Origin: Isoptericola halotolerans
GTDB taxonomy: Bacteria; Actinomycetota; Actinomycetes; Actinomycetales; Cellulomonadaceae
Length of the DNA stretch: 64,000 nt
Reading direction: 5' to 3'
Assembly (NCBI RefSeq): GCF_003003075.1
Contig: NZ_PVTX01000011.1
Span: 1 to 64,000, forward strand
Shown here: positions 1 through 64,000 of the stretch, piece after piece
Layout: each line of letters opens with the position of its first letter
Numbering within the stretch: the first letter of the stretch is position 1
Made by a program: the position numbers and the translations under genes
Notes under the pieces: generated by a model
Told to the model about the DNA's origin: nothing
What the model saw: the letters and a program-made list of their open reading frames with translations, nothing else
The model's database searches: none

Positions 1-458
1 ATGCCGACCGGGACGTTGGCCTGCTGGTCGAACAGCTGGAAGATGGCCAGGCGCTGGCCGATCGAGTCCCAGCCGAGCACGGCCCAGCCGGAGCCCTGGA
101 TGCCGGTGGCGGTCGCGGCGAAGTGGGCCTGGAACGCGGCGAAGGAGCCGAACTGGTCCTTGATCGCCTCGGCCAGCTCGCCGTCGGGCTCGCCGCCGCC
201 CTCGGGGGACAGGTTGTGCCAGAACACGGTGTGGTTGGTGTGCCCGCCGAGGTGGAACGCGAGGTTCTTCTCGTGCAGGTTGACCGCGCCCAGGTCGCCG
301 GACTCGCGGGCCTCGGCCAGCTTCTCCAGCGCGGTGTTCGCGCCCGCGACGTAGGTGGCGTGGTGCTTGTCGTGGTGCAGCTCCATGATCTTGCCGCTGA
401 TGTGCGGCTCGAGCGCGCTGTAGTCGTAGGGCAGATCCGGCAGCGTGTAGACAGCCAT
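1..458 (-). CDS. sodA: Superoxide dismutase (Fe/Mn family), C-terminus off the window
   Basis: Cytosolic enzyme that converts superoxide to peroxide and oxygen. The first 152 residues are visible. They start [18 protein letters not shown], carry the [10 protein letters not shown] metal-ligand helix of the N-terminal helical hairpin, and contain the second conserved block [11 protein letters not shown]. The family is about 200-210 residues, so roughly the last 55, including the DxWEHAY metal motif, lie beyond base 1. The ATG at 458-456 follows a GGAAGG ribosome site about nine bases upstream. Metal preference (Fe or Mn) cannot be judged without the C-terminal half. The gene is separated from the bc1 operon by a strong hairpin. 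Confidence 0.96.
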
Positions 459-555
459 GCTCTTGTACCTTCCGTTGTCGGGTTCGCGCACCGCGTGGGT
501 GCGCGACGGTGCGGCGCCGATCCGGCGGACGTACCCGCCGGTGCAGGATAGACAG

Positions 556-602
556 AGACCCGCGCATCTTGCCCGCCGCGGCGGACGAAGATGCGCGGGT
601 CT
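556..602 (-). terminator. Hairpin terminator downstream of qcrB
   Basis: A perfect 15-base inverted repeat (556-570 with 588-602) encloses a 17-base loop that itself holds a small GC palindrome. It begins 23 bases after the qcrB stop and precedes sodA, so it probably ends the bc1 transcript. No U-tract follows, as is usual in high-GC actinobacteria. Confidence 0.75.
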
Positions 603-624
603 GTCGACTATCCGCTCAGGAGAC

Positions 625-2331
625 TCAGTGCTCCCGCTCGGCGTTCTCGGCCCCCGAGACCAGCTCGGGGGAGTGCTGGGCGGACTCGATCTCGTCGTGC
701 TCGCCGTGCGAGTGCGCGGCGGCGAGCTCGGCGGGCGTGACGGGCTCGACCCGGTCCTCGTAGAAGAACCGCGACAGCTTCTGCCAGCGCTTGTCCTTCT
801 TGTAGCCGGGCCGCTTGACGCCACGGGCGTCCGTCGCGGGCTCGATCTCGAGGGGCTTGTAGGCGTCGTAGTTGACGCGCAGCCACCGCTCCTGCTCGTC
901 CAGGGGGCGGTGCACCTCGATGTACTCACCGTTGGCGAACCGGACGATCCGACCCGTCTCGTGACCGTGCAGGACCAGCTCGCGGTCCTTGCGCTGCAGC
1001 CCGAGGCAGATCCGCTTGGTGATCCAGAAGCCCAGGACCGGACCGACGAAGAACAGGATCCGGAACGCCCACGTGATCTGGTTGATCGACATCCCGAAGT
1101 GGGTGGCGATGAGGTCGTTCGAGCCGGCGAGCGCCAGGATGATGAACGCGGTCAGGAAGGCCACACCCAGCCCCGTGCGCACCGGCACGTTGCGAGGCCG
1201 GTCGAGCACGTGGTGCTCGCGCTTGTCGCCGGTGACCCGCGCCTCGAGGAACGGGTAGACGAACAGGAACGTGAACAGCAGGCCAGGGACGACGACCGCC
1301 GGGATCAGGACGTTCAGCGGCAACGTGTACCCGAAGATGACCCACTCGGTCCCGGCCCCTGGCATCAGCCGGAGCGATCCCTCGAGGAAGAGCATGTACC
1401 AGTCCGGCTGTGCGCCTGCGCCGACCGGCGACGGGTCATAAGGACCGTAGTTCCACACGTTGTTGATGCTCATCGTCGCACCCATGAGCGCCAGGATGCC
1501 GAAGACGATGAAGAAGTTGCCGCCCATCTTGGCGATGTACACCGGGAAGAGCGGGTAGCCCACGACGTTCTTGTGCGTGCGGCCGCCACCGGGGTACTGC
1601 GTGTGCTTGTGCAGCACCATGAGGAACAGGTGGACGCCGATCAGCGCGAGGATCAGCGCCGGCACGAGCAGGATGTGCACCGTGAAGAGGCGCGGGATGA
1701 TGTGCTCGCCGGGGAACTCGCCACCGAAGATGAAGTACGACAGGTACGAGCCGATGACCGGCAGCGACTTCACCACGCCGTCCGTGATCCGCAGGCCGTT
1801 GCCGGACAGGACGTCGTCGGGGAGCGAGTAGCCGGAGAACCCGGCAGCCAGGCCGAGGATCATGAGGACCGTGCCGACGAGCCAGTTGATCTCGCGCGGC
1901 TTGCGGAAGGCGCCGGTGAAGAAGACGCGCATCATGTGGACCACGATCGAGGCCATGAAGACCAGGGCCGCCCAGTGGTGGATCTGCCGCATGAGCAGCC
2001 CGCCACGGACCTCGAAGGACAGGTCCAGCGTCGAGGCGAAGGCCACGGACATCAGCTGGCCCTGCATCGCCTCGGGACCGGCGCCGTGGTACTCGATCAG
2101 GGCCATCGACGGATCGAAGAACATGGTCAGGAACACGCCGGTCAGCAGCAGCACGACGAACGAGAAGAGCGCCATCTCGCCGAGCATGAAGGACCAGTGG
2201 TCGGGGAAGACCTTGCGGGCGAACTCCTTGACCGCGCCTCCGACGGAGGTGCGCTGGTCCAGGTAGTCGGCCGCCTTGCCGGCGGGGGTCGTCGGCGTGT
2301 CAGCGGTGGAGGGGCTGGTGTCGGTGCTCAC
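625..2331 (-). CDS. qcrB: Cytochrome bc1 complex cytochrome b subunit QcrB
   Basis: Membrane diheme cytochrome b of the menaquinol:cytochrome c oxidoreductase, carrying both quinone sites. The 568 residues show the multi-helix cytochrome b core: heme-ligand histidines in [12 protein letters not shown] and in the helix near [10 protein letters not shown], and the Qo-site motif PDWY (PEWY in mitochondria). A long cytoplasmic tail rich in charged residues follows the last helix, as in other actinobacterial QcrB proteins. The GTG start at 2331 overlaps the qcrA stop (GTGA), indicating translational coupling. The upstream open frame inside qcrA is not coding. It is the last gene of the qcrC-qcrA-qcrB operon. 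Confidence 0.96.
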
Positions 2332-3374
2332 TTCAGGCGCTCCCAGTAGCTCGGGCCGATGGGCTCGGCGAAGTCGTCCTGTGCCACGAGATAGCCCTCG
2401 TCGTCGACGGTGATGGGCAGCTGGGGCAGGGGACGGTTCGCAGGACCGAAGACGACCTTGGCGCCGTCGGCCATGTCGAAGGTCGACTGGTGGCACGGGC
2501 AGAGCAGGTGGTGCGTCTGCTGCTCGTAGAGCGCCACGGGGCACCCGACGTGGGTGCAGATCTTCGAGTACGCGACGATGCCGTCGTACGACCAGGTCTC
2601 GCCCTCGGGCGACTGGTCGGACCGGAGGTCCTCCGGGTTGAGACGCACCAGGAGCACCACGGCCTTGGCCTTCTCCGTGATCCACTCGTGCGACTGCATC
2701 TCCTCCTGGGAGGCCTCCGGGATGACGTGGGCCGCAGAGCCCACGGTCAGGTCGGCGGCCCTGATCGGACGACCGGTCGGGTCGTACGCGAGGCGCTTGT
2801 TGCGCTCCCAGAGGGTGTGGCGGAACTTCGAGACGTTCCAGTCGCCGCCGACGCTGGAGATCAGCGGCACGGCGAACGTGAGGGGGAACAGGGCGAGCGC
2901 GGAGACCGCGGCACCCTTGAGGACGCCGCGGCGCGCGATGCCGGAGTCCTCGACGCCGTCGGCCAGGTGCTGCACGGCGACCTGACGTACCTCCGGCGAG
3001 CTCGCGAGCGTGTGGCGCTCGTCCACGTGCTCGTGGTCGCTCATGAGCGACTTGGCCCAGTGGATCGCGGCGATGCCGATGCCGAGCAGGGAGATCGCCA
3101 TGGTGACGCCCAGGAGGGCCGTCGACAGGCGGGTCCCGGCGGTGGTGCCGTCGGGCCGGACCGCGAAGTAGACGACGACGCTGGCGATGGCGCCCACGCA
3201 CGAGATCCCGAAGATCAGCGCGATGAGGCGCTCGTTGCGCTTGGCCGCCTGCGGGTCGACGTCGGTCAGGCGCGACCGGTGGGCCGGGACACCCGGGTCC
3301 TCGAACCGCTCGGGGTGGGCCGCGGTGTCCCGGGCCGCGACGTCCTGGCCGGGGGTGTTCTGGTTGTCGCTCAC
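2328..3374 (-). CDS. qcrA: Cytochrome bc1 complex Rieske iron-sulfur subunit QcrA
   Basis: Carries the [2Fe-2S] cluster that takes electrons from menaquinol to the QcrC hemes. The cluster ligands are visible as CTHVGC and CPCH near residues 280-300. About three hydrophobic segments lie in the N-terminal half (around residues 60-80, 95-115 and 170-195), as in actinobacterial Rieske proteins, which have three rather than one. I chose GTG 3374 (VSDNQNTPGQD) because it forms a GTGA overlap with the qcrC stop; the longer open frame to 3434 runs inside qcrC. Length is 348 residues, usual for the group. Confidence 0.95.
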   Translation of the reverse strand: MSDNQNTPGQDVAARDTAAHPERFEDPGVPAHRSRLTDVDPQAAKRNERLIALIFGISCVGAIASVVVYFAVRPDGTTAGTRLSTALLGVTMAISLLGIGIAAIHWAKSLMSDHEHVDERHTLASSPEVRQVAVQHLADGVEDSGIARRGVLKGAAVSALALFPLTFAVPLISSVGGDWNVSKFRHTLWERNKRLAYDPTGRPIRAADLTVGSAAHVIPEASQEEMQSHEWITEKAKAVVLLVRLNPEDLRSDQSPEGETWSYDGIVAYSKICTHVGCPVALYEQQTHHLLCPCHQSTFDMADGAKVVFGPANRPLPQLPITVDDEGYLVAQDDFAEPIGPSYWERLK

Positions 3375-4153
3375 GAGGACTTCGCTCCGATCCACACAGC
3401 AGCACCGATCATCAGCCCGAGGCCGACGACCCATGCCCAGAGGCCTTCGCTGACGGGGCCGAGCGACCCGAGGGTCAGGCCTCCGGCTGATCCGTCACGC
3501 TGCTCGACGAGGTACGCGATCACGTCGCGCTTCTCGTCAGGGGTGATGTTGGCGTCGTTGAAGACCGGCATCGACTGCGGGCCGGTCAGCATCGCCTGAT
3601 AGATGTTCTGCTCCGAGACCTCGTCCAGCGGCGGAGCCCACTTGCCCTCGGACAGTGCACCGCCGGCGCCGACGGCGTTGTGGCACATCGCGCAGTTGGT
3701 GCGGAACAGCAGGGCACCGTTGGCGGAGTCCCCGAGCTCGGCGTCGACCTGCTCCTCCGTGGGGATCGCCGGACCGGCACCGAGCGAGGCGACGTACGCC
3801 GCGAGCTGGGCGGTCTGCTCCTCGTTCATCTGGGGCGGCTTCTGGGCAGCCTGCGGTCCGCTCATCTGCATGGGCATGCGGCCGGTGGAGACCTGGAAGT
3901 CGACCGCCGCGGCACCCACGCCGACGAGCGACGGGGCTTCCGGGGTGCCCTCGGCGTTCGGACCGTGGCACGTGGCGCAGTTGGCCTGGAAGAGCCGCTG
4001 GCCCTCCTCCACGTCGGTCGCAGTGCTGGCGGTCTCGGCGGTGGCCGGACTCGGCGCCAGGACGGCGTACACGCCGCCCGTGACCAGCAGCGCCAGCAGC
4101 AGCAGCACGACCGGAGCGGCCCGGTGGTGCCGGCGGGCGGCGAGTGCCTTCAC
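3371..4153 (-). CDS. qcrC: Cytochrome bc1 complex diheme cytochrome c subunit QcrC
   Basis: Membrane-anchored cytochrome c that passes electrons directly to the aa3 oxidase in the actinobacterial bc1-aa3 supercomplex, replacing soluble cytochrome c. The 260 residues hold an N-terminal membrane segment (about 14-34), two CXXCH heme sites (CATCH near residue 60 and CAMCH near residue 160) and a C-terminal membrane anchor. First gene of qcrCAB. It lies 70 bases after ctaE on the same strand, and the two are probably cotranscribed. Confidence 0.96.
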   Translation of the reverse strand: MKALAARRHHRAAPVVLLLLALLVTGGVYAVLAPSPATAETASTATDVEEGQRLFQANCATCHGPNAEGTPEAPSLVGVGAAAVDFQVSTGRMPMQMSGPQAAQKPPQMNEEQTAQLAAYVASLGAGPAIPTEEQVDAELGDSANGALLFRTNCAMCHNAVGAGGALSEGKWAPPLDEVSEQNIYQAMLTGPQSMPVFNDANITPDEKRDVIAYLVEQRDGSAGGLTLGSLGPVSEGLWAWVVGLGLMIGAAVWIGAKSS

Positions 4154-4223
4154 GAAAATGTCCTCGTCTCGCAGGTGGGTGGTGCAGGGTCAGGAGCGGG
4201 GCGACGGGAGTGCCGCCCGGAGA

Positions 4224-4868
4224 TCACTTCAGGATGTAGATCACCAGGAACAGCGCGATCCACACGACGTCGACGAAGTGCCAGTAGTAGGACACCACGA
4301 GCCCCGTGGTGACCTCGTGGTGCGTGAACCGCTTGGCGCGGAACGAGCGCCCCAGCAGGAACAGGAAGGCGATCAGGCCGCCGACCACGTGCAGGCCGTG
4401 GAACCCGGTCGCCAGGTAGAAGACCGACCCGTAGGCGCTGGACGAGATCGTCAGGCCCTCGTGGACGAGCTCGGCGTACTCGAAGATCTGGCCGGAGACG
4501 AAGAACGCGCCCATGAGGAACGTCAGCGTCATCCACTCGTTCATGCCCCACCTGCTCACCTGGAGCAGCGAACCGGTGCGGACCGGCTGGAAGCGCTCCG
4601 CGGCCAGCACGCCGGCCTGGCAGGTGATCGAGGAGGCGACGAGGACGCAGGTGTTGATCAGCGGGAAGACCAGCGAGACGTGCGCCGCCTCGGCATTCCA
4701 CTCCGCCTCCGGCAGCACGGAGCGGACGGTGAAGTACATGGCGAACAGGCCGGCGAAGAACATGAGCTCGCTGGCCAGCCACACGATCGTCCCGACCGAG
4801 ACGGTGTTCGGTCGGTTGACGGTCACGTGCTGATGGGCGTGGGGGGCAGCAGCCGTTGCAGTCGACAC
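4224..4868 (-). CDS. ctaE: Cytochrome c oxidase subunit III CtaE
   Basis: Subunit III of the aa3 terminal oxidase. The protein has about five hydrophobic helices and conserved family segments such as [20 protein letters not shown] and FHGLHVVGG near the C-terminus. Two starts are possible. ATG 4877 gives 217 residues; GTG 4868 gives 214 and lies seven bases after a CATAAT -10 hexamer, which fits the leaderless pattern seen elsewhere in this window, so I prefer it. It sits upstream of qcrCAB, the usual actinobacterial arrangement. The other aa3 subunits are not in the window. Confidence 0.95.
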
Positions 4869-4869
4869 A

Positions 4870-4886
4870 TCAGCCATTATGGCTGA
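4870..4886 (-). promoter_or_regulatory. Inverted repeat spanning the ctaE start, with a -10 hexamer
   Basis: Seven-base arms (4870-4876 and 4880-4886) flank three bases. The minus-strand hexamer CATAAT (4881-4876) lies inside the repeat, seven bases before GTG 4868. If transcription starts at that GTG this is an operator/-10 overlap. If the message is longer, the ATG at 4877 would sit in a hairpin loop. Confidence 0.5.
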
Positions 4887-5079
4887 CGTGAGGCGGGTTC
4901 GAGGACCCGGGGGGTGCGGATGGTGGAGATCAGGTTTACGGAATCTGCAGAATCATGCCGTCTGAGGCGCTGTTCGTGACGGATCGAGCGAGACTGCCAC
5001 GAAAAGACCACGCACCATCGCTGACCGAGGTGACGCACCTGTGCCACGATGCCACCAAACGTCTGCGAAGGGATGCTCG

Positions 5080-5469
5080 ATGACGACCGGCCCCCGTGTC
5101 CTGCTGTACAGCGACGACGCCACCGTGCGCGAACAGGTGCGGCTCGCCGTCGGACCCCGCCTCGGTGCGGGCGCCGCCGAGATCGCCTGGACGGAGGTCG
5201 CCACCCGCGACAGGCTCCTCGCCGCGGCCGACGGCCGCCGGTTCGACCTGCTGATCCTCGACGGCGAGGCGGACAAGGCCGGCGGGATGGGGCTGTGCCG
5301 GCAGCTCAAGAACGAGGTGTACGCCTGCCCGCCAGTGCTCGTCCTCACCGGACGGGCGCAGGACGCCTGGCTGGCATCATGGTCCCTCGCCGACTCCGTG
5401 GTGCCGCGACCGCTCGACGCCTTCGCGGTGCAGCGCGCGGTGGCGGAGACGTTGTCGCAGGCCGCCTGA
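5080..5469 (+). CDS. Stand-alone receiver-like (response regulator) protein, degenerate
   Basis: A 129-residue single-domain protein with the fold pattern of a CheY-like receiver: the acidic pair in [11 protein letters not shown], a phosphoacceptor-type aspartate in [14 protein letters not shown], and the conserved Thr in VLVLTGRA. The usual Lys before the cis-proline is replaced by Arg (VVPRPLDAF), so normal phosphorylation-dependent switching is doubtful. There is no output domain and no histidine kinase nearby. ATG 5080 follows a GAAGGGA ribosome site; the ORF extends in frame to 5041 without one. It lies divergent from ctaE and upstream of trpD. A role in respiratory control is only a guess from position. 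Confidence 0.75.
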
Positions 5470-5518
5470 AACCTCCGTCCCGGCCCACCAGCTCCTGACC
5501 CCTGACCTCCCGCCGAAA

Positions 5519-6592
5519 GTGACCACCGTGCCGACGAACGTCCCGACCGACCTGACCTGGCCCGGCGTGCTCACCGAGCTCGTCGCCGGCGCCGACCTCA
5601 CCGCCGAGCAGACGGCGTGGGCCATGGACCAGGTGATGTCGGGCGAGGTCCCCCCGACCCGCCTGGCCGGGTTCCTGGTCGGGCTCCGGGCCAAGGGGGA
5701 GACGGCGGCGGAGCTCGCCGGCCTCGCGGACGCCATGCTGGCGCACGCGATCCGGATCGAGGTCGCCGGTCCGGCGGTCGACCTGGTCGGCACGGGCGGT
5801 GACCGGCACCACACGGTCAACATCTCCACGATGGCGGCCGTGGTCGTCGCCGGGACCGGTGTCCGCGTGGTCAAGCACGGCAACCGCGCGGCCTCGTCGT
5901 CGTCCGGATCGGCGGACGTCCTCGAGGCCCTCGGGGTGCGGCTCAACCAGCCCGCCGAACGTGTCGCCGCGATCGCGCACGACGTCGGCATCACCTTCTG
6001 CTTCGCCGGGATGTTCCACCCCTCGATGCGCCACGCGGCGACCGCGCGGAGGGACCTGGGGATCGCCACGGCCTTCAACTTCCTCGGTCCCCTGACGAAC
6101 CCGGCCCAGCCGCGTGCGACCGCCGTCGGCTGTGCCGACGCCCGGATGGCGCCGCTGATGGCCGGCGTCTTCGCGGAGCGCGGCACCAGCGCCCTGGTCT
6201 TCCGCGGTGACGACGGGCTCGACGAGCTCGCCGCCACCGGCGGTGCCTCGGTCTGGGAGGTGCGCGACGGCGAGGTCTCGGAGCAGCGTTTCGACGCGGC
6301 GGCGGAGCTCGGTCTGGACCGTCTGGAGATCGCGGACCTGCGCGGCGCGGACGCCGTCCACAACGCCCAGGTGGCGCGGGAGGTCTTCACGGGGACCGAT
6401 CAGGGTCCCGTCCGCCAGACGGTCCTGCTCAACGCGGCGGCCGCCCTCGTGGCCGACGGCACGCTGCCGGGGACGGCGGACGGCACGCTCGCCCAGCGGC
6501 TGGCGGCCGGCGTCGAGCACGCCGCGCGCAGCATCGACGACGGGGGTGCCGCCGACGTCGTCGAGCGGTGGGTGGCGGCGACCCAGGCCTGA
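5519..6592 (+). CDS. trpD: Anthranilate phosphoribosyltransferase TrpD
   Basis: Second step of tryptophan synthesis: transfers phosphoribose from PRPP to anthranilate in the cytosol. The 357 residues show the family signatures DLVGTGGD (PRPP-binding glycine loop), [29 protein letters not shown] and the downstream NFLGPLTNP. An in-frame GTG at 5528 is an alternative start. The gene stands alone, away from other trp genes, beside the oxidase genes; the same isolated placement occurs in M. tuberculosis, where trpD neighbours ctaE. Expression is probably independent of a trp operon. Confidence 0.96.
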
Positions 6593-6616
6593 CGAAGCCT
6601 GGCGGGTCCCCGACCG

Positions 6617-6637
6617 GGCGTGAGACTCGGTCTCGCC
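6617..6637. terminator. Possible terminator between trpD and the RAM-domain gene
   Basis: A short hairpin (GAGAC paired with GTCTC, extended by GC pairs with one bulge) lies in the 66-base gap between two convergent genes. It is weak and has no U-tract; its position is the main argument. Confidence 0.35.
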
Positions 6638-6658
6638 GCCGCCGTCAGCCGGCGACGG

Positions 6659-6940
6659 TCAGTCGTCCAGCCCGAGCGCGAACGCCTGCTCGAGCTCCAC
6701 GTTGGAGTACGCCCGGAACGCGATGAGCGTCTCGGTGCGGAGCACGCCGTCCACCTTGCTGATGCCGTCGGCGATGACGGTCGCGAGGTCGTCGTGCTCG
6801 TCGACCCGCACCATCGCCACCAGGTCGGCCTTGCCGGTGACCGAGTAGACCTCGCTCACCCCGTCCAGGTTCGTGACCTGGGTGGCGACCTCGGGGATAC
6901 GGTCCGGGACGGTGTCGATGAGGACGATCGCGGTCAGCAT
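6659..6940 (-). CDS. Lrp/AsnC ligand-binding (RAM) domain protein
   Basis: A 93-residue protein that consists only of the RAM effector-binding domain of Lrp/AsnC regulators, beginning MLTAIVLIDTVPDRIPEVA and containing VSEVYSVTGKADLVAMV. There is no helix-turn-helix, so it cannot bind DNA in the usual way. Such stand-alone proteins oligomerise and are thought to bind amino acids or modulate full-length Lrp partners. Its start overlaps the end of the upstream exonuclease gene by seven bases, yet it also has its own TACGAT hexamer six bases before the ATG. The ligand is unknown. Confidence 0.9.
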   Translation of the reverse strand: MLTAIVLIDTVPDRIPEVATQVTNLDGVSEVYSVTGKADLVAMVRVDEHDDLATVIADGISKVDGVLRTETLIAFRAYSNVELEQAFALGLDD

Positions 6941-8694
6941 GCCGCCATCGTATCCGCGCCGCCGAGGGCCAGCGCGACCGACGCCGACACGTCGTCGAGG
7001 TCGGCGTGCGCCAGCGCCGAGCGAACGGGGCACGTCCAGGGCCCGGAGACGTGCACGAGACGTACGTGCGGCTGGTCCAGCCAGTCCAGGACGAGGGCTG
7101 CCTCCTCCGGGTGGCAGGCAGGAGCCGGCGGCTGGGCGGGTTCGACGACCTCGGCCGTCGCCCGCAGGGCGTCCACGACCGGCAGCGGGTCCTCGCGCGG
7201 CCCGGTCACCGCGGTGCCGGCGAGCCGTGCGTGCCGGACGACGACGATCTCCCAGCCGCCTGCCGCCGTCGGGCGCGCCGCGACGAGCTCGGCGCACCGG
7301 CTCAACGGGTCCATGCGTTGCGTCCGGGCGGCCGCGCGGACGAACGCCCGCAGCCGGGCCGTCACCTGGCCGGCTTCCTCGAAGCGTTCCTGCCCGGCGA
7401 GCCGCGCCACCCGTTCAGCGAGGGCTCGGACGACGGCACTCGGGTCTCCCGTCAGCGCGGTGCGGGCCTGCTCGACCAGCGCCCGGTACCCGGTGTCCGG
7501 ACCGGTGGTGGCGGTGCACGGTGCGGAGCAGCGGCCGAGACCGGCAAGGGCGCACGGGCTGCGGGGCGAGCGCGCGACCGCCGGCAGGCGCTGGGTGCAC
7601 TGGCGCAGCGCGATGGCGTCGTGCATCGCCTCCACGGCCGCGGTCGCCGTCCGGCGCGAGGTGAAGGGTCCGATGTGCGGGACGTCGCCCCGGACCTCGG
7701 GCACCACCGACAGCCGCGGGTAGGGCTCGTCGGTCAGGCGCACCCACGTCTGGCGCTCCGGGTGCTTGGAGCGTCGGTTGTACCGCGGCGCGTGCTCCGT
7801 GATGAGGCGCAGCTCGCGGACCTGAGCCTCGAGCGGTGTCGCGCAGACGACCGGGGTCACGGCATGGGCGATCCGGACCATCTCGGTGATCCGGCGCCGC
7901 TTCTCCGCGGCCGTGAAGTAGGAGCGCACGCGCTTGCGGATGTTGGTCGAGGTGCCCACGTAGAGCACCTCCTCGTCCGGTCCCCGGAAGAGGTACACGC
8001 CGGGTGCGCTGGGCAGCTCGTCGGCCAGGGTCGACTTGCGCCGGACGTCGGCAGGGACAGGGTCCGCTGCGGTGGCGAGGTCCTCGAGGTGCGTCACGCC
8101 GAGCGGTGCGAGGCGCTCGAGCAGGGCGTGCAGGACGTCGACCGTGGCGCGGGCGTCGGCGAGGGCCCGGTGGTCGGGGGAGGTCTGTGCCCGGAAGAGC
8201 CGCGCGAGCGTGGCCAGCTTGTGGTTGGGCGCCTCGTCACGAGGGACGACCCGGCGGGCGAGGGGCAGCGTATCCACGACGTCGAAGCCGGGCCACGCGT
8301 AGTCCAGGTCGGCGCACGCCGCCCGCAGGAACCCGATGTCGAACGGTGCGTTGTGGGCCACCAGCACGCAGCCGTGGGCGAACTCGAGGAAGCCCGGCAG
8401 CACCAGCTCGATGCCGGGGGCGGTCGAGACCATCGCCGTCGTGATCCCGGTCAGCCGGGCCACGAACGCCGGGACCGGCCGACCGGGGTTCACCAGCGAC
8501 TGGAACTCGCCGAGCACCTCGCCGCCCCGGACCTTGACGGCGCCGATCTCCGTGATCCCCGCGTCGTTCGCCCTGCTGCCGGTGGTCTCCAGGTCCACGA
8601 CCACGAACGTCACGTCCCGCAGCGGTGTGCCGATGTCGGCGAACGAGGGCTGGACGGCCGTCGCCGGAGGCTGCGGCGCTGGTGCGATCGACAT
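6934..8694 (-). CDS. DEDDh exonuclease fused to a GIY-YIG (Cho/UvrC-type) nuclease
   Basis: 586 residues. N-terminal DnaQ-like exonuclease (about 25-200): VVVDLETTG (DEDD motif I), HNAPFDIGF (motif II) and HRALADARATVD (motif III with the catalytic His). A GIY-YIG nuclease follows (about 230-320) with GVYLF, VLYVGTSTNIRKRV and conserved surroundings of the UvrC N-terminal half. The remainder resembles the UvrC/Cho middle region, including a Cys-containing block (CALAGLGRCSAPC) and a UVR-like helix (GQERFEEAGQV). The pairing predicts 3' incision plus end trimming in DNA repair. A homologous fusion occurs next to trpD in mycobacteria (Rv2191, from memory). It lacks the UvrC RNase H half. Confidence 0.9.
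   Translation of the reverse strand: MSIAPAPQPPATAVQPSFADIGTPLRDVTFVVVDLETTGSRANDAGITEIGAVKVRGGEVLGEFQSLVNPGRPVPAFVARLTGITTAMVSTAPGIELVLPGFLEFAHGCVLVAHNAPFDIGFLRAACADLDYAWPGFDVVDTLPLARRVVPRDEAPNHKLATLARLFRAQTSPDHRALADARATVDVLHALLERLAPLGVTHLEDLATAADPVPADVRRKSTLADELPSAPGVYLFRGPDEEVLYVGTSTNIRKRVRSYFTAAEKRRRITEMVRIAHAVTPVVCATPLEAQVRELRLITEHAPRYNRRSKHPERQTWVRLTDEPYPRLSVVPEVRGDVPHIGPFTSRRTATAAVEAMHDAIALRQCTQRLPAVARSPRSPCALAGLGRCSAPCTATTGPDTGYRALVEQARTALTGDPSAVVRALAERVARLAGQERFEEAGQVTARLRAFVRAAARTQRMDPLSRCAELVAARPTAAGGWEIVVVRHARLAGTAVTGPREDPLPVVDALRATAEVVEPAQPPAPACHPEEAALVLDWLDQPHVRLVHVSGPWTCPVRSALAHADLDDVSASVALALGGADTMAAC
6947..6952 (-). promoter_or_regulatory. -10 hexamer TACGAT for the RAM-domain gene
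   Basis: Minus-strand TACGAT six bases before ATG 6940. No Shine-Dalgarno sequence fits between them, so a leaderless message is predicted. It lies inside the 3' end of the exonuclease gene. Confidence 0.55.
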
Positions 8695-8701
8695 GGCGGG
8701 G

Positions 8702-8707
8702 ACGCTA
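8702..8707 (-). promoter_or_regulatory. -10 hexamer TAGCGT for the exonuclease/GIY-YIG gene
   Basis: Minus-strand TAGCGT seven bases before ATG 8694, with no ribosome site between them; leaderless start predicted. Confidence 0.5.
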
Positions 8708-8729
8708 GTCCCCGCCACCGACAGCCGTG

Positions 8730-10538
8730 TCAGGCCGGGGACTGGTCCCGGTCGTCCACGTAGAGGGCGTCGACGTCGGCGGAGAAGTCCGCCATCACGA
8801 CGGACCGCTTCACCTTGAGGGACGGCGTCAGGTAGCCGTTCTCGACGGTGAGGTCCTCGGGCAGCAGGGAGAACTTGCGGATCGACTCGGCGCGCGAGAC
8901 GGCCTGGTTGGCGCGGGTGACGGCGGTGTCGAGCGCGGCCAGGACGTCGGCGTCCGTGCGGGCCTGCTCGACGGTCATCTCCGGCTTGTCGTGCATCTTG
9001 AGCCAACCGGGCAGGCCCTCGGGGTCGAGCGAGATGAGCGCCCCGATGAAGGGGCGGTTGTCGCCCACCACGACGCACTGGCTGACCAGGGCGTGGGCCC
9101 TGATCCGGTCCTCGAGAGCGGCGGGGGCGACGTTCTTGCCGCCCGCCGTCACGATGATCTCCTTCTTGCGACCCGTGATGGACAGGAACCCGTCGTCGTC
9201 GAGCGCGCCGAGGTCGCCCGTGCGGAACCACTCGCCGTCGAACGCCTCGGCGGTCGCCTCGGCGTTGCCGTGGTAGCCGCGGAAGACGTGGATGCCCCGG
9301 AGGAGGATCTCGCCGTCGTCCGCGATCTTGACGCCGCACCCGGGAAGCTGTGTCCCGACGGTCCCGATGCGGTTGGCGGCGGGGCGGTTGACGCTGGTCG
9401 GCGCGGTGGTCTCGGTCAGGCCGTACCCCTCGAGGATGGTCAGCCCGATGCCGCGGAAGAAGTGACCGAGCCGTTCACCGAGCGGCCCGCCGCCCGAGAC
9501 GGCGTACCGCGCTTGCCCGCCCAGCGCGTGCAGCAGCTTGCCGTAGACGAGCCTGCCGGCGACCTTGTGCTGAAGGTTCAACCAGAAGGAGGCGCCACCC
9601 GTGTCCTGGGCCCGCGACCACTCGATGGCGGTAGCCGTGGCCCACTGGAAGATCTTCAGCTTGCCGCCAGCGGCCGCCTTCTGCTCCGCCGAGTTGTAGA
9701 CCTTCTCGAACACGCGGGGGACGGCGAGCACGAACGTGGGCTTGAAGGTGCCCAGGCCGGTGGTGACGGTCTTGACGTCCGCCCAGTGCCCCAGCGTGCT
9801 GCCGCCGGCGATCGCGAGGATCTCGATGAAGCGCGCGAACACGTGCGCCAGCGGCAGGAACAGCAGCGTGCGCCCCCCGGCGGCGAAGACCTCCGGCACC
9901 GCGGCGACGGCGTTGGTCGCCAGCGAGGCGAAGTTGCCGTGGGTCAGCTCCGCGCCCTTCGGTCGGCCGGTGGTTCCCGAGGTGTAGATGATGGTGGCGA
10001 CGTCGTCCAGACCCGCGAGGCCGCGACGCCGGGTGATCTCGGCGTCGTCGACGTCCGCGCCGGCCGCGGTCAGCTCGGCGACGGCGCCGTCGTCGATCGA
10101 GAGGACCTCGCGCAGCGTCGGCGCCGAGCCCTGGATCCCGTGGACCACGGCCGCCAGCTCGGCGTTCTCGGCGACGAGCACCGTGACGCCGGCGTCGGTG
10201 ACGATCCACTCGACCTGCTCGGGCGACGAGGTCTCGTACACCGGGACGGGGACGGCACCGGCGGCCCACGCGGCGAAGTCGAGGAGCGTCCACTCGTAGC
10301 GGGTGTGCGACATGATCCCCACCGGGTCGCCGGGCTGCACGCCCTTGGCGACGAGCCCCTTGGCCACGGCCACGACCTGGGCGTCGAACGCGGCGCTGCT
10401 CAGGCTCTCCCAGCCGTCGCCGGCGGGGCGTTCGACGATCGTGGCGTCCGGGTCGTCCGCGACCCTCCTGGTGAGGAGGTCGTTGAGGTTCGACGTCGGG
10501 GGCAGCTCCACGAGCTGCGGGGTGATGATCTCGTCCAT
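8730..10538 (-). CDS. Long-chain acyl-CoA synthetase (FadD15-like AMP ligase)
   Basis: Activates fatty acids to acyl-CoA through an acyl-adenylate. The 602 residues contain the AMP-binding P-loop IIYTSGTTGRPKGAELTHGN (about 175-195), the family block YGLTETTAP near residue 380, WFRTGDLG, and the C-terminal catalytic region GRKKEIIVTAGGKNVAP. Closest in layout to the FadD15 group, membrane-associated ligases without a transmembrane helix. A TATCGT hexamer at 10579-10574 and a CTGGAG ribosome site point to a normal short leader. It lies in the block shared with M. tuberculosis. Chain-length preference is unknown. Confidence 0.93.
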   Translation of the reverse strand: MDEIITPQLVELPPTSNLNDLLTRRVADDPDATIVERPAGDGWESLSSAAFDAQVVAVAKGLVAKGVQPGDPVGIMSHTRYEWTLLDFAAWAAGAVPVPVYETSSPEQVEWIVTDAGVTVLVAENAELAAVVHGIQGSAPTLREVLSIDDGAVAELTAAGADVDDAEITRRRGLAGLDDVATIIYTSGTTGRPKGAELTHGNFASLATNAVAAVPEVFAAGGRTLLFLPLAHVFARFIEILAIAGGSTLGHWADVKTVTTGLGTFKPTFVLAVPRVFEKVYNSAEQKAAAGGKLKIFQWATATAIEWSRAQDTGGASFWLNLQHKVAGRLVYGKLLHALGGQARYAVSGGGPLGERLGHFFRGIGLTILEGYGLTETTAPTSVNRPAANRIGTVGTQLPGCGVKIADDGEILLRGIHVFRGYHGNAEATAEAFDGEWFRTGDLGALDDDGFLSITGRKKEIIVTAGGKNVAPAALEDRIRAHALVSQCVVVGDNRPFIGALISLDPEGLPGWLKMHDKPEMTVEQARTDADVLAALDTAVTRANQAVSRAESIRKFSLLPEDLTVENGYLTPSLKVKRSVVMADFSADVDALYVDDRDQSPA

Positions 10539-10573
10539 GCTGACTCCAGTGGCAGGGCTCGTCCGTGGCGGTC

Positions 10574-10579
10574 ACGATA
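10574..10579 (-). promoter_or_regulatory. -10 hexamer TATCGT for the acyl-CoA synthetase gene
   Basis: Minus-strand TATCGT 35 bases before the start codon leaves a leader of about 28 bases that contains a CTGGAG ribosome site. This is one of the few leadered promoters visible here. Confidence 0.4.
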
Positions 10580-10750
10580 CCGGGTCGCACAGGCTGGTCG
10601 GACACCCTCGCGCACCATCTGGTGGACGGTACGCCCACGGCGGTCCGCGGTCGGTAGTCTTGTCCCCGGCGCGCTCGGGCGTGCCGACCCGTGTCGGTGC
10701 GGCGGAACCCCCCGTCCGACGTCCCCGAGATCGAACGTGAGGTCAGACGC

Positions 10751-11695
10751 ATGCACGCCATCGGAGTCGACATCGGCGGAACGAAGATCGCCGTCGGGGT
10801 CGTGGACGAGGCCGGTCGCATCCTGGCCAAGGTCCGGCGGGACACCGCCGCCGACGACGTCGCGAGCATGGACCGCGCGATCGCCGACGCGTGCACGGAG
10901 CTGGCCAAGGAGCACGAGATCGGGGCGATCGGGCTCGCCGCCGCCGGCTTCGTCAGCCCTGACCGCAGCTCGGTGCTGTTCGCCCCGAACATCGCCTGGC
11001 GCGAGTACCCGCTGGCGCAGAAGGTCTCCGAGCTGGTCGACCTCGACGTGCCGGTCGTGGTCGAGAACGACGCGAACGCCGCCGGCTGGGCGGAGTTCCG
11101 GTTCGGGGCGGCCCGCGAGGCGTCCGACATGCTGCTGCTGACGATCGGCACCGGCCTCGGCGGCGCTATCGTCGTCGACCGGGAGCTGGTCCGGGGCAAG
11201 TGGGGTGTGGCGGCCGAGGTCGGGCACATGCGTGTGGTCCCCGGCGGGCACTACTGCGGCTGCGGGCACGAGGGGTGCTGGGAGCAGTACGCCTCGGGCA
11301 CCGCGCTCGTGCGGGACGCACGCCAGGCGGCGACGGCGACGCCGGAGCGCGCCCGTCGGCTCGTGGAGCTGGCCGGCGGGGACCCCGACGGCATCACCGG
11401 TCCGCAGATCACGCAGGCGGCGCAGGACGGCGACGAGCTGTCGATCGAGCTGCTCGCCACGCTGGGCCGGTGGGTCGGCGAGGGGTCGGCGTCGGTCGCT
11501 GCCCTGCTCGACCCGGAGCTGATCGTCCTCGGCGGTGGCGTCGGTGCGGCGGGCGACCTGCTGCTCGCGCCGGTGCGCAAGGCGTACGAGGCGCAGCTCT
11601 CGGCGCTCGGGCACCGTCCGGTGGCGCAGATCGAGCTCGCTCAGCAGGGCAACGAGGCCGGCATCATCGGCGCCGCCGACCTGGCGCGGCGCTGA
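10751..11695 (+). CDS. glkA: ROK-family glucokinase
   Basis: Phosphorylates glucose to glucose 6-phosphate. The 314 residues begin with the ROK phosphate-binding motif VDIGGTKIAVGVVDE, have the sugar-binding block VENDANAAGWAE, LLTIGTGLGGAIV, and the zinc site CGCGHEGCWEQYASG typical of ROK kinases. No helix-turn-helix precedes the kinase, so it is an enzyme rather than a NagC/XylR-type repressor. ATG 10751 follows a GAGG site eight bases upstream; a longer in-frame start at 10691 lacks family similarity. The phosphofructokinase gene lies downstream, so two early glycolytic steps are near neighbours. ATP or polyphosphate as donor is not decidable here. Confidence 0.92.
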   Translation: MHAIGVDIGGTKIAVGVVDEAGRILAKVRRDTAADDVASMDRAIADACTELAKEHEIGAIGLAAAGFVSPDRSSVLFAPNIAWREYPLAQKVSELVDLDVPVVVENDANAAGWAEFRFGAAREASDMLLLTIGTGLGGAIVVDRELVRGKWGVAAEVGHMRVVPGGHYCGCGHEGCWEQYASGTALVRDARQAATATPERARRLVELAGGDPDGITGPQITQAAQDGDELSIELLATLGRWVGEGSASVAALLDPELIVLGGGVGAAGDLLLAPVRKAYEAQLSALGHRPVAQIELAQQGNEAGIIGAADLARR

Positions 11696-11722
11696 CCTGG
11701 CCGGGCGCGTGCCCCGCTCCGC

Positions 11723-12244
11723 TCAGACGACGGCCCCGGGGTCGTGGTCGTCCGGGTCGCGCCGGTGCGGCATGCGCCAGACGAGGACCGCGATCGCGGC
11801 GACGAACGACCCTCCGCCGGCCGGCCCGACCCAGGCCGGCACCGACAGGTCGGGCAGCAGTGCGGTGACGATGACGCCGAGCACCGTCAGCACCGGCACC
11901 GCGACGGCCACCGTCCAGGCGAGCGTGAGCAGCGGTTCCCGGTGCGCGACCGGCTCCGGGTCGGGCGGCACGAAGTGGTCCTGGGCCTCCTCGAGCGCCT
12001 CGACCTCCGGCGTCGTCGGCCAGTCACGGGGCCCGCTGGGGCGCGCCGGGGTGGCGGCGGCGTCGCTGTCCGCGGGCTCCGCGCCGCTCTGCGCGTCGGG
12101 CTGCGCGTCGGGCTGCCGGGCGGCCTCCACGGTGTGGCCGGACTGCTCGACGTCTTCGAGACGTGCGACGATGTCGGACCAACGGGCGTCGACGTCGGCG
12201 TCCGGCAGGTCGTCCGGTTCCGCGTCCCGGTTCGGTGAGGCCAT
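11723..12244 (-). CDS. Conserved actinobacterial membrane protein of unknown function
   Basis: 173 residues. The N-terminal half is acidic, disordered and Pro/Ala/Asp-rich. The C-terminal half has two hydrophobic helices (about residues 108-130 and 140-158) followed by a basic tail with an acidic end. No catalytic motif is visible. A similar small membrane protein commonly stands beside the glucokinase/acyltransferase pair in actinobacteria. It is divergent from the acyltransferase gene and has a TAGAGT hexamer six bases before its ATG. Confidence 0.8.
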   Translation of the reverse strand: MASPNRDAEPDDLPDADVDARWSDIVARLEDVEQSGHTVEAARQPDAQPDAQSGAEPADSDAAATPARPSGPRDWPTTPEVEALEEAQDHFVPPDPEPVAHREPLLTLAWTVAVAVPVLTVLGVIVTALLPDLSVPAWVGPAGGGSFVAAIAVLVWRMPHRRDPDDHDPGAVV

Positions 12245-12250
12245 GGGACC

Positions 12251-12256
12251 ACTCTA
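12251..12256 (-). promoter_or_regulatory. -10 hexamer TAGAGT for the small membrane protein gene
   Basis: Minus-strand TAGAGT six bases before ATG 12244; leaderless start predicted. Confidence 0.5.
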
Positions 12257-12286
12257 TTGTCGTCGGTGACGCCGCGAGGAGGACCG

Positions 12287-13099
12287 TTGTTCTACTGGAT
12301 CATGAAGCACGTGCTGGTCGGGCCGTGGCTGCGGCTGGCCTTCCGTCCGTGGACCAAGGGCGTGGAGCACGTGCCGGACGCCGGAGGCGCGATCCTGGCG
12401 AGCAACCACCTGGCCGTCATCGACTCGTTCGTGCTGCCCATCGTGCTGGAGCGCCAGGTCAAGTTCCTCGGGAAGTCCGACTACTTCACCGGGCGAGGCC
12501 TCAAGGGGCGGCTGGTGGCCGGCTTCATGCGCGGCGTCGGGACGATCCCGGTGGACAGGTCCGGCGGCAAGGCGAGCGAGGCCGCGCTGCGCACGGGCAT
12601 GCGCGTCCTGGACGAGGGCGAGCTCTTCGGGATCTATCCCGAGGGCACCCGGAGCCCGGACGGCCGGCTCTACCGCGGCAAGACCGGTGTGGCGCGGCTC
12701 GCGCTCGAGTCGGGTTCACCGGTGGTGCCGGTGGCGATGGTCGGCACCGACGTCGCGCAGCCGCTCGGCCGCGTGGTGCCCAAGCCGCGGCCGATCGGCG
12801 TCGTGTTCGGCGAGCCGCTCGACTTCAGCAGGTACCGGGGGATGGAGTCCGACCGCTTCGTGCTGCGTGCGGTCGCCGACGAGATCATGTACGCGATCCT
12901 GCGCCTGAGCGAGCAGGAGTACGTGGACGTCTACGCGGCCACGGCGAAGGTGCGTCTCGCCCAGGGGCTGCCCGTGGACCCCACGCCGGGAGCGGCGCGC
13001 CCGGCCGCGGAGCCGGAGACGTTCGTGGCCGACGAGCCGACGGACGCGACCGGGCCGGCCGCCCCGGCGGCGAAGGAGACCGAGGACCCCACCGGCTGA
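12287..13099 (+). CDS. plsC: 1-acylglycerol-3-phosphate O-acyltransferase (PlsC family)
   Basis: Makes phosphatidic acid, or a related acylated lipid, at the membrane. The 270 residues show acyltransferase motif I as SNHLAVIDSF (NHx4D, with Asn-His and Asp in place), the FGIYPEGTRS substrate motif and VPVAMVGT. TTG 12287 follows AGGAGGA by a few bases and gives an N-terminus FYWIMKHVLVGPWLRLAFRP that matches relatives such as the mycobacterial Rv2182c group; the open frame to 12257 lacks a ribosome site. A disordered Pro/Ala/Glu tail follows about residue 235. Lysophosphatidate as acceptor is the family default, not proven here. Confidence 0.9.
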   Translation: MFYWIMKHVLVGPWLRLAFRPWTKGVEHVPDAGGAILASNHLAVIDSFVLPIVLERQVKFLGKSDYFTGRGLKGRLVAGFMRGVGTIPVDRSGGKASEAALRTGMRVLDEGELFGIYPEGTRSPDGRLYRGKTGVARLALESGSPVVPVAMVGTDVAQPLGRVVPKPRPIGVVFGEPLDFSRYRGMESDRFVLRAVADEIMYAILRLSEQEYVDVYAATAKVRLAQGLPVDPTPGAARPAAEPETFVADEPTDATGPAAPAAKETEDPTG

Positions 13100-13129
13100 G
13101 ACGCCGTCACGGCCGCGCCCGGGGGCTCA

Positions 13130-13135
13130 TAGGAT
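13130..13135 (+). promoter_or_regulatory. -10 hexamer TAGGAT for the phosphofructokinase gene
   Basis: TAGGAT 40 bases before ATG 13176. The leader carries a GAGAGG ribosome site, so this is a conventional leadered promoter. Confidence 0.35.
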
Positions 13136-13175
13136 GGGGAGCGTTCTTCATCCCCCATCGAGAGGTAGCCCCCTC

Positions 13176-14402
13176 ATGTCGGTCCGTCGTGTGGCCCTCC
13201 TGACCGCCGGTGGTTTCGCACCGTGCCTGTCGTCCGCGGTCGGTGGCCTCATCGAGCGTTACACCGAGCTCGACCCGTCGATCGAGATCATCGCCTACCA
13301 GTACGGCTACCACGGCCTGCTCACCGGCACGAAGATCGAGATCGGGCCGGAGGCCCGTCAGCAGGCCGGAGTCCTGCACCGCTTCGGTGGTTCGCCGATC
13401 GGCAACTCGCGCGTGAAGCTCACCAACGCGGCCGACTGCGTCAAGCGCGGTCTCGTGGCGGAGGGGCAGGACCCGCTGCACGTCGCCGCGGAGCAGCTCC
13501 AGGCCGACGGCGTGGACGTGCTGCACACCATCGGTGGCGACGACACGAACACCACCGCGGCCGACCTCGCCGCGTACCTGGCGGAGAACAGCTACGACCT
13601 CACCGTCGTGGGGCTGCCCAAGACCATCGACAACGACGTGGTGCCGATCAAGCAGTCGCTCGGCGCGTGGACCGCGGCCGAGGAGGCTGCCGGCTTCGCC
13701 GCGAACGTCATCGGCGAGCACCGCTCCGGGCCGCGCATGCTCATCGTCCACGAGGTCATGGGGCGGCACTGCGGATGGCTCACCGCCGCCGCGGCCGCGG
13801 AGTACCGCAAGTGGCTGGACGCGCAGGAGTTCGCCCCGGCCCTTGGCCTCACCCGCGAGCGCTGGGACGTCCACGCGGTGTTCCTGCCGGAGCTGGCGCT
13901 GGACCTGGAGGCAGAGTCGGAGCGGCTCCGCTCCCTCATGGACACCCAGGGCAACGTCAACATCTTCCTCTCGGAGGGTGCGGGCATGCACGAGATCGTC
14001 GCGCAGCTCGAGGCGGCGGGCGAGGAGGTCCAGCGCGACCCGTTCGGCCACGTCAAGCTGGACACGATCAACCCGGGCCAGTGGTTCGCGAAGCAGTTCG
14101 CGGAGAAGCTCGGTGCGGAGAAGGTCATGGTCCAGAAGTCCGGCTACTACTCGCGCGCCGCGGCTGCGAACGCCGAGGACCTGCGCCTCATCAAGTCGAT
14201 GACCGACCTGGCCGTCGAGTGCGCCCTGCGCGGCGAGGCCGGCGTCATCGGCCACGACGAGGAGGACGGCGACCGGCTCAAGGCCATCGAGTTCCCCCGC
14301 ATCGCCGGCGGCAAGGCGTTCGACGTGCACACCGAGTGGTTCGGCGAGCTGCTGGCCGGCATCGGTCAGTCCCTGGTCCCGGCCCAGCCGGCCGAGCACT
14401 GA
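13176..14402 (+). CDS. pfp: 6-phosphofructokinase, PPi-dependent type
   Basis: Phosphorylates fructose 6-phosphate. The 408 residues begin ALLTAGGFAPCLSS. The phosphoryl-donor site reads GGDDTN, with Asp where ATP enzymes have Gly, and the catalytic segment reads PKTIDND with Lys. Both changes mark pyrophosphate-dependent enzymes, so a reversible PPi-PFK is likely. The MGRHCGW substrate motif is intact. ATG 13176 follows GAGAGG; the upstream in-frame ATG at 13134 has no such site. It stands 14 bases before aroG and may be cotranscribed, linking glycolysis with aromatic precursor supply. Confidence 0.9.
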   Translation: MSVRRVALLTAGGFAPCLSSAVGGLIERYTELDPSIEIIAYQYGYHGLLTGTKIEIGPEARQQAGVLHRFGGSPIGNSRVKLTNAADCVKRGLVAEGQDPLHVAAEQLQADGVDVLHTIGGDDTNTTAADLAAYLAENSYDLTVVGLPKTIDNDVVPIKQSLGAWTAAEEAAGFAANVIGEHRSGPRMLIVHEVMGRHCGWLTAAAAAEYRKWLDAQEFAPALGLTRERWDVHAVFLPELALDLEAESERLRSLMDTQGNVNIFLSEGAGMHEIVAQLEAAGEEVQRDPFGHVKLDTINPGQWFAKQFAEKLGAEKVMVQKSGYYSRAAAANAEDLRLIKSMTDLAVECALRGEAGVIGHDEEDGDRLKAIEFPRIAGGKAFDVHTEWFGELLAGIGQSLVPAQPAEH

Positions 14403-14416
14403 GGCGGTCGGGCACC

Positions 14417-15781
14417 ATGAGCACCGCCGTCGACACCGTCGCGCCGGGGACCGACCCGGACGGCCTCGACCGGTTCCGCGGCCTCGAGGCGCGGCAGCAG
14501 CCGGTCTGGCCCGACCCTGACAGGCTCGCCGCGGTCGTGGCGAGGCTGTCGGTCGCGGCGCCGCTCGTGGTGCCCGCCGAGGCGGACACGCTGACGGAAC
14601 GTCTCGCCGCCGCCGGGCGCGGCGAGGCGTTCCTCCTGCAGGGCGGGGACTGCGCGGAGACGTTCGCCGACGCGAACGCCACCCGCATCCGCAACAAGGT
14701 CCGCACGATCCTGCAGATGGCGGTCGTGCTGACGCACGGTGCCAGCACGCCCGTCGTCAAGATGGGGCGTCTCGCCGGCCAGTACGCCAAGCCGCGTTCG
14801 TCGGACGAGGAGACGCGCGACGGCGTCACGCTGCCCTGCTACCGGGGCGACATGATCAACGGCCACGCCTTCACCCCGGAGTCGCGGATCCCCGACCCGG
14901 CGCGCCTGGAGCAGGCGTACCGGATCTCGGCGGCGACCGCGAACGTGGTGCGGGGATTCACGCAGGGCGGCTACGCGGACCTGCGGCGCGTGCACGAGTG
15001 GAACCGGGGGTTCATGCAGAACCCCGCCTACGCCCGTTACGAACGGACGGCCACCGAGATCGACCGGGCGATCCGCTTCATGGACGCCTGCGGCGCCGAC
15101 TTCGACGCGCTGCGCACGGTCGAGTTCTTCGTGAGCCACGAGGCGCTCGTCCTCGACTACGAGCGAGCGCTGACCCGGGTCGACGCCCGCACCGGGAAGC
15201 CGTACGGCTCGAGCGCGCACTTCCTGTGGATCGGTGAGCGCACCCGGCAGCTCGACGGTGCCCACGTCGAGTTCCTCTCCCGGCTGGCGAACCCGATCGG
15301 CGTCAAGCTCGGCCCGACGACGAGCCCCGACGACGCGATCGCCCTCGCCCGTCGCCTCAACCCGGAGAACACCGAGGGGCGCCTGACCTTCATCACCCGG
15401 ATGGGTGCGGGCAAGGTCCGCGACGTGCTGCCGGACGTCGTGGAGAAGGTGACCGCCGCAGGCGTCGCGGTCACCTGGGTCACCGACCCGATGCATGGCA
15501 ACACGATCACCTCGGAGTCGGGCTACAAGACGCGCCGGTTCACGGACGTCCTGGACGAGGTCACCGGGTTCTTCGAGGTGCACCGCAGCCTGGGGACCGT
15601 GCCGGGGGGCCTGCACATGGAGCTCACCGGCGACGACGTCACCGAGGTGCTCGGCGGGAGTGAGGAGATCTCCGACGCCGGGCTGGCCGAGCGCTACGAG
15701 ACGCTCGTCGACCCCCGGCTCAACCACCAGCAGTCGCTGGAGACGGCCTTCCAGGTCGCGGAGATGCTCACCAGACGGTGA
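14417..15781 (+). CDS. aroG: 3-deoxy-7-phosphoheptulonate synthase, class II
   Basis: First step of the shikimate pathway: condenses PEP and erythrose 4-phosphate. The 454 residues show class II motifs: the metal-ligand Cys in [27 protein letters not shown], the [12 protein letters not shown] block, and the metal/PEP segment [12 protein letters not shown] followed by [14 protein letters not shown]. Class II enzymes of actinobacteria are feedback-inhibited by aromatic amino acids, often with chorismate mutase bound. The last 14 bases overlap the end of the convergent kinase gene. The neighbouring kinase is paired with aroG in mycobacteria as well. Confidence 0.96.
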
Positions 15782-17783
15782 GCGTCACGGTGGTTCCCAC
15801 CGGGGCGGTGCCGTCGACGTCCTGGAACCTGACCGTGTCGAGCAGCCCGCCCAGGTAGCGGTTGACGTCCACCTCGAACCCTGCCTCCTCCAGCGCGGCG
15901 GTGGCCTCGTCGCTCGACATGCCCACGACGTCGGGCACCTCGGCGTCCGGCGGCCCCGAGGACAGCGTCAGCGTCACCGTGTCGGTGCGCCGCGCCGTCG
16001 TGCCCTGCTCCGGGTCCTGGCTCAGGACCCGGCCCTCCTCGACGTCGGTCGACGGCTCGGGGTCGGCGTACTCGACCTCGAGCCCGGCGGCGTCGAGGTC
16101 CGACGCCGCGCCGTCCTTGCTGCGGCCCACCACCTGCGGCACGCGGACGGGCGCCGGGCCGTCCGAGACGGTCAGGCGCACGGTGGTGTCGTGCGGCTGC
16201 TCGGAGTCCTCGGGGACCGAGACGCCGAGCACCTCACCCTCGGGCGCGGCGTCGTCGTGCTCCGGGCGGGCCGGGCCGACGTCGAACCCGGCCTCGCGCA
16301 GCGCGGAGGTGGCCTCGGCCTGCGGGGCGCCCACGAGGTCGTCGGGCACCGCCAGCATGAGCACGCCGAGCGACACGGTCAGCGCGACCGTGCCGTCCTT
16401 GCGCACGCGCTCGCCGGGGGCGGGTTCGGTGGACACGACGTCCCCGGCGGGCACGGCGTCGTCGTGGGCCTCGGTGGTGCTCGCGTCGAGGCCGTCGGCG
16501 GCCAGCAGGGCCAGGGCGTCCTCCTCGGGGAGGCCGGCCACGTCGGCCGGCACGGTCGTCCAGGCGCCGGGGCCGTCGGCAAACCACCACCACGTCCCGA
16601 AGGAGCCGCCGCCCAGCAGGAGGACGAGCGCGAGCACCCCGGCGAGCACGGCCCGACGACGGCGGCGCGGCCGGGCGGTACCGCCGTCGTCCGGCGCGGT
16701 CCCGCCCGTCAGGGCCGTGGTGGGAGACGTGACGACGTGCTCGGTGTCGTGGCCCGGCGCGGAGACCTCCGCGAAGAACCCGGTGGGGATCTCGTCGACG
16801 CCGTCCGCCGGAGAGCCGTCGGGGATGTCGTCGAGCTCGGGCCGGACAGGTCCCGACCCGTCCGGCCCGTCGGGTCCGTCGGGTCCGAGGGGCACGGACG
16901 GCCGGTCCGCGGACCGCTGGAGGACGTCGTCGTCGAGCACGGCGCGCAGCCCGAGCACGGCGGCGAGCGCCGCACCGGCATGGGTCGGGCGCCGGCCCGC
17001 GTCCCGCGCGGTGAAGGCCGCCACCAGCTCGTCGATCTCGGCCGGGAGCCAGTCGACCCGGTCGGACGGCGGCGGGAAGTCCTCGTGGACGTGGTGGAAG
17101 GCCACCTGGATCGGCGGCTCGCCGGGGTAGGGGAGTGCGCCGGTCAGCATCTCGTGCAGCAGCACCCCGACGGCGTAGACGTCCGTCGAGGGCGTGCACC
17201 CGCCGGACGTGATCACCTCGGGCGCCAGGTAGGCGACCGTGCCCAGGATGGTGCCGGTGGCCGTCGAGGTGACCTCGGTCACGGCACGGGCGAGGCCGAA
17301 GTCGGCGACCTTGACCGCGCCGTCGTCGCCGATGAGGACGTTCTCCGGCTTGACGTCCCGGTGCACCAGCCCGACGCGGTGGGCCGAGGACAGGGCGGCG
17401 AGCACCTGCTCCGCGACGTCCAGGGCCCGGTCGACCGTGAGCGGACCCGCCTGCAGCTCGCCGCGCAGGTTCGTGCCCGGCACGTACTCCATGGTCAGGT
17501 AGCTGGTGTCGCCGTCGACGCCCTGGTCGAACACGGCGACGACGCCGGGGTGGGACAGGCGCGCGGACGCCCGCGCCTCCCGCCGGAACCGCGAGACGAA
17601 GCTGGCGCCGTCGACCCCCTCGGCGAGGTGGGCGTGCATGACCTTGAGCGCGACCTCGCGCCCGAGACGGCGGTCCCGTGCCCGGTAGACGGTGGCCATG
17701 CCACCGCGGGCGACGCGCGCGACGATCTCGTACCGCCCGTCGACCAGGCGGCCGAGGAGGGGATCGGTCGTCGTGCTGGCCAC
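15768..17783 (-). CDS. Serine/threonine protein kinase with four PASTA repeats (PknL/PknB type)
   Basis: 671 residues. The kinase domain spans about 13-270 with [12 protein letters not shown] (glycine loop), the ALKVM lysine, HRDVKPEN (catalytic loop), DFG and APE. A Pro/Asp-rich linker includes [10 protein letters not shown]. One membrane helix lies near 376-397 (after RRRRR). Four extracellular PASTA repeats follow to the C-terminus, a layout that senses muropeptides or lipid II in relatives. Genomic position beside an Rv2175c-like gene and aroG matches mycobacterial pknL, but as I recall PknL there lacks PASTA repeats, so this gene combines the PknL locus with a PknB-like sensor. GTG start seven bases after TACACT. 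Confidence 0.93.
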
Positions 17784-17790
17784 GCCAGAG

Positions 17791-17796
17791 AGTGTA
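17791..17796 (-). promoter_or_regulatory. -10 hexamer TACACT for the PASTA kinase gene
   Basis: Minus-strand TACACT seven bases before GTG 17783. It shares a 64-base divergent intergenic region with the next promoter; leaderless start predicted. Confidence 0.5.
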
Positions 17797-17835
17797 TTTG
17801 GGCCGACGCCGCTCGGCGCGCAGGCGCGGCCGGGC

Positions 17836-17841
17836 TACGCT
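17836..17841 (+). promoter_or_regulatory. -10 hexamer TACGCT for the Rv2175c-like gene
   Basis: TACGCT six bases before GTG 17848 with no ribosome site; leaderless start predicted. Confidence 0.55.
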
Positions 17842-17847
17842 GACGCC

Positions 17848-18231
17848 GTGAGCGATGCACCGCAGGACCTGCCCCTGGACGACCTCGTCGGCGACTGGCT
17901 GACGTTGCCCGATCTGGCGGAGGCGCTCGGCGTCGAGCCGAGCCGCGCCCGCGGGCTGGTGGCCTCCCGGCACGTCATCGGGGTCAAGCGCGGTGAGCGC
18001 ACGACGTTCCAGGTGCCGGCGGCCTTCGTCGTCACCGGTGCCGAGGGCGAGCCGGAGGTGCTCGAGACGTTGCGCGGCACCGTCATCCTGCTCTCCGACG
18101 CCGGGTTCTCCGACGCCGAGGCGCTGCGCTGGCTCTTCACCGCGGAGGACACCCTCGGCGCCTCACCCGTCGAGGCGCTCCGCTCCGGGCGTCGCGCCCA
18201 GGTCCGGCGCCTGGCGCAGGCGCTGGCCTGA
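17848..18231 (+). CDS. Rv2175c-like winged-helix DNA-binding protein, probable kinase substrate
   Basis: 127 residues with a helix-turn-helix pattern near the start (WLTLPDLAEALGVEPSRARGLV, split here by position 18-39 of the protein) and a conserved C-terminal block ending in LRWLFTAEDTLGASPVEALR. In M. tuberculosis the homologue Rv2175c is phosphorylated by the adjacent PknL at an N-terminal threonine, which lowers its DNA binding. Here the gene is divergent from the PASTA kinase across 64 bases, the same pairing. The N-terminal tail is short and has no obvious Thr, so the phosphosite may differ. Targets are unknown. Confidence 0.85.
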   Translation: MSDAPQDLPLDDLVGDWLTLPDLAEALGVEPSRARGLVASRHVIGVKRGERTTFQVPAAFVVTGAEGEPEVLETLRGTVILLSDAGFSDAEALRWLFTAEDTLGASPVEALRSGRRAQVRRLAQALA

Positions 18232-18239
18232 CGGCGGGC

Positions 18240-19346
18240 TCAGGCGGCGCGGTCGACGGCGGCGTGCGCCAGCCCGGTGAGCACCTCCCGGCCGTGCGCG
18301 TCGAGGTCCGCCGTGGCGAGCGCCGACAGCCCCTGGGCCGCCAGCTCGTCGATGAGCGCCTCGACGCCGGCCACGGCCCCCGAGCCGGTGATCGCGGCCC
18401 GCAGCGCCGCGACGTCGTCGTCCGTGAGACGCGCGTCACCCAGGTGCTTGGTCACCAGGAGGCGGGCGTCGTCGTCGCCGGCAGCCAGCGTGCGGGCGAC
18501 GAGCACCGTGCGCTTGCCCTCGCGCAGGTCGTCGCCGGCCGGCTTGCCCGTGACCTCCGGGTCGCCGAACACGCCGAGCAGGTCGTCGCGCAGCTGGAAC
18601 GCCTCCCCGAGCGGCAGCCCCGCGGCGCTGATCGCCGCGACCCGGTCGGGCGACGCGCCGGCGAGGACCGCGCCGAGCGTGAGCGGGCGCTCGACCGAGT
18701 AGCGGGCGGACTTGGCCCGCAGCACGAGCCGGGCGCGGTCCTCGTCGGCCGTCGGGTCCAGCCCCCAGGCCTCGGCCTGCACGAGCACGTCCAGGTACTG
18801 GCCCACCACGACCTCGCTGGTCATCGCGTCGAGCATGTCGCGTGCCGCCCGGCCGACGTCGGTGGGCAGCGCGTCGAGCGCGGCTCCGGCCTCGCGGTGG
18901 CAGGCCACCAGGCAGAGGTCGCCGAGCAGGATCGCGGCGGCGGTCCCGAAGCGGTCCGCGTCGCCTGACCACTGCCGCTCGCGGTGGCGGGCCTCGAACA
19001 CCCGGTGCGCCGTCGGGCGGCCGCGTCGGGTGTCGGAGGCGTCCATGACGTCGTCGTGGAGCAGCGCCGCGGCCTGGAAGAGCTCGAGGGCGGCACCGAT
19101 GCGGACGACGGCGTCCCGCGCGGCGCCGCTGGACGCTCCGCCGTGCGCTCGGAACGACCAGTAGCAGAAGGCTGCTCGGAGCCGCTTGCCGCCGGCCAGG
19201 AGCGTGGAGACCTGGTCGGTCAGCGCCGTCGTGCCGGGTCCGGTGGCGGCGACCTCGTCGCGCAGCCTCGTCAGGTGGCGGTCCAGGGCGTCGTCGACGT
19301 CGTGGCGGAGGTTCTCGAGGTCGACCAGTGCGGAAGCGGCAGGCAT
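18240..19346 (-). CDS. Polyprenyl (geranylgeranyl-type) diphosphate synthase
   Basis: Chain-elongating isoprenyl diphosphate synthase of 368 residues, cytosolic. The first aspartate-rich motif is LLHDDVMDASDTRRG (near residue 95). The second region is QLRDDLLGVFGDPEVTGKP, with the DDLLG form common in actinobacterial IdsA proteins, and GGKRLRAAFCYW binds the allylic substrate. Likely products are GPP/FPP/GGPP for menaquinone or carotenoid precursors; chain length cannot be read reliably. It converges on the Rv2175c-like gene with an eight-base gap, as idsA2 does in mycobacteria. Confidence 0.92.
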   Translation of the reverse strand: MPAASALVDLENLRHDVDDALDRHLTRLRDEVAATGPGTTALTDQVSTLLAGGKRLRAAFCYWSFRAHGGASSGAARDAVVRIGAALELFQAAALLHDDVMDASDTRRGRPTAHRVFEARHRERQWSGDADRFGTAAAILLGDLCLVACHREAGAALDALPTDVGRAARDMLDAMTSEVVVGQYLDVLVQAEAWGLDPTADEDRARLVLRAKSARYSVERPLTLGAVLAGASPDRVAAISAAGLPLGEAFQLRDDLLGVFGDPEVTGKPAGDDLREGKRTVLVARTLAAGDDDARLLVTKHLGDARLTDDDVAALRAAITGSGAVAGVEALIDELAAQGLSALATADLDAHGREVLTGLAHAAVDRAA

Positions 19347-19353
19347 GGCGCCC

Positions 19354-19359
19354 AGCCTA
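19354..19359 (-). promoter_or_regulatory. -10 hexamer TAGGCT for the polyprenyl synthase gene
   Basis: Minus-strand TAGGCT seven bases before ATG 19346; leaderless start predicted. Confidence 0.5.
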
Positions 19360-19382
19360 TGCGTGCGGCGGCGGGTGACGGG

Positions 19383-19931
19383 TCAGGCGTCCTGCGCGCG
19401 GACGCTGCCCGACAGCGAGACCAGGCGCCGGTCCGACTCGTCGAGGACGCCGATGAGGACGGTCTCGACGCGCGGCTTCTTCTTGCCCTTGGTCCGCGTG
19501 TAGGCGGTCTGCACGGTGAGGGCGGAGACGTCGACGTCCTCGGACTCGTCGAAGCCGGCCTCGCCCAGCCGCTCGGCGTAGCGGTCGACGACCTCCTGCG
19601 TGCTGAGCTCTGTGGAGAGGTTGAGCGAGACGTCCACGAGGTCGCCCTCCGCGGGCGTCGCCGAGCTGGCGAGCACCGTGGAGCCCTCGGGAGCACCGAG
19701 CAGGTCGGTCGGGAAGCCGGGAGCGTACCCGCCGACGGCGGTCCCCGGGTCGAAGGACGGCAGCGCCGTGGGAGCGCCCTCCGGTCCCGTGCCGGTGGCC
19801 GCCGCGGTGGCGTCGGTCGGTGCGGCCCTGCCGGCGGGGCCGGCGTCGCAGCCGCTCACCGTGATCACGCAGAGCGCCAGCACGGCACAGGCCGTGCGGC
19901 GCGGGACGCGGTGGTGGCGGGTCGTGGGCAC
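19383..19931 (-). CDS. Secreted lipoprotein of unknown function
   Basis: 182 residues with a basic N-terminus, a hydrophobic stretch (ACAVLALCVITVSGC) and a lipobox-like VSGC, so it is probably lipid-anchored outside the membrane. A Thr/Pro/Gly linker precedes a compact domain with LSTQEVVDRYAERLGEAGF, which resembles pilus-assembly/DUF-type alpha-beta domains in actinobacterial lipoproteins, but no family name is certain. GTG 19931 lies six bases after TACCGT and defines the start; the open frame continues upstream without a signal. Confidence 0.75.
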   Translation of the reverse strand: MPTTRHHRVPRRTACAVLALCVITVSGCDAGPAGRAAPTDATAAATGTGPEGAPTALPSFDPGTAVGGYAPGFPTDLLGAPEGSTVLASSATPAEGDLVDVSLNLSTELSTQEVVDRYAERLGEAGFDESEDVDVSALTVQTAYTRTKGKKKPRVETVLIGVLDESDRRLVSLSGSVRAQDA

Positions 19932-19937
19932 GGGATC

Positions 19938-19943
19938 ACGGTA
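19938..19943 (-). promoter_or_regulatory. -10 hexamer TACCGT for the lipoprotein gene
   Basis: Minus-strand TACCGT six bases before GTG 19931; leaderless start predicted. Confidence 0.45.
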
Positions 19944-20028
19944 GCGGGTGCCCACCCCCAGCCCGTCCGGTCCCCGGCGCCGCCCCCGGGGCCTCTCCGT
20001 GAGCCCGGGCTGCGTTCTCATCGACGGC

Positions 20029-21177
20029 ATGACGACGAGCCTCGACCTCCCCGAACCCTCGACCATCCCGCTGCGCTCGCCCCACGACGTGCTGGCGGCC
20101 ATCCCGTACCGGCTCGGGTTCCGGCCCGCGGAGAGCATCGTGATCGCGTGCACGGCCGAGCGCGGCCGGCCCGGGCTCGTCGCCCGGGTCGGGATCGACG
20201 AGCTGCGTGGCGCCGGGGCGGCCGACGGCCTCGCGGCCCTCGCGCGTGCCGTCGCCGGGACACGGCCGACGTACTGCGCCCTCGTGCTCTACACGGCCGG
20301 GGGAGCCGCCGCCGCGGCCGACGTCGTGGAGGACGTCCGCCGAGCCCTCGACCCGGTCGTCGAGACCGACGGCTGGCTCGTGACCCCCGACGGGTACCGG
20401 GGCCTGGGGTGCGAGGACCCCACGTGCTGCCCGGAGCCCGGCCATCCGCTCGCCGCCCTCGAGAGCGGTGAGATCGGGGCGGCCTACGTCCTGGCGGGAC
20501 ATGTCGTGGCGGAGTCCGCCGACGCGGCGTACCGGATCCCACGCGCCGCGGAGGAGACGCGCAACCTCGCCGGCCGTGCCGCCCGACGCAGCGAGATCGC
20601 CCGCGGGCGAGCGCAGGAGGGCGCGGCCACGAGGCGCTGGCGCGACGACGCGCTGGACGCCTGGCGGGAGGCCCTGCGGCGGGTCGAGGTGGGTGCCGAC
20701 GCCGCCGCGGACGAGGTGCCGGCGCCGTTGCCGGCCGCACTCGTCGGGCGGGTGGGCGCGGCGCTCGCGGACCGGGTCGTGCGGGACGTCGCCCTGCTCA
20801 CGCTGGTCCCCGGGGGAGAGGAGGCGGCGCGCGAGACCACACGGGCCACCGACCCCGTCCAGATCGACGACGCGACGGGCAAGGTCCTCGGCCGGGTCGT
20901 CGACCCGTCGGACGCGGTGGCGCCCGACCCGGACCTCGTCGCTCGGGCGCGGGCGGTGCTGGAACAGGTCGACGCCCAGGTGCCCCGACGACTGCGTGCC
21001 CCGGCCCTGACGCTCCTGGCGTTTCTCGCCTGGTGGGCGGGCGACGGTCCGCGGGCCTCCTACCGGGTCACCGAGGCGCTCGAGGCCGACCCCTCGTACC
21101 GCCTGGCACAGCTCCTGCACTGCGTCGTCGCGGCGGCCCTCCCGCCCGGTTGGGTCCGTGCCGCGTCCGGCGGGTGA
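20029..21177 (+). CDS. DUF4192 family protein
   Basis: 382 residues, soluble. The start MTTSLDLPEPSTIPLRSPHD followed by VLAAIPYRLGFRPAESIV is the hallmark of DUF4192, found only in actinobacteria. An internal segment with paired cysteines (LGCEDPTCCPEPG) is also typical, and a C-terminal helical region resembles a TPR (ALTLLAFLAWWAGDGPRAS). Function is unknown. ATG 20029 is chosen because family similarity begins there; the frame is open to 19948. It is separated by only 47 bases from the universal stress protein gene. Confidence 0.85.
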   Translation: MTTSLDLPEPSTIPLRSPHDVLAAIPYRLGFRPAESIVIACTAERGRPGLVARVGIDELRGAGAADGLAALARAVAGTRPTYCALVLYTAGGAAAAADVVEDVRRALDPVVETDGWLVTPDGYRGLGCEDPTCCPEPGHPLAALESGEIGAAYVLAGHVVAESADAAYRIPRAAEETRNLAGRAARRSEIARGRAQEGAATRRWRDDALDAWREALRRVEVGADAAADEVPAPLPAALVGRVGAALADRVVRDVALLTLVPGGEEAARETTRATDPVQIDDATGKVLGRVVDPSDAVAPDPDLVARARAVLEQVDAQVPRRLRAPALTLLAFLAWWAGDGPRASYRVTEALEADPSYRLAQLLHCVVAAALPPGWVRAASGG

Positions 21178-21212
21178 ATCCGCGCGGGAGGTGTGTGGCC
21201 CACCGTGTCCGG

Positions 21213-21218
21213 TAGCGT
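21213..21218 (+). promoter_or_regulatory. -10 hexamer TAGCGT for the universal stress protein gene
   Basis: TAGCGT six bases before ATG 21225; leaderless start predicted. Confidence 0.5.
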
Positions 21219-21224
21219 GCCACC

Positions 21225-21584
21225 ATGGCGATCGTCGTGGGACATCTGGGAACGCCCGAGGGCAAGGAAGCGCTCGTCACCGCGGTCTCGGAGGCGCGGC
21301 AACGTGAGGTGGGTCTCCTGGTCGTGACCTCCGGGGCGGCCGGGGCGGCCGAGGAGCTCGAGGCGCTCGGTACGCGGCTGTCGAACGCCGGCATCGAGCA
21401 CCGGATCGTGGCCGGCACCGGCGACCTCGCCGAGGACCTGGTGCGCACCGCGGCCGAGGAGGACGGCGATCTCATCGTCATCGGCCTGCGACGGCGCAGT
21501 CCCGTGGGCAAGCTCATCCTCGGGTCCGGTGCCCAGCGGATCCTCCTCGAGGCACCCTGCCCCGTCCTCGCCGTGAAGCCCTGA
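21225..21584 (+). CDS. Short universal stress protein (UspA family)
   Basis: 119 residues, one compact Usp domain. The C-terminal nucleotide-site pattern reads IGLRRRSPVGKLILGSGAQR followed by APCPVLAVKP (G-2x-G-9x-G type), so ATP binding is possible. The N-terminal loop reads VVGHLGTPEGKEAL rather than the usual VGVDGS, and the protein is about 20 residues shorter than standard. It is located just before the sigma factor gene. Stress-related but otherwise undefined. Confidence 0.85.
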   Translation: MAIVVGHLGTPEGKEALVTAVSEARQREVGLLVVTSGAAGAAEELEALGTRLSNAGIEHRIVAGTGDLAEDLVRTAAEEDGDLIVIGLRRRSPVGKLILGSGAQRILLEAPCPVLAVKP

Positions 21585-21596
21585 CGGGCCGCGCGC

Positions 21597-21615
21597 TCCC
21601 TCGTCGGACGAGGGA
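21597..21615. promoter_or_regulatory. Perfect palindrome upstream of the principal sigma gene
   Basis: TCCCTCGTC and its exact complement GACGAGGGA flank one base. A second copy of the half-site (TCCCTCGTC) lies at 21652-21660. The palindrome starts 13 bases after the stress-protein stop and about 115 bases before the sigA -10. It could be a compact terminator, but the repeated half-site suggests an operator. Confidence 0.45.
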
Positions 21616-21730
21616 ATAGGCGGTCGGTCATCCGGTGTTCACCTGACATCTTCCCTCGTCCGGGCACGAAACGGTGACCCGGGACACGGCGTGAGCACCG
21701 CATTCTCCGCGGAGGACCAGGTGTCGCCGG

Positions 21731-21736
21731 TACAAT
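21731..21736 (+). promoter_or_regulatory. -10 hexamer TACAAT for the principal sigma factor gene
   Basis: TACAAT in an AT-rich patch (TACAATATAGGTAT), the strongest -10 match in the window, about 85 bases before the start codon. No clear TTGACA -35 is present. Confidence 0.6.
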
Positions 21737-21820
21737 ATAGGTATCCGCTCGAGCCGCGAGGCCCTCGTCCCCGGCTGACACAGCGGTCCACCGTCCCCTC
21801 GAATGCCGAAAGGTCGGTTT

Positions 21821-23407
<1,587 letters not shown>

Positions 23408-23433
23408 CAGGTCCGCAGCGAACGCTGGTCGCG

Positions 23434-23469
23434 AGAGCCCCGGTGCCGGATGTCCGGCACCGGGGCTCT
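23434..23469. terminator. Strong hairpin between sigA and the FAD oxidoreductase gene
   Basis: A 17-base perfect inverted repeat (23434-23450 and 23453-23469) with a two-base centre lies between two convergent genes and can serve both strands. Confidence 0.85.
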
Positions 23470-23485
23470 GCCGTTCCCGGAGACC

Positions 23486-24937
23486 TCAGCCCGCGGACCG
23501 GCGACCGGCCGCCGACCAGCGGGCCGACGGGTCGAGCACACCGCGGGGATCGCTCCGCCGCCGCAGCCGCAGGAGCCGGTCGTACGTCTGCGCGCCGTAC
23601 GCCGTGCGCACCCGGGCGGAGGAGGCCGGCTCCCGCTTGCCGGCGAAGTTGAGCAGGCTGCCGCCCGTGGACCACGGGGCCAGCGCGGCGTCGACCTGGC
23701 GGACGCCGCGCTCTGCTTCGGCCGGCCGGTCGGGGCCACCGAGCGCGACGACGAAGAGCGAGTAGGCCGCGTCGCGCCCGCCGACGGCGTTCGGGACCGC
23801 CGGAGGTCTGGCGACGGCGCCACCGAGGAGGCGGAGCTCGGCCATGAGCACGGGGGAGCCCGCCGGCACCGCGTCCAGCAGGGCATCGACCGCCGCGGCC
23901 GGGAGCGTGGTGAGCGTCCGGCCCCGCTCGACGACGGGCAGCGGGTCCTGCGGGTCCGCGTGGATCTTGCCGAGCCGTGCGTAGGGCAGGTCGCCCACGG
24001 TGTCGAGCAGGGGAGCGGCGACGGTGCGCAGATCGTCGACGAGCGTGTCGGGCCCCCCGCCGTGGCGGGCGTAGCGCACGGTGAGGACCGCCCGTCCCCG
24101 GAGCGGTGCGGGCAGATCGGGCAACGGTGGCAGGTTGAGCCGGGCCACGGACGTCGAGACCTCGTCCGGCAGGTCGGTCGTCAGCTCGCGCCAGCGGTGC
24201 AGCACCGCCGCGGCGTCCGTCACGTCGAACCAGAGGGCGCCGGCCCGGACCGTGCGCAGCGGGAACAGGCTGAAGGTCATCGCGGTGACGACGCCGAACG
24301 CGCCGCCCCCGCCGCGCAGGGCCCAGAAGAGCTCGGGGTGGCGCGTCGGTGTCGCGGTGAGAGCCTCGCCCGCAGGCGTGACGACGTCGAGCGACCGGAC
24401 GTGGTCGGCGGCGAAGCCGAAGGTCCGCGCCAGCGGGCCGAGCCCGCCTCCCAGCGTGTAGCCGACGACGCCGACGTGCGGGGACGATCCGCAGAGGCCA
24501 CCGAGACCGTGGGGGGCACCGGCGTCGAGCACCGCCTGCCAGGTGACGCCGGCGCCCACGGTGGCGGTCCGGGCCTGCGGGTCGATCTCGAGGCGGTCCA
24601 GGCGCGACGTGTCGAGCAGGACGTCCCGTGGGCCGGTGGCGGGCGCTCCGTGCCCCGTGGCCCGCACCCCGACGCCCAGCTGGTGCGCGGCGGCACCTCG
24701 CACGGTGCGGGCGACGTCGTCAGCCGTCGCGGCCTGCACCACGAGGGCGGGCCGTTGGGCCACGGCGAGGTCGAACCCGGGGAGCGCCTCGGCGTATCCG
24801 GCCCGGCCGGGCGTGCGGACCTCGCCGTCGAGCGTCATGGCGAGCGCGGTCGCGAGCCGGGAGACGGCACCGGCAGGTGCCGGCCCGACCACGGTGCGGG
24901 TCGGGGACGCGACGGGCAAGGCGGGTTCGACGGTCAT
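23486..24937 (-). CDS. FAD-binding oxidoreductase (berberine-bridge/PCMH type)
   Basis: Flavoprotein oxidase of about 483 residues. The FAD-binding half includes RPALVVQAATADDVARTV, a His in VRATGHGAPATG at the usual 8-alpha-histidyl position, and VGVVGYTLGGGLGPLARTFG; a BBE-like C-terminal motif ends NFAGKREP...[13 protein letters not shown]. The position equivalent to the second covalent Cys of bicovalent enzymes is Ser (CGSSPHVGVVG), so flavin attachment through His only is likely. Substrate unknown. ATG 24937 is a working choice: no ribosome site is clear, and ATG 24973 is an alternative. No signal peptide is evident. Confidence 0.88.
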   Translation of the reverse strand: MTVEPALPVASPTRTVVGPAPAGAVSRLATALAMTLDGEVRTPGRAGYAEALPGFDLAVAQRPALVVQAATADDVARTVRGAAAHQLGVGVRATGHGAPATGPRDVLLDTSRLDRLEIDPQARTATVGAGVTWQAVLDAGAPHGLGGLCGSSPHVGVVGYTLGGGLGPLARTFGFAADHVRSLDVVTPAGEALTATPTRHPELFWALRGGGGAFGVVTAMTFSLFPLRTVRAGALWFDVTDAAAVLHRWRELTTDLPDEVSTSVARLNLPPLPDLPAPLRGRAVLTVRYARHGGGPDTLVDDLRTVAAPLLDTVGDLPYARLGKIHADPQDPLPVVERGRTLTTLPAAAVDALLDAVPAGSPVLMAELRLLGGAVARPPAVPNAVGGRDAAYSLFVVALGGPDRPAEAERGVRQVDAALAPWSTGGSLLNFAGKREPASSARVRTAYGAQTYDRLLRLRRRSDPRGVLDPSARWSAAGRRSAG

Positions 24938-25022
24938 GGGTGGAGGGAGGCGCGCCGGCACGGTTCGCGACATCCGGTCCCGCGCCCGCACGAGTCCCGC
25001 CCGCACGAGCCCCGCACGCACG

Positions 25023-25056
25023 CGAGCCCCGCACCACGGTGGTGGTGCGGGGCTCG
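25023..25056 (-). terminator. Hairpin downstream of the zinc-binding mini-protein gene
   Basis: Fifteen-base arms (25023-25037 and 25042-25056) around a four-base loop, starting 20 bases past the stop of the minus-strand gene above it. Confidence 0.75.
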
Positions 25057-25075
25057 TCGGCGGTGCCGGTGGGCG

Positions 25076-25306
25076 TCAGCCGGCGTTTCGGGCGCCGGAG
25101 CCGTGCTCGGCGTGCAGGCGGTCGGTCTCGTCCTGGATGTGCTCGGCGACGGACTGGTAGGCGTCGGCGTGCGCGCGCGCGTGGTGTCCGCAGAAGAGGA
25201 GCTCTCCGACGGGCAGCACGACACGCACGTAGGCCTGGGCGCCGCAGCGGTCGCAGCGGTCGGCGGCGGTCAGCGGCTCGGTCGTCTCTTCGGTCGTTGT
25301 GCTCAC
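25076..25306 (-). CDS. Small zinc-binding protein (DUF7455-type)
   Basis: 76 residues. The core RCDRCGAQAYVRVVLPVGELLFCGHHARAH supplies CxxC and CxHH ligands for one zinc ion (residues about 17-46). It is preceded by a Thr/Glu-rich tail and followed by a helix (YQSVAEHIQDETDRL). This small protein is widespread in actinobacteria, often beside the sigA/parE genes; its role is unknown. GTG 25306 is the only start that keeps the conserved length. Confidence 0.82.
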   Translation of the reverse strand: MSTTTEETTEPLTAADRCDRCGAQAYVRVVLPVGELLFCGHHARAHADAYQSVAEHIQDETDRLHAEHGSGARNAG

Positions 25307-25438
25307 GACACCATCAAACCATCTGGGACCCGCGTTGTTCCCGTGCGAGGGCCCTGGTTCGCTCCCGGCGATCACGGCGTGGGTCACACGCGGGGGACGA
25401 CGGCGGAGAGCCTGCGCGGGCGTGTCGGCATCCTGGAC

Positions 25439-25444
25439 TACTCT
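25439..25444 (+). promoter_or_regulatory. -10 hexamer TACTCT for parE
   Basis: TACTCT seven bases before GTG 25452; leaderless start predicted. GTG 25446 is too close to the hexamer. Confidence 0.5.
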
Positions 25445-25451
25445 CGTGCGC

Positions 25452-27581
<2,130 letters not shown>

Positions 27582-27586
27582 GGCGT

Positions 27587-27633
27587 CCGGCCCGGCCGGT
27601 GTCCGGATCGCGGCCGGTGCCGCGCCGGGCCGG
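27587..27633 (+). terminator. Possible hairpin after parE
   Basis: Nine-base arms CCGGCCCGG (27587-27595) and CCGGGCCGG (27625-27633) with a GC-rich loop of 29 bases that has further pairing. It lies directly after the parE stop. Confidence 0.4.
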
Positions 27634-27643
27634 TCGTGGCGGA

Positions 27644-27649
27644 TAGGCT
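27644..27649 (+). promoter_or_regulatory. -10 hexamer TAGGCT for the DUF4430 lipoprotein gene
   Basis: TAGGCT six bases before GTG 27656; leaderless start predicted for a two-gene unit. Confidence 0.55.
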
Positions 27650-27655
27650 TTGCGC

Positions 27656-28078
27656 GTGAAGACCCTGATGCGCAAGACGTCGTCCCGCCTGCTCGCCGCG
27701 ACCGCCGCCGGAGTGCTCTCCGTCGGCCTGGTCGCCGGGTGCTCCGGAGAGGACGAGGCGACGCCGGAGGCGAGCGTAGCCGCCTCGGGCGAGGCCGAGC
27801 CTGCCGACGACGCCGCCGCGGAAGAGGTCACCGAGCTCTCCTACGCGGGTGAGGACGGCAAGACCGCGCTCGAGCTCCTCGTCGCGGCGGACCCCGAGGC
27901 CGTGGTGAGCGGCGAGGGCGAGATGGCCTACGTCACCGCGATCCGTGGTCACGCCGCGGAGTCGGACACCGAGTTCTGGGCCCTGTACGTCGACGGCGAG
28001 ATGGCACAGGTCGGTGCCGGTTCGCTCGAGACCGAGGACGGTCAGCAGCTCCAGTGGAAGCTCGAGGAGATCGAGTGA
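27656..28078 (+). CDS. DUF4430-type lipoprotein (transcobalamin-C-like domain)
   Basis: 140 residues. N-terminal signal with lipobox (LSVGLVAGC), an acidic linker, then a small beta-rich domain: EDGKTALELLVA, FWALYVDGEMAQVGAGSLETEDG and a C-terminal QLQWKLEEI. This matches the DUF4430 fold, related to the C-terminal domain of cobalamin-binding proteins. Lipid-anchored on the outer face of the membrane. The stop overlaps the next GTG (GTGA), so it is co-translated with a membrane protein. A substrate-binding role for a vitamin or similar ligand is an inference. Confidence 0.75.
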   Translation: MKTLMRKTSSRLLAATAAGVLSVGLVAGCSGEDEATPEASVAASGEAEPADDAAAEEVTELSYAGEDGKTALELLVAADPEAVVSGEGEMAYVTAIRGHAAESDTEFWALYVDGEMAQVGAGSLETEDGQQLQWKLEEIE

Positions 28079-28680
28079 GCCCCGCACCCGAGGCGATGCC
28101 CGACCTGAGCCGGCGCGACCTCGCCGAGCGCTGGTGGCGTCCCGCCGTCGCCACGCTGCTCGTCGTCGCGGCGATCGTGTGGCGGCTCGTCAAGGACGAC
28201 CTCGGCGCCCCGCCGAACCTCGAGCTGTCGACCTTCGCGGCGTTCGCCGCCGCCGGGCTGCTGCGTCATCGTCTCGCGATGCTGGCGCCGCTGGTCGTCG
28301 TGGCCGTCAGCGACGTCGTCCTCAGCAACTCGGCGATCCTGGTCTTCACCTGGTCGGCGTGGGCCGCCATCGGCGTGGCCGCCTGGTGGACGCGTCGCGC
28401 CACGGGCGGACGCCGGTTCCTCGCCGCCGTGGCGTTCGGCGCCGGGAGCTCGATCGGCTTCTACCTGTGGACCAACTTCGGTGTCTGGCTGCAGGGTCGT
28501 GGCACCTTCTACCCCGCCGGGCTCGACGGGCTGGTGGCCAGCTACGTGGCCGGGCTGCCGTTCCTGCGCCCGATGCTGCTGGGCAACCTGGTGCTGCTGC
28601 CGGTCGCGGCGGCCGTCGTCGCACTGGTCGAGCGCCTCGAGCGGGTGCACTCGCTCGGGACGGTGGCGGGCCGCGCCTGA
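28075..28680 (+). CDS. Multi-pass membrane protein, DUF6580 / ECF S-component-like
   Basis: 201 residues with about five to six hydrophobic helices (WRPAVATLLVVAAIVWRLV, FAAFAAAGLLRHRLAMLAPL, ILVFTWSAWAAIGVAAWW, FLAAVAFGAGSSIGFYLWTNFG and a C-terminal helix). The pattern, with a long helix followed by a WTNFGVWL segment, is that of DUF6580 proteins, predicted relatives of ECF-transporter substrate-binding (S) subunits. Translationally coupled to the DUF4430 lipoprotein. No ECF ATPase or T subunit is adjacent; a shared energising module elsewhere would be needed. Confidence 0.7.
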   Translation: MSPAPEAMPDLSRRDLAERWWRPAVATLLVVAAIVWRLVKDDLGAPPNLELSTFAAFAAAGLLRHRLAMLAPLVVVAVSDVVLSNSAILVFTWSAWAAIGVAAWWTRRATGGRRFLAAVAFGAGSSIGFYLWTNFGVWLQGRGTFYPAGLDGLVASYVAGLPFLRPMLLGNLVLLPVAAAVVALVERLERVHSLGTVAGRA

Positions 28681-28710
28681 CGGCTCCCGGCCACCGGTCC
28701 GTGGGGCCGG

Positions 28711-29346
28711 TCAGCCGTTGCGGTCCGGTGCGGCCATGTCGCCCGTGCCGGGCACGCCCTCGGCGAGCCCGTAGCGCAGGTGCACGGCACCCTTCGGCCC
28801 GGCCTCGGGTGGTGCGAGGAGGGTGAAGTTCGTCGGCACCGCGCCGCCGTCGAACACCTTCTTGCCCACGCCGAGCACGATCGGGTAGACCCACAGATCG
28901 AGCCGGTCGACGAGCTTCTCGTGCAGGAGCGACTGCACCAGGTCGAGGCTGCCCACCACGGCGACGTGCTCGTGCCGGCTGCGGACCTCGCGCACGGCGG
29001 CCGCGAGGTCGGGGCCGAGCTGCGTCGATCCCGCCCACGACAGGTCCGGTTCGCCGCGCGAGGCGACGTACTTGGGGACGCGGTTGAAGAGCGTGGCGAT
29101 GTCGTCGTCCTGGCCGCCCTCCTGATGCGGCCAGTAGGCCGCGAAGATGTCGTAGGTCTTGCGGCCGAGCAGCAGCGCGTCCGTGCCCTCGTACGCCGTC
29201 GTGACCTGCCGGCCCATGACGTCGTCGAGCAGGGGCGCCTGCCAGCCGCCGAACGGGAAGCCGCCCTCCGGGTCCTCGTCCGGCCCTCCGGGCGCCTGCC
29301 CGACGAGGTCCAGGGTGGTGAAGAGCTCGACGTGGACGAGGCCCAT
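28711..29346 (-). CDS. Dihydrofolate-reductase-fold protein (RibD C-terminal type)
   Basis: 211 residues with the RibD_C/YwjB-like pattern: MGLVHVELFTTLDLVGQAPG at the start, LLLGRKTYDIFAAYWP, VPKYVASRG, VAVVGSLDLVQSLL and LDLWVYPIVLGVGKKVF. It is likely NADPH-binding, but true DHFR activity is unlikely in this subfamily, whose substrates are mostly unknown. ATG 29346 follows a GGAGG site. It is divergent from the DsbA-family gene with about 110 bases between them. Confidence 0.85.
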   Translation of the reverse strand: MGLVHVELFTTLDLVGQAPGGPDEDPEGGFPFGGWQAPLLDDVMGRQVTTAYEGTDALLLGRKTYDIFAAYWPHQEGGQDDDIATLFNRVPKYVASRGEPDLSWAGSTQLGPDLAAAVREVRSRHEHVAVVGSLDLVQSLLHEKLVDRLDLWVYPIVLGVGKKVFDGGAVPTNFTLLAPPEAGPKGAVHLRYGLAEGVPGTGDMAAPDRNG

Positions 29347-29457
29347 GGTTCCTCCAGGTGTGCTGACGAGTGTGCGGTCGGTCGTGGTGGGCAGACCGGA
29401 ACGGGCCGCGGAACTCATCGCCCGGAATGATCCGCCGGCACGCGAGTTGTACGGACC

Positions 29458-30114
29458 GTGACTTCTCCTGACACCCGTCTCCAGATCGAGGTCTGGTCCG
29501 ACGTCCTGTGCCCGTGGTGCTACATCGGCGACGCGCGCCTCGAGGCCGCGATCAAGGACTCCCCGCACGCCGACCGCATCGACGTGCGGATCCGCACCTT
29601 CCAGCTCGACCCCGACTTCCCGGCGGAGCCGACGCCCGTCGTCGACTACCTGTCCGCCAAGAAGGGGTTGCCCTTCGAGCAGGCCGAGCAGATGGAGGCG
29701 CAGGTCGCCGATCTCGCTCGCGCCGAAGGCCTGCCCTACGCACCGAACCATCCCGTCCAGAACACCCTGGACCTGCTGCGGCTGGTGCACCTCGGCAACG
29801 AGCACGGTGTCGGCTGGCAGTACATGACGGCGATGCAGGCCGCGCTCTTCGGCGGGGCGGACGGGGCGTTCGAGCCGGAGGCCCTGGTCCGGCTCGGCAC
29901 CGGCCTCGGGATCCCCGAGGCCGAGATCCGCGACGTCCTCGCCACCGACCGCTACGCCGACGCCGTGCGTGCCGAGCACGAGGAGGCGCTCGCCCTGGGC
30001 GCTCGCGGCGTGCCGTTCACCGTGCTCGGGCGCCGCATCGGCATCCCCGGGGCCGTGCCCACGGAGGCCTACGGCCAGGCGATCGTCCAGGCGTGGGAGC
30101 ACGTCGATGCCTGA
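29458..30114 (+). CDS. DsbA-family (FrnE-like) thiol oxidoreductase
   Basis: Cytosolic two-domain thioredoxin-fold protein of 218 residues. The active site is SDVLCPWCYIGDARLE (CPWC, near residue 18); the cis-Pro loop is GARGVPFTVL (near 180). A helical insertion lies between them, as in FrnE/DsbA oxidoreductases and 2-hydroxychromene-carboxylate isomerase relatives. No signal peptide, so it acts inside the cell, probably as a disulfide isomerase or chaperone. The stop overlaps the ATG of a 44-residue ORF. Confidence 0.9.
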   Translation: MTSPDTRLQIEVWSDVLCPWCYIGDARLEAAIKDSPHADRIDVRIRTFQLDPDFPAEPTPVVDYLSAKKGLPFEQAEQMEAQVADLARAEGLPYAPNHPVQNTLDLLRLVHLGNEHGVGWQYMTAMQAALFGGADGAFEPEALVRLGTGLGIPEAEIRDVLATDRYADAVRAEHEEALALGARGVPFTVLGRRIGIPGAVPTEAYGQAIVQAWEHVDA

Positions 30115-30241
30115 GCCGGACGTGCAGCCGCTGACGTTCGTCGCGGCCGACGACGCCGCGGCGTGCGACCCGGTGACGGGCGTGTGCGCGGTCCCGGCAT
30201 CCGGGCACCCCACGCCTGAGGACGACGACGGCGCTCGCTGA
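30107..30241 (+). CDS. Small Cys-pair protein coupled to the DsbA-family gene
   Basis: A 44-residue ORF whose ATG (30107-30109) lies just before the stop of the upstream gene (30112-30114), so it is probably translationally coupled. It carries two cysteines in CDPVTGVCAVP and a Pro/Asp-rich tail. I do not know a family for it. The spaced Cys pair beside a CPWC oxidoreductase suggests a redox substrate or partner, which is inference only. Confidence 0.5.
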   Translation: MPEPDVQPLTFVAADDAAACDPVTGVCAVPASGHPTPEDDDGAR

Positions 30242-30276
30242 TGGCTCTGGGAGCATCGCTGCGGAGTAGAAGAAGT

Positions 30277-30282
30277 TATACC
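30277..30282 (+). promoter_or_regulatory. -10 hexamer TATACC for the toxin-antitoxin operon
   Basis: TATACC in an AT-rich patch (AGAAGTTATACC), eight bases before ATG 30291. There is no Shine-Dalgarno sequence, so the antitoxin is probably read from a leaderless or nearly leaderless message. Confidence 0.45.
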
Positions 30283-30290
30283 CTGGTGTC

Positions 30291-30539
30291 ATGAAGACGG
30301 CGATCAGTCTCCCGGACCACGCAGCGGGACGCTTCGACGATGTTGCGCGTCGACACGGCATGACACGGTCGGAGTTCTACCGACGTGCCGCGGAGCGCTA
30401 CGCGGACGAGTTGAGCGAAGCCGATCTGACGAGGCAGATCGATGCCGCGATCGACGATGTCGGGCAGCCTGGTGATGAAGCCGCTGAGTGGCGGCAGGCG
30501 GCCAACGTCCGACTGGTCGAGGGCACGGACGATTGGTGA
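30291..30539 (+). CDS. mazE: Ribbon-helix-helix antitoxin (MazE type)
   Basis: 82 residues. The N-terminal 45 fit a ribbon-helix-helix fold (MKTAISLPDHAAGRFDDVAR then GMTRSEFYRRAAERYADEL), with the short beta strand KTAISL for operator contact. The acidic, flexible C-terminus (EWRQAANVRLVEGTDDW) would wrap the toxin. The stop overlaps the toxin GTG, the usual arrangement that keeps antitoxin in excess. Probably represses its own promoter. GC content is somewhat lower than the neighbours. Confidence 0.88.
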   Translation: MKTAISLPDHAAGRFDDVARRHGMTRSEFYRRAAERYADELSEADLTRQIDAAIDDVGQPGDEAAEWRQAANVRLVEGTDDW

Positions 30540-30877
30540 TCCGGCGCGGCGAAGTGTGCTGGATCGACTTCGGTGAGCCGCAGGGAAGTGCTCCGGCCAA
30601 GAGGAGACCCGTCGTCGTCGTTCAGTCCGACCAGTACAACGCGTCGCTGATCGCGACGGTCGTCGTGCTCCCCATGACATCGAACACGGCGTTGGCGCGC
30701 CATCCCGGCAACGTGTTCGTGCCAGCAGTCGCCGCGGGGCTGCCGAAGGACTCGGTGGTGAACGTCTCGCAGCCGACGACGGTCGACCGGAGCGTCGTCG
30801 ATCCGACGGGTGCGGTGCTGCCCGACAACCTGATCCGGGCCGTCGATGCCGGGCTACGTCGCGTCGTTGACCTGTAA
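30536..30877 (+). CDS. mazF: MazF/PemK-type endoribonuclease toxin
   Basis: 113 residues with the MazF fold: start IRRGEVCWIDFGEP, the conserved AKRRPVVVVQSDQYNAS (basic catalytic region), VVLPMTSNTALARHPGNVFV, and DSVVNVSQPTTVDRS carrying the catalytic Thr region. Cleaves mRNA at short specific sites, which cannot be predicted from sequence. GTG 30536 overlaps the antitoxin stop; an in-frame TTG sits three bases earlier. All core motifs are intact, so the module looks functional. It converges on arfB with a 12-base gap. Confidence 0.9.
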   Translation: MIRRGEVCWIDFGEPQGSAPAKRRPVVVVQSDQYNASLIATVVVLPMTSNTALARHPGNVFVPAVAAGLPKDSVVNVSQPTTVDRSVVDPTGAVLPDNLIRAVDAGLRRVVDL

Positions 30878-30889
30878 CCGACGATGTGG

Positions 30890-31336
30890 TCAGTCGTCGC
30901 GCGGCGGCCGGGACGAGCGGAGGCGCTTCGTCGTGGAGCGCTGCTTCTTGGCGGTCAGGCGTCGTTCCTGGGACCCGCGGGTGCGCCGGGTGGCGCGACG
31001 CCGGGGGCCGGGCGGGGCGACGGCGTCGGCGACCAGTGCCGCCAGGCGGTGCGCCGCGGCCTCCCGGTTGCGCCGTTGCTCGCGGTGCTCGGACGCTGTC
31101 ACCGTCAGGACGCCGTCGACCAGTCGGTGACCCGTCCGGGCGAGGATCCGCTCGCGCTGGACGTCGCTCAGCACCGCCGAGCGCCCGACGTCCCAGGACA
31201 GCTCCACCCGCGAGTCGGTCGTGTTGACACCCTGCCCGCCGGGGCCGGACGACCGCGAGAAGCGTTCGGTCAGCTCGGCCCGCGGGATCGTCAACGACGA
31301 ACTGACGGCGAGTCCGGAGCGGGTCGGTGAGGGCAT
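30890..31336 (-). CDS. arfB: Alternative ribosome-rescue peptidyl-tRNA hydrolase ArfB
   Basis: Codon-independent release factor that frees stalled ribosomes. The 148 residues contain the RF-type catalytic motif SSGPGGQGVN (GGQ), the companion DSRVELSWDVG segment, and a basic C-terminal tail (RRATRRTRGSQERRLTAKKQR) that enters the empty mRNA channel. It is shorter than RF1/RF2 and lacks their codon-recognition domains. ATG 31336 starts at the conserved MPSPTRSG; the longer frame is not supported. Confidence 0.92.
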   Translation of the reverse strand: MPSPTRSGLAVSSSLTIPRAELTERFSRSSGPGGQGVNTTDSRVELSWDVGRSAVLSDVQRERILARTGHRLVDGVLTVTASEHREQRRNREAAAHRLAALVADAVAPPGPRRRATRRTRGSQERRLTAKKQRSTTKRLRSSRPPRDD

Positions 31337-31386
31337 GCCCCCATGGTGCCGCCGGATCGGGTGGCGGGTCACGCGGATTGTCGTCG

Positions 31387-32844
31387 TCAGGCACGCCACG
31401 CACTGAGCAGGTCTGCCGCGCTGAAGGTGAGGTCGGCGCCGTCGACCGGCAGCCCTTCGGGGCTGATGGCGGCGATCAGGGCGTCGCCGCTGCGCGGCAC
31501 CGTGCCGATCACGCCGCGCAGGTGCGTGATCTCGCGTCGGGAGATCTCACCGCCGGGGCGCCACTTGATGGTCCCGAGCAGTACGGAGCGCTCGCGGGAC
31601 ACGCCGACGAGGTCGACCTCCGTCTGCCCGTCGCGGGTCCACCAGGCCCGGACGTCCTCGATGCTCTCCAGCGTGGCGTCGTCCGGGGCGAGACGCGCGA
31701 CCGACTCGCGGACGAGGGGTTCGACGCTGCGGCCACGCCAGGAGGACCAGTCGCGCTCGAACCGCGCGAAGGCGTGGTCGGCCCGTCCGCGGGAGATGAG
31801 CTCGAGGCTGCGTTCGACGTAGCGGAACCAGAACCGCAGGTAGGGGTCGGTGACGCGGTAGCGACGCAGGCGCCCGGTCGAGGATGACCAGGCCGGCGTC
31901 TCCTTGACGACCAGACGCTTCTCGTCGGCCAGGACACGGAGGGCCCGGGTGGTGCTGGTCTGGTAGCGCGTGACCTCGGAGTCCTCGAGGCCGGCGGGTA
32001 TCAGGTCGTTGAACCGCGGCGTGGTGGTCTCGTCGGCGCCGATCGCCGCCAGGACCCGCGCAGCAGCGGGGGAGTCCGGAAACTCTGCGTCCAACGTGAA
32101 CCGGGCGGTCGAGACGAGCGGGCTGTAGAGGTCGGCGAAGGAGTCGGCGACGTAGCGCGACACGTTGCCTCCGGACCGTGCGAGGTCGGTCACGAGGCGC
32201 GGATAGCCGCCCGTGACCAGCGTGGCGTCGAAGACCTCGGCCGGGGTGGCGTGAGGGAGCGCCTGGGCGATCTCGGCCGGGTTGAGGGGGTCGACGACGA
32301 GAGGCCGCAGGCGCCCGAACAGCGCTCGGCCGTACTCGGCGAGCCGGTCCATCATCGCGACGTCGGAGCCGACGAGGACGAGCAGGACCGGCAGCGCCTC
32401 GAGCGTCTGGTCCCAGAGGTTCTGGAGAGTGCCTTCAAGGGACGGATCGGCGGCGACGGCCCAGGGGAACTCGTCGAGCACGACGACGACGGGTCCCTGA
32501 CGCGCTGCGACCTCGACGGCGCGGAACCAGTCGCGCCACGTGTTCAGGGAGAGGCCCTGGACCATCTCGACGCCGGAAAGCGGCCGGGCCGACGACGTGA
32601 GCGCCTCGGTCGCTTCGGCGACCTGCGTGCGCGTCGGTGCGCCAAGCGTCCCTGCCGCGAAGACGTAGGGCACGTCGGTACCGCGCACGAAGGTCTCGAT
32701 CGCCGTGGACTTCCCCACCTGACGCCGGCCGCGGACCGCGACGATGCGCCCTTGCCCGTGGTTTCGCACAGCATCGAGATGCTTCGTCAAGGCGCTGACG
32801 ACGTCGGAGCGGCCGTAGAAGGGAGCCGGAGGGTGAACAGTCAT
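31387..32844 (-). CDS. P-loop ATPase with DUF234-like nuclease-fold C-terminus
   Basis: 485 residues, STAND/archaeal-ATPase family. Walker A is GRRQVGKST (near 41), Walker B VVVVLDEFPW (near 121), sensor I VLVGSDVAMM. A winged-helix region follows (RVLAAIGADETTTPRFNDL ...). The C-terminal 100 residues match DUF234, a PD-(D/E)xK-like fold: EVDLVGVSRERSVLLGTIKW supplies the acidic and Lys positions. Members often occur as solitary, mobile genes in archaea and bacteria, and their role is undefined. The start lies six bases after a TATGAT hexamer under a perfect palindrome. Confidence 0.85.
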   Translation of the reverse strand: MTVHPPAPFYGRSDVVSALTKHLDAVRNHGQGRIVAVRGRRQVGKSTAIETFVRGTDVPYVFAAGTLGAPTRTQVAEATEALTSSARPLSGVEMVQGLSLNTWRDWFRAVEVAARQGPVVVVLDEFPWAVAADPSLEGTLQNLWDQTLEALPVLLVLVGSDVAMMDRLAEYGRALFGRLRPLVVDPLNPAEIAQALPHATPAEVFDATLVTGGYPRLVTDLARSGGNVSRYVADSFADLYSPLVSTARFTLDAEFPDSPAAARVLAAIGADETTTPRFNDLIPAGLEDSEVTRYQTSTTRALRVLADEKRLVVKETPAWSSSTGRLRRYRVTDPYLRFWFRYVERSLELISRGRADHAFARFERDWSSWRGRSVEPLVRESVARLAPDDATLESIEDVRAWWTRDGQTEVDLVGVSRERSVLLGTIKWRPGGEISRREITHLRGVIGTVPRSGDALIAAISPEGLPVDGADLTFSAADLLSAWRA

Positions 32845-32850
32845 GGACGT

Positions 32851-32868
32851 ATCATACAGCCATGTATG
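32851..32868 (-). promoter_or_regulatory. -10 hexamer TATGAT with overlapping palindromic operator
   Basis: Minus-strand TATGAT (32856-32851) lies six bases before ATG 32844. The palindrome CATACA-GCCA-TGTATG (32853-32868) covers most of it. Binding there would block RNA polymerase, so autorepression or a dedicated repressor is likely. Confidence 0.55.
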
Positions 32869-32873
32869 TCACG

Positions 32874-33734
32874 CTACTCCTGGATCGTCGAGCCGAGCTC
32901 GTCCAGCGCGACGGCCCGGGCGTCGCGGCCACGGTCGCCACGCCGGGCGACGAGCGCCTCGACGAGCGCCTCGGTCACCAGCATCAGCGCGGCGCGGGAC
33001 GTGTGCACGAGCTCGTCGCGGAACGAGTCGTTGACCGGCGGGACGACGAGCACCGTGTCGGCGAGCTGGGCGACGGGGGACTGTGCGAACGAGGTGATCG
33101 CCAGGACCGGGGTGCCGCCGTCGTGGGCCGCGCGCATGACGGCGAGCGTCGCGTCGTTGGTGCCGGAACCGGAGACGACGAGGCAGACGGCGTCGGGGCC
33201 GAGCTGGCGGGCGGCGATCCGTTGCGCGAGCGCGTCCTGGAGCAGCTCGGCGGGCCGGCCCGCCGACGTCAGGCGCAGCACGAGGTCGAGGCCGAGCGGC
33301 GAGGACAGCCCGTTCGCGACGACGAGCACGCGCCCGGCGTCGTCGAGCGCGGCGACGAACTCCTGCAGCACCTGCTCCGTGAGGCCCGAGACGGTGTGGC
33401 CGAGGCGGGCGGCGAATCGGGCGACGGACTCGCGCAGCACACCGAGCATGGTGCCGTCGGCCGGGGCGTCCGCCGTCGTGCGCAGTGCGAGCTCGCGGGC
33501 CGCGGCGACACGTAGCTGCGGGTAGCCCTCGTAGCCGAGGGTCTGCGCGGCGCGGACGACGGTCGCGCGGCCCACGCCGACGTCGTCGGCCACCTGCTGA
33601 GCGGAGCGTTCGACGGCGGCACCGAGGTCGGCGGCGACGGCCTCGGCGACGCGGCGCTCGCCGGGGTGCATCAAGGGCAGCAAAGCGCTGATGCGCGCCG
33701 TCGGGGGAGCATCGGTGGATCCGGTCCAGGTCAC
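32874..33734 (-). CDS. MurR/RpiR-family transcriptional regulator
   Basis: 286 residues. An N-terminal HTH_6 domain (about 15-90) with RSAQQVADDVGVGRATVVRA is followed by a SIS phosphosugar-isomerase domain (about 125-265): RVLVVANGLSSPLGLDLV and VCLVVSGSGTNDATLAVMRA. Regulators of this type sense phosphosugars. It is the last gene of the phosphonate-type ABC operon, one base after the second permease, so it may control that operon or respond to its substrate. Confidence 0.88.
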   Translation of the reverse strand: MTWTGSTDAPPTARISALLPLMHPGERRVAEAVAADLGAAVERSAQQVADDVGVGRATVVRAAQTLGYEGYPQLRVAAARELALRTTADAPADGTMLGVLRESVARFAARLGHTVSGLTEQVLQEFVAALDDAGRVLVVANGLSSPLGLDLVLRLTSAGRPAELLQDALAQRIAARQLGPDAVCLVVSGSGTNDATLAVMRAAHDGGTPVLAITSFAQSPVAQLADTVLVVPPVNDSFRDELVHTSRAALMLVTEALVEALVARRGDRGRDARAVALDELGSTIQE

Positions 33735-33735
33735 G

Positions 33736-34566
33736 TCAGGGCCCTTCCATGATGCGGCGGCGCAGCGCGCCCGAGACGGCGTCGACGACCATCGTGGTGA
33801 CGACCACGACGATCAGCAGCATGCCGACGGTGTCCCAGGCACGATAGTTCGTGTAGTTCGCCAGCATGCTGCCGATGCCGCCCGCGCCGACGATGCCGAG
33901 CACGGCGGACATGCGGATGTTGATCTCGAACCGGTAGAGCGCGAACGACAGCAGCGCGGGCAGCGCGGCCGGCCACAGCGCCCAGCGGATCACGGCGGTG
34001 CGTCCGCCGCCGGCCGCGCGCACGGCGTCCGCGGCGCCGTCGCGCAGGGTCTCGATCGTCTCGTAGGTCCACTTGCCCTGGGTGCCGATCCCGGCGATGC
34101 CCAGCGCCAGCGCTCCGGTGAACGGCGTCAGCCCGGTGACGGTGAGCAGGACGAGCGCGATGATCACCTCGGGCACGGCGCGGATGACAGCGAAGACACC
34201 GCGCAGGGCCAGGCGCAGCCAGGCCGGGCCGACGCCGTCGGCGGCGAGCATGCCGAGCGGGATCGACACGACCACGCAGAGCAGAGCGCCCAGCCAGGCC
34301 ATGGAGATCGAGCGCCACATCTCGAACAGGGCGCGCGGCAGGCGCGACCAGTCCGGATCGGCGAACATCAGCACGCCGTACTCCCCGACGGCGGCGGGCA
34401 GGCCGCGCAGCTCGGCCCACTCGACGTCGAGGGTGGTGACGGACACGAGGAGCACGAGGCCGACGACGGCGGTCGCGACGGTCTGCGCGAGGCGCGACGG
34501 GCGCGGGGGCAGGACGACGGCGGGGCTCGTCGTCGTGCGGGTCCGGTTCTCCAGCGTGTCGCTCAT
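33736..34566 (-). CDS. phnE: Phosphonate-type ABC transporter permease (second PhnE)
   Basis: 276 residues with about six membrane helices. The BPD_transp_1 coupling-loop signature appears in the EAA-like region around ETLRDGAADAVRAAGGGRTAV, followed by [18 protein letters not shown], which is diagnostic of PhnE proteins. Paired with a second permease of the same family; the ATGA overlap with it shows coupling. A GGAGG site precedes the ATG. Function depends on an ATPase and binding protein that are not intact here. Confidence 0.9.
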   Translation of the reverse strand: MSDTLENRTRTTTSPAVVLPPRPSRLAQTVATAVVGLVLLVSVTTLDVEWAELRGLPAAVGEYGVLMFADPDWSRLPRALFEMWRSISMAWLGALLCVVVSIPLGMLAADGVGPAWLRLALRGVFAVIRAVPEVIIALVLLTVTGLTPFTGALALGIAGIGTQGKWTYETIETLRDGAADAVRAAGGGRTAVIRWALWPAALPALLSFALYRFEINIRMSAVLGIVGAGGIGSMLANYTNYRAWDTVGMLLIVVVVTTMVVDAVSGALRRRIMEGP

Positions 34567-35387
34567 GCGAGCCTCCGGCGCAGCAGGTGGGACGCGGCTT
34601 CGATGATCAGCACCACGACGAGGATCTCGAGGATGATCACCGAGACGTCGCCGTAGGCGAAGAAGCCGAACCGTTCGTCGAGGAGCCGGCCGATGCCGCC
34701 CGCGCCGACGATGCCGAGGATCGCCGAGATGCGGACGTTCAGCTCGAGCGCGTAGAGCCACTGGTTGGCGAAGAGCGGGAGGTTCTGGGGCAGGCCGAGG
34801 CCGCGGTTCATCTGGTGCTGGGTGGCGCCGCCGGCGCGGGCCGCCCCGAGGTACGGGTGGTCGGCGGAGTCGATGGCCTCGGAGACGAGCTTGACGACGA
34901 TCCCGACGTCGAACAGCACGAGCGTGAGCAGGCCGGGCAGCGCGCCGACGCCGACCATGGCGACGAGGATGGTCGCCCAGACGAGGTCGGGCACGGCGCG
35001 GATCACGTTGATCACGGCCCGCACCGCCATGCGGGTCGGGGTGTGCGGGTTGGTGGGGCGCGCGGCCCAGAGGGTGAGCGGCACCGACAGCGCCGCGGCG
35101 ATCGCGGCGCCGACGAACGCCATCTGCAGCGTCTCCAGCATCGGCTGGATGGTGCGCGGGACGAACGCCCAGTTCGGCTGCAGCAGCGCGGAGAGGTTGG
35201 CGGCGCCGCGGCGCCAGTTCTGGGCGATGGCGCCCAGGTCGATCTCGACGCCGCCGATCGCGGGCAGGCAGGTCGCCACGGTGAACGCCGCGAGGGCGCT
35301 GACGATCGCCGTGCGGCGCGGCCAGATGCGCGGCCGCGGCGGGAGCTCGAAGCGGGTGGCGGGTACCGCCGTCGTGCCGGGGGTCAT
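34563..35387 (-). CDS. phnE: Phosphonate-type ABC transporter permease (first PhnE)
   Basis: 274 residues, about six membrane helices. Family features: [40 protein letters not shown], a coupling loop [20 protein letters not shown] and [20 protein letters not shown]. Together with the next gene it would form a heterodimeric channel for phosphonate or phosphite. Its start overlaps the stop of the truncated phnC by four bases, proving original operon membership. Confidence 0.9.
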
Positions 35388-35842
35388 GTGCGGTCCCCGA
35401 GGCGGTCCTGCGGGCGGATGCGGCGGCCGTAGATCTGCTCGAAGTCGGCCTCGGTGGCCTCGGCGGCGGGGCCGTCGTAGACGACCTCACCGCCGCGCAG
35501 GCCGATCATGCGGCGCGTGTACTGCCGGGCGAGGTCCATGAGGTGCAGGTTGACCAGCACGGTGAGGTGGTGGTCGGCGTTGATGCGCTCCAGCTCCCCC
35601 ATCACGGCGTGCGCGGTGGGCGGGTCGAGGCTGGCGACGGGTTCGTCGGCGAGCATGATGCTCGGCTCCTGGGACAGCGCCCGCGCGATGGCGACGCGCT
35701 GCTGCTGCCCGCCGGACAGGGACCCGGCGCGCGTCCAGACCTTGTCGAGCATGCCGACCATGTCCAGGGCCGCGAGGGCGACGTCGCGGTCGTGGGCGGT
35801 CGGTATGCCGAGGAGCCCGCGCCCAAGGCCGTGGGACACAAC
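35384..35842 (-). pseudogene. phnC: Truncated phosphonate ABC transporter ATPase (phnC remnant)
   Basis: About 152 residues of an ATPase that should have about 260. It retains the ABC signature [16 protein letters not shown], Walker [13 protein letters not shown] and the switch His region ([11 protein letters not shown]). Everything upstream of [16 protein letters not shown] is missing, including Walker A and the Q-loop, so it cannot hydrolyse ATP. The break coincides with the fall in GC content that marks the island. No other piece of phnC, and no phnD binding-protein gene, is in the window. The open frame running to 35911 into the island is a chance extension. Confidence 0.85.
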
Positions 35843-35959
35843 GACTATCGCGACGAACAGCCCCCCTGCATACGACGCATCAGAGTACGCTCGGCTCGCC
35901 GAGGTCTTCAAACCCAGCGTTCAGGTTCGCGCCGGACTATCCGATCGCAGGTACCGCGG

Positions 35960-36877
35960 CTAGATCAATTTCCTGCCAACGTGTGCAACTACAATCTTGC
36001 GCTCGTCCGCTGCGAGCCTAAAATAGACGCGTCCCGGGCCGGGCGTAAAGCGAGAGTGCAGATCGAAGGTGTGAACTCGTTGGTCAACGTCGAGGAAGTC
36101 AAAGATTCCGCTCCGACGTCTGACCTCATGTTCAGGTGTTACTTTGGATAACCAGAGCGGAGCTGGTCGCTCTTCCGGATCCCATTCGATTGCAGCACGA
36201 TTGATCAGATAAAGTTGTTTTGCGACCGGCTCGACCCATGAGCGTTCGAGGGAAATCAATTGTCCCTCTACTCCAGGCAGGAAGCGGAGGTACGGATAGA
36301 ACTCGTCGCGACTATTCCAAACCTGATGTCCAGTAGTGACATCAGATAGTCCAAACTTCGCTATCCAATCCAGATGGGGTGAGAGATGAGTGACGCGAGA
36401 CAGGTTGCGGACCGTGACACGGTCCTCGACGACATCGATCTCACCGACATCCCGTTCAACGAGCCGGCTACGATGAATCGGGACCGCCGAACTTGCCCAT
36501 TCTCCCCTATCGTCGAGTGAGAAAGCAATTCCATCATAAATATGTGCCGCCCCGAGACCAGCAGCGACCTTGCCTCTACAGACGTACTCGACCCCTGACT
36601 CATCCGAAGAAACAGGCCTACTAATCGGAGCCCTATTGGCACGGGTTAGCAGCCAGCGTCCCAGGTCCCGGTTCTTGGGCTTGCGCAACCAATCTCGGAA
36701 CTTGTAGTTCCTTGCAACATCGTGTTCGAGTATCGACGGAGCAACGACTACTAGCCCTGGCCTCCGCTTCGAAACTTCACGTACGGCTCGACAAACCTCG
36801 CCGACGGCTACGTCTGCGTCAGTGGGATCACGATCGTCGTTCATCGCCAGTTCATTGTGAAAAGCAATAATCTGCAC
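35960..36877 (-). CDS. Unrecognised protein with RelE-like C-terminal segment (third cassette gene)
   Basis: 305 residues, soluble. I do not recognise a family for the main body, which starts QIIAFHNELAMNDDRDPTDA and contains a basic segment FRDWLRKPKNRDLGRWLLT. The last 45 residues (FDLHSRFTPGPGRVYFRLAA, then IVVAHVGRKL) recall a small RelE/ParE-like beta-sheet domain often attached to defence-associated proteins. GTG 36877 has a GGAGG site six bases upstream; the in-frame ATG at 36904 lies before that site, so it is rejected. It follows the ATPase gene by 51 bases in the same operon and is the best candidate for the effector or a target sensor. Confidence 0.7.
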   Translation of the reverse strand: MQIIAFHNELAMNDDRDPTDADVAVGEVCRAVREVSKRRPGLVVVAPSILEHDVARNYKFRDWLRKPKNRDLGRWLLTRANRAPISRPVSSDESGVEYVCRGKVAAGLGAAHIYDGIAFSLDDRGEWASSAVPIHRSRLVERDVGEIDVVEDRVTVRNLSRVTHLSPHLDWIAKFGLSDVTTGHQVWNSRDEFYPYLRFLPGVEGQLISLERSWVEPVAKQLYLINRAAIEWDPEERPAPLWLSKVTPEHEVRRRSGIFDFLDVDQRVHTFDLHSRFTPGPGRVYFRLAADERKIVVAHVGRKLI

Positions 36878-36928
36878 GAGATGCCTCCAAACGTGCGGTC
36901 GCATAGCTGTATCACAAAATTGCGGAGA

Positions 36929-38065
36929 TTACTCCAGGAGGCTTTCGATCGAATAGTCCCACTCGTCAAAGAATCCTTCTGGCCATGCCGAGATCATTCC
37001 ATCCTCACCGATCTCAGGGCTGGTGATTGAAATTGCACCACCGTCTCCAGGCTGAAAATAGTGCAGCTGCGTAGAACTCGCCGCGAGGTGCCGATTCTTT
37101 ACTGCGAGACGGACGCCGTTTAAAACGTGATCACTATGTGTCTCTATAAGTACCTGCGTCCCCGTCGCAGCTGCGGCGCATGCGAGGCGAGCCATTGCCG
37201 ACTGGCCGCGAGGGTGCAAGTGGGCTTCTGGATTCTCAAGTAGCAGAAGCGCTCCGCTTCGAGCTGCCAGCAGAGACACGATAATTGGCAAGGAATATGC
37301 GAGGCCAAAGCCGACGTTCGTTGGGCGACGAGCGAGGCTAACCGCCGCACCGGGAGATGAATTGCGAAAACCCAGCCTGACCAAGTCGGTATTGTCGATG
37401 GCCTCGGCAGAAATTTGAACCCCAGGGCATATCTCACCCAGCCAGGCATCCACTTGCGCGAGAAGTCGGTTCGATTGACCATGCGGATGAAGCCGGGGTC
37501 CGTGCAATATCAAGTCATCCTGATGCTCGCGGAGATAGTCACCAGTGTATTCACCGCGTGTGCCGAGAAAATGTTGTTCCGTGGCCGCTCGGTAAGATCT
37601 CGGATAAGTCGTCGATGGGTTAACTCTATCAGCTCTGAGGTACTGGAACACGTGGTCCGGAACAGTGAAGTCGAGACTTTCCACGCCATCATTGGAAGCT
37701 CCGATCAGAGTGAAAGGAAGCGCGTCGCTTGCCGCGACGTATTCGGCCAAAATTCCGGCACGCTTTCCGCCTTGGAAGTGTGTGAGTATCTCGATAGTTG
37801 GCGGTTTTGATGTGTGGCCTTCATGAAGGACGTCTCGGCCAGTGCCCAGTTCCACGTACTCGCCGTTGAGAGGTACTCTGTCGGAGTACCTGCCGGGGGA
37901 GAAGTTCTCGGGGAGCCGATCAAGAGCTTGCTGAAGCAGGCCGAAGGCCTGCAGTACTGTGCTTTTTCCGGAAGAGTTTAGCCCAGTTAGAAGCGTGAGC
38001 GGCTTCAAGGCGATCTTGCTGTGCGAGAAGGCTTTGAAGTTCGTAAGTTCTATGGCGTTGATCAT
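36929..38065 (-). CDS. AAA/ABC-type ATPase, DUF3696 family (second cassette gene)
   Basis: 378 residues of SMC/OLD-like ATPase. N-terminal INAIELTNFKAFSHSKI, Walker A GLNSSGKST (near 29-37), Walker B/D-loop ALLLLENPEAHLHPRGQS (near 290), and the His switch IETHSDHVLNGVR. The C-terminus carries the DUF3696 signature ISAWPEGFFDEWDYSIESLL. There is no TOPRIM domain, unlike OLD nucleases, so any nuclease activity must come from another subunit. Its ATG overlaps the DUF262 stop (ATGA). GC is about 50%. ATPases of this kind are common sensors or motors in bacterial defence systems. Confidence 0.88.
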   Translation of the reverse strand: MINAIELTNFKAFSHSKIALKPLTLLTGLNSSGKSTVLQAFGLLQQALDRLPENFSPGRYSDRVPLNGEYVELGTGRDVLHEGHTSKPPTIEILTHFQGGKRAGILAEYVAASDALPFTLIGASNDGVESLDFTVPDHVFQYLRADRVNPSTTYPRSYRAATEQHFLGTRGEYTGDYLREHQDDLILHGPRLHPHGQSNRLLAQVDAWLGEICPGVQISAEAIDNTDLVRLGFRNSSPGAAVSLARRPTNVGFGLAYSLPIIVSLLAARSGALLLLENPEAHLHPRGQSAMARLACAAAATGTQVLIETHSDHVLNGVRLAVKNRHLAASSTQLHYFQPGDGGAISITSPEIGEDGMISAWPEGFFDEWDYSIESLLE

Positions 38066-39243
38066 GATGTCATCTCGTTAAACAAGTTGTCGATTGCCTT
38101 GAAGCGCTCGCGAACTTTCTCGACGCTTCCTGTCCCAACTGATATTGCGTTGTAGAAATCCTCGTCTTGAAGAAGCTCTCGGAACCGCATATCTACTTCT
38201 TCTCGATTTGAAGTGAGGAGGTCAAGGTTCTTCTGGGACAGCCGGGCTAAGTTCACGGATATCGTCTCGAAGAGAGCCTTGTTGATTGGAAGTCTGCGGT
38301 TCGGTTCCCAGTTGTTTAGCTTGCGAAACGCGTTTGTCTCAAAGATGCGTGCGGCTGCGTTCATCGAGCGTCGGAAACTGTCACCGAGCTTCTCATGATG
38401 CTCGACTGTTGTATGGTTGATCAATTCCATTGCATCACGAAGGAACCCGTCAAGGTCTCCTCGATAGTGTTCGTCTGGGTCAAGCATCAAGAACGCAAGG
38501 AATCGCAGTACCATCTCGCGATCCGCCATGCGTGTCGTTCGGATGCTCCCGTCAGTTGCGTGTAGAAACTCTGCAGACCGAGAAAGTTCTGCGAGCAGTT
38601 GTCTAGCGGGCCCAGGTATTAGGGCGTGTCGCAACTCCTGGGCAGTCAGTGGCAAGCCACCTGTGTTTATTCGGGCAAAGATGTTGAACTTTACTGGCTC
38701 GGGCGTTCCGGCACGAATTAGGTGTACGAGGAGTTCGGCCTCGTCAATGCGGGTCTGCAGGTTGCCTGGCAGGTCGCTATATGTTGCCCCCTCGTACTGG
38801 CCCAGATACTCTAGGCCAGTAAGGCGCAGTGTTTCGAGGTTTGGGTAGTCCTTGCGGATGAGGTCGGGTTGCACAAAACGCGCGATAGTAGTCAGTCGCT
38901 GGATCCCATCGACCACCACCCAGCTATCCTCACCGCTCTCGGCCGCGTATAGCGTCGGTAGTGGAATCCTTAGTAGTAGTGACTCAATGAGCCTACTCTG
39001 AGCGACGTCGGTCCAGATTCCGGCTCGGCGTTGAAAGTCAGGTGTCAAATCAAGGACCCCGCGGCGGAGCCGAGCAAGTAGTAGACTTACAGTCGGTGTG
39101 CGTGTTACTACGTCGATTTTCGCCGGGTCGAAGGGTTCGTCAATTGTCTCGTTGTTCGGGTCGTCTTCTTCGGCCTCAACGCCGGTGCTATGGCCGAGGG
39201 AGTCGTATTCGACAGGAAGATCTTCGATATTTCGATTCTGCAT
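38062..39243 (-). CDS. DUF262 (ParB/sulfiredoxin-fold) protein (first cassette gene)
   Basis: 393 residues. An acidic N-terminal extension (about 1-40) is followed by the DUF262 core: LTPDFQRRAGIWTDVAQSRL, LLRIPLPTLYAAE, and the nucleotide-site motif VVVDGIQRLTTI (the DGxQR form). FARINTGGLPLTAQELRHAL is also typical. The rest is helical; there is no DUF1524 HNH nuclease as in GmrSD or BrxU enzymes. The DUF262 domain can bind and hydrolyse NTPs to license a nuclease. ATG follows AGGGGAA. First gene of the cassette operon, about 50% GC. Confidence 0.88.
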   Translation of the reverse strand: MQNRNIEDLPVEYDSLGHSTGVEAEEDDPNNETIDEPFDPAKIDVVTRTPTVSLLLARLRRGVLDLTPDFQRRAGIWTDVAQSRLIESLLLRIPLPTLYAAESGEDSWVVVDGIQRLTTIARFVQPDLIRKDYPNLETLRLTGLEYLGQYEGATYSDLPGNLQTRIDEAELLVHLIRAGTPEPVKFNIFARINTGGLPLTAQELRHALIPGPARQLLAELSRSAEFLHATDGSIRTTRMADREMVLRFLAFLMLDPDEHYRGDLDGFLRDAMELINHTTVEHHEKLGDSFRRSMNAAARIFETNAFRKLNNWEPNRRLPINKALFETISVNLARLSQKNLDLLTSNREEVDMRFRELLQDEDFYNAISVGTGSVEKVRERFKAIDNLFNEMTS

Positions 39244-39316
39244 GTAGTTCCCCTAGTGGTTGCCCTAGCCGCCTGAGGCCCTGGCGGCAAGTTAGCTCCG
39301 TACGCGGACGCCGCAT

Positions 39317-39337
39317 GTACTGGCTCCGCCAGCGTAC
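39317..39337 (-). terminator. Possible short hairpin after metH
   Basis: GTACTGGC and GCCA-GC-GTAC form a stem with one two-base bulge around TCC, about 50 bases beyond the metH stop. Weak support. Confidence 0.3.
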
Positions 39338-39388
39338 CGAGTGTGGCTTGACCGTGTGGGTTCAACGCGCATGGCAGCGTGAAGCGGA

Positions 39389-42300
39389 CTAGACCGAGAA
39401 GTACTTCGCCTCAGGATGATGCAGCACGAACGCGTCCGTCGACTGCTCGGGGTGCAGCTGCAGCTCGTCGCTCAGCGTCACTCCGACCCGCTCGGGCCGG
39501 AGCAGCTCGACGACCTTCCGCCGGTCTTCCATGTCCGGGCATGCCGGGTAGCCGAGCGACATCCGCGCACCGCGGTACTCCAGCTTGAACATGCCTTCGA
39601 CGTTCTCCGGGTCCTCGTCGGCGAACCCGAGCTCGGACCGCACGCGCGCGTGCCAGAACTCCGCCAGCGCCTCGGTGAGCTGGACGGACAGCCCGTGCAG
39701 CTCCATGTACTCGCGGTACTTGTTCGCCTCGAACAGCTTCGCCGTGTACGCCGAGACCGGCTCACCGACGGTCGCGAGCTGGATCGGCAGCACGTCGAAC
39801 TGCCCCGTCTCCTCGACCCACGACTTCGGCCGCACGAAGTCGGCCAGGCACAGGTGCCGGTCGCGCTTCTGGCGGGGGAAGGTGAAGCGCAACCGCTCGG
39901 TCCCCACGGGGCCGCCAGAACCGCCGTCGGGCGCCCCGATCTCGCCGGACGGCCCGGTCATGCCGGGCCCGTGGTGGGCGACCACGATGTCGTCGCCCTC
40001 GGACCACACGGGGAAGTACCCGTACACCACGGTGGGGTCCATGACCTGGTCCCGTCGGATGGTCGACATCCACTCGGCCAGGCGCGGACGCCCCTCGGTC
40101 TCGACGAGCTCCTCGTAGGAGGCACCATCCTCGCCGCGGCCCGGCTTCAGCCCCCACTGCCCCATGAACGTCGCGCGCTCGTCGAGGTATGCGGCGTAGT
40201 CGGCGAGCTGGATGCCCTTGACCACGCGCGTGCCCCAGAACGGGGGAGCGGGGACGGGGTTGTCGTCGGCGACGTCGGAGCGCGCCGGCAGGTCCTCGGG
40301 CGCGGTCTCGGTCACCTTGACGACGTTGTGCCGGCGCTTGCGCAGCGCGGGCAGACCGACGTCGTCGACCGACGCCCCGCGAGCCACGGCCACGAGCGGC
40401 TCCATGAGCCGCAGACCTTCGAACGCGTCGCGGGCGTACCGCACGACGCCGGGGAACTGCGAGGCGAGGTCGTCCTCGACAAAAGTCCGCGTCAGGGCCG
40501 CGCCACCGAGCAGGATCGGCCACTTCTGCGCGAGCCCGCGCGACTCCAGCTCGGCGAGGTTCTCCTTCATCACCACGGTCGACTTCACCAGCAGCCCGGA
40601 CATGCCGATGACGTCGGCGTCGTGCTCCTCGGCGGCCTCGATCATCGCGGAGATCGGCTGCTTGATGCCGATGTTGACCACGGTGAAGCCGTTATTGGTC
40701 AGGATGATGTCCACGAGGTTCTTGCCGATGTCGTGCACGTCGCCGCGGACGGTGGCCAGCACGATCGTGCCCTTGGTCTGCTCGTCGGCGCCCTCGACCT
40801 TCTCCATGTGCGGCTCGAGCAGCGCCACGGCGGCCTTCATCACCTCGGCGGACTGCAGCACGAACGGCAGCTGCATCTGCCCGGAGCCGAACAGCTCGCC
40901 GACCACCTTCATGCCGCCCAGGAGGTGGGTGTTGACGATGTCGAGGGCCTTCATGCCGTCGGCCAGGGCCGTCTCGAGGTCGCCCTCGAGGCCCTTGCGG
41001 GCGCCGTCGATGATCCGGCGTTCGAGGCGCTCGCCCACCGGCAGCGCCTCGAGCTCCGCGGCGCGCTGGTCGCGCAGCGCCGCGGAGTCCACGCCTGAGA
41101 ACGTCTCCAGCAGGTGGGACAGCGGGTCGTGCGTGAGGTTGCCCTCGTCGTCGTAGACCCGCCGGTCCCACACGAGGTTCTCCGCGGCCTCCCACTGCTC
41201 GTCGGGGATCGCGGTGCGCGGCAGGATCTTCGCGGCGTGCACGATGGCGGAGTCCAGCCCGGCCTGCACGGCCTCGTGGAGGAACACCGAGTTGAGCACC
41301 GTGCGGGCGGCCGGGTTGAGGCCGAACGACACGTTCGACACGCCCAGCGTGGTGTGCACGGTGGGGTAGCGGCGGGTGAGCTCGCGGATCGCCTCGATCG
41401 TCTCGATGGCGTCGCGGCGGGTCTCCTCCTGGCCGGTCGCGATGGGGAAGGTGAGGGTGTCGACGATGATGTCGTCAACCCGCATGCCCCAGTCGTCCAC
41501 GAGCGTGTCGATGAGCCGGGACGCGATGGCGACCTTCTTGTCCGCGGTGCGCGCCTGACCCTCCTCGTCGATGGTCAGGGCGATGACGGCGGCCCCGTGC
41601 TCCATGACGGCCGGCATGACGCGCTGGAACCGCGACCCGGGCCCGTCGCCGTCCTCGAAGTTCACCGAGTTCACCACGGCGCGCCCGCCCACGAGCTCCA
41701 GCCCGGCGCGGATCACCTCCGGCTCGGTGGAGTCGATCACCAGCGGCAGGGTGGAGGCCGAGGCCAACCGGGAGACGACCTCCCGGACGTCCGCGACGCC
41801 GTCGCGCCCCACGTAGTCGACGCAGACGTCCAGCAGGTGCGCGCCGTCGCGGGTCTGGGCGCGGGCGATGTCGACGACGTCGTCCCACCGGGACTCCAGC
41901 ATCGCCTCGCGGAACGCCTTGGACCCGTTCGCGTTGGTCCGCTCACCGATCGCCAGGTACGAGGCGTCCTGAGACAGGTCGGTGTGCGAGTACAGGGAGG
42001 CGACGCCGTTCTCCCGCTCCACCTCGCGCGGCCGCAGCGCGCGTCCGCGCACCGCCTCGACCACCTGGCGCAGGTGCTCCGGCGTCGTGCCGCAGCAGCC
42101 CCCGACCAGGCCGAGGGAGAACTCGTCGACGAACTGCGTGTGTGCTGCCGCCAGCTCCTCGGGCGAGAGCGGGTAGACGGCGCCGTCGGGACCGAGCTCG
42201 GGCAGCCCGGCGTTCGGCATGCACGTCACGGGGACGTCGGCGTGCCGAGCGAGGTGGCGCAGGTGCTCGCTCATCTGCTCGGGACCGGTGGCGCAGTTCA

Positions 42301-43012
42301 GGCCGATCGCGTCGACGCCGATGGCCTGCAGCGCGGTCAGCGCCGCGCCGATCTCCGAACCCATGAGCATGGTGCCGGTGGTCTCGACGGTCACGGAGGC
42401 GATCACGGGCACAGAGCGACCGACGCCGCCCTCGGCGACCGGACGCATCGCGTCGTGGCACGCCGTCACCGCGGCCTTGGTCTGCAGCAGGTCCTGGCTG
42501 GTCTCGACCAGCAGGGCGTCCGCGCCGCCCTCGAGGAGCCCGGCGGCCTGCTCGGCGAACGTGGTGCGCAGGTGGTCGTACGTGGTGTGACCCAGCGACG
42601 GCAGCTTGGTGCCCGGCCCCATGGACCCCAGCACCCAGCGCGGGTGGTCCGGCGTGGCGAAGGCGTCGGCGCGCTCGCGGGCCAGGGCGGCCCCGGCACG
42701 AGCGAGCTCGCGGATCCGGTCGTCGATGCCGTAGTCCGACAGGTTCGACCAGTTCGCACCGAACGTGTTCGTCTCGATCGCGTCGACGCCCACCTCCAGG
42801 TAGGCGTCGTGCACCGCGTTGATGATGTCCGGGCGCGTCACGTTGAGGATCTCGTTGCAGCCCTCGTGCTGCTGGTAGTCCTCCATGGACGGGTCGGCCG
42901 CCTGGATCATGGTGCCCATGGCGCCGTCGGCCACCACCACGCGGGTGCGCAGCGCCTCCCGCAGGGCGTCGGAGCGGGCGTCGGCGGCGGAGAGGTCGAG
43001 CGTCGAGGTCAC
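39389..43012 (-). CDS. metH: Cobalamin-dependent methionine synthase MetH
   Basis: Methylates homocysteine using methyltetrahydrofolate and methylcobalamin. All four modules are present in 1207 residues: homocysteine domain (about 20-325) with the zinc motif GGCCGTT; pterin domain (about 335-610) with AIGERTNANGSKAF; cap and cobalamin domain (about 640-870) with the cobalt-ligand motif DVHDIGKN near residue 758; and the AdoMet reactivation domain to the end, with VVYGYFPVW and YRGARMSLGYPACPDM. GTG 43012 lies six bases after TACGCT. No cobalamin riboswitch fits in the 69 bases before the divergent gene. Confidence 0.97.
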   Translation of the reverse strand: MTSTLDLSAADARSDALREALRTRVVVADGAMGTMIQAADPSMEDYQQHEGCNEILNVTRPDIINAVHDAYLEVGVDAIETNTFGANWSNLSDYGIDDRIRELARAGAALARERADAFATPDHPRWVLGSMGPGTKLPSLGHTTYDHLRTTFAEQAAGLLEGGADALLVETSQDLLQTKAAVTACHDAMRPVAEGGVGRSVPVIASVTVETTGTMLMGSEIGAALTALQAIGVDAIGLNCATGPEQMSEHLRHLARHADVPVTCMPNAGLPELGPDGAVYPLSPEELAAAHTQFVDEFSLGLVGGCCGTTPEHLRQVVEAVRGRALRPREVERENGVASLYSHTDLSQDASYLAIGERTNANGSKAFREAMLESRWDDVVDIARAQTRDGAHLLDVCVDYVGRDGVADVREVVSRLASASTLPLVIDSTEPEVIRAGLELVGGRAVVNSVNFEDGDGPGSRFQRVMPAVMEHGAAVIALTIDEEGQARTADKKVAIASRLIDTLVDDWGMRVDDIIVDTLTFPIATGQEETRRDAIETIEAIRELTRRYPTVHTTLGVSNVSFGLNPAARTVLNSVFLHEAVQAGLDSAIVHAAKILPRTAIPDEQWEAAENLVWDRRVYDDEGNLTHDPLSHLLETFSGVDSAALRDQRAAELEALPVGERLERRIIDGARKGLEGDLETALADGMKALDIVNTHLLGGMKVVGELFGSGQMQLPFVLQSAEVMKAAVALLEPHMEKVEGADEQTKGTIVLATVRGDVHDIGKNLVDIILTNNGFTVVNIGIKQPISAMIEAAEEHDADVIGMSGLLVKSTVVMKENLAELESRGLAQKWPILLGGAALTRTFVEDDLASQFPGVVRYARDAFEGLRLMEPLVAVARGASVDDVGLPALRKRRHNVVKVTETAPEDLPARSDVADDNPVPAPPFWGTRVVKGIQLADYAAYLDERATFMGQWGLKPGRGEDGASYEELVETEGRPRLAEWMSTIRRDQVMDPTVVYGYFPVWSEGDDIVVAHHGPGMTGPSGEIGAPDGGSGGPVGTERLRFTFPRQKRDRHLCLADFVRPKSWVEETGQFDVLPIQLATVGEPVSAYTAKLFEANKYREYMELHGLSVQLTEALAEFWHARVRSELGFADEDPENVEGMFKLEYRGARMSLGYPACPDMEDRRKVVELLRPERVGVTLSDELQLHPEQSTDAFVLHHPEAKYFSV

Positions 43013-43018
43013 CGGCTC

Positions 43019-43024
43019 AGCGTA
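43019..43024 (-). promoter_or_regulatory. -10 hexamer TACGCT for metH
   Basis: Minus-strand TACGCT six bases before GTG 43012; leaderless start predicted. It mirrors the divergent promoter 45 bases away, which has the same hexamer and spacing. Confidence 0.6.
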
Positions 43025-43069
43025 GCCGGGACGGCAGAAATCACGGTGCGGCGGACGCCTGGTGAGACC

Positions 43070-43075
43070 TACGCT
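43070..43075 (+). promoter_or_regulatory. -10 hexamer TACGCT for the two-domain acetyltransferase gene
   Basis: TACGCT six bases before ATG 43082; leaderless start predicted. Confidence 0.6.
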
Positions 43076-43081
43076 CGGGCC

Positions 43082-44206
43082 ATGACGACCGTCGACTCGA
43101 GCACTGGCCTCGCACCGATCGCGGAACGCGCCGCCGCACCGGCGTCGCTGCCGTCCATCACTGCTGGTTCGCTCACCTGGCGGCCGGCCGTGCCGGACGA
43201 CGCCCCGGCCCTGCTGGCGCTGCGCAACACCATCGCGGAGACGGACGACGAGCCCTACCGGGAGTCGATCGAGGAGATCACCGAGCTGTTCGAGGCGCCC
43301 TGGCGGCGGTTCGACACCGACTCCCTCGTCGGCGTCGACGGCGAGGGCCGGCTCCGGGCCTACGGGACGGTCGAGTCGATGCCTGGCGACACCCGCACCG
43401 TGCGCGCCTTCCTCTTCGGCGGGGTGCATCCGCAGGTGCGCGGCCAGGGGATCGGGCGCGAGCTCTTCGCCTGGCAGGTCGCCCGGGGCCGACAGGTGCT
43501 CGCGGCGTCGGGCAAGGACCTTCCGGCGCGCCTGGCCGTGATGGCCGAGGACGACGGCCCGGCGTCGAAGGCGCGGCTCTACGAACGCGCCGGCTTCACG
43601 CCGCGCCGCTTCTACTCCGACCTGCGCCGCGACCTGCGCGACCTCGTCGCCGCGCCGCTGCCCGACGTCACGCTCGACGGATCGCTGCGGCTCGTGCCGT
43701 TCGCCCCGGAGCTCGACGACGCCGCACGGCTGGCCCACAACGACGCGTTCCGGGACCACTGGGGCAGCGAACCGCAGACGGCGGAGCAGTGGACCTCGTC
43801 GCGCTCGGCGTTCGTGCCGGCCTGGTCCTTTCTCGTGCTCGACGACGCACCCGACGTCGACGCCCTGCTCGCGGACGCCGACACCGACGCCGAGACTGCG
43901 GCCTCCCTGCGAGCGGGTGAGCCGCTCGTCGTCGGCTACCAGATGGCGGACCGGTTCGACGAGGACTTCGCCGTGCGCGGCTACTCCTTCGGGTACACCG
44001 CGCTGCTCGGCACCCGGCGTGCCTACCGAGGACGCAAGGCCGCCGTGGCGGCGCTCGCGGCCGGGATGCGCGCCATGGCCGCGGACGGCATGGAGTTCGC
44101 GTGCCTGGACGTCGACACCGCCAACCCGTCCGGCGCGCACGGGATGTACGCCGGCCTCGGGTACGAGTTCACGCACGGATCGCGCATGCTCTCCATCGAG
44201 CTGTAG
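43082..44206 (+). CDS. Two-domain GNAT acetyltransferase
   Basis: 374 residues made of two GNAT folds. The first (about 30-190) has the acetyl-CoA loop FGGVHPQVRGQGIGRELFAW. The second (about 200-374) has LLGTRRAYRGRKAAVAALAA and ends FACLDVDTANPSGAHGMYAG, LGYEF. Such tandem GNAT proteins include mycothiol synthase, but the active-site context here is not diagnostic, so the substrate is open. Divergent from metH. Confidence 0.87.
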   Translation: MTTVDSSTGLAPIAERAAAPASLPSITAGSLTWRPAVPDDAPALLALRNTIAETDDEPYRESIEEITELFEAPWRRFDTDSLVGVDGEGRLRAYGTVESMPGDTRTVRAFLFGGVHPQVRGQGIGRELFAWQVARGRQVLAASGKDLPARLAVMAEDDGPASKARLYERAGFTPRRFYSDLRRDLRDLVAAPLPDVTLDGSLRLVPFAPELDDAARLAHNDAFRDHWGSEPQTAEQWTSSRSAFVPAWSFLVLDDAPDVDALLADADTDAETAASLRAGEPLVVGYQMADRFDEDFAVRGYSFGYTALLGTRRAYRGRKAAVAALAAGMRAMAADGMEFACLDVDTANPSGAHGMYAGLGYEFTHGSRMLSIEL

Positions 44207-44210
44207 CCGC

Positions 44211-44216
44211 TACGAT
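44211..44216 (+). promoter_or_regulatory. -10 hexamer TACGAT for the YhhN gene
   Basis: TACGAT seven bases before ATG 44224, beginning four bases after the previous stop; leaderless start predicted. Confidence 0.5.
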
Positions 44217-44223
44217 CCGGCTG

Positions 44224-44928
44224 ATGACCACTGCCGACCGGCCCGAACACCCGCTGCTGGCCACGCGCTCCGCGCGCGTCGCGGCCGGTCTCCTCGCCAC
44301 GCTCACCGCTGCCCACCTGGTGGCGCAGCTCCTCGACGCCGGCGTGGTGGCCGAGACCACGCAGTGGTTCCTCATGCCGGCGCTCGCGGCCACGCTCTGG
44401 TGCACGACGGCGACACCCCGGACGCGCATGGTCCGCCTGACCCTCGTCGCACTCGGCTTCTCCTGGGTGGGTGACACCCTGCCGGACGGGTTCACCGGCG
44501 ACGCGGCGTACCTGGCGATGGTCGGCGCGTTCCTCTGCGCCCAGGTCGTCTACGTGGCCGCCTTCTGGCCGTCGTGGCGTGAGTCCGTGCTGGCGTTGCA
44601 TCCTGCGGCGGCCGCCGTGTACGTGTTCCTGGCCGTCACCCTGCTGACCCTGTGCCTGCCGGGCGCCCCCGGCGTGCTGGCGGTCGCCGTCGTCGTCTAC
44701 GCGCTCTGCCTGACCACGATGGCCGTGCTGGCCACCGGCGTGCACCGCCTGGCCTGGCTCGGCGGACTGCTGTTCCTCTTCTCCGACGCGATGATCGCGC
44801 TCGGCGAGTTCTCGGACGCCGTGCCGTCGCTCTCCGGCTTCTGGATCATGGCGACCTACGTGCTGGGCCAGGTGCTGCTCGTCGCCGGTGTCGTAGCGCG
44901 GCAGACGACCGCACGGGCCGTGGTGTAG
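44224..44928 (+). CDS. YhhN/TMEM86-family membrane protein (possible lysoplasmalogenase)
   Basis: 234 residues with about seven to eight hydrophobic helices. Conserved acidic positions of the family are visible in FSWVGDTLPD (near residue 80) and LFLFSDAMIALGEF (near residue 183), which form the polar site inside the membrane. Eukaryotic TMEM86B hydrolyses the vinyl-ether bond of lysoplasmalogen; bacterial members are mostly untested. It is followed after eight bases by the formylglycine-enzyme-like gene. Confidence 0.82.
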   Translation: MTTADRPEHPLLATRSARVAAGLLATLTAAHLVAQLLDAGVVAETTQWFLMPALAATLWCTTATPRTRMVRLTLVALGFSWVGDTLPDGFTGDAAYLAMVGAFLCAQVVYVAAFWPSWRESVLALHPAAAAVYVFLAVTLLTLCLPGAPGVLAVAVVVYALCLTTMAVLATGVHRLAWLGGLLFLFSDAMIALGEFSDAVPSLSGFWIMATYVLGQVLLVAGVVARQTTARAVV

Positions 44929-44936
44929 CGACAGGT

Positions 44937-45704
44937 ATGGCGGCCCTTCGATCACACCTGGTGGACGTGCCCGCCGGCACGATCACGCTGCGCGACGCAC
45001 GGACCGGCACGACCCGCGACGTCGAGCTCGCCGGGTTCGAGCTCGCGCGCAGCCCGGTCACGTGGGCGCAGTACGCGCAGGTGCGCGGGACCACGGCGCC
45101 GGAGGGGGCTCGTGGTGACATGCCGGTGCACTCCATCTCGTGGCGCGACGCGGTCGCCTGGTGCAACGACGCCTCGCCCGAGGAAGGGCTGACGGAGCCG
45201 TACGCGATCGAAGGGTCCTCGGTCGTCTGGGACGTGGCTGCCGACGGGTTCCGCCTGCCGACCGAGGCCGAGTGGGAGTGGGCCTGCCGAGCCGGCACCG
45301 ACGGCCCGACCTACGGCCCGCTGGCGGACGTCGCATGGACCGCTGCGGATCACGTCGACGGGGCGCAGCCGGTGGGGCTCAAGCAGCCGAACGCCTTCGG
45401 ACTGTTCGACATGCTCGGCAACGTCTGGGAGTGGTGCTGGGACTACGCCGACACCGCCCGGTACGCCGACTACCGGAGCCTGCGGGGCGGCGGATGGGCA
45501 GACCGGCACTGGAGCGTCCGTGCCTCGGTCCGTCGCGGCAGCATGCCCGGAGCACGACTGGACGACGTGGGTTTCCGGGTGGCCCGCGGCCTCGCCGGGA
45601 GTCCGGGCGACCGGGCGGGCCAGGGCTGGTCCCACCGGGCCGATCTCGACCGCGCGGTGATCCGCGGGCCTGTGCCGTTCGGCTGGACACCGTTGCGGCC
45701 CTGA
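44937..45704 (+). CDS. Formylglycine-generating-enzyme-like (SUMF1 fold) protein
   Basis: 255 residues with the FGE-sulfatase fold: ARSPVTWAQYAQV, HSISWRDAVAWCNDAS, RLPTEAEWEWACRAG, LFDMLGNVWEWCWDYAD, RSLRGGGWADRH and VGFRVARG. The two active-site cysteines that bind copper in true FGE (in the block after RGGxW) are absent: the matching stretch reads WSVRASVRRGSMPGARL. It is therefore unlikely to make formylglycine and may be a ligand-binding or EgtB-like relative. ATG 44937 is poorly served by a ribosome site, suggesting coupling to the gene before. Confidence 0.83.
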   Translation: MAALRSHLVDVPAGTITLRDARTGTTRDVELAGFELARSPVTWAQYAQVRGTTAPEGARGDMPVHSISWRDAVAWCNDASPEEGLTEPYAIEGSSVVWDVAADGFRLPTEAEWEWACRAGTDGPTYGPLADVAWTAADHVDGAQPVGLKQPNAFGLFDMLGNVWEWCWDYADTARYADYRSLRGGGWADRHWSVRASVRRGSMPGARLDDVGFRVARGLAGSPGDRAGQGWSHRADLDRAVIRGPVPFGWTPLRP

Positions 45705-45735
45705 CCCGACGGGACGACGGCGGCGCGGCATCTCG

Positions 45736-46044
45736 TCAGGCCGGCCCACCTGCGCCGTCGGCGATCGCGCGCAGCGCGGCGACGTGCGCGGCGAAGGTTC
45801 GACGGCCGTCCTTGGTCAGCCGGAGCCAGGTGCGCGGCCTCTTGCCGACGTGCCCCTTGCGGACCGCCACGAGCCGGCCGCGCTCCAGGGTGGCCACGTG
45901 CTTGGACAGCACGGAGTCGGAGACCTCGACGGCGTCACGGACCACCGCGAACTCCGCCTCGTCCACGGTGTTGAGCGCGGCGACGATGCTGAACCGGACC
46001 GGCGAGTTCAAGGACTCCTCGAGCTGGTGCCGCGGGTGCTTCAC
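45736..46044 (-). CDS. Small winged-helix regulator (ArsR/MarR-like)
   Basis: 102 residues, a single winged helix: SPVRFSIVAALNTVDEAEFA, VRDAVEVSDSVLSKHVATLE (recognition helix) and a wing RKGHVGKRPRTWLRLT. This is the HTH_27/YtcD-like type that usually lacks cysteine metal sites, and none are seen here. GTG 46044 overlaps the stop of the upstream membrane gene (GTGA). It is the third gene of an operon with two small membrane proteins and probably regulates it at the palindrome near 46967. Confidence 0.85.
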   Translation of the reverse strand: MKHPRHQLEESLNSPVRFSIVAALNTVDEAEFAVVRDAVEVSDSVLSKHVATLERGRLVAVRKGHVGKRPRTWLRLTKDGRRTFAAHVAALRAIADGAGGPA

Positions 46045-46499
46045 CGCGCTCCTCGGACGATCATCGCGCCGGCCACGAGGCCCGGCGTCGCGACGACAGC
46101 GGCGAGCCCCAGCGTCACCCAGGGAGCGGGGGACGGCAGGCCGGCAAGGTAGACCGGGGTGGCCACGCCGAGGGCGAGCACACCCGTGGTGACCGTCCCG
46201 AACATCGCCGTCCTGAGGGCACGTCGAGGTCGCGTTCTCGACGCCCGGTCGCGCCAGACCACCGTCGTCACCAGCAAGGCGAGAAAGGCGCCCTGCGCCC
46301 CGATGTTCGCGGCTCCTCGCCACTGCCAGGTCGTGCCCCAGGTGCCGAGGACCACACCCGTCAGGGCTCCCACAGCCAGCGCGAGCGCCGCCACCGTCCA
46401 GCCGTGGACCCAGTGGTCGCGGGTCCTGCTCAACGGGCGTGGGGTGGCGCGTTCCAGCGAAGCGGCGGCCTCGTCCGGGGAGGGGCGCGGTGCGATCAT
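46041..46499 (-). CDS. Small membrane protein, second in regulator operon
   Basis: 152 residues with four hydrophobic helices (about 32-53, 68-83, 98-118 and 128-148) and a polar N-terminus. No known motif. Overlaps the upstream gene by ATGA and the downstream regulator by GTGA. Possibly one half of a heteromeric membrane complex with the preceding protein, which has the same length. Confidence 0.75.
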   Translation of the reverse strand: MIAPRPSPDEAAASLERATPRPLSRTRDHWVHGWTVAALALAVGALTGVVLGTWGTTWQWRGAANIGAQGAFLALLVTTVVWRDRASRTRPRRALRTAMFGTVTTGVLALGVATPVYLAGLPSPAPWVTLGLAAVVATPGLVAGAMIVRGAR

Positions 46500-46954
46500 C
46501 GGTCGCTCCTCGGTGTCGGTCGGAAGGCGATCAGCAGGGCCCCCGTGGCGTACGGCGCGAGAACGGCGCACACCAGGAGAACGTGCGCCAGGCTGCCCCC
46601 GCCGGCGGCGTCCACCAGATGGTCCCCGAGGACGACCACGGGCACGCCGAGGACCACCGTGTTGCGCGTGATCGTTCTCGTTCCGCGAGGGATCGTCGTC
46701 GACCGGCTGGTGGAGAGGTAGGCGGTCAGTGCGATCAGCACGAGGGTGAGGACCAAGGCGCCGGCGAGCGCGACGAGGAACCACGATCGGCCGCCAGTGA
46801 GAGGCCCGACGAGTGCGATGGCGGCCATGCCGAGACCCGCCGCCCACAGGACCGCGCTGTGCCGGAGACGGTCGTCTCGGCCGTCGAGCGTGACGCGTCC
46901 AGCTGCGGCAAGCAGCTGACCGGCGTCGTCGGACTCGGGTGTGGATCGGGACAC
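46496..46954 (-). CDS. Small membrane protein, first in regulator operon
   Basis: 152 residues with about four hydrophobic helices (LWAAGLGMAAIALVGPL, FLVALAGALVLTLVLIALTA, NTVVLGVPVVVLGDHLV and a C-terminal helix). Function unknown. Its GTG lies six bases after a TATGCT hexamer next to a small palindrome, so this is the promoter-proximal gene of a three-gene operon that ends with the winged-helix regulator. Confidence 0.75.
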   Translation of the reverse strand: MSRSTPESDDAGQLLAAAGRVTLDGRDDRLRHSAVLWAAGLGMAAIALVGPLTGGRSWFLVALAGALVLTLVLIALTAYLSTSRSTTIPRGTRTITRNTVVLGVPVVVLGDHLVDAAGGGSLAHVLLVCAVLAPYATGALLIAFRPTPRSDR

Positions 46955-46960
46955 CCTGTC

Positions 46961-46966
46961 AGCATA
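46961..46966 (-). promoter_or_regulatory. -10 hexamer TATGCT for the membrane-protein/regulator operon
   Basis: Minus-strand TATGCT six bases before GTG 46954; leaderless start predicted. Confidence 0.55.
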
Positions 46967-46978
46967 GAAACTACTTTC
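46967..46978. promoter_or_regulatory. Candidate operator GAAA-CTAC-TTTC
   Basis: Palindromic arms GAAA/TTTC around four bases, an AT-rich patch immediately upstream of the -10 hexamer. A likely site for the operon's own winged-helix regulator. Confidence 0.45.
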
Positions 46979-47011
46979 CAGACCAGCAAGTGGTCATGGG
47001 CGCCAGCCCGC

Positions 47012-47434
47012 TCAGGCTGACGGAGACCGCCGCTGGAGCCACGTGTCCGGCTCGTCGAGCTCGGTGAACCCCGCGCTGAGGTAGACGGCACGGGCCTCCG
47101 GGGAAGCCTTGAGCAGGACGCGCTTGAGGCCGAGCGTGTCGAGATCCGCCAGGGCGCCGTCGACGATCCGCGTGCCCAGCCCGCGACCGCGGTGGGCGGG
47201 GTCGACGATCACGTCCGCCAGCCAGGCGAAGGTCACGCCGTCGGTCACCGCGCGGGCGTAGGCGATCTGCTCGCCCGCCGCCGTGTAGATCCCGTAGTTG
47301 CGCGACGCCGCGATCGCGGCGTCCTGCGCCTCCCGGGTGCGGCCGGTCGCCCAGTAGGCGTGCTCGCTCAGCAGCTCGTGCACACGAGCGTGGTCGAGGC
47401 GGGCCGGGTCGGCGGAGAACTCGTCGTCGGACAC
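47012..47434 (-). CDS. GNAT-family N-acetyltransferase
   Basis: 140 residues, one GNAT domain: GEQIAYARAVTDGVTFAWL, VIVDPAHRGRGLGTRIVDG (acetyl-CoA loop, near 90), LKRVLLKASPEARAVYLSAG and FTELDEPDTWLQRR. Family members of this size with DxxTWL ends include tabtoxin-resistance and YitI-type enzymes, but the substrate is unknown. GTG 47434 is preferred; TTG 47446 would add four residues. Confidence 0.85.
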   Translation of the reverse strand: MSDDEFSADPARLDHARVHELLSEHAYWATGRTREAQDAAIAASRNYGIYTAAGEQIAYARAVTDGVTFAWLADVIVDPAHRGRGLGTRIVDGALADLDTLGLKRVLLKASPEARAVYLSAGFTELDEPDTWLQRRSPSA

Positions 47435-47504
47435 GGAGCGATCCAAGCATCCGCGTGCCAGGAGGTCGCGTCACTCTCACGATGTGGCACGAGGCAGGCT
47501 CCCG

Positions 47505-48218
47505 TCAGTGCTCGCGTCGGAAGAGTGCCGCGTTGAGGAATCCGGCGCCGAAGGCGTCGGCGCGGTCCTCCCGCACGGCTCGCGACTCCAGCAGATGCAG
47601 GTCGTCACCGAAGATCGACGCGAGATCCTCCAGGGTGAACGAGGTGCCGCCCGCCGTGTCGCCGGTGGTGAGGATCTCCGTGTCGCCGATGCTCGGCTGG
47701 CGCTCCTGGGCGAAGGTGACGATGCCGTAGCGGCCGCCCTCGGCGAGGAGCGGCAGCACCCGCTGCAGGTAGGTCAGCCGACGGTGCGGCGCGAGGTGGT
47801 GGAAGCACCCGGAGTCGTAGACGAGATCGAAGGGCCCGGCGGGCAGCTCTTCGCGGAGCACGTCGACGGACGCCAGCGTGACGCCGTCCGGCATGCCGGG
47901 CCGCGAGGCGTCCAGGAGGCCGGTCGCGATGTCGATGCCGACGACGTGCGCGCCCTGCGAGGCGAGCCACGCGGCGTTGCGTCCGTTGCCGCAGCCGACG
48001 TCGAGGACGCGGGCGCCGCGGAGCTCCCCGAGCAGGCCCCGTCCGTGCCAGTCGACGAGCGTCTCGTCCGGCAGGGTCGTGGCCAGCGGATGACCGGGTG
48101 TGGTCAGCATCCGTTGCCAGAACGGCTCCGCCGAGCGGGAGGTGCGGTCGCCGCGCTCGTGAGCGGCGACGACGCCGTCGAGCAGGTCGAGGAGCTGATC
48201 CAGCGTGCCGACGCGCAT
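47505..48218 (-). CDS. Class I SAM-dependent methyltransferase
   Basis: 237 residues. SAM-binding motif I is ARVLDVGCGNGRNAAWLA (near 70), motif II VVGIDIATGLLDASR, and a post-I region FDLVYDSGCFHHLAPHRR with the Asp-Ser-Gly-Cys-Phe-His-His pattern common in thiopurine/tellurite-type methyltransferases. Small-molecule substrate likely but unknown. Divergent from the hydrolase gene; TATCGT lies six bases before the ATG. Confidence 0.88.
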   Translation of the reverse strand: MRVGTLDQLLDLLDGVVAAHERGDRTSRSAEPFWQRMLTTPGHPLATTLPDETLVDWHGRGLLGELRGARVLDVGCGNGRNAAWLASQGAHVVGIDIATGLLDASRPGMPDGVTLASVDVLREELPAGPFDLVYDSGCFHHLAPHRRLTYLQRVLPLLAEGGRYGIVTFAQERQPSIGDTEILTTGDTAGGTSFTLEDLASIFGDDLHLLESRAVREDRADAFGAGFLNAALFRREH

Positions 48219-48224
48219 GCGCTC

Positions 48225-48230
48225 ACGATA
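48225..48230 (-). promoter_or_regulatory. -10 hexamer TATCGT for the methyltransferase gene
   Basis: Minus-strand TATCGT six bases before ATG 48218; leaderless start predicted. Confidence 0.5.
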
Positions 48231-48256
48231 GCGGTGCCTGTGTCAGAGGCCACACC

Positions 48257-48262
48257 TACGCT
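48257..48262 (+). promoter_or_regulatory. -10 hexamer TACGCT for the alpha/beta hydrolase gene
   Basis: TACGCT seven bases before ATG 48270; leaderless start predicted. Confidence 0.55.
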
Positions 48263-48269
48263 CAGGGGC

Positions 48270-48992
48270 ATGGACATCATCCTGGTACCCGGATTCTGGC
48301 TGAACGCGTCCGCCTGGGACGCCGTCACCCCGCCGATCGTGGCCGCGGGGCACACCGTCCACCCGGTCACGCTGCCCGGTATGGGCTCGGTCGACGAGGA
48401 CCGGTCCGGCATCACCCTGGAGGACCACGTCGACGCCGTCGTCGCGGCGGTCGACGCGTTGCCCGCCGACGCCGCGGTGGTGCTGGTGGGCCACTCCGGT
48501 GGCGCAGCAGTTGTCCACGCGGTCGCTGACCGCCGCCCCGGACGCATCGCCCGCAACGTCTACGTGGACGCCGTGCCGATGGGGCACGGGAGCGTCATCA
48601 ACGACGAGCTGCCCGTGGTGGACGGCGAGATCCCGCTGCCCGACTGGTCGGTGTTCGACGAACCGGACCTGGTGGGACTCGACGACGACCTGCGGGAGCG
48701 GTTCCGGGCCGTCGCGATCCCGACGCCGGCCCGGGTGGCGTCCGATCCCGTCGTCCTGAGCGACGAGCGGCGCTACGAGGTGCCGACGACCGTCATCGCC
48801 AGCGAGGCGTTCGAAGGCTTCGACAGCCCCAGCTCGATGTACCGGCACTTCATGGGTGCAGGGTCGCCCTACACCGCCGAGCTGGCGGCGATGCACGACT
48901 ACGAGATCGTCGACCTGCCCACCGGCCACTGGCCGATGTTCACGCGCCCGGTCGAGCTGGGGGAGGCCATCGCCGCGGCCGTCTCGCGCTGA
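48270..48992 (+). CDS. Alpha/beta hydrolase
   Basis: 240 residues. Oxyanion-hole segment LVPGFWLNASAWD, nucleophile elbow VLVGHSGGAAVV (Ser near 79), and catalytic His in LPTGHWPMFTRP near the C-terminus. Belongs to the small AB hydrolase group without a lid, close to esterases and to lactonase-like proteins. Substrate unknown. Confidence 0.88.
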   Translation: MDIILVPGFWLNASAWDAVTPPIVAAGHTVHPVTLPGMGSVDEDRSGITLEDHVDAVVAAVDALPADAAVVLVGHSGGAAVVHAVADRRPGRIARNVYVDAVPMGHGSVINDELPVVDGEIPLPDWSVFDEPDLVGLDDDLRERFRAVAIPTPARVASDPVVLSDERRYEVPTTVIASEAFEGFDSPSSMYRHFMGAGSPYTAELAAMHDYEIVDLPTGHWPMFTRPVELGEAIAAAVSR

Positions 48993-49002
48993 CCACCGTC
49001 AC

Positions 49003-49068
49003 CGCGGCACGCTCCTTGAGGACCTTCGTGACGTCGTCCGGGACGTCGCGAACCTGGAGGGTGGACAT
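49003..49068 (-). pseudogene. Remnant of a VapB/FitA-type antitoxin gene
   Basis: The minus strand reads MSTLQVRDVPDDVTKVLKER, the first 20 or so residues of a ribbon-helix-helix VapB/FitA antitoxin, and then changes to unrelated sequence. The remaining 50 or so residues, and any PIN-domain toxin, are absent. It is a decayed toxin-antitoxin module between the hydrolase gene and parC. Confidence 0.65.
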
Positions 49069-49102
49069 GGACCGGTGCAGGCCGACCATCGCTGATCGAA
49101 GG

Positions 49103-51592
49103 TCAGCCGATCGCGGCAACCGGACCTGACAACGGCGTGCCGGACCCGTCACGGCGCACGGTCTCCTCGGGCAGCTCGGCGGGCTGACCGCCCGAGCCGA
49201 CGGCCCGCGCCGGTCCCTCGCCGACCCAGGCCATGACGAGGGAGTCCTCGCCCTTGAGGAACCGGTGCGCACGGACACCGCCCGTCGCACGGCCCTTGCC
49301 GGGGTAGAGCTCGTACGGGGTGACCTTGGCCGAGGCGGCTCCGGTGCCCGGCAGGGCGTCGGCGGCCCCGGCGACGGTCACGACGGTGTGCAGGTCGCGG
49401 GTGGCGGCCCGGGCGACCCCGAAGAACACGACGCGCTGGCCGGCGGCGAGCCGGATGCCGGCCATGCCGGCGGCGGAACGTCCCTGCGGCCGGACGGCCG
49501 AGGCGTCGAAGTGCAGCAGGCTCGCGTCGGAGGCGACGAACACGAGCTCGTCGTCGTCCGCCGCGGGCGCGGCGCCGACCACGGCGTCGCCGTCCTTGAG
49601 GGAGATGACGTCCCAGACGTCGCCGTTGCGCGGCGCATCGCCGCCGGCGACCCGCTTGACGACGCCCTGACGGGTGCCCAGGGCGAGCGTCGGGGCGTCG
49701 TCGGTCAGCGACACGACGGCCAGCGCCTCCTCGCCCGGGTCCAGCGTGACCATCTCGCGCACGGGGACCCCACCGGACAACGACGGAGGACCGTCGGTGG
49801 CAGGCAGTGCGGGCAGCTCCAGCACCGAGATCTTGTGCAGCCGGCCAGCGCTGGTCACCAGCCCGATCTCGGCGCGGGTCGACGCCTCGACGTCACCGAG
49901 CAGCGCGTCGTGCGCGTGGCGCCGTCCGGCACGCTCGACCGGGGCCTCCGCGCCCTCGCCCGAGGTCCGGGCTAGTAGACCGGTCGCAGACAGCAGCACG
50001 CGCGTGGGGGAGTCCTTGATCTCCAGGTCGATCGCGGGCGCCTTGCGCCCACGCGCGGCCGGCGTGGCGGCGGCCGACGCCGCCGTTCCGCCGGCGGAGT
50101 CGAGCAGCACGGTCCGGCGGGGGGTGCCGTAGGTGGAGGCGACGTCGCCCATCTCGTCCGAGACGACGCGACGCAGCTTGGCCTCGTCGCCGAGGATCTC
50201 CTCGAGCGCGGCGATCTCCTTCTCGAGCTCGGACTTCTCGGACTCCAGCTCGATCCGCGAGAACTTGGTCAGGCGGCGCAGCTGCAGGTCGAGGATGTAC
50301 GAGGCCTGCGCCTCGGACAGGTCGAACACGGACTGCAGGCGTTCGCGGGCGGTGGCGGCGTCGTCGGAGGTCCGGATGACCTGGATGACCTCGTCGATGT
50401 CGAGGATCGCGACCAGCAGTCCCTCGACGAGGTGCAGGCGGTCCTTGCGCTTGCCCAGGCGGAACGTGGAGCGGCGGCGCACCACGTCGATGCGGTGCTC
50501 GACCCACACGCGCAGCAGGTCGAGCAGGCCGAGGGTGCGGGGCTGACCGTCGACGAGCGAGACGTTGTTGATCCCGAACGAGTCCTCCAGCGGCGTCGTC
50601 CGGTAGAGCTGCTCGAGCACGGCCTCGGGATCGAACCCGGTCTTGACCTCGATGACGAGCCGCATGCCGTGGGAGCGGTCCGTGAGGTCCTGGACGTTGG
50701 TGACGCCCTGGATCTTCTTGTTCTTGACGCCGTCAGCGATCTTCTCGATGACCTTCTCCGGGCCTACCGTGTACGGCAGCTCGGTGACGACGATGCCCTT
50801 GCGGCGCGGCGTGACGTTCTCGATGCGCGCCGTCGAGCGAGTGCGGAACGAGCCGCGCCCGGTGCGGTAGGCGTCCCGGACACCCTCGAGCCCGACGATC
50901 TTGCCGCCCGTGGGCAGGTCCGGCCCGGGGATGTACCGCATGACGTCCTCGAGCGTGGCCTCGGGGTTCGCCAGGAGGTGCTGGCCGGCCGCGACGACCT
51001 CGACGAGGTTGTGCGGCGGCATGTTGGTGGCCATGCCCACCGCGATCCCGGACGCCCCGTTGACCAGGAGGTTCGGCACGGCCGAGGGGAGCACCTCGGG
51101 CTGGGTGAGCTTGTTGTCGTAGTTCGGGATGAAGTCGACGACGTCCTCGTCCAGCCCGGCGGTCATCGCCATCGACGGCGCGGCGAGCCGGGCCTCGGTG
51201 TACCGAGGGGCGGCGGGGCCGTCGTCGAGCGACCCGAAGTTGCCGTGGCCGTCGACGAGCGGCAGCCGCAGCGAGAAGCTCTGCGCCAGGCGCACGAGCG
51301 CGTCGTAGATCGCGGCGTCGCCGTGCGGGTGGAGCTTGCCCATGACCTCGCCGACCACGCGCGAGGACTTGACGTAGGAGCGGTCGGGGCGCAGCCCCAT
51401 GTCCGACATCATGTAGAGGATGCGGCGTTGCACCGGCTTGAGGCCGTCGCGAGCGTCCGGGAGCGCACGCGAGTAGATCACGGAGTACGCGTACTCGAGG
51501 AACGACGTCTCCATCTCTGCGGCGACGTCGATGTCGACGATCTTCTCGTCGAACGGTTCGTCGGCGACGGGTGCGGCCTTCTTGCGCGCCAT
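49103..51592 (-). CDS. parC: DNA topoisomerase IV subunit A (ParC)
   Basis: DNA-cleaving subunit of the type IIA topoisomerase, 829 residues. Conserved segments: [32 protein letters not shown] (catalytic Tyr near 135), and [18 protein letters not shown] long coiled coil (about 435-500) leads to a C-terminal beta-propeller. The propeller lacks a canonical GyrA box (the nearest block is [12 protein letters not shown]), which supports ParC over GyrA. Ala/Ser-rich insertions occur near residues 505-530. Its partner is parE at 25452-27581. Confidence 0.92.
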
Positions 51593-51780
51593 GCGGTGCG
51601 GCTCCCTGGTGACTGCTCGTGCTGCTCGGCTCCTGGTACGCCCGACGGCGGCACACCGGCCCCGTACGGACGTTCGAGGGAAGCGTAGCGCCAGTGCGCG
51701 GGAGGGCGGTGCAGGCGGGCCGGAGGCGTCCTTCCGAGCCTGGCGGCGTCGTCGGTGGTAGGTCCCACGGCGATCGGCCG

Positions 51781-52293
51781 TTACACGGCCATGCGCACCG
51801 AACGGTCCGCCTCGACGGCGTCGCGCACGACGTCCGCCAGGGCGCTCCGCCGCTCCGCCACTTCGACCACGGTGACCCCGCCGGCCAGCACGGCCTGGTC
51901 CAGCCGCCGGGCCGCGTCCGCGACGAGAGCGTCCACCAGGTGCTCGGACGCCACCCCGTGCCGCGCGGCCACGCCGGCGAGCGTCGCTCCCTCGCGCGCC
52001 AGCGCGACGTCGAGCTGCGCCCGAGAGACGCCGATGACGCGAGCAGCCGCCGCCAGGTCGATGATCTCGCCGGGGACCTCGCCGTCCGCGAGCCCCCCGG
52101 AACCACCCACGGCCGGCGCGTCGAACGCGTCGAGCCGCACCAGGTCGGCCAGCGTGACCTCCCGATCCTCGTCGGCCACGACGGCTCGCCCGTACTCGGG
52201 CAGCGTCACCGCGGCTGCCGCCGCCCCGGCCCCGAACGACACCAGCCCGAACGCTCCCGCCACGGCCACCGCCCGCACGATCCACCTGCGCAT
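51781..52293 (-). CDS. Secreted Ala-rich protein of unknown function
   Basis: 170 residues with a signal peptide ([19 protein letters not shown] ending near AAAAA), so exported. The mature part is acidic then helical, with two related helix-loop-helix segments ([20 protein letters not shown] and [20 protein letters not shown]) resembling short repeats seen in actinobacterial secreted proteins with GxxxxLxxALxxG patterns. No enzyme motif. ATG 52293 has a GGGAGG site. Alternative longer frame to 52395 has none. Confidence 0.75.
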
Positions 52294-52440
52294 GGTGCTT
52301 CTCCCTCCCGGCCCGGCCCGGTGCCGCGCCGCTGAGCCCACCGTGCTGCACCCGCCTGGACCGTGGCTGCCGTCCACCTGTGAGTTTCCCGGCACAGCCG
52401 TGACGTGCGGGTTTGTCCGGTGCCCCGCTCACCCACCGGA

Positions 52441-52446
52441 TAGCCT
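52441..52446 (+). promoter_or_regulatory. -10 hexamer TAGCCT for the GNAT/acyl-CoA synthetase fusion gene
   Basis: TAGCCT six bases before ATG 52453; leaderless start predicted. Confidence 0.5.
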
Positions 52447-52452
52447 GCTCGG

Positions 52453-55173
52453 ATGGACGATCAGCGCCCAGCGCCCTACCCGGTCGAGTGGGAGGCCGAC
52501 GTCGTGCTCCGCGACGGGACCACGATGCACGTGCGACCCATCCGCACCGATGACGCCGACGCGATCCAGCGCTTCCAGGAGGGGCAGTCGGAGCGGTCCG
52601 CGTACTTCCGCTTCTTCGCGCCGATCAAGCGGCTGACGGACCGCGAGCTGGCCCGCCTCGTCACCCTCGACCACCAGGACCGGGTCGCCCTGGTGGCGGT
52701 CCGGCCCGGCACGGACGAGGACGGCGCCGAGCGCGAGGACGTCCTCGGTGTCGCCCGGTTCGACGTCATCACCGACGGCGAGGCGGAGGTCGCGTTCAAC
52801 ATCGCCGACTCCGTGCAGGGCAAGGGCCTGGCCTCGGTGCTGCTGGAGCACGTCGCCGCCGCCGCACGCGAGCGCGGCGTGCGGCGCTTCACCGCGGAGG
52901 TCCTGCCGCAGAACGCCTCCATGCTGGGCGTCTTCCGCGACGCCGGCTACGAGATCAGCCAGCACCTCGACGACGGCATCGTCACGGTGGGCATCGACCT
53001 GGACCCCACCGAACGCTCGCGCGCCGTCATGGCCGACCGGGAGCACCGCGCCGAGGCGCGCTCCATGGCCGGGCTGCTCTCCGCTCGGCGCTTGCTGCTC
53101 GTCGGGCCGGGCCGCGGGGAGCAGGGGCACGACGACGGCACCCCGGAGGCGCTGCTCGCCCGCCGGATCCTGGACGCGCACCAGAACGACCCCGGCGACT
53201 CCGAGCTCGTCGTCCTCGACCCGCCCGGCGACGTACCCGAGGGCGTCGCGCACGCGACCGGGTGGGACGCCGTCGGGCAGGTGGACCTCGCGCTGCTGGC
53301 CGTCGGCCCCGACGAGGCCGTCGAGACGGTGCGGCGGCTCGCAGCGACCGGCGCGCGCGGCGTCGTCGTCCTGTCCGGCGGCTACGCCGAGGTGGGCACC
53401 GACGGCATGGAACGCCGCCGTGAGCTGCTGCGCGTCGCCCACGCCGCCGGCATGCGCGTCGTCGGCCCCGTCTCCTACGGGGTGCTCACCACCACGCCGG
53501 GTGCCGCCCTGCGCGCCAGCCTCGCGCTGCACCCGCCCCGCCCCGGCGTCGTCGGGCTGTTCTGCCAGTCCGCGGCGGCCGCCGTCACCCTGACCGCCAC
53601 CCTCGAGCGGCGCGGCCTCGGCGTGTCCTCCCTGGTGTCGGCCGGGCACCGCGCCGACGTCTCCGGCAACGACCTCATGCAGTACTGGCAGGACGACGAC
53701 GCCACCGAGGTCGTGTGCCTGTACCTGGAGTCCATCGGCAACCCGCGCAAGTTCTCGCGGATCGCCAGGCGGCTGTCCGCCGTCAAGCCGGTCGTGGTCG
53801 CGACGGCGGGCCGGTCCGGCCAGGTGGTCCCGCCCGGGCACGCCGTGCGCGCGACGCACGCACCGCGCCGCCTGCTCGACGAGCTGCTGCGCCAGTCCGG
53901 CGTCATCCAGGCCGCCAACACCCACCAGCTCATGGACATCGCCCAGGTGCTGGCCCACCAGCCGCTGCCCGCCGGGAGCCGCGTGGGGATCCTCGCGTCG
54001 TCGGCGGCGCTCGCGGCCCTCGTCGCGGAGGCCGCGGCGTCGGCGGGGCTCACCGTCGCCGCCTCCAGCGACTTCCTGCGGCCGCACGCCCGCGAGGAGC
54101 AGATCGCCCAGACGGTCGACGCGCTCTACGCGCCGGGCGCGTGCGACGCCGTCGTCGTCGTGGACGTGCCCGTGGTCCAGCCCCGCACCGGCGCGATCGC
54201 CCGGGCCGTGGCCGAGGCGGCCGCGCGCACGGGTCGCACCACGGTGGCCTCCATGCTGGGGCTGCACGGCATGCCGGACGAGCTCGCCGCGGAGGCACCC
54301 GACGGCCGCACCGTGCGCATCCCGGCCTTCTCCACCCCGGAGGACGCCGTCGTCGCGCTCGGCAAGGTCGTCGAGCACACGGCCGCGCGCGTCGAGGAGC
54401 GCGGGCACTACGTGGCGCCCGACGGCGTGGACGCCCGCCGGGCACGTCGGCTCGTCGAGCGCTGGGCCGCGGAGTCCGACGCCCGTGACCTGGACGCGAC
54501 CGAGGCGGCCGAGCTGCTGGGCTGCTACGGGATCCGCCTGTGGCGCTCGGTGCCCGTCCGCACGGCCGACGAGGCGGTCGCCGCGGCGGACGAGCTCGGC
54601 TGGCCGGTCGCGCTCAAGAGCGCCGCACCGGCGCTGCGGCACCGCAACGACCTCGGGGGAGTGCGTCTCGACATCGGCGACGCGGACGACCTGCGCGCGG
54701 ACGTCGCCCGCCTGCAGGCCGTCGCGCAGGCGGTCCTGGGCGACGAGGCCCCGGAGCTCGAGGTGCAGTCCATGGCCCCGCCCGGCGTCGCCTGCGTGGT
54801 CCGCTCGGCCGAGGACCCGCTGTTCGGGCCGATGGTGTCCTTCGGCCTGGCGGGCGACGCCGTCGACCTGCTCGACGACGTCGCGCACGGGATCCCGCCG
54901 CTGACGGACGTGGACGTCTCGGCACTGGTCAGCACGGTGCGCGCCGCGCCCCGGCTCTACGGCTACGGGGGAGCGCCGCCGGCCGACGTCGACGCGCTCG
55001 AGGACGTGCTCGCCCGCGTCTCCGTCATGGCGGACGACCTGCCCGAGCTCGCCGCCCTGGAGCTGTACCCGGTGGTGGTGGCCGAGCAGGGCGCGTCCGT
55101 GCTCCACGCGACCGTGCGGCTGCGGCCCGCCGGCCGCCGGGCCGACGCCCTGCGGCGCGCCCTGCCGGGCTGA
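52453..55173 (+). CDS. GNAT domain fused to NDP-forming acyl-CoA synthetase (Pat-like protein acetyltransferase)
   Basis: 906 residues. N-terminal GNAT (about 25-180) with [20 protein letters not shown] and [17 protein letters not shown]. Then the CoA-binding and succinyl-CoA-ligase-like domains of ADP-forming acetyl-CoA synthetases (about 215-680), and a C-terminal ATP-grasp (about 690-906) with GYGG and [11 protein letters not shown]. Enterobacterial Pat places the GNAT last; here it comes first, the actinobacterial order. Such proteins acetylate lysines of metabolic enzymes such as acetyl-CoA synthetase. The ligase half lacks the usual phospho-His context ([17 protein letters not shown] reads like a degenerate site), so it may be regulatory only. 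Confidence 0.88.
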
Positions 55174-55250
55174 GCGGGACGCGGCGGGCCCGAGGCGGCG
55201 CTGTCCACAGGCCGGTGCCGCCGGGTGCTCGGAAGTGGGAAGATGGGCGG

Positions 55251-55850
55251 GTGCCTTCCGCGACCACTCGCAAGAACCTTCGTGACGACCTGACCGCCCA
55301 CGTGTTCCGGGCCGGGTACTACCCGGACCTGGTCAACGACGTCATCGACGTCGCGATCGCCGACGAGCCGGTCCTCGCGCACCTCGTCCAGGCCGAGACG
55401 ACCTTCGACAGCCAGGTGCGCCGCCACCTGACCGTGCTCGTGCTGACGCCGACGCGCCTGGTCGCCGCGCACGTGGACGACCACGAGGGTGACGCCGCCA
55501 ACCCGTCGTCCGCCGCCGCCACTACCGAGGCGGTACCGCTCGGCGAGGTGCGGTCGGTCGCGCTGACCCACGTGGTCGCCGAGCCCGCGGACCACCGCCC
55601 CGGCGACAGCGCCGCAGAGCTGACGCTCGCCGTCGGCTGGGGTGCCGTCTCCCGCCTCGACCTCGAACCGGCGCAGTGCCCGGACCCCAGCTGCGACGCC
55701 GACCACGGGTACACCGGGCAGATCACGCCCGACGACATCGTCGTGCGCGTCTCCGACGCCGCCGAGGGCCGGGACGCCGTCCGGCGTGCCGCGGCGTTCG
55801 CCCGCGAGCTCTCGGCCGCCACCGGGGTGGGCGGACGCGCCGCCCGATGA
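55251..55850 (+). CDS. DUF5998 family protein
   Basis: 199 residues, soluble. The core includes LVQAETTFDSQVRRHLTVLV, LTPTRLVAAHVDDHEGD and a Cys-containing segment CPDPSCDADHGYTGQ, together diagnostic of this uncharacterised actinobacterial family. The fold is probably a PH-like beta barrel. Its stop overlaps the ATG of the phosphodiesterase gene, so the two are coupled. Confidence 0.82.
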   Translation: MPSATTRKNLRDDLTAHVFRAGYYPDLVNDVIDVAIADEPVLAHLVQAETTFDSQVRRHLTVLVLTPTRLVAAHVDDHEGDAANPSSAAATTEAVPLGEVRSVALTHVVAEPADHRPGDSAAELTLAVGWGAVSRLDLEPAQCPDPSCDADHGYTGQITPDDIVVRVSDAAEGRDAVRRAAAFARELSAATGVGGRAAR

Positions 55851-57055
55851 CGCCGGTCACGCTGCCCGACGAGCTCGTCGCGCCGTCGTACGGCAGCGAC
55901 TCCCTGGCCGCCGTGCTGCCCGCCGCGGCAGGCGCGCTCGGCGTCGACCTGACCACCAGCACCGGCCTGCGGTCGACCGACTGCGCCGCCGCGTTCGGCC
56001 TGCCCGGAGCGCGCCGCGTCGTCGTCGTGGTCGTCGACGGCCTCGGCATGCACAACCTCGCCGAGCGGGGCGGCCATGCGCCGTTCCTGCGCCGGCTCCT
56101 GCCCGACGCGCGTTCGCTGCTGACGAGCTTTCCCTCGACGACGGCGGCCGCCCTCGCGACGCTCGGCACCGGGACGTCGCCCGGCCGCACCGGCCTGGTC
56201 GGCTACACCCAGCGCAACCCGGCCACCGGGGGACTGGCGACGATGGTGTCGTGGACGGAGCAGTCCGACCCCTACCGGCCCGGCACCAAGACCTCCGCGC
56301 CCCTGGGCACCGACCCGGCCGACCTCCAGCGTGAGCCCACCGTCTTCGAGGCGCTGGGCGCCGGCGTGAGCGTCGTGGCGCCCGGCCCGGCCAAGTTCCA
56401 GGCGTCCGGGATGACGCGGGCCGCGCTGCGCGGACCGCGCTACGTCGTCGCCGAAAAGTTCTCCGACCGCGTCGACGCCACTCTCCGCGCGCTGCGCGAC
56501 GACGGTCTGGTGTACCTGTACCAGGCCGAGGTCGACTCCGTCGGCCACAAGCACGGCCCCGACTCGTGGCAGTGGGGGGACGCGCTGGAATCCACCGACG
56601 CCGAGCTCCGCCGCCTCGTGGCGAGCGTCCCCGCGGGCACGCTCGTGCTGGTCACGGCCGACCACGGACAGGTCGCGACCGACATGGCGCGCCAGCACGA
56701 CGTCGCGGCGGAGCCCGCCCTCGACCGGGACGTCGCACTCCTCGGCGGCGAGCCGCGGGCGACCCACGTCTACGTCACGCCCGGCGCCGAGCCGGCCGCC
56801 GTGGCCGAGCGATGGGCCGGCGTGCTGGGCGACGACGCTCTCGTGGTGCTGCGGGACACGGCGATCGACGCGGGCTGGTTCGGCCCGGTCGCCGACCACG
56901 TGCTGCCCGCCCTCGGGGACGTCGTCGTCGCCACCCGCGGGAACGCCACGATCGTCGACTCCCGGCTGCACCCCGAGGGCGCGCGCCGGATGCCCGGCGT
57001 CCACGGCTCGCTGACGCCCGCCGAGATGACCGTCCCGCTGCTCGTCTCCTACTGA
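55847..57055 (+). CDS. Alkaline-phosphatase-superfamily nucleotide pyrophosphatase/phosphodiesterase
   Basis: 402 residues. Metal-site Asp in VVVVVDGLGMHNLAERG, nucleophile Thr in FPSTTAAALATLGTG (near 92), the pair DSVGHKHGPDSW, and LVTADHGQVATD near 268, giving the two-zinc NPP arrangement. No signal peptide, so cytosolic unlike most NPP enzymes. Coupled to DUF5998 and followed by thymidine kinase 32 bases later; a nucleotide-related substrate would fit. Exact substrate unknown. Confidence 0.88.
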   Translation: MTPVTLPDELVAPSYGSDSLAAVLPAAAGALGVDLTTSTGLRSTDCAAAFGLPGARRVVVVVVDGLGMHNLAERGGHAPFLRRLLPDARSLLTSFPSTTAAALATLGTGTSPGRTGLVGYTQRNPATGGLATMVSWTEQSDPYRPGTKTSAPLGTDPADLQREPTVFEALGAGVSVVAPGPAKFQASGMTRAALRGPRYVVAEKFSDRVDATLRALRDDGLVYLYQAEVDSVGHKHGPDSWQWGDALESTDAELRRLVASVPAGTLVLVTADHGQVATDMARQHDVAAEPALDRDVALLGGEPRATHVYVTPGAEPAAVAERWAGVLGDDALVVLRDTAIDAGWFGPVADHVLPALGDVVVATRGNATIVDSRLHPEGARRMPGVHGSLTPAEMTVPLLVSY

Positions 57056-57087
57056 CCCACGCCCACGCCCACGGACAGGATCTGGAC

Positions 57088-57732
57088 ATGGCCGAGCTCG
57101 TCTTCTTCTCCGGGACCATGGACAGCGGCAAGTCGACGCTGGCCCTGCAGACGGACCACAACCACCGCGCCCGTGGTCGTCGCGGGTTCATCTTCACGCG
57201 CAACGACCGCGCCGGGGTCGCCCGTCTGTCCTCCCGCCTGGGGCTCGAGGTGGACGCCCGTGAGGTCACCGAGGACACCGACTTCTGGCAGGTGATCGCC
57301 ACGGAGCGCCAGCACGGCCACGTGGTCGACTACCTGGTGTGCGACGAGGCGCAGTTCTACTCCCCGGAGCAGGTCGAGCAGCTCGCCCGCCTGGTCGACG
57401 AGGTCGAGATGGACGTCTTCGCGTTCGGCATCACCGCCGACTTCCGTACGCGGCTGTTCCCCGGGTCCGCGCGCCTGGTCGAGCTCGCCGACCGGGTGGA
57501 GGTGCTGCAGGTGCAGTCGCTGTGCTGGTGCGGGGCCCGTGCCACGCACAACGCGCGCACCGTGGACGGCGTCATGGTCGTCGAGGGCGACCAGGTCGTG
57601 GTGGGTGACGTCGACGCCGGCGGCGAGGTCGCCTACGAGGTGCTGTGCCGCCGTCACCACATGCGGCGGATGACGGCCGGCACCGCGCGCCGGCTCGCTC
57701 CGTCCGAGGGCGCGCTCCTCGACGTCCGCTGA
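57088..57732 (+). CDS. tdk: Thymidine kinase
   Basis: Salvages thymidine to dTMP. The 214 residues show the type II P-loop FFSGTMDSGKSTLAL, the Walker B/catalytic segment YLVCDEAQFYSPEQV, the lasso region, and four zinc ligands in LCWCGARATHNART and VLCRRHH (the last as Cys-x2-His-His). Length and motifs fit tetrameric bacterial TK. It is 32 bases after the phosphodiesterase gene. Confidence 0.95.
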   Translation: MAELVFFSGTMDSGKSTLALQTDHNHRARGRRGFIFTRNDRAGVARLSSRLGLEVDAREVTEDTDFWQVIATERQHGHVVDYLVCDEAQFYSPEQVEQLARLVDEVEMDVFAFGITADFRTRLFPGSARLVELADRVEVLQVQSLCWCGARATHNARTVDGVMVVEGDQVVVGDVDAGGEVAYEVLCRRHHMRRMTAGTARRLAPSEGALLDVR

Positions 57733-57741
57733 CGCGTCGCG

Positions 57742-58977
57742 TCAGGACGACGGGCGCGCGCCGCCGAACACGATCTCGTCCCAGCTCGGCACCTGCGCGC
57801 GGCCCTTGCGCACGGGCCGACGCCCGGGCTTGGCCTTGGCCGGTGCCGCCACCTCGCCGACCACGGCCGAGGGTGCCGCCGGCTGAGGGGCTGCCGGCTG
57901 CGGCACGGGGGCGTGTTCCGACCCCGGTCCAGACGGCCCGGGCGGACCAGGCGGCACGGGCGGCGTCTCGTCCGTGCCCGACGGCGGGCGCTCGGAGGGG
58001 CTCGCGGCCACCGGTTCCGGCTCGGGCGAGGCGGCGGGGCCGGTCGGCCGGGTCGACGGTGCGTCCGCCTCCTCGGCGTCGTGCGCATCCGGTGCGCGGG
58101 TCCCGGCCTCGCGCCCCTCGCCGGTGGCCGGCTCGGGGTCGTCGGTCTGGGACGCGCGCTGAGCGTCCCGGCGGGCGCCGAGGTCGACGATGCTCGCGCC
58201 GTCGTCCGGACGGTCCGTCGCGCCCAGGTCCAGGGGGAGCTCCTGGTCCTGCGGGCCGGGCTCGGGGCGTCGCGGCCTTTGCGGCGGGCGCTGGCCCCGG
58301 CGACCGGCGAGGTCGTCGAGCAGCAGCGCGGTGGCGTCCGCAGCGGCGTCCGACGGGGGAGCGGGACGCCGTCGGTCGACGACGCCCGGCACGCTCAGCA
58401 CCTCCGGGGAGACCGGGTCGTCCGGCTGACCGAGCCAGCGCGCCTCGTCGTCGAGGGCGACGACCACGCGACCCTTCGGGTCGAAGGACCAGCGGGCGGC
58501 GCGCTCGCGCTCGCCCGCCGTGAAGCGCACCTCCACCCGCCACGGGGCGTTGCCCTCGCGCCGGGCGGTCCACACCGCGTCCTCCACCGGCACGCCTCGT
58601 GCTGCGAGCCGGGCGTCCGCGAGGTCACCGAGGTCGATCTTGCCCTCGGGGTCGACGTGGTGGTTGCGCACCTGGGTGATCACGTGGTCCCGCTCCGTGA
58701 TGACGGGCCACTCGTAGCGCCGGACGTGCTCCAGCGGCAGCCCGGAGGCGGCCGCGAGCTCCTCCGCGGTCGCGCCGGCGCGCAGTCGTGCCTGCACCTC
58801 CCGCGGGCGCAGCGTCGCCGCGGACTCCGCCTGGAGCGCCTCCGTGCGCGGCCGGTCGCGCCGCACGGCGGCCCGCAGCGCCTCGGTGATCGTCAAGGTG
58901 TGCTCGACGCCGTCCGGGCCGCGCAGGACCAGGCGCTCGGCGTCCTCGTGCAGCGTCACGAGCTCGAGCTCGGCCAT
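57742..58977 (-). CDS. sepH: Septation protein SepH
   Basis: FtsZ-binding division protein of actinobacteria that promotes FtsZ bundling. The N-terminal DUF3071 domain (about 1-185) begins ELELVTLHEDAERLVLRGPD and has a helix-turn-helix-like segment (AGATAEELAAASGLPLEHVR). A long Pro/Ala/Asp-rich disordered region follows, and the protein ends in the conserved FtsZ-contact motif RAQVPSWDEIVFG. 411 residues, usual length. A GGAGG site precedes ATG 58977. It converges on tdk with a nine-base gap. Confidence 0.94.
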   Translation of the reverse strand: MAELELVTLHEDAERLVLRGPDGVEHTLTITEALRAAVRRDRPRTEALQAESAATLRPREVQARLRAGATAEELAAASGLPLEHVRRYEWPVITERDHVITQVRNHHVDPEGKIDLGDLADARLAARGVPVEDAVWTARREGNAPWRVEVRFTAGERERAARWSFDPKGRVVVALDDEARWLGQPDDPVSPEVLSVPGVVDRRRPAPPSDAAADATALLLDDLAGRRGQRPPQRPRRPEPGPQDQELPLDLGATDRPDDGASIVDLGARRDAQRASQTDDPEPATGEGREAGTRAPDAHDAEEADAPSTRPTGPAASPEPEPVAASPSERPPSGTDETPPVPPGPPGPSGPGSEHAPVPQPAAPQPAAPSAVVGEVAAPAKAKPGRRPVRKGRAQVPSWDEIVFGGARPSS

Positions 58978-59116
58978 GGTTCCTCCTCACGCCCGCCCGG
59001 CTTGGCGGGCCTGCTCGTTCGAGAGTGCCACCCGGGAGTGCCCGTCCCGCGCAGGCGCGTCGGTGTGCCGCCGAATCTCGGTTGCCCGTGGCCGTGACGC
59101 TGGGAGGATGACGGGC

Positions 59117-59782
59117 GTGGAGAACCTGGTGGCCGGAGTCAACGTCCTGGAGGTCGTGGCGGTGTTCGTCTCGGCCGTCTCCGGCGGCCTCGCGGCGGTC
59201 CGCAAACGGTTCGACCTGTTCGGCGTCCTGGTGCTGGCGTGGGTCTGCGGGCTCGGCGGCGGGATCCTGCGCGACGTGCTGATCGGCGACACCCCACCGG
59301 TCGGCATCTCGAGCTGGAAGCTGGTCGTCGCCGCTCTGGCCGCGGGCCTCGCCACGTTCGTGCTGCACCCCGGCCTCACGCGGCTGCGGCGCTCGGTGAT
59401 CGTCCTCGACGCGGCGGCCCTGTCGCTCTTCGTCGTGCAGGGCACCTCGAAGGCGCTCGACCTGGACGCCGGGCTGCTCGCGTCGCTCGTGGTGGGGGTG
59501 CTCACCGGTGTCGGCGGTGGCGTGCTGCGCGACATGCTCGTCGGGGAGGTGCCCCTGATCTTCGCCGATCGCCAGCTCTACGCGGTGCCCGCGATCCTGG
59601 GTGCCGCGACCGTCGTCGTCCTGTGGGAGACCGGTTGGTGGACGTGGTGGTCCGCGCTGTGCGTCGTGGTGCTCGTCCTCGGCTTCCGGCTGCTCTCCCT
59701 GGCGCTCGGCTGGGTGGTGCCGCACGTCGGTGGTGGATGGACCGGCCGCTGGGGCAGGGAGTCGGGCAAGATGGACGCGTGA
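59117..59782 (+). CDS. TRIC-type (UPF0126/YicG) trimeric cation channel
   Basis: 221 residues with seven hydrophobic helices in two repeats, each with the glycine motif: LGGGILRDVLIGDTPP (near 52) and VGGGVLRDMLVGEVPL (near 138). These line the potassium-conducting pore in prokaryotic TRIC channels. GTG 59117 is nine bases after GGGAGG; the upstream ATG 59108 is too close to that site. The stop overlaps the next start (GTGA), tying the channel to an inositol-phosphatase-like enzyme. Confidence 0.88.
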   Translation: MENLVAGVNVLEVVAVFVSAVSGGLAAVRKRFDLFGVLVLAWVCGLGGGILRDVLIGDTPPVGISSWKLVVAALAAGLATFVLHPGLTRLRRSVIVLDAAALSLFVVQGTSKALDLDAGLLASLVVGVLTGVGGGVLRDMLVGEVPLIFADRQLYAVPAILGAATVVVLWETGWWTWWSALCVVVLVLGFRLLSLALGWVVPHVGGGWTGRWGRESGKMDA

Positions 59783-60654
59783 CCTCACTTCCTGGCCTTC
59801 CGTCCGCCGCCGAGATCGCCGAGCTGCGCTCCCTCGCCCGATCGCTCTCGCTCGAGGCCGGGGCGATGGTGCGCGGTGGCCGCCCCGCCCTCGTCGAGGT
59901 CGCCGCGACCAAGTCGAGCGACGTCGACCCGGTCACGGACATGGACCGCGCCTCCGAGGACCTGCTCCGGCGCCGCCTCGCCGTCCGCCGCCCGGACGAC
60001 GGCATCCTCGGGGAGGAGGGCGACGACGTCGCCGGCACCAGCGGGCTCACCTGGGTGATCGACCCGATCGACGGCACGGTCAACTACCTGTACGGCGTGG
60101 CCTCGTACGCGGTGTCGGTGGCCGTGGTGGCCGGTGAGCCGGACCCCGAGCGGTGGACCGTCCTGGCCGGTGCCGTGCACTCGGTGGTGGACGGGGTGAC
60201 GTGGACGGCCGGGCACGGCCAGGGCGCCGACCGGGACGGGCGGGAGCTCCACGTGCGCGAGGCCGACTCCCTGGCGACGTCGTTGGTCGGCACCGGGTTC
60301 GGGTACGCCGCCGAGCGGAGGGCGGTCCAGGCCCGGGTCCTGACGCACGTCCTGCCGCGGGTGCGCGACATCCGCAGGCTGGGCTCGGCGGCCATCGACC
60401 TGTGCCTCCTGGCCGAGGGGGCGATCGACCTGTACTACGAACGAGGACTCAACCCGTGGGACGTCGCCGCCGGCGGACTGGTCGCCACGGAGGCGGGCGC
60501 CGCGCTGACCGGGCTGCGCGGCGCCCCGGCGACGCAGCTGATGACCGTCGCCGGCGCGCCACCGCGGCACGCCGAGCTGGTGGCGCTGCTCGAGTCCGCC
60601 GGCGCCGACCAGGCCGAGGGCGGAGCGCGGAGCGAGTCCGCGAAGGCACGGTAG
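59779..60654 (+). CDS. suhB: Inositol-monophosphatase-family phosphatase (SuhB-like)
   Basis: Magnesium-dependent phosphomonoesterase of 291 residues. Metal site: ILGEEGDD, then WVIDPIDGTVNYLYG (the DPIDGT motif, near 97), and the C-terminal LNPWDVAAGGLVATEAGA (WDxAAG, near 232). VDPVTDMD near 55 is the third motif. Likely substrate inositol 1-phosphate for mycothiol or phosphatidylinositol, or a nucleotide phosphate. In M. tuberculosis suhB heads a block that continues with the same downstream genes found here. Confidence 0.92.
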   Translation: MTSLPGLPSAAEIAELRSLARSLSLEAGAMVRGGRPALVEVAATKSSDVDPVTDMDRASEDLLRRRLAVRRPDDGILGEEGDDVAGTSGLTWVIDPIDGTVNYLYGVASYAVSVAVVAGEPDPERWTVLAGAVHSVVDGVTWTAGHGQGADRDGRELHVREADSLATSLVGTGFGYAAERRAVQARVLTHVLPRVRDIRRLGSAAIDLCLLAEGAIDLYYERGLNPWDVAAGGLVATEAGAALTGLRGAPATQLMTVAGAPPRHAELVALLESAGADQAEGGARSESAKAR

Positions 60655-60892
60655 GCACCCACCGTTCGTTGCCTCGGCCGACAGGGAGCGAGGCGGCGAG
60701 ATCGGGTGGTGTTCCTCTGCCGGAACGCCTACTGTTTGCGCTGGTCAGGCCCGATGTGACCGGCGCGACAGCCCGACATGTCGCGTGGCCGCTGAGGATG
60801 GTGCAGAATCCGGGGGCCGAGCGGGAACAAAACCCGTCCGCCACGCATTATCAGCGCGTACCGCCACCGAACCACGGAGTGTGACAACACAG

Positions 60893-61192
60893 ATGGCAAC
60901 CGACTACGACGCACCCCGCAAGAACGAAGAGGACAACGAGCAGGACTCCATCCAGGAGCTCCAGGCCCGTCGTTCCGACAAGTCGTCGGGTGTCGTCGAC
61001 GAGGACGAGACGGAGGCTGCGGAAGGGTTCGAACTTCCGGGCGCCGATCTGTCCGGTGAAGAGCTCGCGGTGCGCGTCCTGCCCCGTCAGGCCGACGAGT
61101 TCACGTGCTCGAGCTGCTTCCTCGTGCACCACCGCAGCCAGCTGGCCTACGAGAAGAAGGGCCGGATGATCTGCACGGAGTGCGCCGCCTGA
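60893..61192 (+). CDS. DUF4193 family protein (actinobacterial zinc-ribbon type)
   Basis: 99 residues, acidic. Starts MATDYDAPRKNEEDNEQD, then DETEAAEGFELPGADLSGEE, and ends in a zinc-binding pair: FTCSSCFLVHHRSQLA and GRMICTECAA. Matches the DUF4193 family, found throughout actinobacteria next to dut. Function unknown. Both ATG 60893 and GTG 60881 are open; the family starts at the ATG. The 238 bases upstream hold no gene; a CATTAT patch at 60846-60851 may be the -10. Confidence 0.88.
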   Translation: MATDYDAPRKNEEDNEQDSIQELQARRSDKSSGVVDEDETEAAEGFELPGADLSGEELAVRVLPRQADEFTCSSCFLVHHRSQLAYEKKGRMICTECAA

Positions 61193-61227
61193 CGGTCACC
61201 AGACCGCGGGCGGGGTCCCCGACACCC

Positions 61228-61256
61228 AGGCCGTCATGTCCTCGACATGACGGCCT
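61228..61256. terminator. Hairpin between DUF4193 and DUF3093 genes
   Basis: Thirteen-base arms (61228-61240 and 61244-61256) around a three-base loop, between two convergent genes. Confidence 0.8.
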
Positions 61257-61271
61257 TCGTCGTCCTCGGGC

Positions 61272-61769
61272 TCAGTCGGTGCCCCTCGCCTCGGTCAGCG
61301 CGGCCGCGAGGTCGTCCGGACGGCGGCTGGAGACGAGCCAGTAGGGCGTCGGGTCCCGGGGGTCGTCGAGCTCGACGCGCAGTCCGGTGCGCGCCCAGCT
61401 CCGCAGGCACACGTAGGCGCGGGCGTCGAGCTCGGGCCCCAGCTGCACCCGCATCTCCTCGGCGCTGAAGACGGGGGTGACGGTACCGAGGAGGGCCACG
61501 GGCACGTGCGCGCTGCCGGCCCTGAGCTCGCCGCCGGAGACCTCGACCACCGGGGCGGTGGCGACGAGCGTCGCGACGACCCCTGCCGCGACGACGACGC
61601 CGGCGCCCGGCGCCACGAGCGGGGCGAGCGGCAGGACCACGACGGCCACGATGACGCCGAGCCCGAGGGCCGCGACCCACGCTCCCGGACCGGGCAGCAG
61701 CCGCTCGTGGAACGCGGGTTCCTGGGCCGGTCCCGAGGTGTCGGAGGCTCGGGCGGTCGTGTCGTCCAT
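61272..61769 (-). CDS. DUF3093 membrane protein
   Basis: 165 residues. Two adjacent hydrophobic helices (about 30-48 and 53-74) are followed by a soluble domain with RSWARTGLRVELDDPRDPTP and YWLVSSRRPDDLAAAL, the signature of DUF3093. Found beside dut in most actinobacteria; function unknown. Divergent from dut across 43 bases. Confidence 0.87.
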   Translation of the reverse strand: MDDTTARASDTSGPAQEPAFHERLLPGPGAWVAALGLGVIVAVVVLPLAPLVAPGAGVVVAAGVVATLVATAPVVEVSGGELRAGSAHVPVALLGTVTPVFSAEEMRVQLGPELDARAYVCLRSWARTGLRVELDDPRDPTPYWLVSSRRPDDLAAALTEARGTD

Positions 61770-61800
61770 GGCCCCATCATCGCAGGCCCCAGGTGTCGGC

Positions 61801-61806
61801 TAGGCT
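61801..61806 (+). promoter_or_regulatory. -10 hexamer TAGGCT for dut
   Basis: TAGGCT six bases before GTG 61813; leaderless start predicted. Confidence 0.55.
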
Positions 61807-61812
61807 GCCCGG

Positions 61813-62298
61813 GTGCCTGAGAACGCGAGCCCCACGGTGACCGACCCGAGCACGCTCGACGTGCTCGTCACCCTCCTGGACGACGCCGTCTCCGTACCGG
61901 CGTACGCCCACCCGGGGGACGCGGGCGCGGACCTGGTCACGATCAAGGACGTCGAGCTCGGCCCGCTGCAGCGTGAGGTCGTGCCGACCGGGCTGGCGAT
62001 CGCGCTGCCCGAGGGCTTCGCCGCCTTCGTCCATCCTCGGTCGGGACTGGCTGCCAAGCACGGCATCACGGTGGTCAACGCGCCCGGCACGGTGGACGCC
62101 GGCTACCGGGGCGAGATCAAGGTCGTGCTGGCCAACACCGATCCGCACAGGACGTTCCGCCTGAGCCGGGGCGACAGGATCGCCCAGCTCGTGATCCAGC
62201 GGGTGGAGCACGCCCAGTTCCTGGTGGCCGACCACCTGCCCGGCTCGCACCGTGGCTCCGGCGGTTTCGGCTCGAGCGGCGGGGTGTCGACGGCCTGA
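61813..62298 (+). CDS. dut: dUTP diphosphatase
   Basis: Hydrolyses dUTP to dUMP, keeping uracil out of DNA and supplying dTMP synthesis. The 161 residues hold all five trimeric dUTPase motifs: DAGADL (1), HPRSGLA (2), GTVDAGYRGEIKVVLAN (3), RGDRIAQLVIQ (4) and the C-terminal GSGGFGSSG arm (5). Length is normal. Confidence 0.97.
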   Translation: MPENASPTVTDPSTLDVLVTLLDDAVSVPAYAHPGDAGADLVTIKDVELGPLQREVVPTGLAIALPEGFAAFVHPRSGLAAKHGITVVNAPGTVDAGYRGEIKVVLANTDPHRTFRLSRGDRIAQLVIQRVEHAQFLVADHLPGSHRGSGGFGSSGGVSTA

Positions 62299-62331
62299 CC
62301 AGCGGGTTCCCGACCGGTGCCACCGGCGGTC

Positions 62332-62337
62332 TAACCT
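62332..62337 (+). promoter_or_regulatory. -10 hexamer TAACCT for the DUF3710 gene
   Basis: TAACCT 54 bases before GTG 62391. The leader includes an AAGGAG ribosome site, so a leadered message is likely. Confidence 0.45.
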
Positions 62338-62390
62338 GGAGTACAGGACGGCGGTGCGCCGTCGGAATCGACGAGACAAGGAGATCCCTG

Positions 62391-63143
62391 GTGGGTCTGT
62401 TCCGGCGCAAGGCGTCGACGAAGGCGACGGAGTCCGCGGCCGCGGACGAGGCGACCCCTGCCCCGGACCGAGCGCCCGCGGTCGACGAACCCACGGGTCC
62501 GTCCGGGCGGGGCCCCTACGACTCGTCGCAGGTCACCGCCATGGGGCCGCGCGTCGATCTCGGAGCCGTGTGGCTGCCCGTCCTGCCCGGTCTGCAGCTG
62601 CGCATGGAGGTCGACAAGAAGTCCCAGAAGGTCACCGGAGTAGCGGCCACCCTGCAGGGCTCGGTGCTCCAGGTCCAGGCGTTCGCCGCACCCAAGACGG
62701 GTGGCATCTGGGACGAGGTGCGCGAGGAGATCGGCGCTTCCCTCACGAAGCAGGGCGGCACGGTCGACGACGTCCCCGGCACGTTCGGCCGTGAGCTCAT
62801 GGCGCGCATCCCCGCCAAGACGCCCGAGGGCAAGCAGGCCGTCCGACCCGCGCGGTTCATCGGCCACGACGGTCCGCGGTGGTTCCTGCGGGGCGTCCTC
62901 TCCGGCCGCGCCGCCGTCGACCCGGAGGCCGCCAAGCCGCTGGAGTCCGTGTTCGCGAACATCGTCGTCGTCCGCGACGCCAGCCCGCGCCCGCCCCGCG
63001 ACCTGCTGACGCTGACCCTGCCCCAGCAGGCTCGCAAGGACGCCGCCGGCGCCGAGGGCGCGGACGCCCCGGCGGACGCGACCCCTGAGACCCCCTCCTT
63101 CGACCCGCTGACGCGCGGGCCGGAGATCACCGAGATCCGCTGA
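62391..63143 (+). CDS. DUF3710 family protein
   Basis: 250 residues, soluble. A charged N-terminus (MGLFRRKASTKATES) is followed by the conserved core: YDSSQVTAMGPRVDLGAVWL, LQVQAFAAPKTGGIWDEVRE, and GPRWFLRGVLSGRAA. The C-terminal tail is acidic and disordered. A clear AAGGAG site precedes GTG 62391. Function unknown, but constantly found between dut and an OB-fold gene. Likely operon with the two following genes. Confidence 0.88.
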   Translation: MGLFRRKASTKATESAAADEATPAPDRAPAVDEPTGPSGRGPYDSSQVTAMGPRVDLGAVWLPVLPGLQLRMEVDKKSQKVTGVAATLQGSVLQVQAFAAPKTGGIWDEVREEIGASLTKQGGTVDDVPGTFGRELMARIPAKTPEGKQAVRPARFIGHDGPRWFLRGVLSGRAAVDPEAAKPLESVFANIVVVRDASPRPPRDLLTLTLPQQARKDAAGAEGADAPADATPETPSFDPLTRGPEITEIR

Positions 63144-63153
63144 GGGCCCCGAC

Positions 63154-63522
63154 ATGTCCCTGCGCAGCAAGGTCCGGTCCGCCTTCGCCTCGGCCGACGA
63201 CGTCGCGGCCGACGAGGAGCGCACCGCCGCCGCGCTCGTCACGGGGTGCCGGCCGCTCGACGACCTGACGCCTCGCGAGCGCTCCTCCGCGGCCGGCGTC
63301 CTGCGCTCGGTGGTGCTGCGTCCGCGGGAGAAGGTGCCCACGGTGGAGGCCGAGCTGTACGACGGCTCGGGCACCCTGCACCTCGTGTGGCTGGGGCGGC
63401 GCGAGATCGCCGGCATCCAGCCCGGGCGGCGGCTGCGGGTCGACGGCATGGTGACGGTCCGCGAGGGCCGCCGGACGATGTACAACCCCCGGTACGAGCT
63501 GCGTGCGCGGGCCGGCGAATGA
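63154..63522 (+). CDS. OB-fold nucleic-acid-binding protein
   Basis: 122 residues. The C-terminal 75 form a tRNA_anti-like OB fold: LRSVVLRPREKVPTVEAELY, LVWLGRREIAGIQPGRRLRV and GMVTVREGRRTMYNPRYEL. It resembles the isolated RecG-wedge-like OB proteins encoded after dut in actinobacteria (Rv2694c group, from memory). Its stop overlaps the next ATG. Confidence 0.87.
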   Translation: MSLRSKVRSAFASADDVAADEERTAAALVTGCRPLDDLTPRERSSAAGVLRSVVLRPREKVPTVEAELYDGSGTLHLVWLGRREIAGIQPGRRLRVDGMVTVREGRRTMYNPRYELRARAGE

Positions 63523-64000
63523 GCTCGACGGACGAGGAGCACGTGGACGACCACAGCCCGCAGCAGACGCCACCGGCCCGCGGGATGCGCTCTCTGACGG
63601 CTGACACCTTCTCGTTCGGCGAGGCGGTCGGCGGGGTGCGCGGCGTCGTCGAGGCGGTGCTCCCGGGTCTCGTTTTCGTGGTGGTCTTCGTCATCACCGA
63701 GGACCTGACCCCGTCGCTGGTGGCGTCGGCCGCGGCCGCGCTGGTGGCCGTCGTCGCGAGGCTCGTGCAGCGCACGCCGGTGACCCAGGCGCTCGGCGGC
63801 ATCCTCGGGATCGCCGTCGGCGTGTTCTGGGCCTGGCGTTCCGGCGAGGCCCAGGACTTCTACGTCTGGGGACTGTGGACCAACGCCGCCTACCTGCTGG
63901 CCTTCATCGTGTCGATCGTGGTGCGGTGGCCGTTGGTGGGTCTGTTCGTCGAGGCGATCCGGGCGGGCTTCTCCGACCCGGCGCGCCGGGTCGAGTCCTC
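63519..64000 (+). CDS. DUF3159 membrane protein, C-terminus off the window
   Basis: The first 160 residues are visible. A polar N-terminus with ADTFSFGEAVGGVRGVVEAV leads to several hydrophobic helices (VLPGLVFVVVFVITEDLTPS, VASAAAALVAVVARLVQ, LGGILGIAVGVFWAW, WTNAAYLLAFIVSIVVRWP). This is the DUF3159 pattern, a membrane protein that normally precedes Trk potassium-uptake genes in this cluster. ATGA overlap with the OB-fold gene. Truncated by the window edge, not by mutation. Confidence 0.87.
   Translation, partial: MSSTDEEHVDDHSPQQTPPARGMRSLTADTFSFGEAVGGVRGVVEAVLPGLVFVVVFVITEDLTPSLVASAAAALVAVVARLVQRTPVTQALGGILGIAVGVFWAWRSGEAQDFYVWGLWTNAAYLLAFIVSIVVRWPLVGLFVEAIRAGFSDPARRVES

What the first reader, a model, noticed from the sequence alone, without database searches (positions are those of the whole stretch)
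35843..39388. Three-gene DUF262 / DUF3696-ATPase / unknown cassette on a low-GC island
Seen: one minus-strand operon, ATGA overlap between genes 1 and 2, 51 bases between 2 and 3, GC about 50% inside a 70-75% GC chromosome. Known: DUF262 domains and SMC/OLD-like ATPases recur in anti-phage systems, and multi-gene systems containing such an ATPase have been reported (I recall Menshen, but I am not sure of its exact domain set). Inference: this is a complete, mobile defence system, either a divergent Menshen-like type or an undescribed one. It has no HNH, TOPRIM or PD-(D/E)xK nuclease that I can see, so the effector mechanism is open.
Basis: partly seen in the sequence, partly recalled or inferred. 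Interest (0 to 1): 0.87.

Follow-up and report, generated by a model that had tools for sequence, protein, structure and literature searches.

The report
Menshen anti-phage operon with RelE-like effector
The three genes are a complete copy of a known bacterial anti-phage system called Menshen, at a spot where some sister species keep other defence-like genes, and its third protein looks like an RNA-cutting RelE-type toxin, which suggests how the system may stop a phage infection.

Summary
In detail: three overlapping or adjacent minus-strand genes (38062-39243, 36929-38065, 35960-36904), 54% GC against about 73% around them. All three match PADLOC's Menshen models over nearly their full length (NsnA E 1.2e-136, NsnB 1e-112, NsnC 2.1e-82). 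In 11 of 12 NsnC loci elsewhere the same trio stands in the same order, and the proteins diverge in step (r 0.96-0.97). It is a new member of a known system.

It replaced host DNA beside metH, where at least 4 of 20 relatives carry other defence- or toxin-like genes, one of them Qat. The island carries no mobility gene that I could recognise.

Best reading: NsnA senses, NsnB relays, NsnC cuts RNA. Untested; a 2025 paper on Menshen's domains could not be read.

The parts
38062..39243 (-). nsnA: 393 aa, DUF262 / GmrS-type (ParB-like) protein, presumed sensor/switch
   Evidence: PADLOC NsnA 1.2e-136 over residues 11-392; Pfam GmrSD_N 2.5e-21
38896..38910 (-). nsnA DGIQR motif (residues 112-116), counterpart of the GmrS DGQQR nucleotide-pocket motif
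   Evidence: invariant in 12 of 12 aligned rows; role of DGQQR from passages of PMC10952713
36929..38065 (-). nsnB: 378 aa, OLD/ABC-type ATPase with C-terminal DUF3696; no TOPRIM among Pfam matches
   Evidence: PADLOC NsnB 1e-112 over residues 1-377; AAA_15 1.3e-22, DUF3696 4.5e-11
37961..37984 (-). nsnB Walker A (GLNSSGKS, residues 28-35)
   Evidence: G28, G33, K34, S35 invariant in 12 of 12 rows
37226..37249 (-). nsnB Walker B region (LLLLENPE, residues 273-280)
   Evidence: E277 and E280 invariant in 12 of 12 rows
35960..36904 (-). nsnC: 314 aa (alternative GTG start at 36877), presumed effector
   Evidence: PADLOC NsnC 2.1e-82 over residues 12-313
35963..36298 (-). nsnC C-terminal RelE-like domain (residues 203-314)
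36050..36058 (-). nsnC H283 to R285; H283 and R285 at the positions of RelE K52 and K54
   Evidence: invariant 12 of 12, offset 231; RelE residues from passages of PMC2807027
36029..36031 (-). nsnC R292, at the position of RelE R61
35969..35971 (-). nsnC K312, at the position of RelE R81
35823..39392 (.). foreign segment: window DNA without blastn match in the syntenic region of three sister genomes
   Evidence: matches of L090, L091, L092 stop at 35822 and resume at 39398, 39393, 39400
35384..35822 (-). truncated phnC (phosphonate-type ABC ATPase; name from my reading of the sequence): 3' part kept, 5' part replaced by the island
   Evidence: phnC of 273-275 aa, then phnD and a HAD-type gene, in three sister genomes; phnD has no match in the window's own genome, without a positive control

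Best explanation
This is a complete Menshen anti-phage operon (nsnA-nsnB-nsnC) that arrived by replacement of host DNA at a variable site beside metH where some relatives keep other defence-like genes. Most likely mechanism: NsnA, a DUF262/ParB-like nucleotide-binding protein, recognises phage DNA or a phage-induced DNA state; NsnB, an OLD/ABC-type ATPase without a recognisable nuclease domain, uses ATP to relay that signal; NsnC is the effector, an N-terminal docking or regulatory part (residues 1 to about 190) joined to a C-terminal RelE-type nuclease (203-314) that, once activated, cuts RNA, probably mRNA on the ribosome, and stops translation. Shown by calls: identity, completeness, conserved motifs, correlated divergence, the site, a predicted RelE-like fold, invariant basic residues at the RelE active-site positions. 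Inferred: sensing, relay, RNA as target, ribosome dependence, and any abortive outcome.
Against: No activity was tested. Foldseek gave no E below 1e-3, and VIA Z stays under 8, a level that the tool says can mean only a common arrangement. One of the five E. coli RelE rows (4v7k) ends in another register (offset 229), which would match only one of the four positions; the ranges give end points only, so the absence of gaps is assumed. Profile-profile comparison of the NsnC C-terminus with 11 ParE/RelE-type sequences was not significant (probability 1%), nor was Pfam on 7 C-terminal pieces. NsnC ends at the counterpart of RelE residue 83, so Y87 is missing; and in RelE itself K52A and K54A did not lower activity. 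The review PMC10952713 links Menshen with an OLD/TOPRIM nuclease; none was found here. The NsnA model was poor (pLDDT 66.8) and its fold search empty, so the sensor step rests on family knowledge.
Confidence: 0.6

Rival explanations
1. It is Menshen, but the C-terminal RelE-like domain of NsnC is an inactive shared adaptor (for example binding NsnB or ribosomes), and the N-terminal part of NsnC, which differs between systems, is the effector.
For: The N-terminal part is what varies between NsnC types and HEC-07-like proteins while the C-terminal domain is shared; a variable part is often the effector in polymorphic systems. RelE's Y87 is missing.
Against: Four basic positions are invariant in 12 of 12 close homologues. 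In 7 rows (the window's NsnC, one NsnC of another type, five HEC-07-like proteins) the residue aligned to H283 is H in 7, that to R285 basic in 6, that to R292 R in 6 and H in 1, and that to K312 K or H in 7. The N-terminal part gave only scattered low-Z rows and I could name no catalytic motif in it.
Confidence: 0.25
2. It is Menshen working as a DNA-targeting, restriction-like system: NsnA recognises modified phage DNA as GmrS/BrxU do, and NsnB (OLD-like) or NsnC cuts DNA.
For: DUF262 proteins of GmrSD, BrxU and SspE act on modified DNA, and Dazbog's DUF262 is linked to methylated DNA (passages of PMC10952713); NsnB's profile matches the OLD-family structure 6p74 (E 4.5e-11, best stretch residues 1-44).
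Against: No DUF1524/HNH in NsnA and no TOPRIM in NsnB at Pfam E<=1; the only nuclease-like fold found is RelE-type.
Confidence: 0.12
3. An undescribed system only distantly similar to Menshen.
For: The third gene has no Pfam or NCBIfam match.
Against: All three genes match the Menshen models nearly end to end at 2.1e-82 or better, with the operon order kept in 11 of 12 loci.
Confidence: 0.03

Closest known systems
Menshen (NsnA-NsnB-NsnC; PADLOC-DB models PDLC03877, PDLC03878, PDLC03879)
   Same: All three proteins match nearly end to end, in one operon and in the order A-B-C.
   Different: Nothing in gene content. NsnC is of the PDLC03879 type; G171 pairs similar NsnA/NsnB with an NsnC of the PDLC03914 type, and G430 has a third gene that resembles that type by eye. 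Eleven different NsnC models turned up, so NsnC diversity is already on record. The TOPRIM domain that a review attaches to Menshen was not found here.
RelE/ParE/YoeB/HigB toxin superfamily (structures 4fxe, 2kc8, 2khe)
   Same: Predicted fold of NsnC 203-314 covers the whole RelE domain, and the positions of K52, K54, R61, R81 are invariant basic residues.
   Different: Fused behind an N-terminal part, in an operon with NsnA/NsnB rather than an antitoxin, no Y87, no significant sequence-profile match.
Cami1 (CARF-RelE effector of type III CRISPR; 8phb)
   Different: No CARF match was seen in NsnC; control would come from NsnA/NsnB, not from cyclic oligoadenylate (inference).
HEC-07 (PADLOC candidate defence protein)
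   Same: Five proteins that match HEC-07 models also match NsnC models in their C-terminal part. A profile of those five plus one other-type NsnC aligns with the NsnC C-terminus over 81 columns (hhalign E 4.3e-6, probability 72%).
   Different: Longer, different N-terminal part. In the 13 genomes with only such a C-terminal match, 5 of them scanned against HEC-07, no NsnA or NsnB match lies beside it.
PD-T4-2 and GmrSD / BrxU / SspE
   Same: DUF262 protein: NsnA also matches PD-T4-2_A (2.6e-38, residues 55-388) and carries a DGxQR motif.
   Different: Much weaker than the NsnA match; no DUF1524/HNH nuclease domain in NsnA.

Membership tests
Menshen | nsnA: DUF262 protein | tested here: met
   PDLC03877 1.2e-136, residues 11-392 of 393
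Menshen | nsnB: OLD/ABC-type ATPase with DUF3696 | tested here: met
   PDLC03878 1e-112, residues 1-377 of 378
Menshen | nsnC | tested here: met
   PDLC03879 2.1e-82, residues 12-313 of 314
Menshen | three genes in one operon, order A-B-C | tested here: met
   4-base overlap and 24- or 51-base gap; same order in 11 of 12 related loci
Menshen | protects against phage | not testable with these tools
   needs an infection experiment
RelE superfamily (NsnC C-terminal domain) | RelE fold over the whole domain | tested here: inconclusive
RelE superfamily (NsnC C-terminal domain) | basic residues at the active-site positions (K52, K54, R61, R81 of RelE) | tested here: met
   H283, R285, R292, K312 invariant 12 of 12 at offset 231. 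Holds if the register of 4 of 5 E. coli RelE rows is right and no gap lies between 283 and 312; the row 4v7k ends at offset 229
RelE superfamily (NsnC C-terminal domain) | C-terminal tyrosine Y87 (E. coli RelE) | tested here: not met
   NsnC ends at the counterpart of RelE residue 83; the C-terminal helix is also absent in archaeal RelE (passage of PMC2807027)
RelE superfamily (NsnC C-terminal domain) | significant profile-profile similarity to ParE/RelE sequences | tested here: not met
   hhalign probability 1% against 11 ParE/RelE-type sequences
RelE superfamily (NsnC C-terminal domain) | RNA cleavage | not testable with these tools
   needs biochemistry
GmrSD-type IV restriction | DUF262 domain | tested here: met
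   PF03235 2.5e-21 in NsnA
GmrSD-type IV restriction | DUF1524 nuclease domain | tested here: not met
   no DUF1524 among Pfam matches at E<=1 in the three proteins
OLD / GajA-type nuclease | C-terminal TOPRIM domain in the ATPase protein | tested here: not met
   NsnB has DUF3696 at its C-terminus and no TOPRIM family among Pfam matches at E<=1

The most novel reading that the evidence does not exclude
The effector of this Menshen type is a RelE-family ribonuclease held in a three-protein sensor complex, not in a toxin-antitoxin pair: NsnB's ATPase cycle, triggered through NsnA, frees or positions NsnC to cut mRNA on the ribosome and shut down translation. The same nuclease module, with its His / Arg-or-Lys / Arg / Lys-or-His basic site, is reused in HEC-07-like proteins behind unrelated N-terminal domains.
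Probability: 0.45. Interest if true: 0.6.

Novelty: new member of a known kind. Interest (0 to 1): 0.4.

Why it matters
In the passages that I could read, the effector step of Menshen is not settled. A RelE-like active site in NsnC turns that into a test of four point mutants. It would also link Menshen to HEC-07-like proteins and to Cami1 through one shared type of translation-stopping effector, and it adds a defence-exchange site beside metH in one actinobacterial genus.

Tried and rejected

Rows dropped: the loci L004, L006, L009 and L011 were read in the wrong orientation and not used. In one search the minus-strand ParE loci were misread as well, so its RelE rows are void; one search repeats them with 11 of the 13 loci (L149 and L154 left out). 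In one search the 3' remnant of phnC was translated out of frame by mistake; its blank result is void, those of metH and the permease stand.
Full report
1. What is there. Searches show three minus-strand genes: 38062-39243 (393 aa), 36929-38065 (378 aa, 4-base overlap with the first) and 35960-36904 (314 aa; 24 bases after the second, or 51 with the GTG at codon 10). The block has 54.3% GC against 72.6% and 73.4% in the flanks. Pfam finds GmrSD_N/DUF262 in the first, an AAA ATPase with C-terminal DUF3696 in the second and nothing at E<=1 in the third.

2. What it is. PADLOC's Menshen models match all three nearly end to end: NsnA 1.2e-136, NsnB 1e-112, NsnC 2.1e-82. NsnA also matches PD-T4-2_A (2.6e-38) and a type II restriction model (2.8e-12) through its DUF262 part, and NsnB matches 136 PADLOC families, as ATPases do. 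In PHROGs, NsnA matches phrog_2598 (6.4e-64) and NsnB phrog_21420 (2.9e-38), both of unknown function; NsnC matches none at E<=0.01. PDFQR and DGIQR in NsnA and the checked Walker residues in NsnB are invariant in 12 of 12 rows.

3. Do the genes belong together? An alignment-based scan of the species genome collection gave 12 NsnC loci; 11 have NsnA-NsnB-NsnC in that order and side by side, and one (L029) has an NsnC C-terminal part without the others. Over 14 complete trios (window, L018-L028, L130, L132) pairwise identities of the three proteins correlate at r 0.957-0.967, reached by 0 of 5000 permutations. The window's nearest relative in all three trees is Cellulosimicrobium cellulans (NsnA 62%, NsnB 57%, NsnC 47%). 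Trio GC is below both flanks in 12 of the 13 other trio loci (L025 is level with its left flank), which fits repeated transfer. On a Methylobacterium plasmid the trio follows genes annotated as a Mu transposase C-terminal domain protein and an AAA ATPase.

4. How common. The NsnC model PDLC03879 matches in 17 of 396 genomes of the phylum. In 4 of the 17 (G000, G246, G055, G171) NsnA and NsnB lie beside it; in G171 NsnC is of another type, with only C-terminal likeness to the window's. The other 13 match only in the C-terminal part of the model (from position 173 or later), 12 of them inside open frames of 459-689 aa and one (G290) in a frame of 246 aa. Five of these 13 were scanned with PADLOC; all five match both HEC-07 and NsnC models. 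In the window's genus it is in 1 of 18 genomes. The NsnA model, which is less specific, matches in 120 of 396 genomes of the order. I fetched 12 stretches (11 from that search, plus G171): G484 has the same trio; G430 and G171 have NsnA-NsnB followed by a different third gene; G552 has an nsnA with an internal stop and beside it only a more distant ATPase on the other strand (E 1e-11); the eight weaker ones have no nsnB, one of them showing a fragmentary match at 1.8e-4.

5. Where it sits. Gene names here (metH, phnC, phnD, permeases, HAD-type phosphatase) are my reading of the translations, not a family search. In three sister genomes the region left of metH holds an intact phnC, phnD and a HAD-type gene, then varying cargo, then metH. 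In the window the match to phnC stops at 35822 and resumes at 39393-39400, the end of metH, so the island replaced the 5' part of phnC, phnD and the HAD-type gene. phnD has no match in the window's own genome; that search had no positive control. I fetched the metH flanks of 20 relatives, listed likely genes by a crude codon-bias rule and scanned 10 chosen proteins of 6 of the 20 with PADLOC: QatA, QatC and QatD in G411, PDC-M32A in G403, weak LmuA/ThsA-type matches in G397, nothing at E<=1e-5 in G412, G407 and G414. Pfam adds SIR2_2 for the G397 protein and PIN_3 for a G406 protein. So at least 4 of 20 have defence-like or toxin-like cargo there; the others were scanned in part or not at all. 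In 14 other Menshen or NsnC loci, tblastn found neither metH nor the permease within the stretches held, without a positive control.

7. How it works. NsnA as sensor: DUF262 proteins bind nucleotides and act with modified DNA in GmrSD, BrxU and SspE, and mutating or deleting the DUF262 gene abolished Menshen protection (PMC10952713, passages). NsnB as relay: OLD-like ATPase with intact motifs and no TOPRIM domain found. NsnC as effector: RelE-like nuclease behind a variable N-terminal part. [quoted passage not shown] The steps from sensing to cleavage are inference.

8. Novelty. As a system it is a new member of a known kind. The RelE reading of NsnC was reached here from structure prediction; whether Li et al. 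2025 already state it I could not check.

Noticed in passing
35384-35822: phnC is truncated and phnD was not found elsewhere in the genome (no positive control), while permease genes (33736-35387) remain: the phosphonate-type transporter is probably dead in this strain.
   Followed up: partly
L092 (G411), metH flank: A Qat system (QatA, QatC, QatD matched) sits at the same site beside metH in a sister genome.
   Followed up: yes
L093, L094, L100, L108 metH flanks: Large variable genes beside metH in relatives: a 1026-aa SIR2-like protein (GC 0.55), and 788-aa (GC 0.54), 514-aa and 1970-aa proteins without PADLOC match, possibly undescribed defence genes.
   Followed up: partly
L005 and L012: Proteins with an N-terminal part that looks like a nucleoside deoxyribosyltransferase/SLOG domain (in L005 weak Pfam matches plus an ATP-cone; in L012 by eye) ahead of the NsnC-type C-terminal domain.
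   Followed up: no
L133 (G552): A Menshen-type nsnA with an internal stop and no nsnB of this type on its 5.8-kb contig: probably a decayed copy.
   Followed up: no
L130 (Methylobacterium plasmid NZ_CP043630.1): Menshen trio directly behind Mu-type transposase and AAA ATPase genes, with two recombinase genes next to them, pointing to a transposon as carrier.
   Followed up: no
38062-39243 and 36929-38065: NsnA and NsnB have strong matches to phage protein families of unknown function (phrog_2598, phrog_21420), so relatives of both travel in phages or prophages.
   Followed up: no
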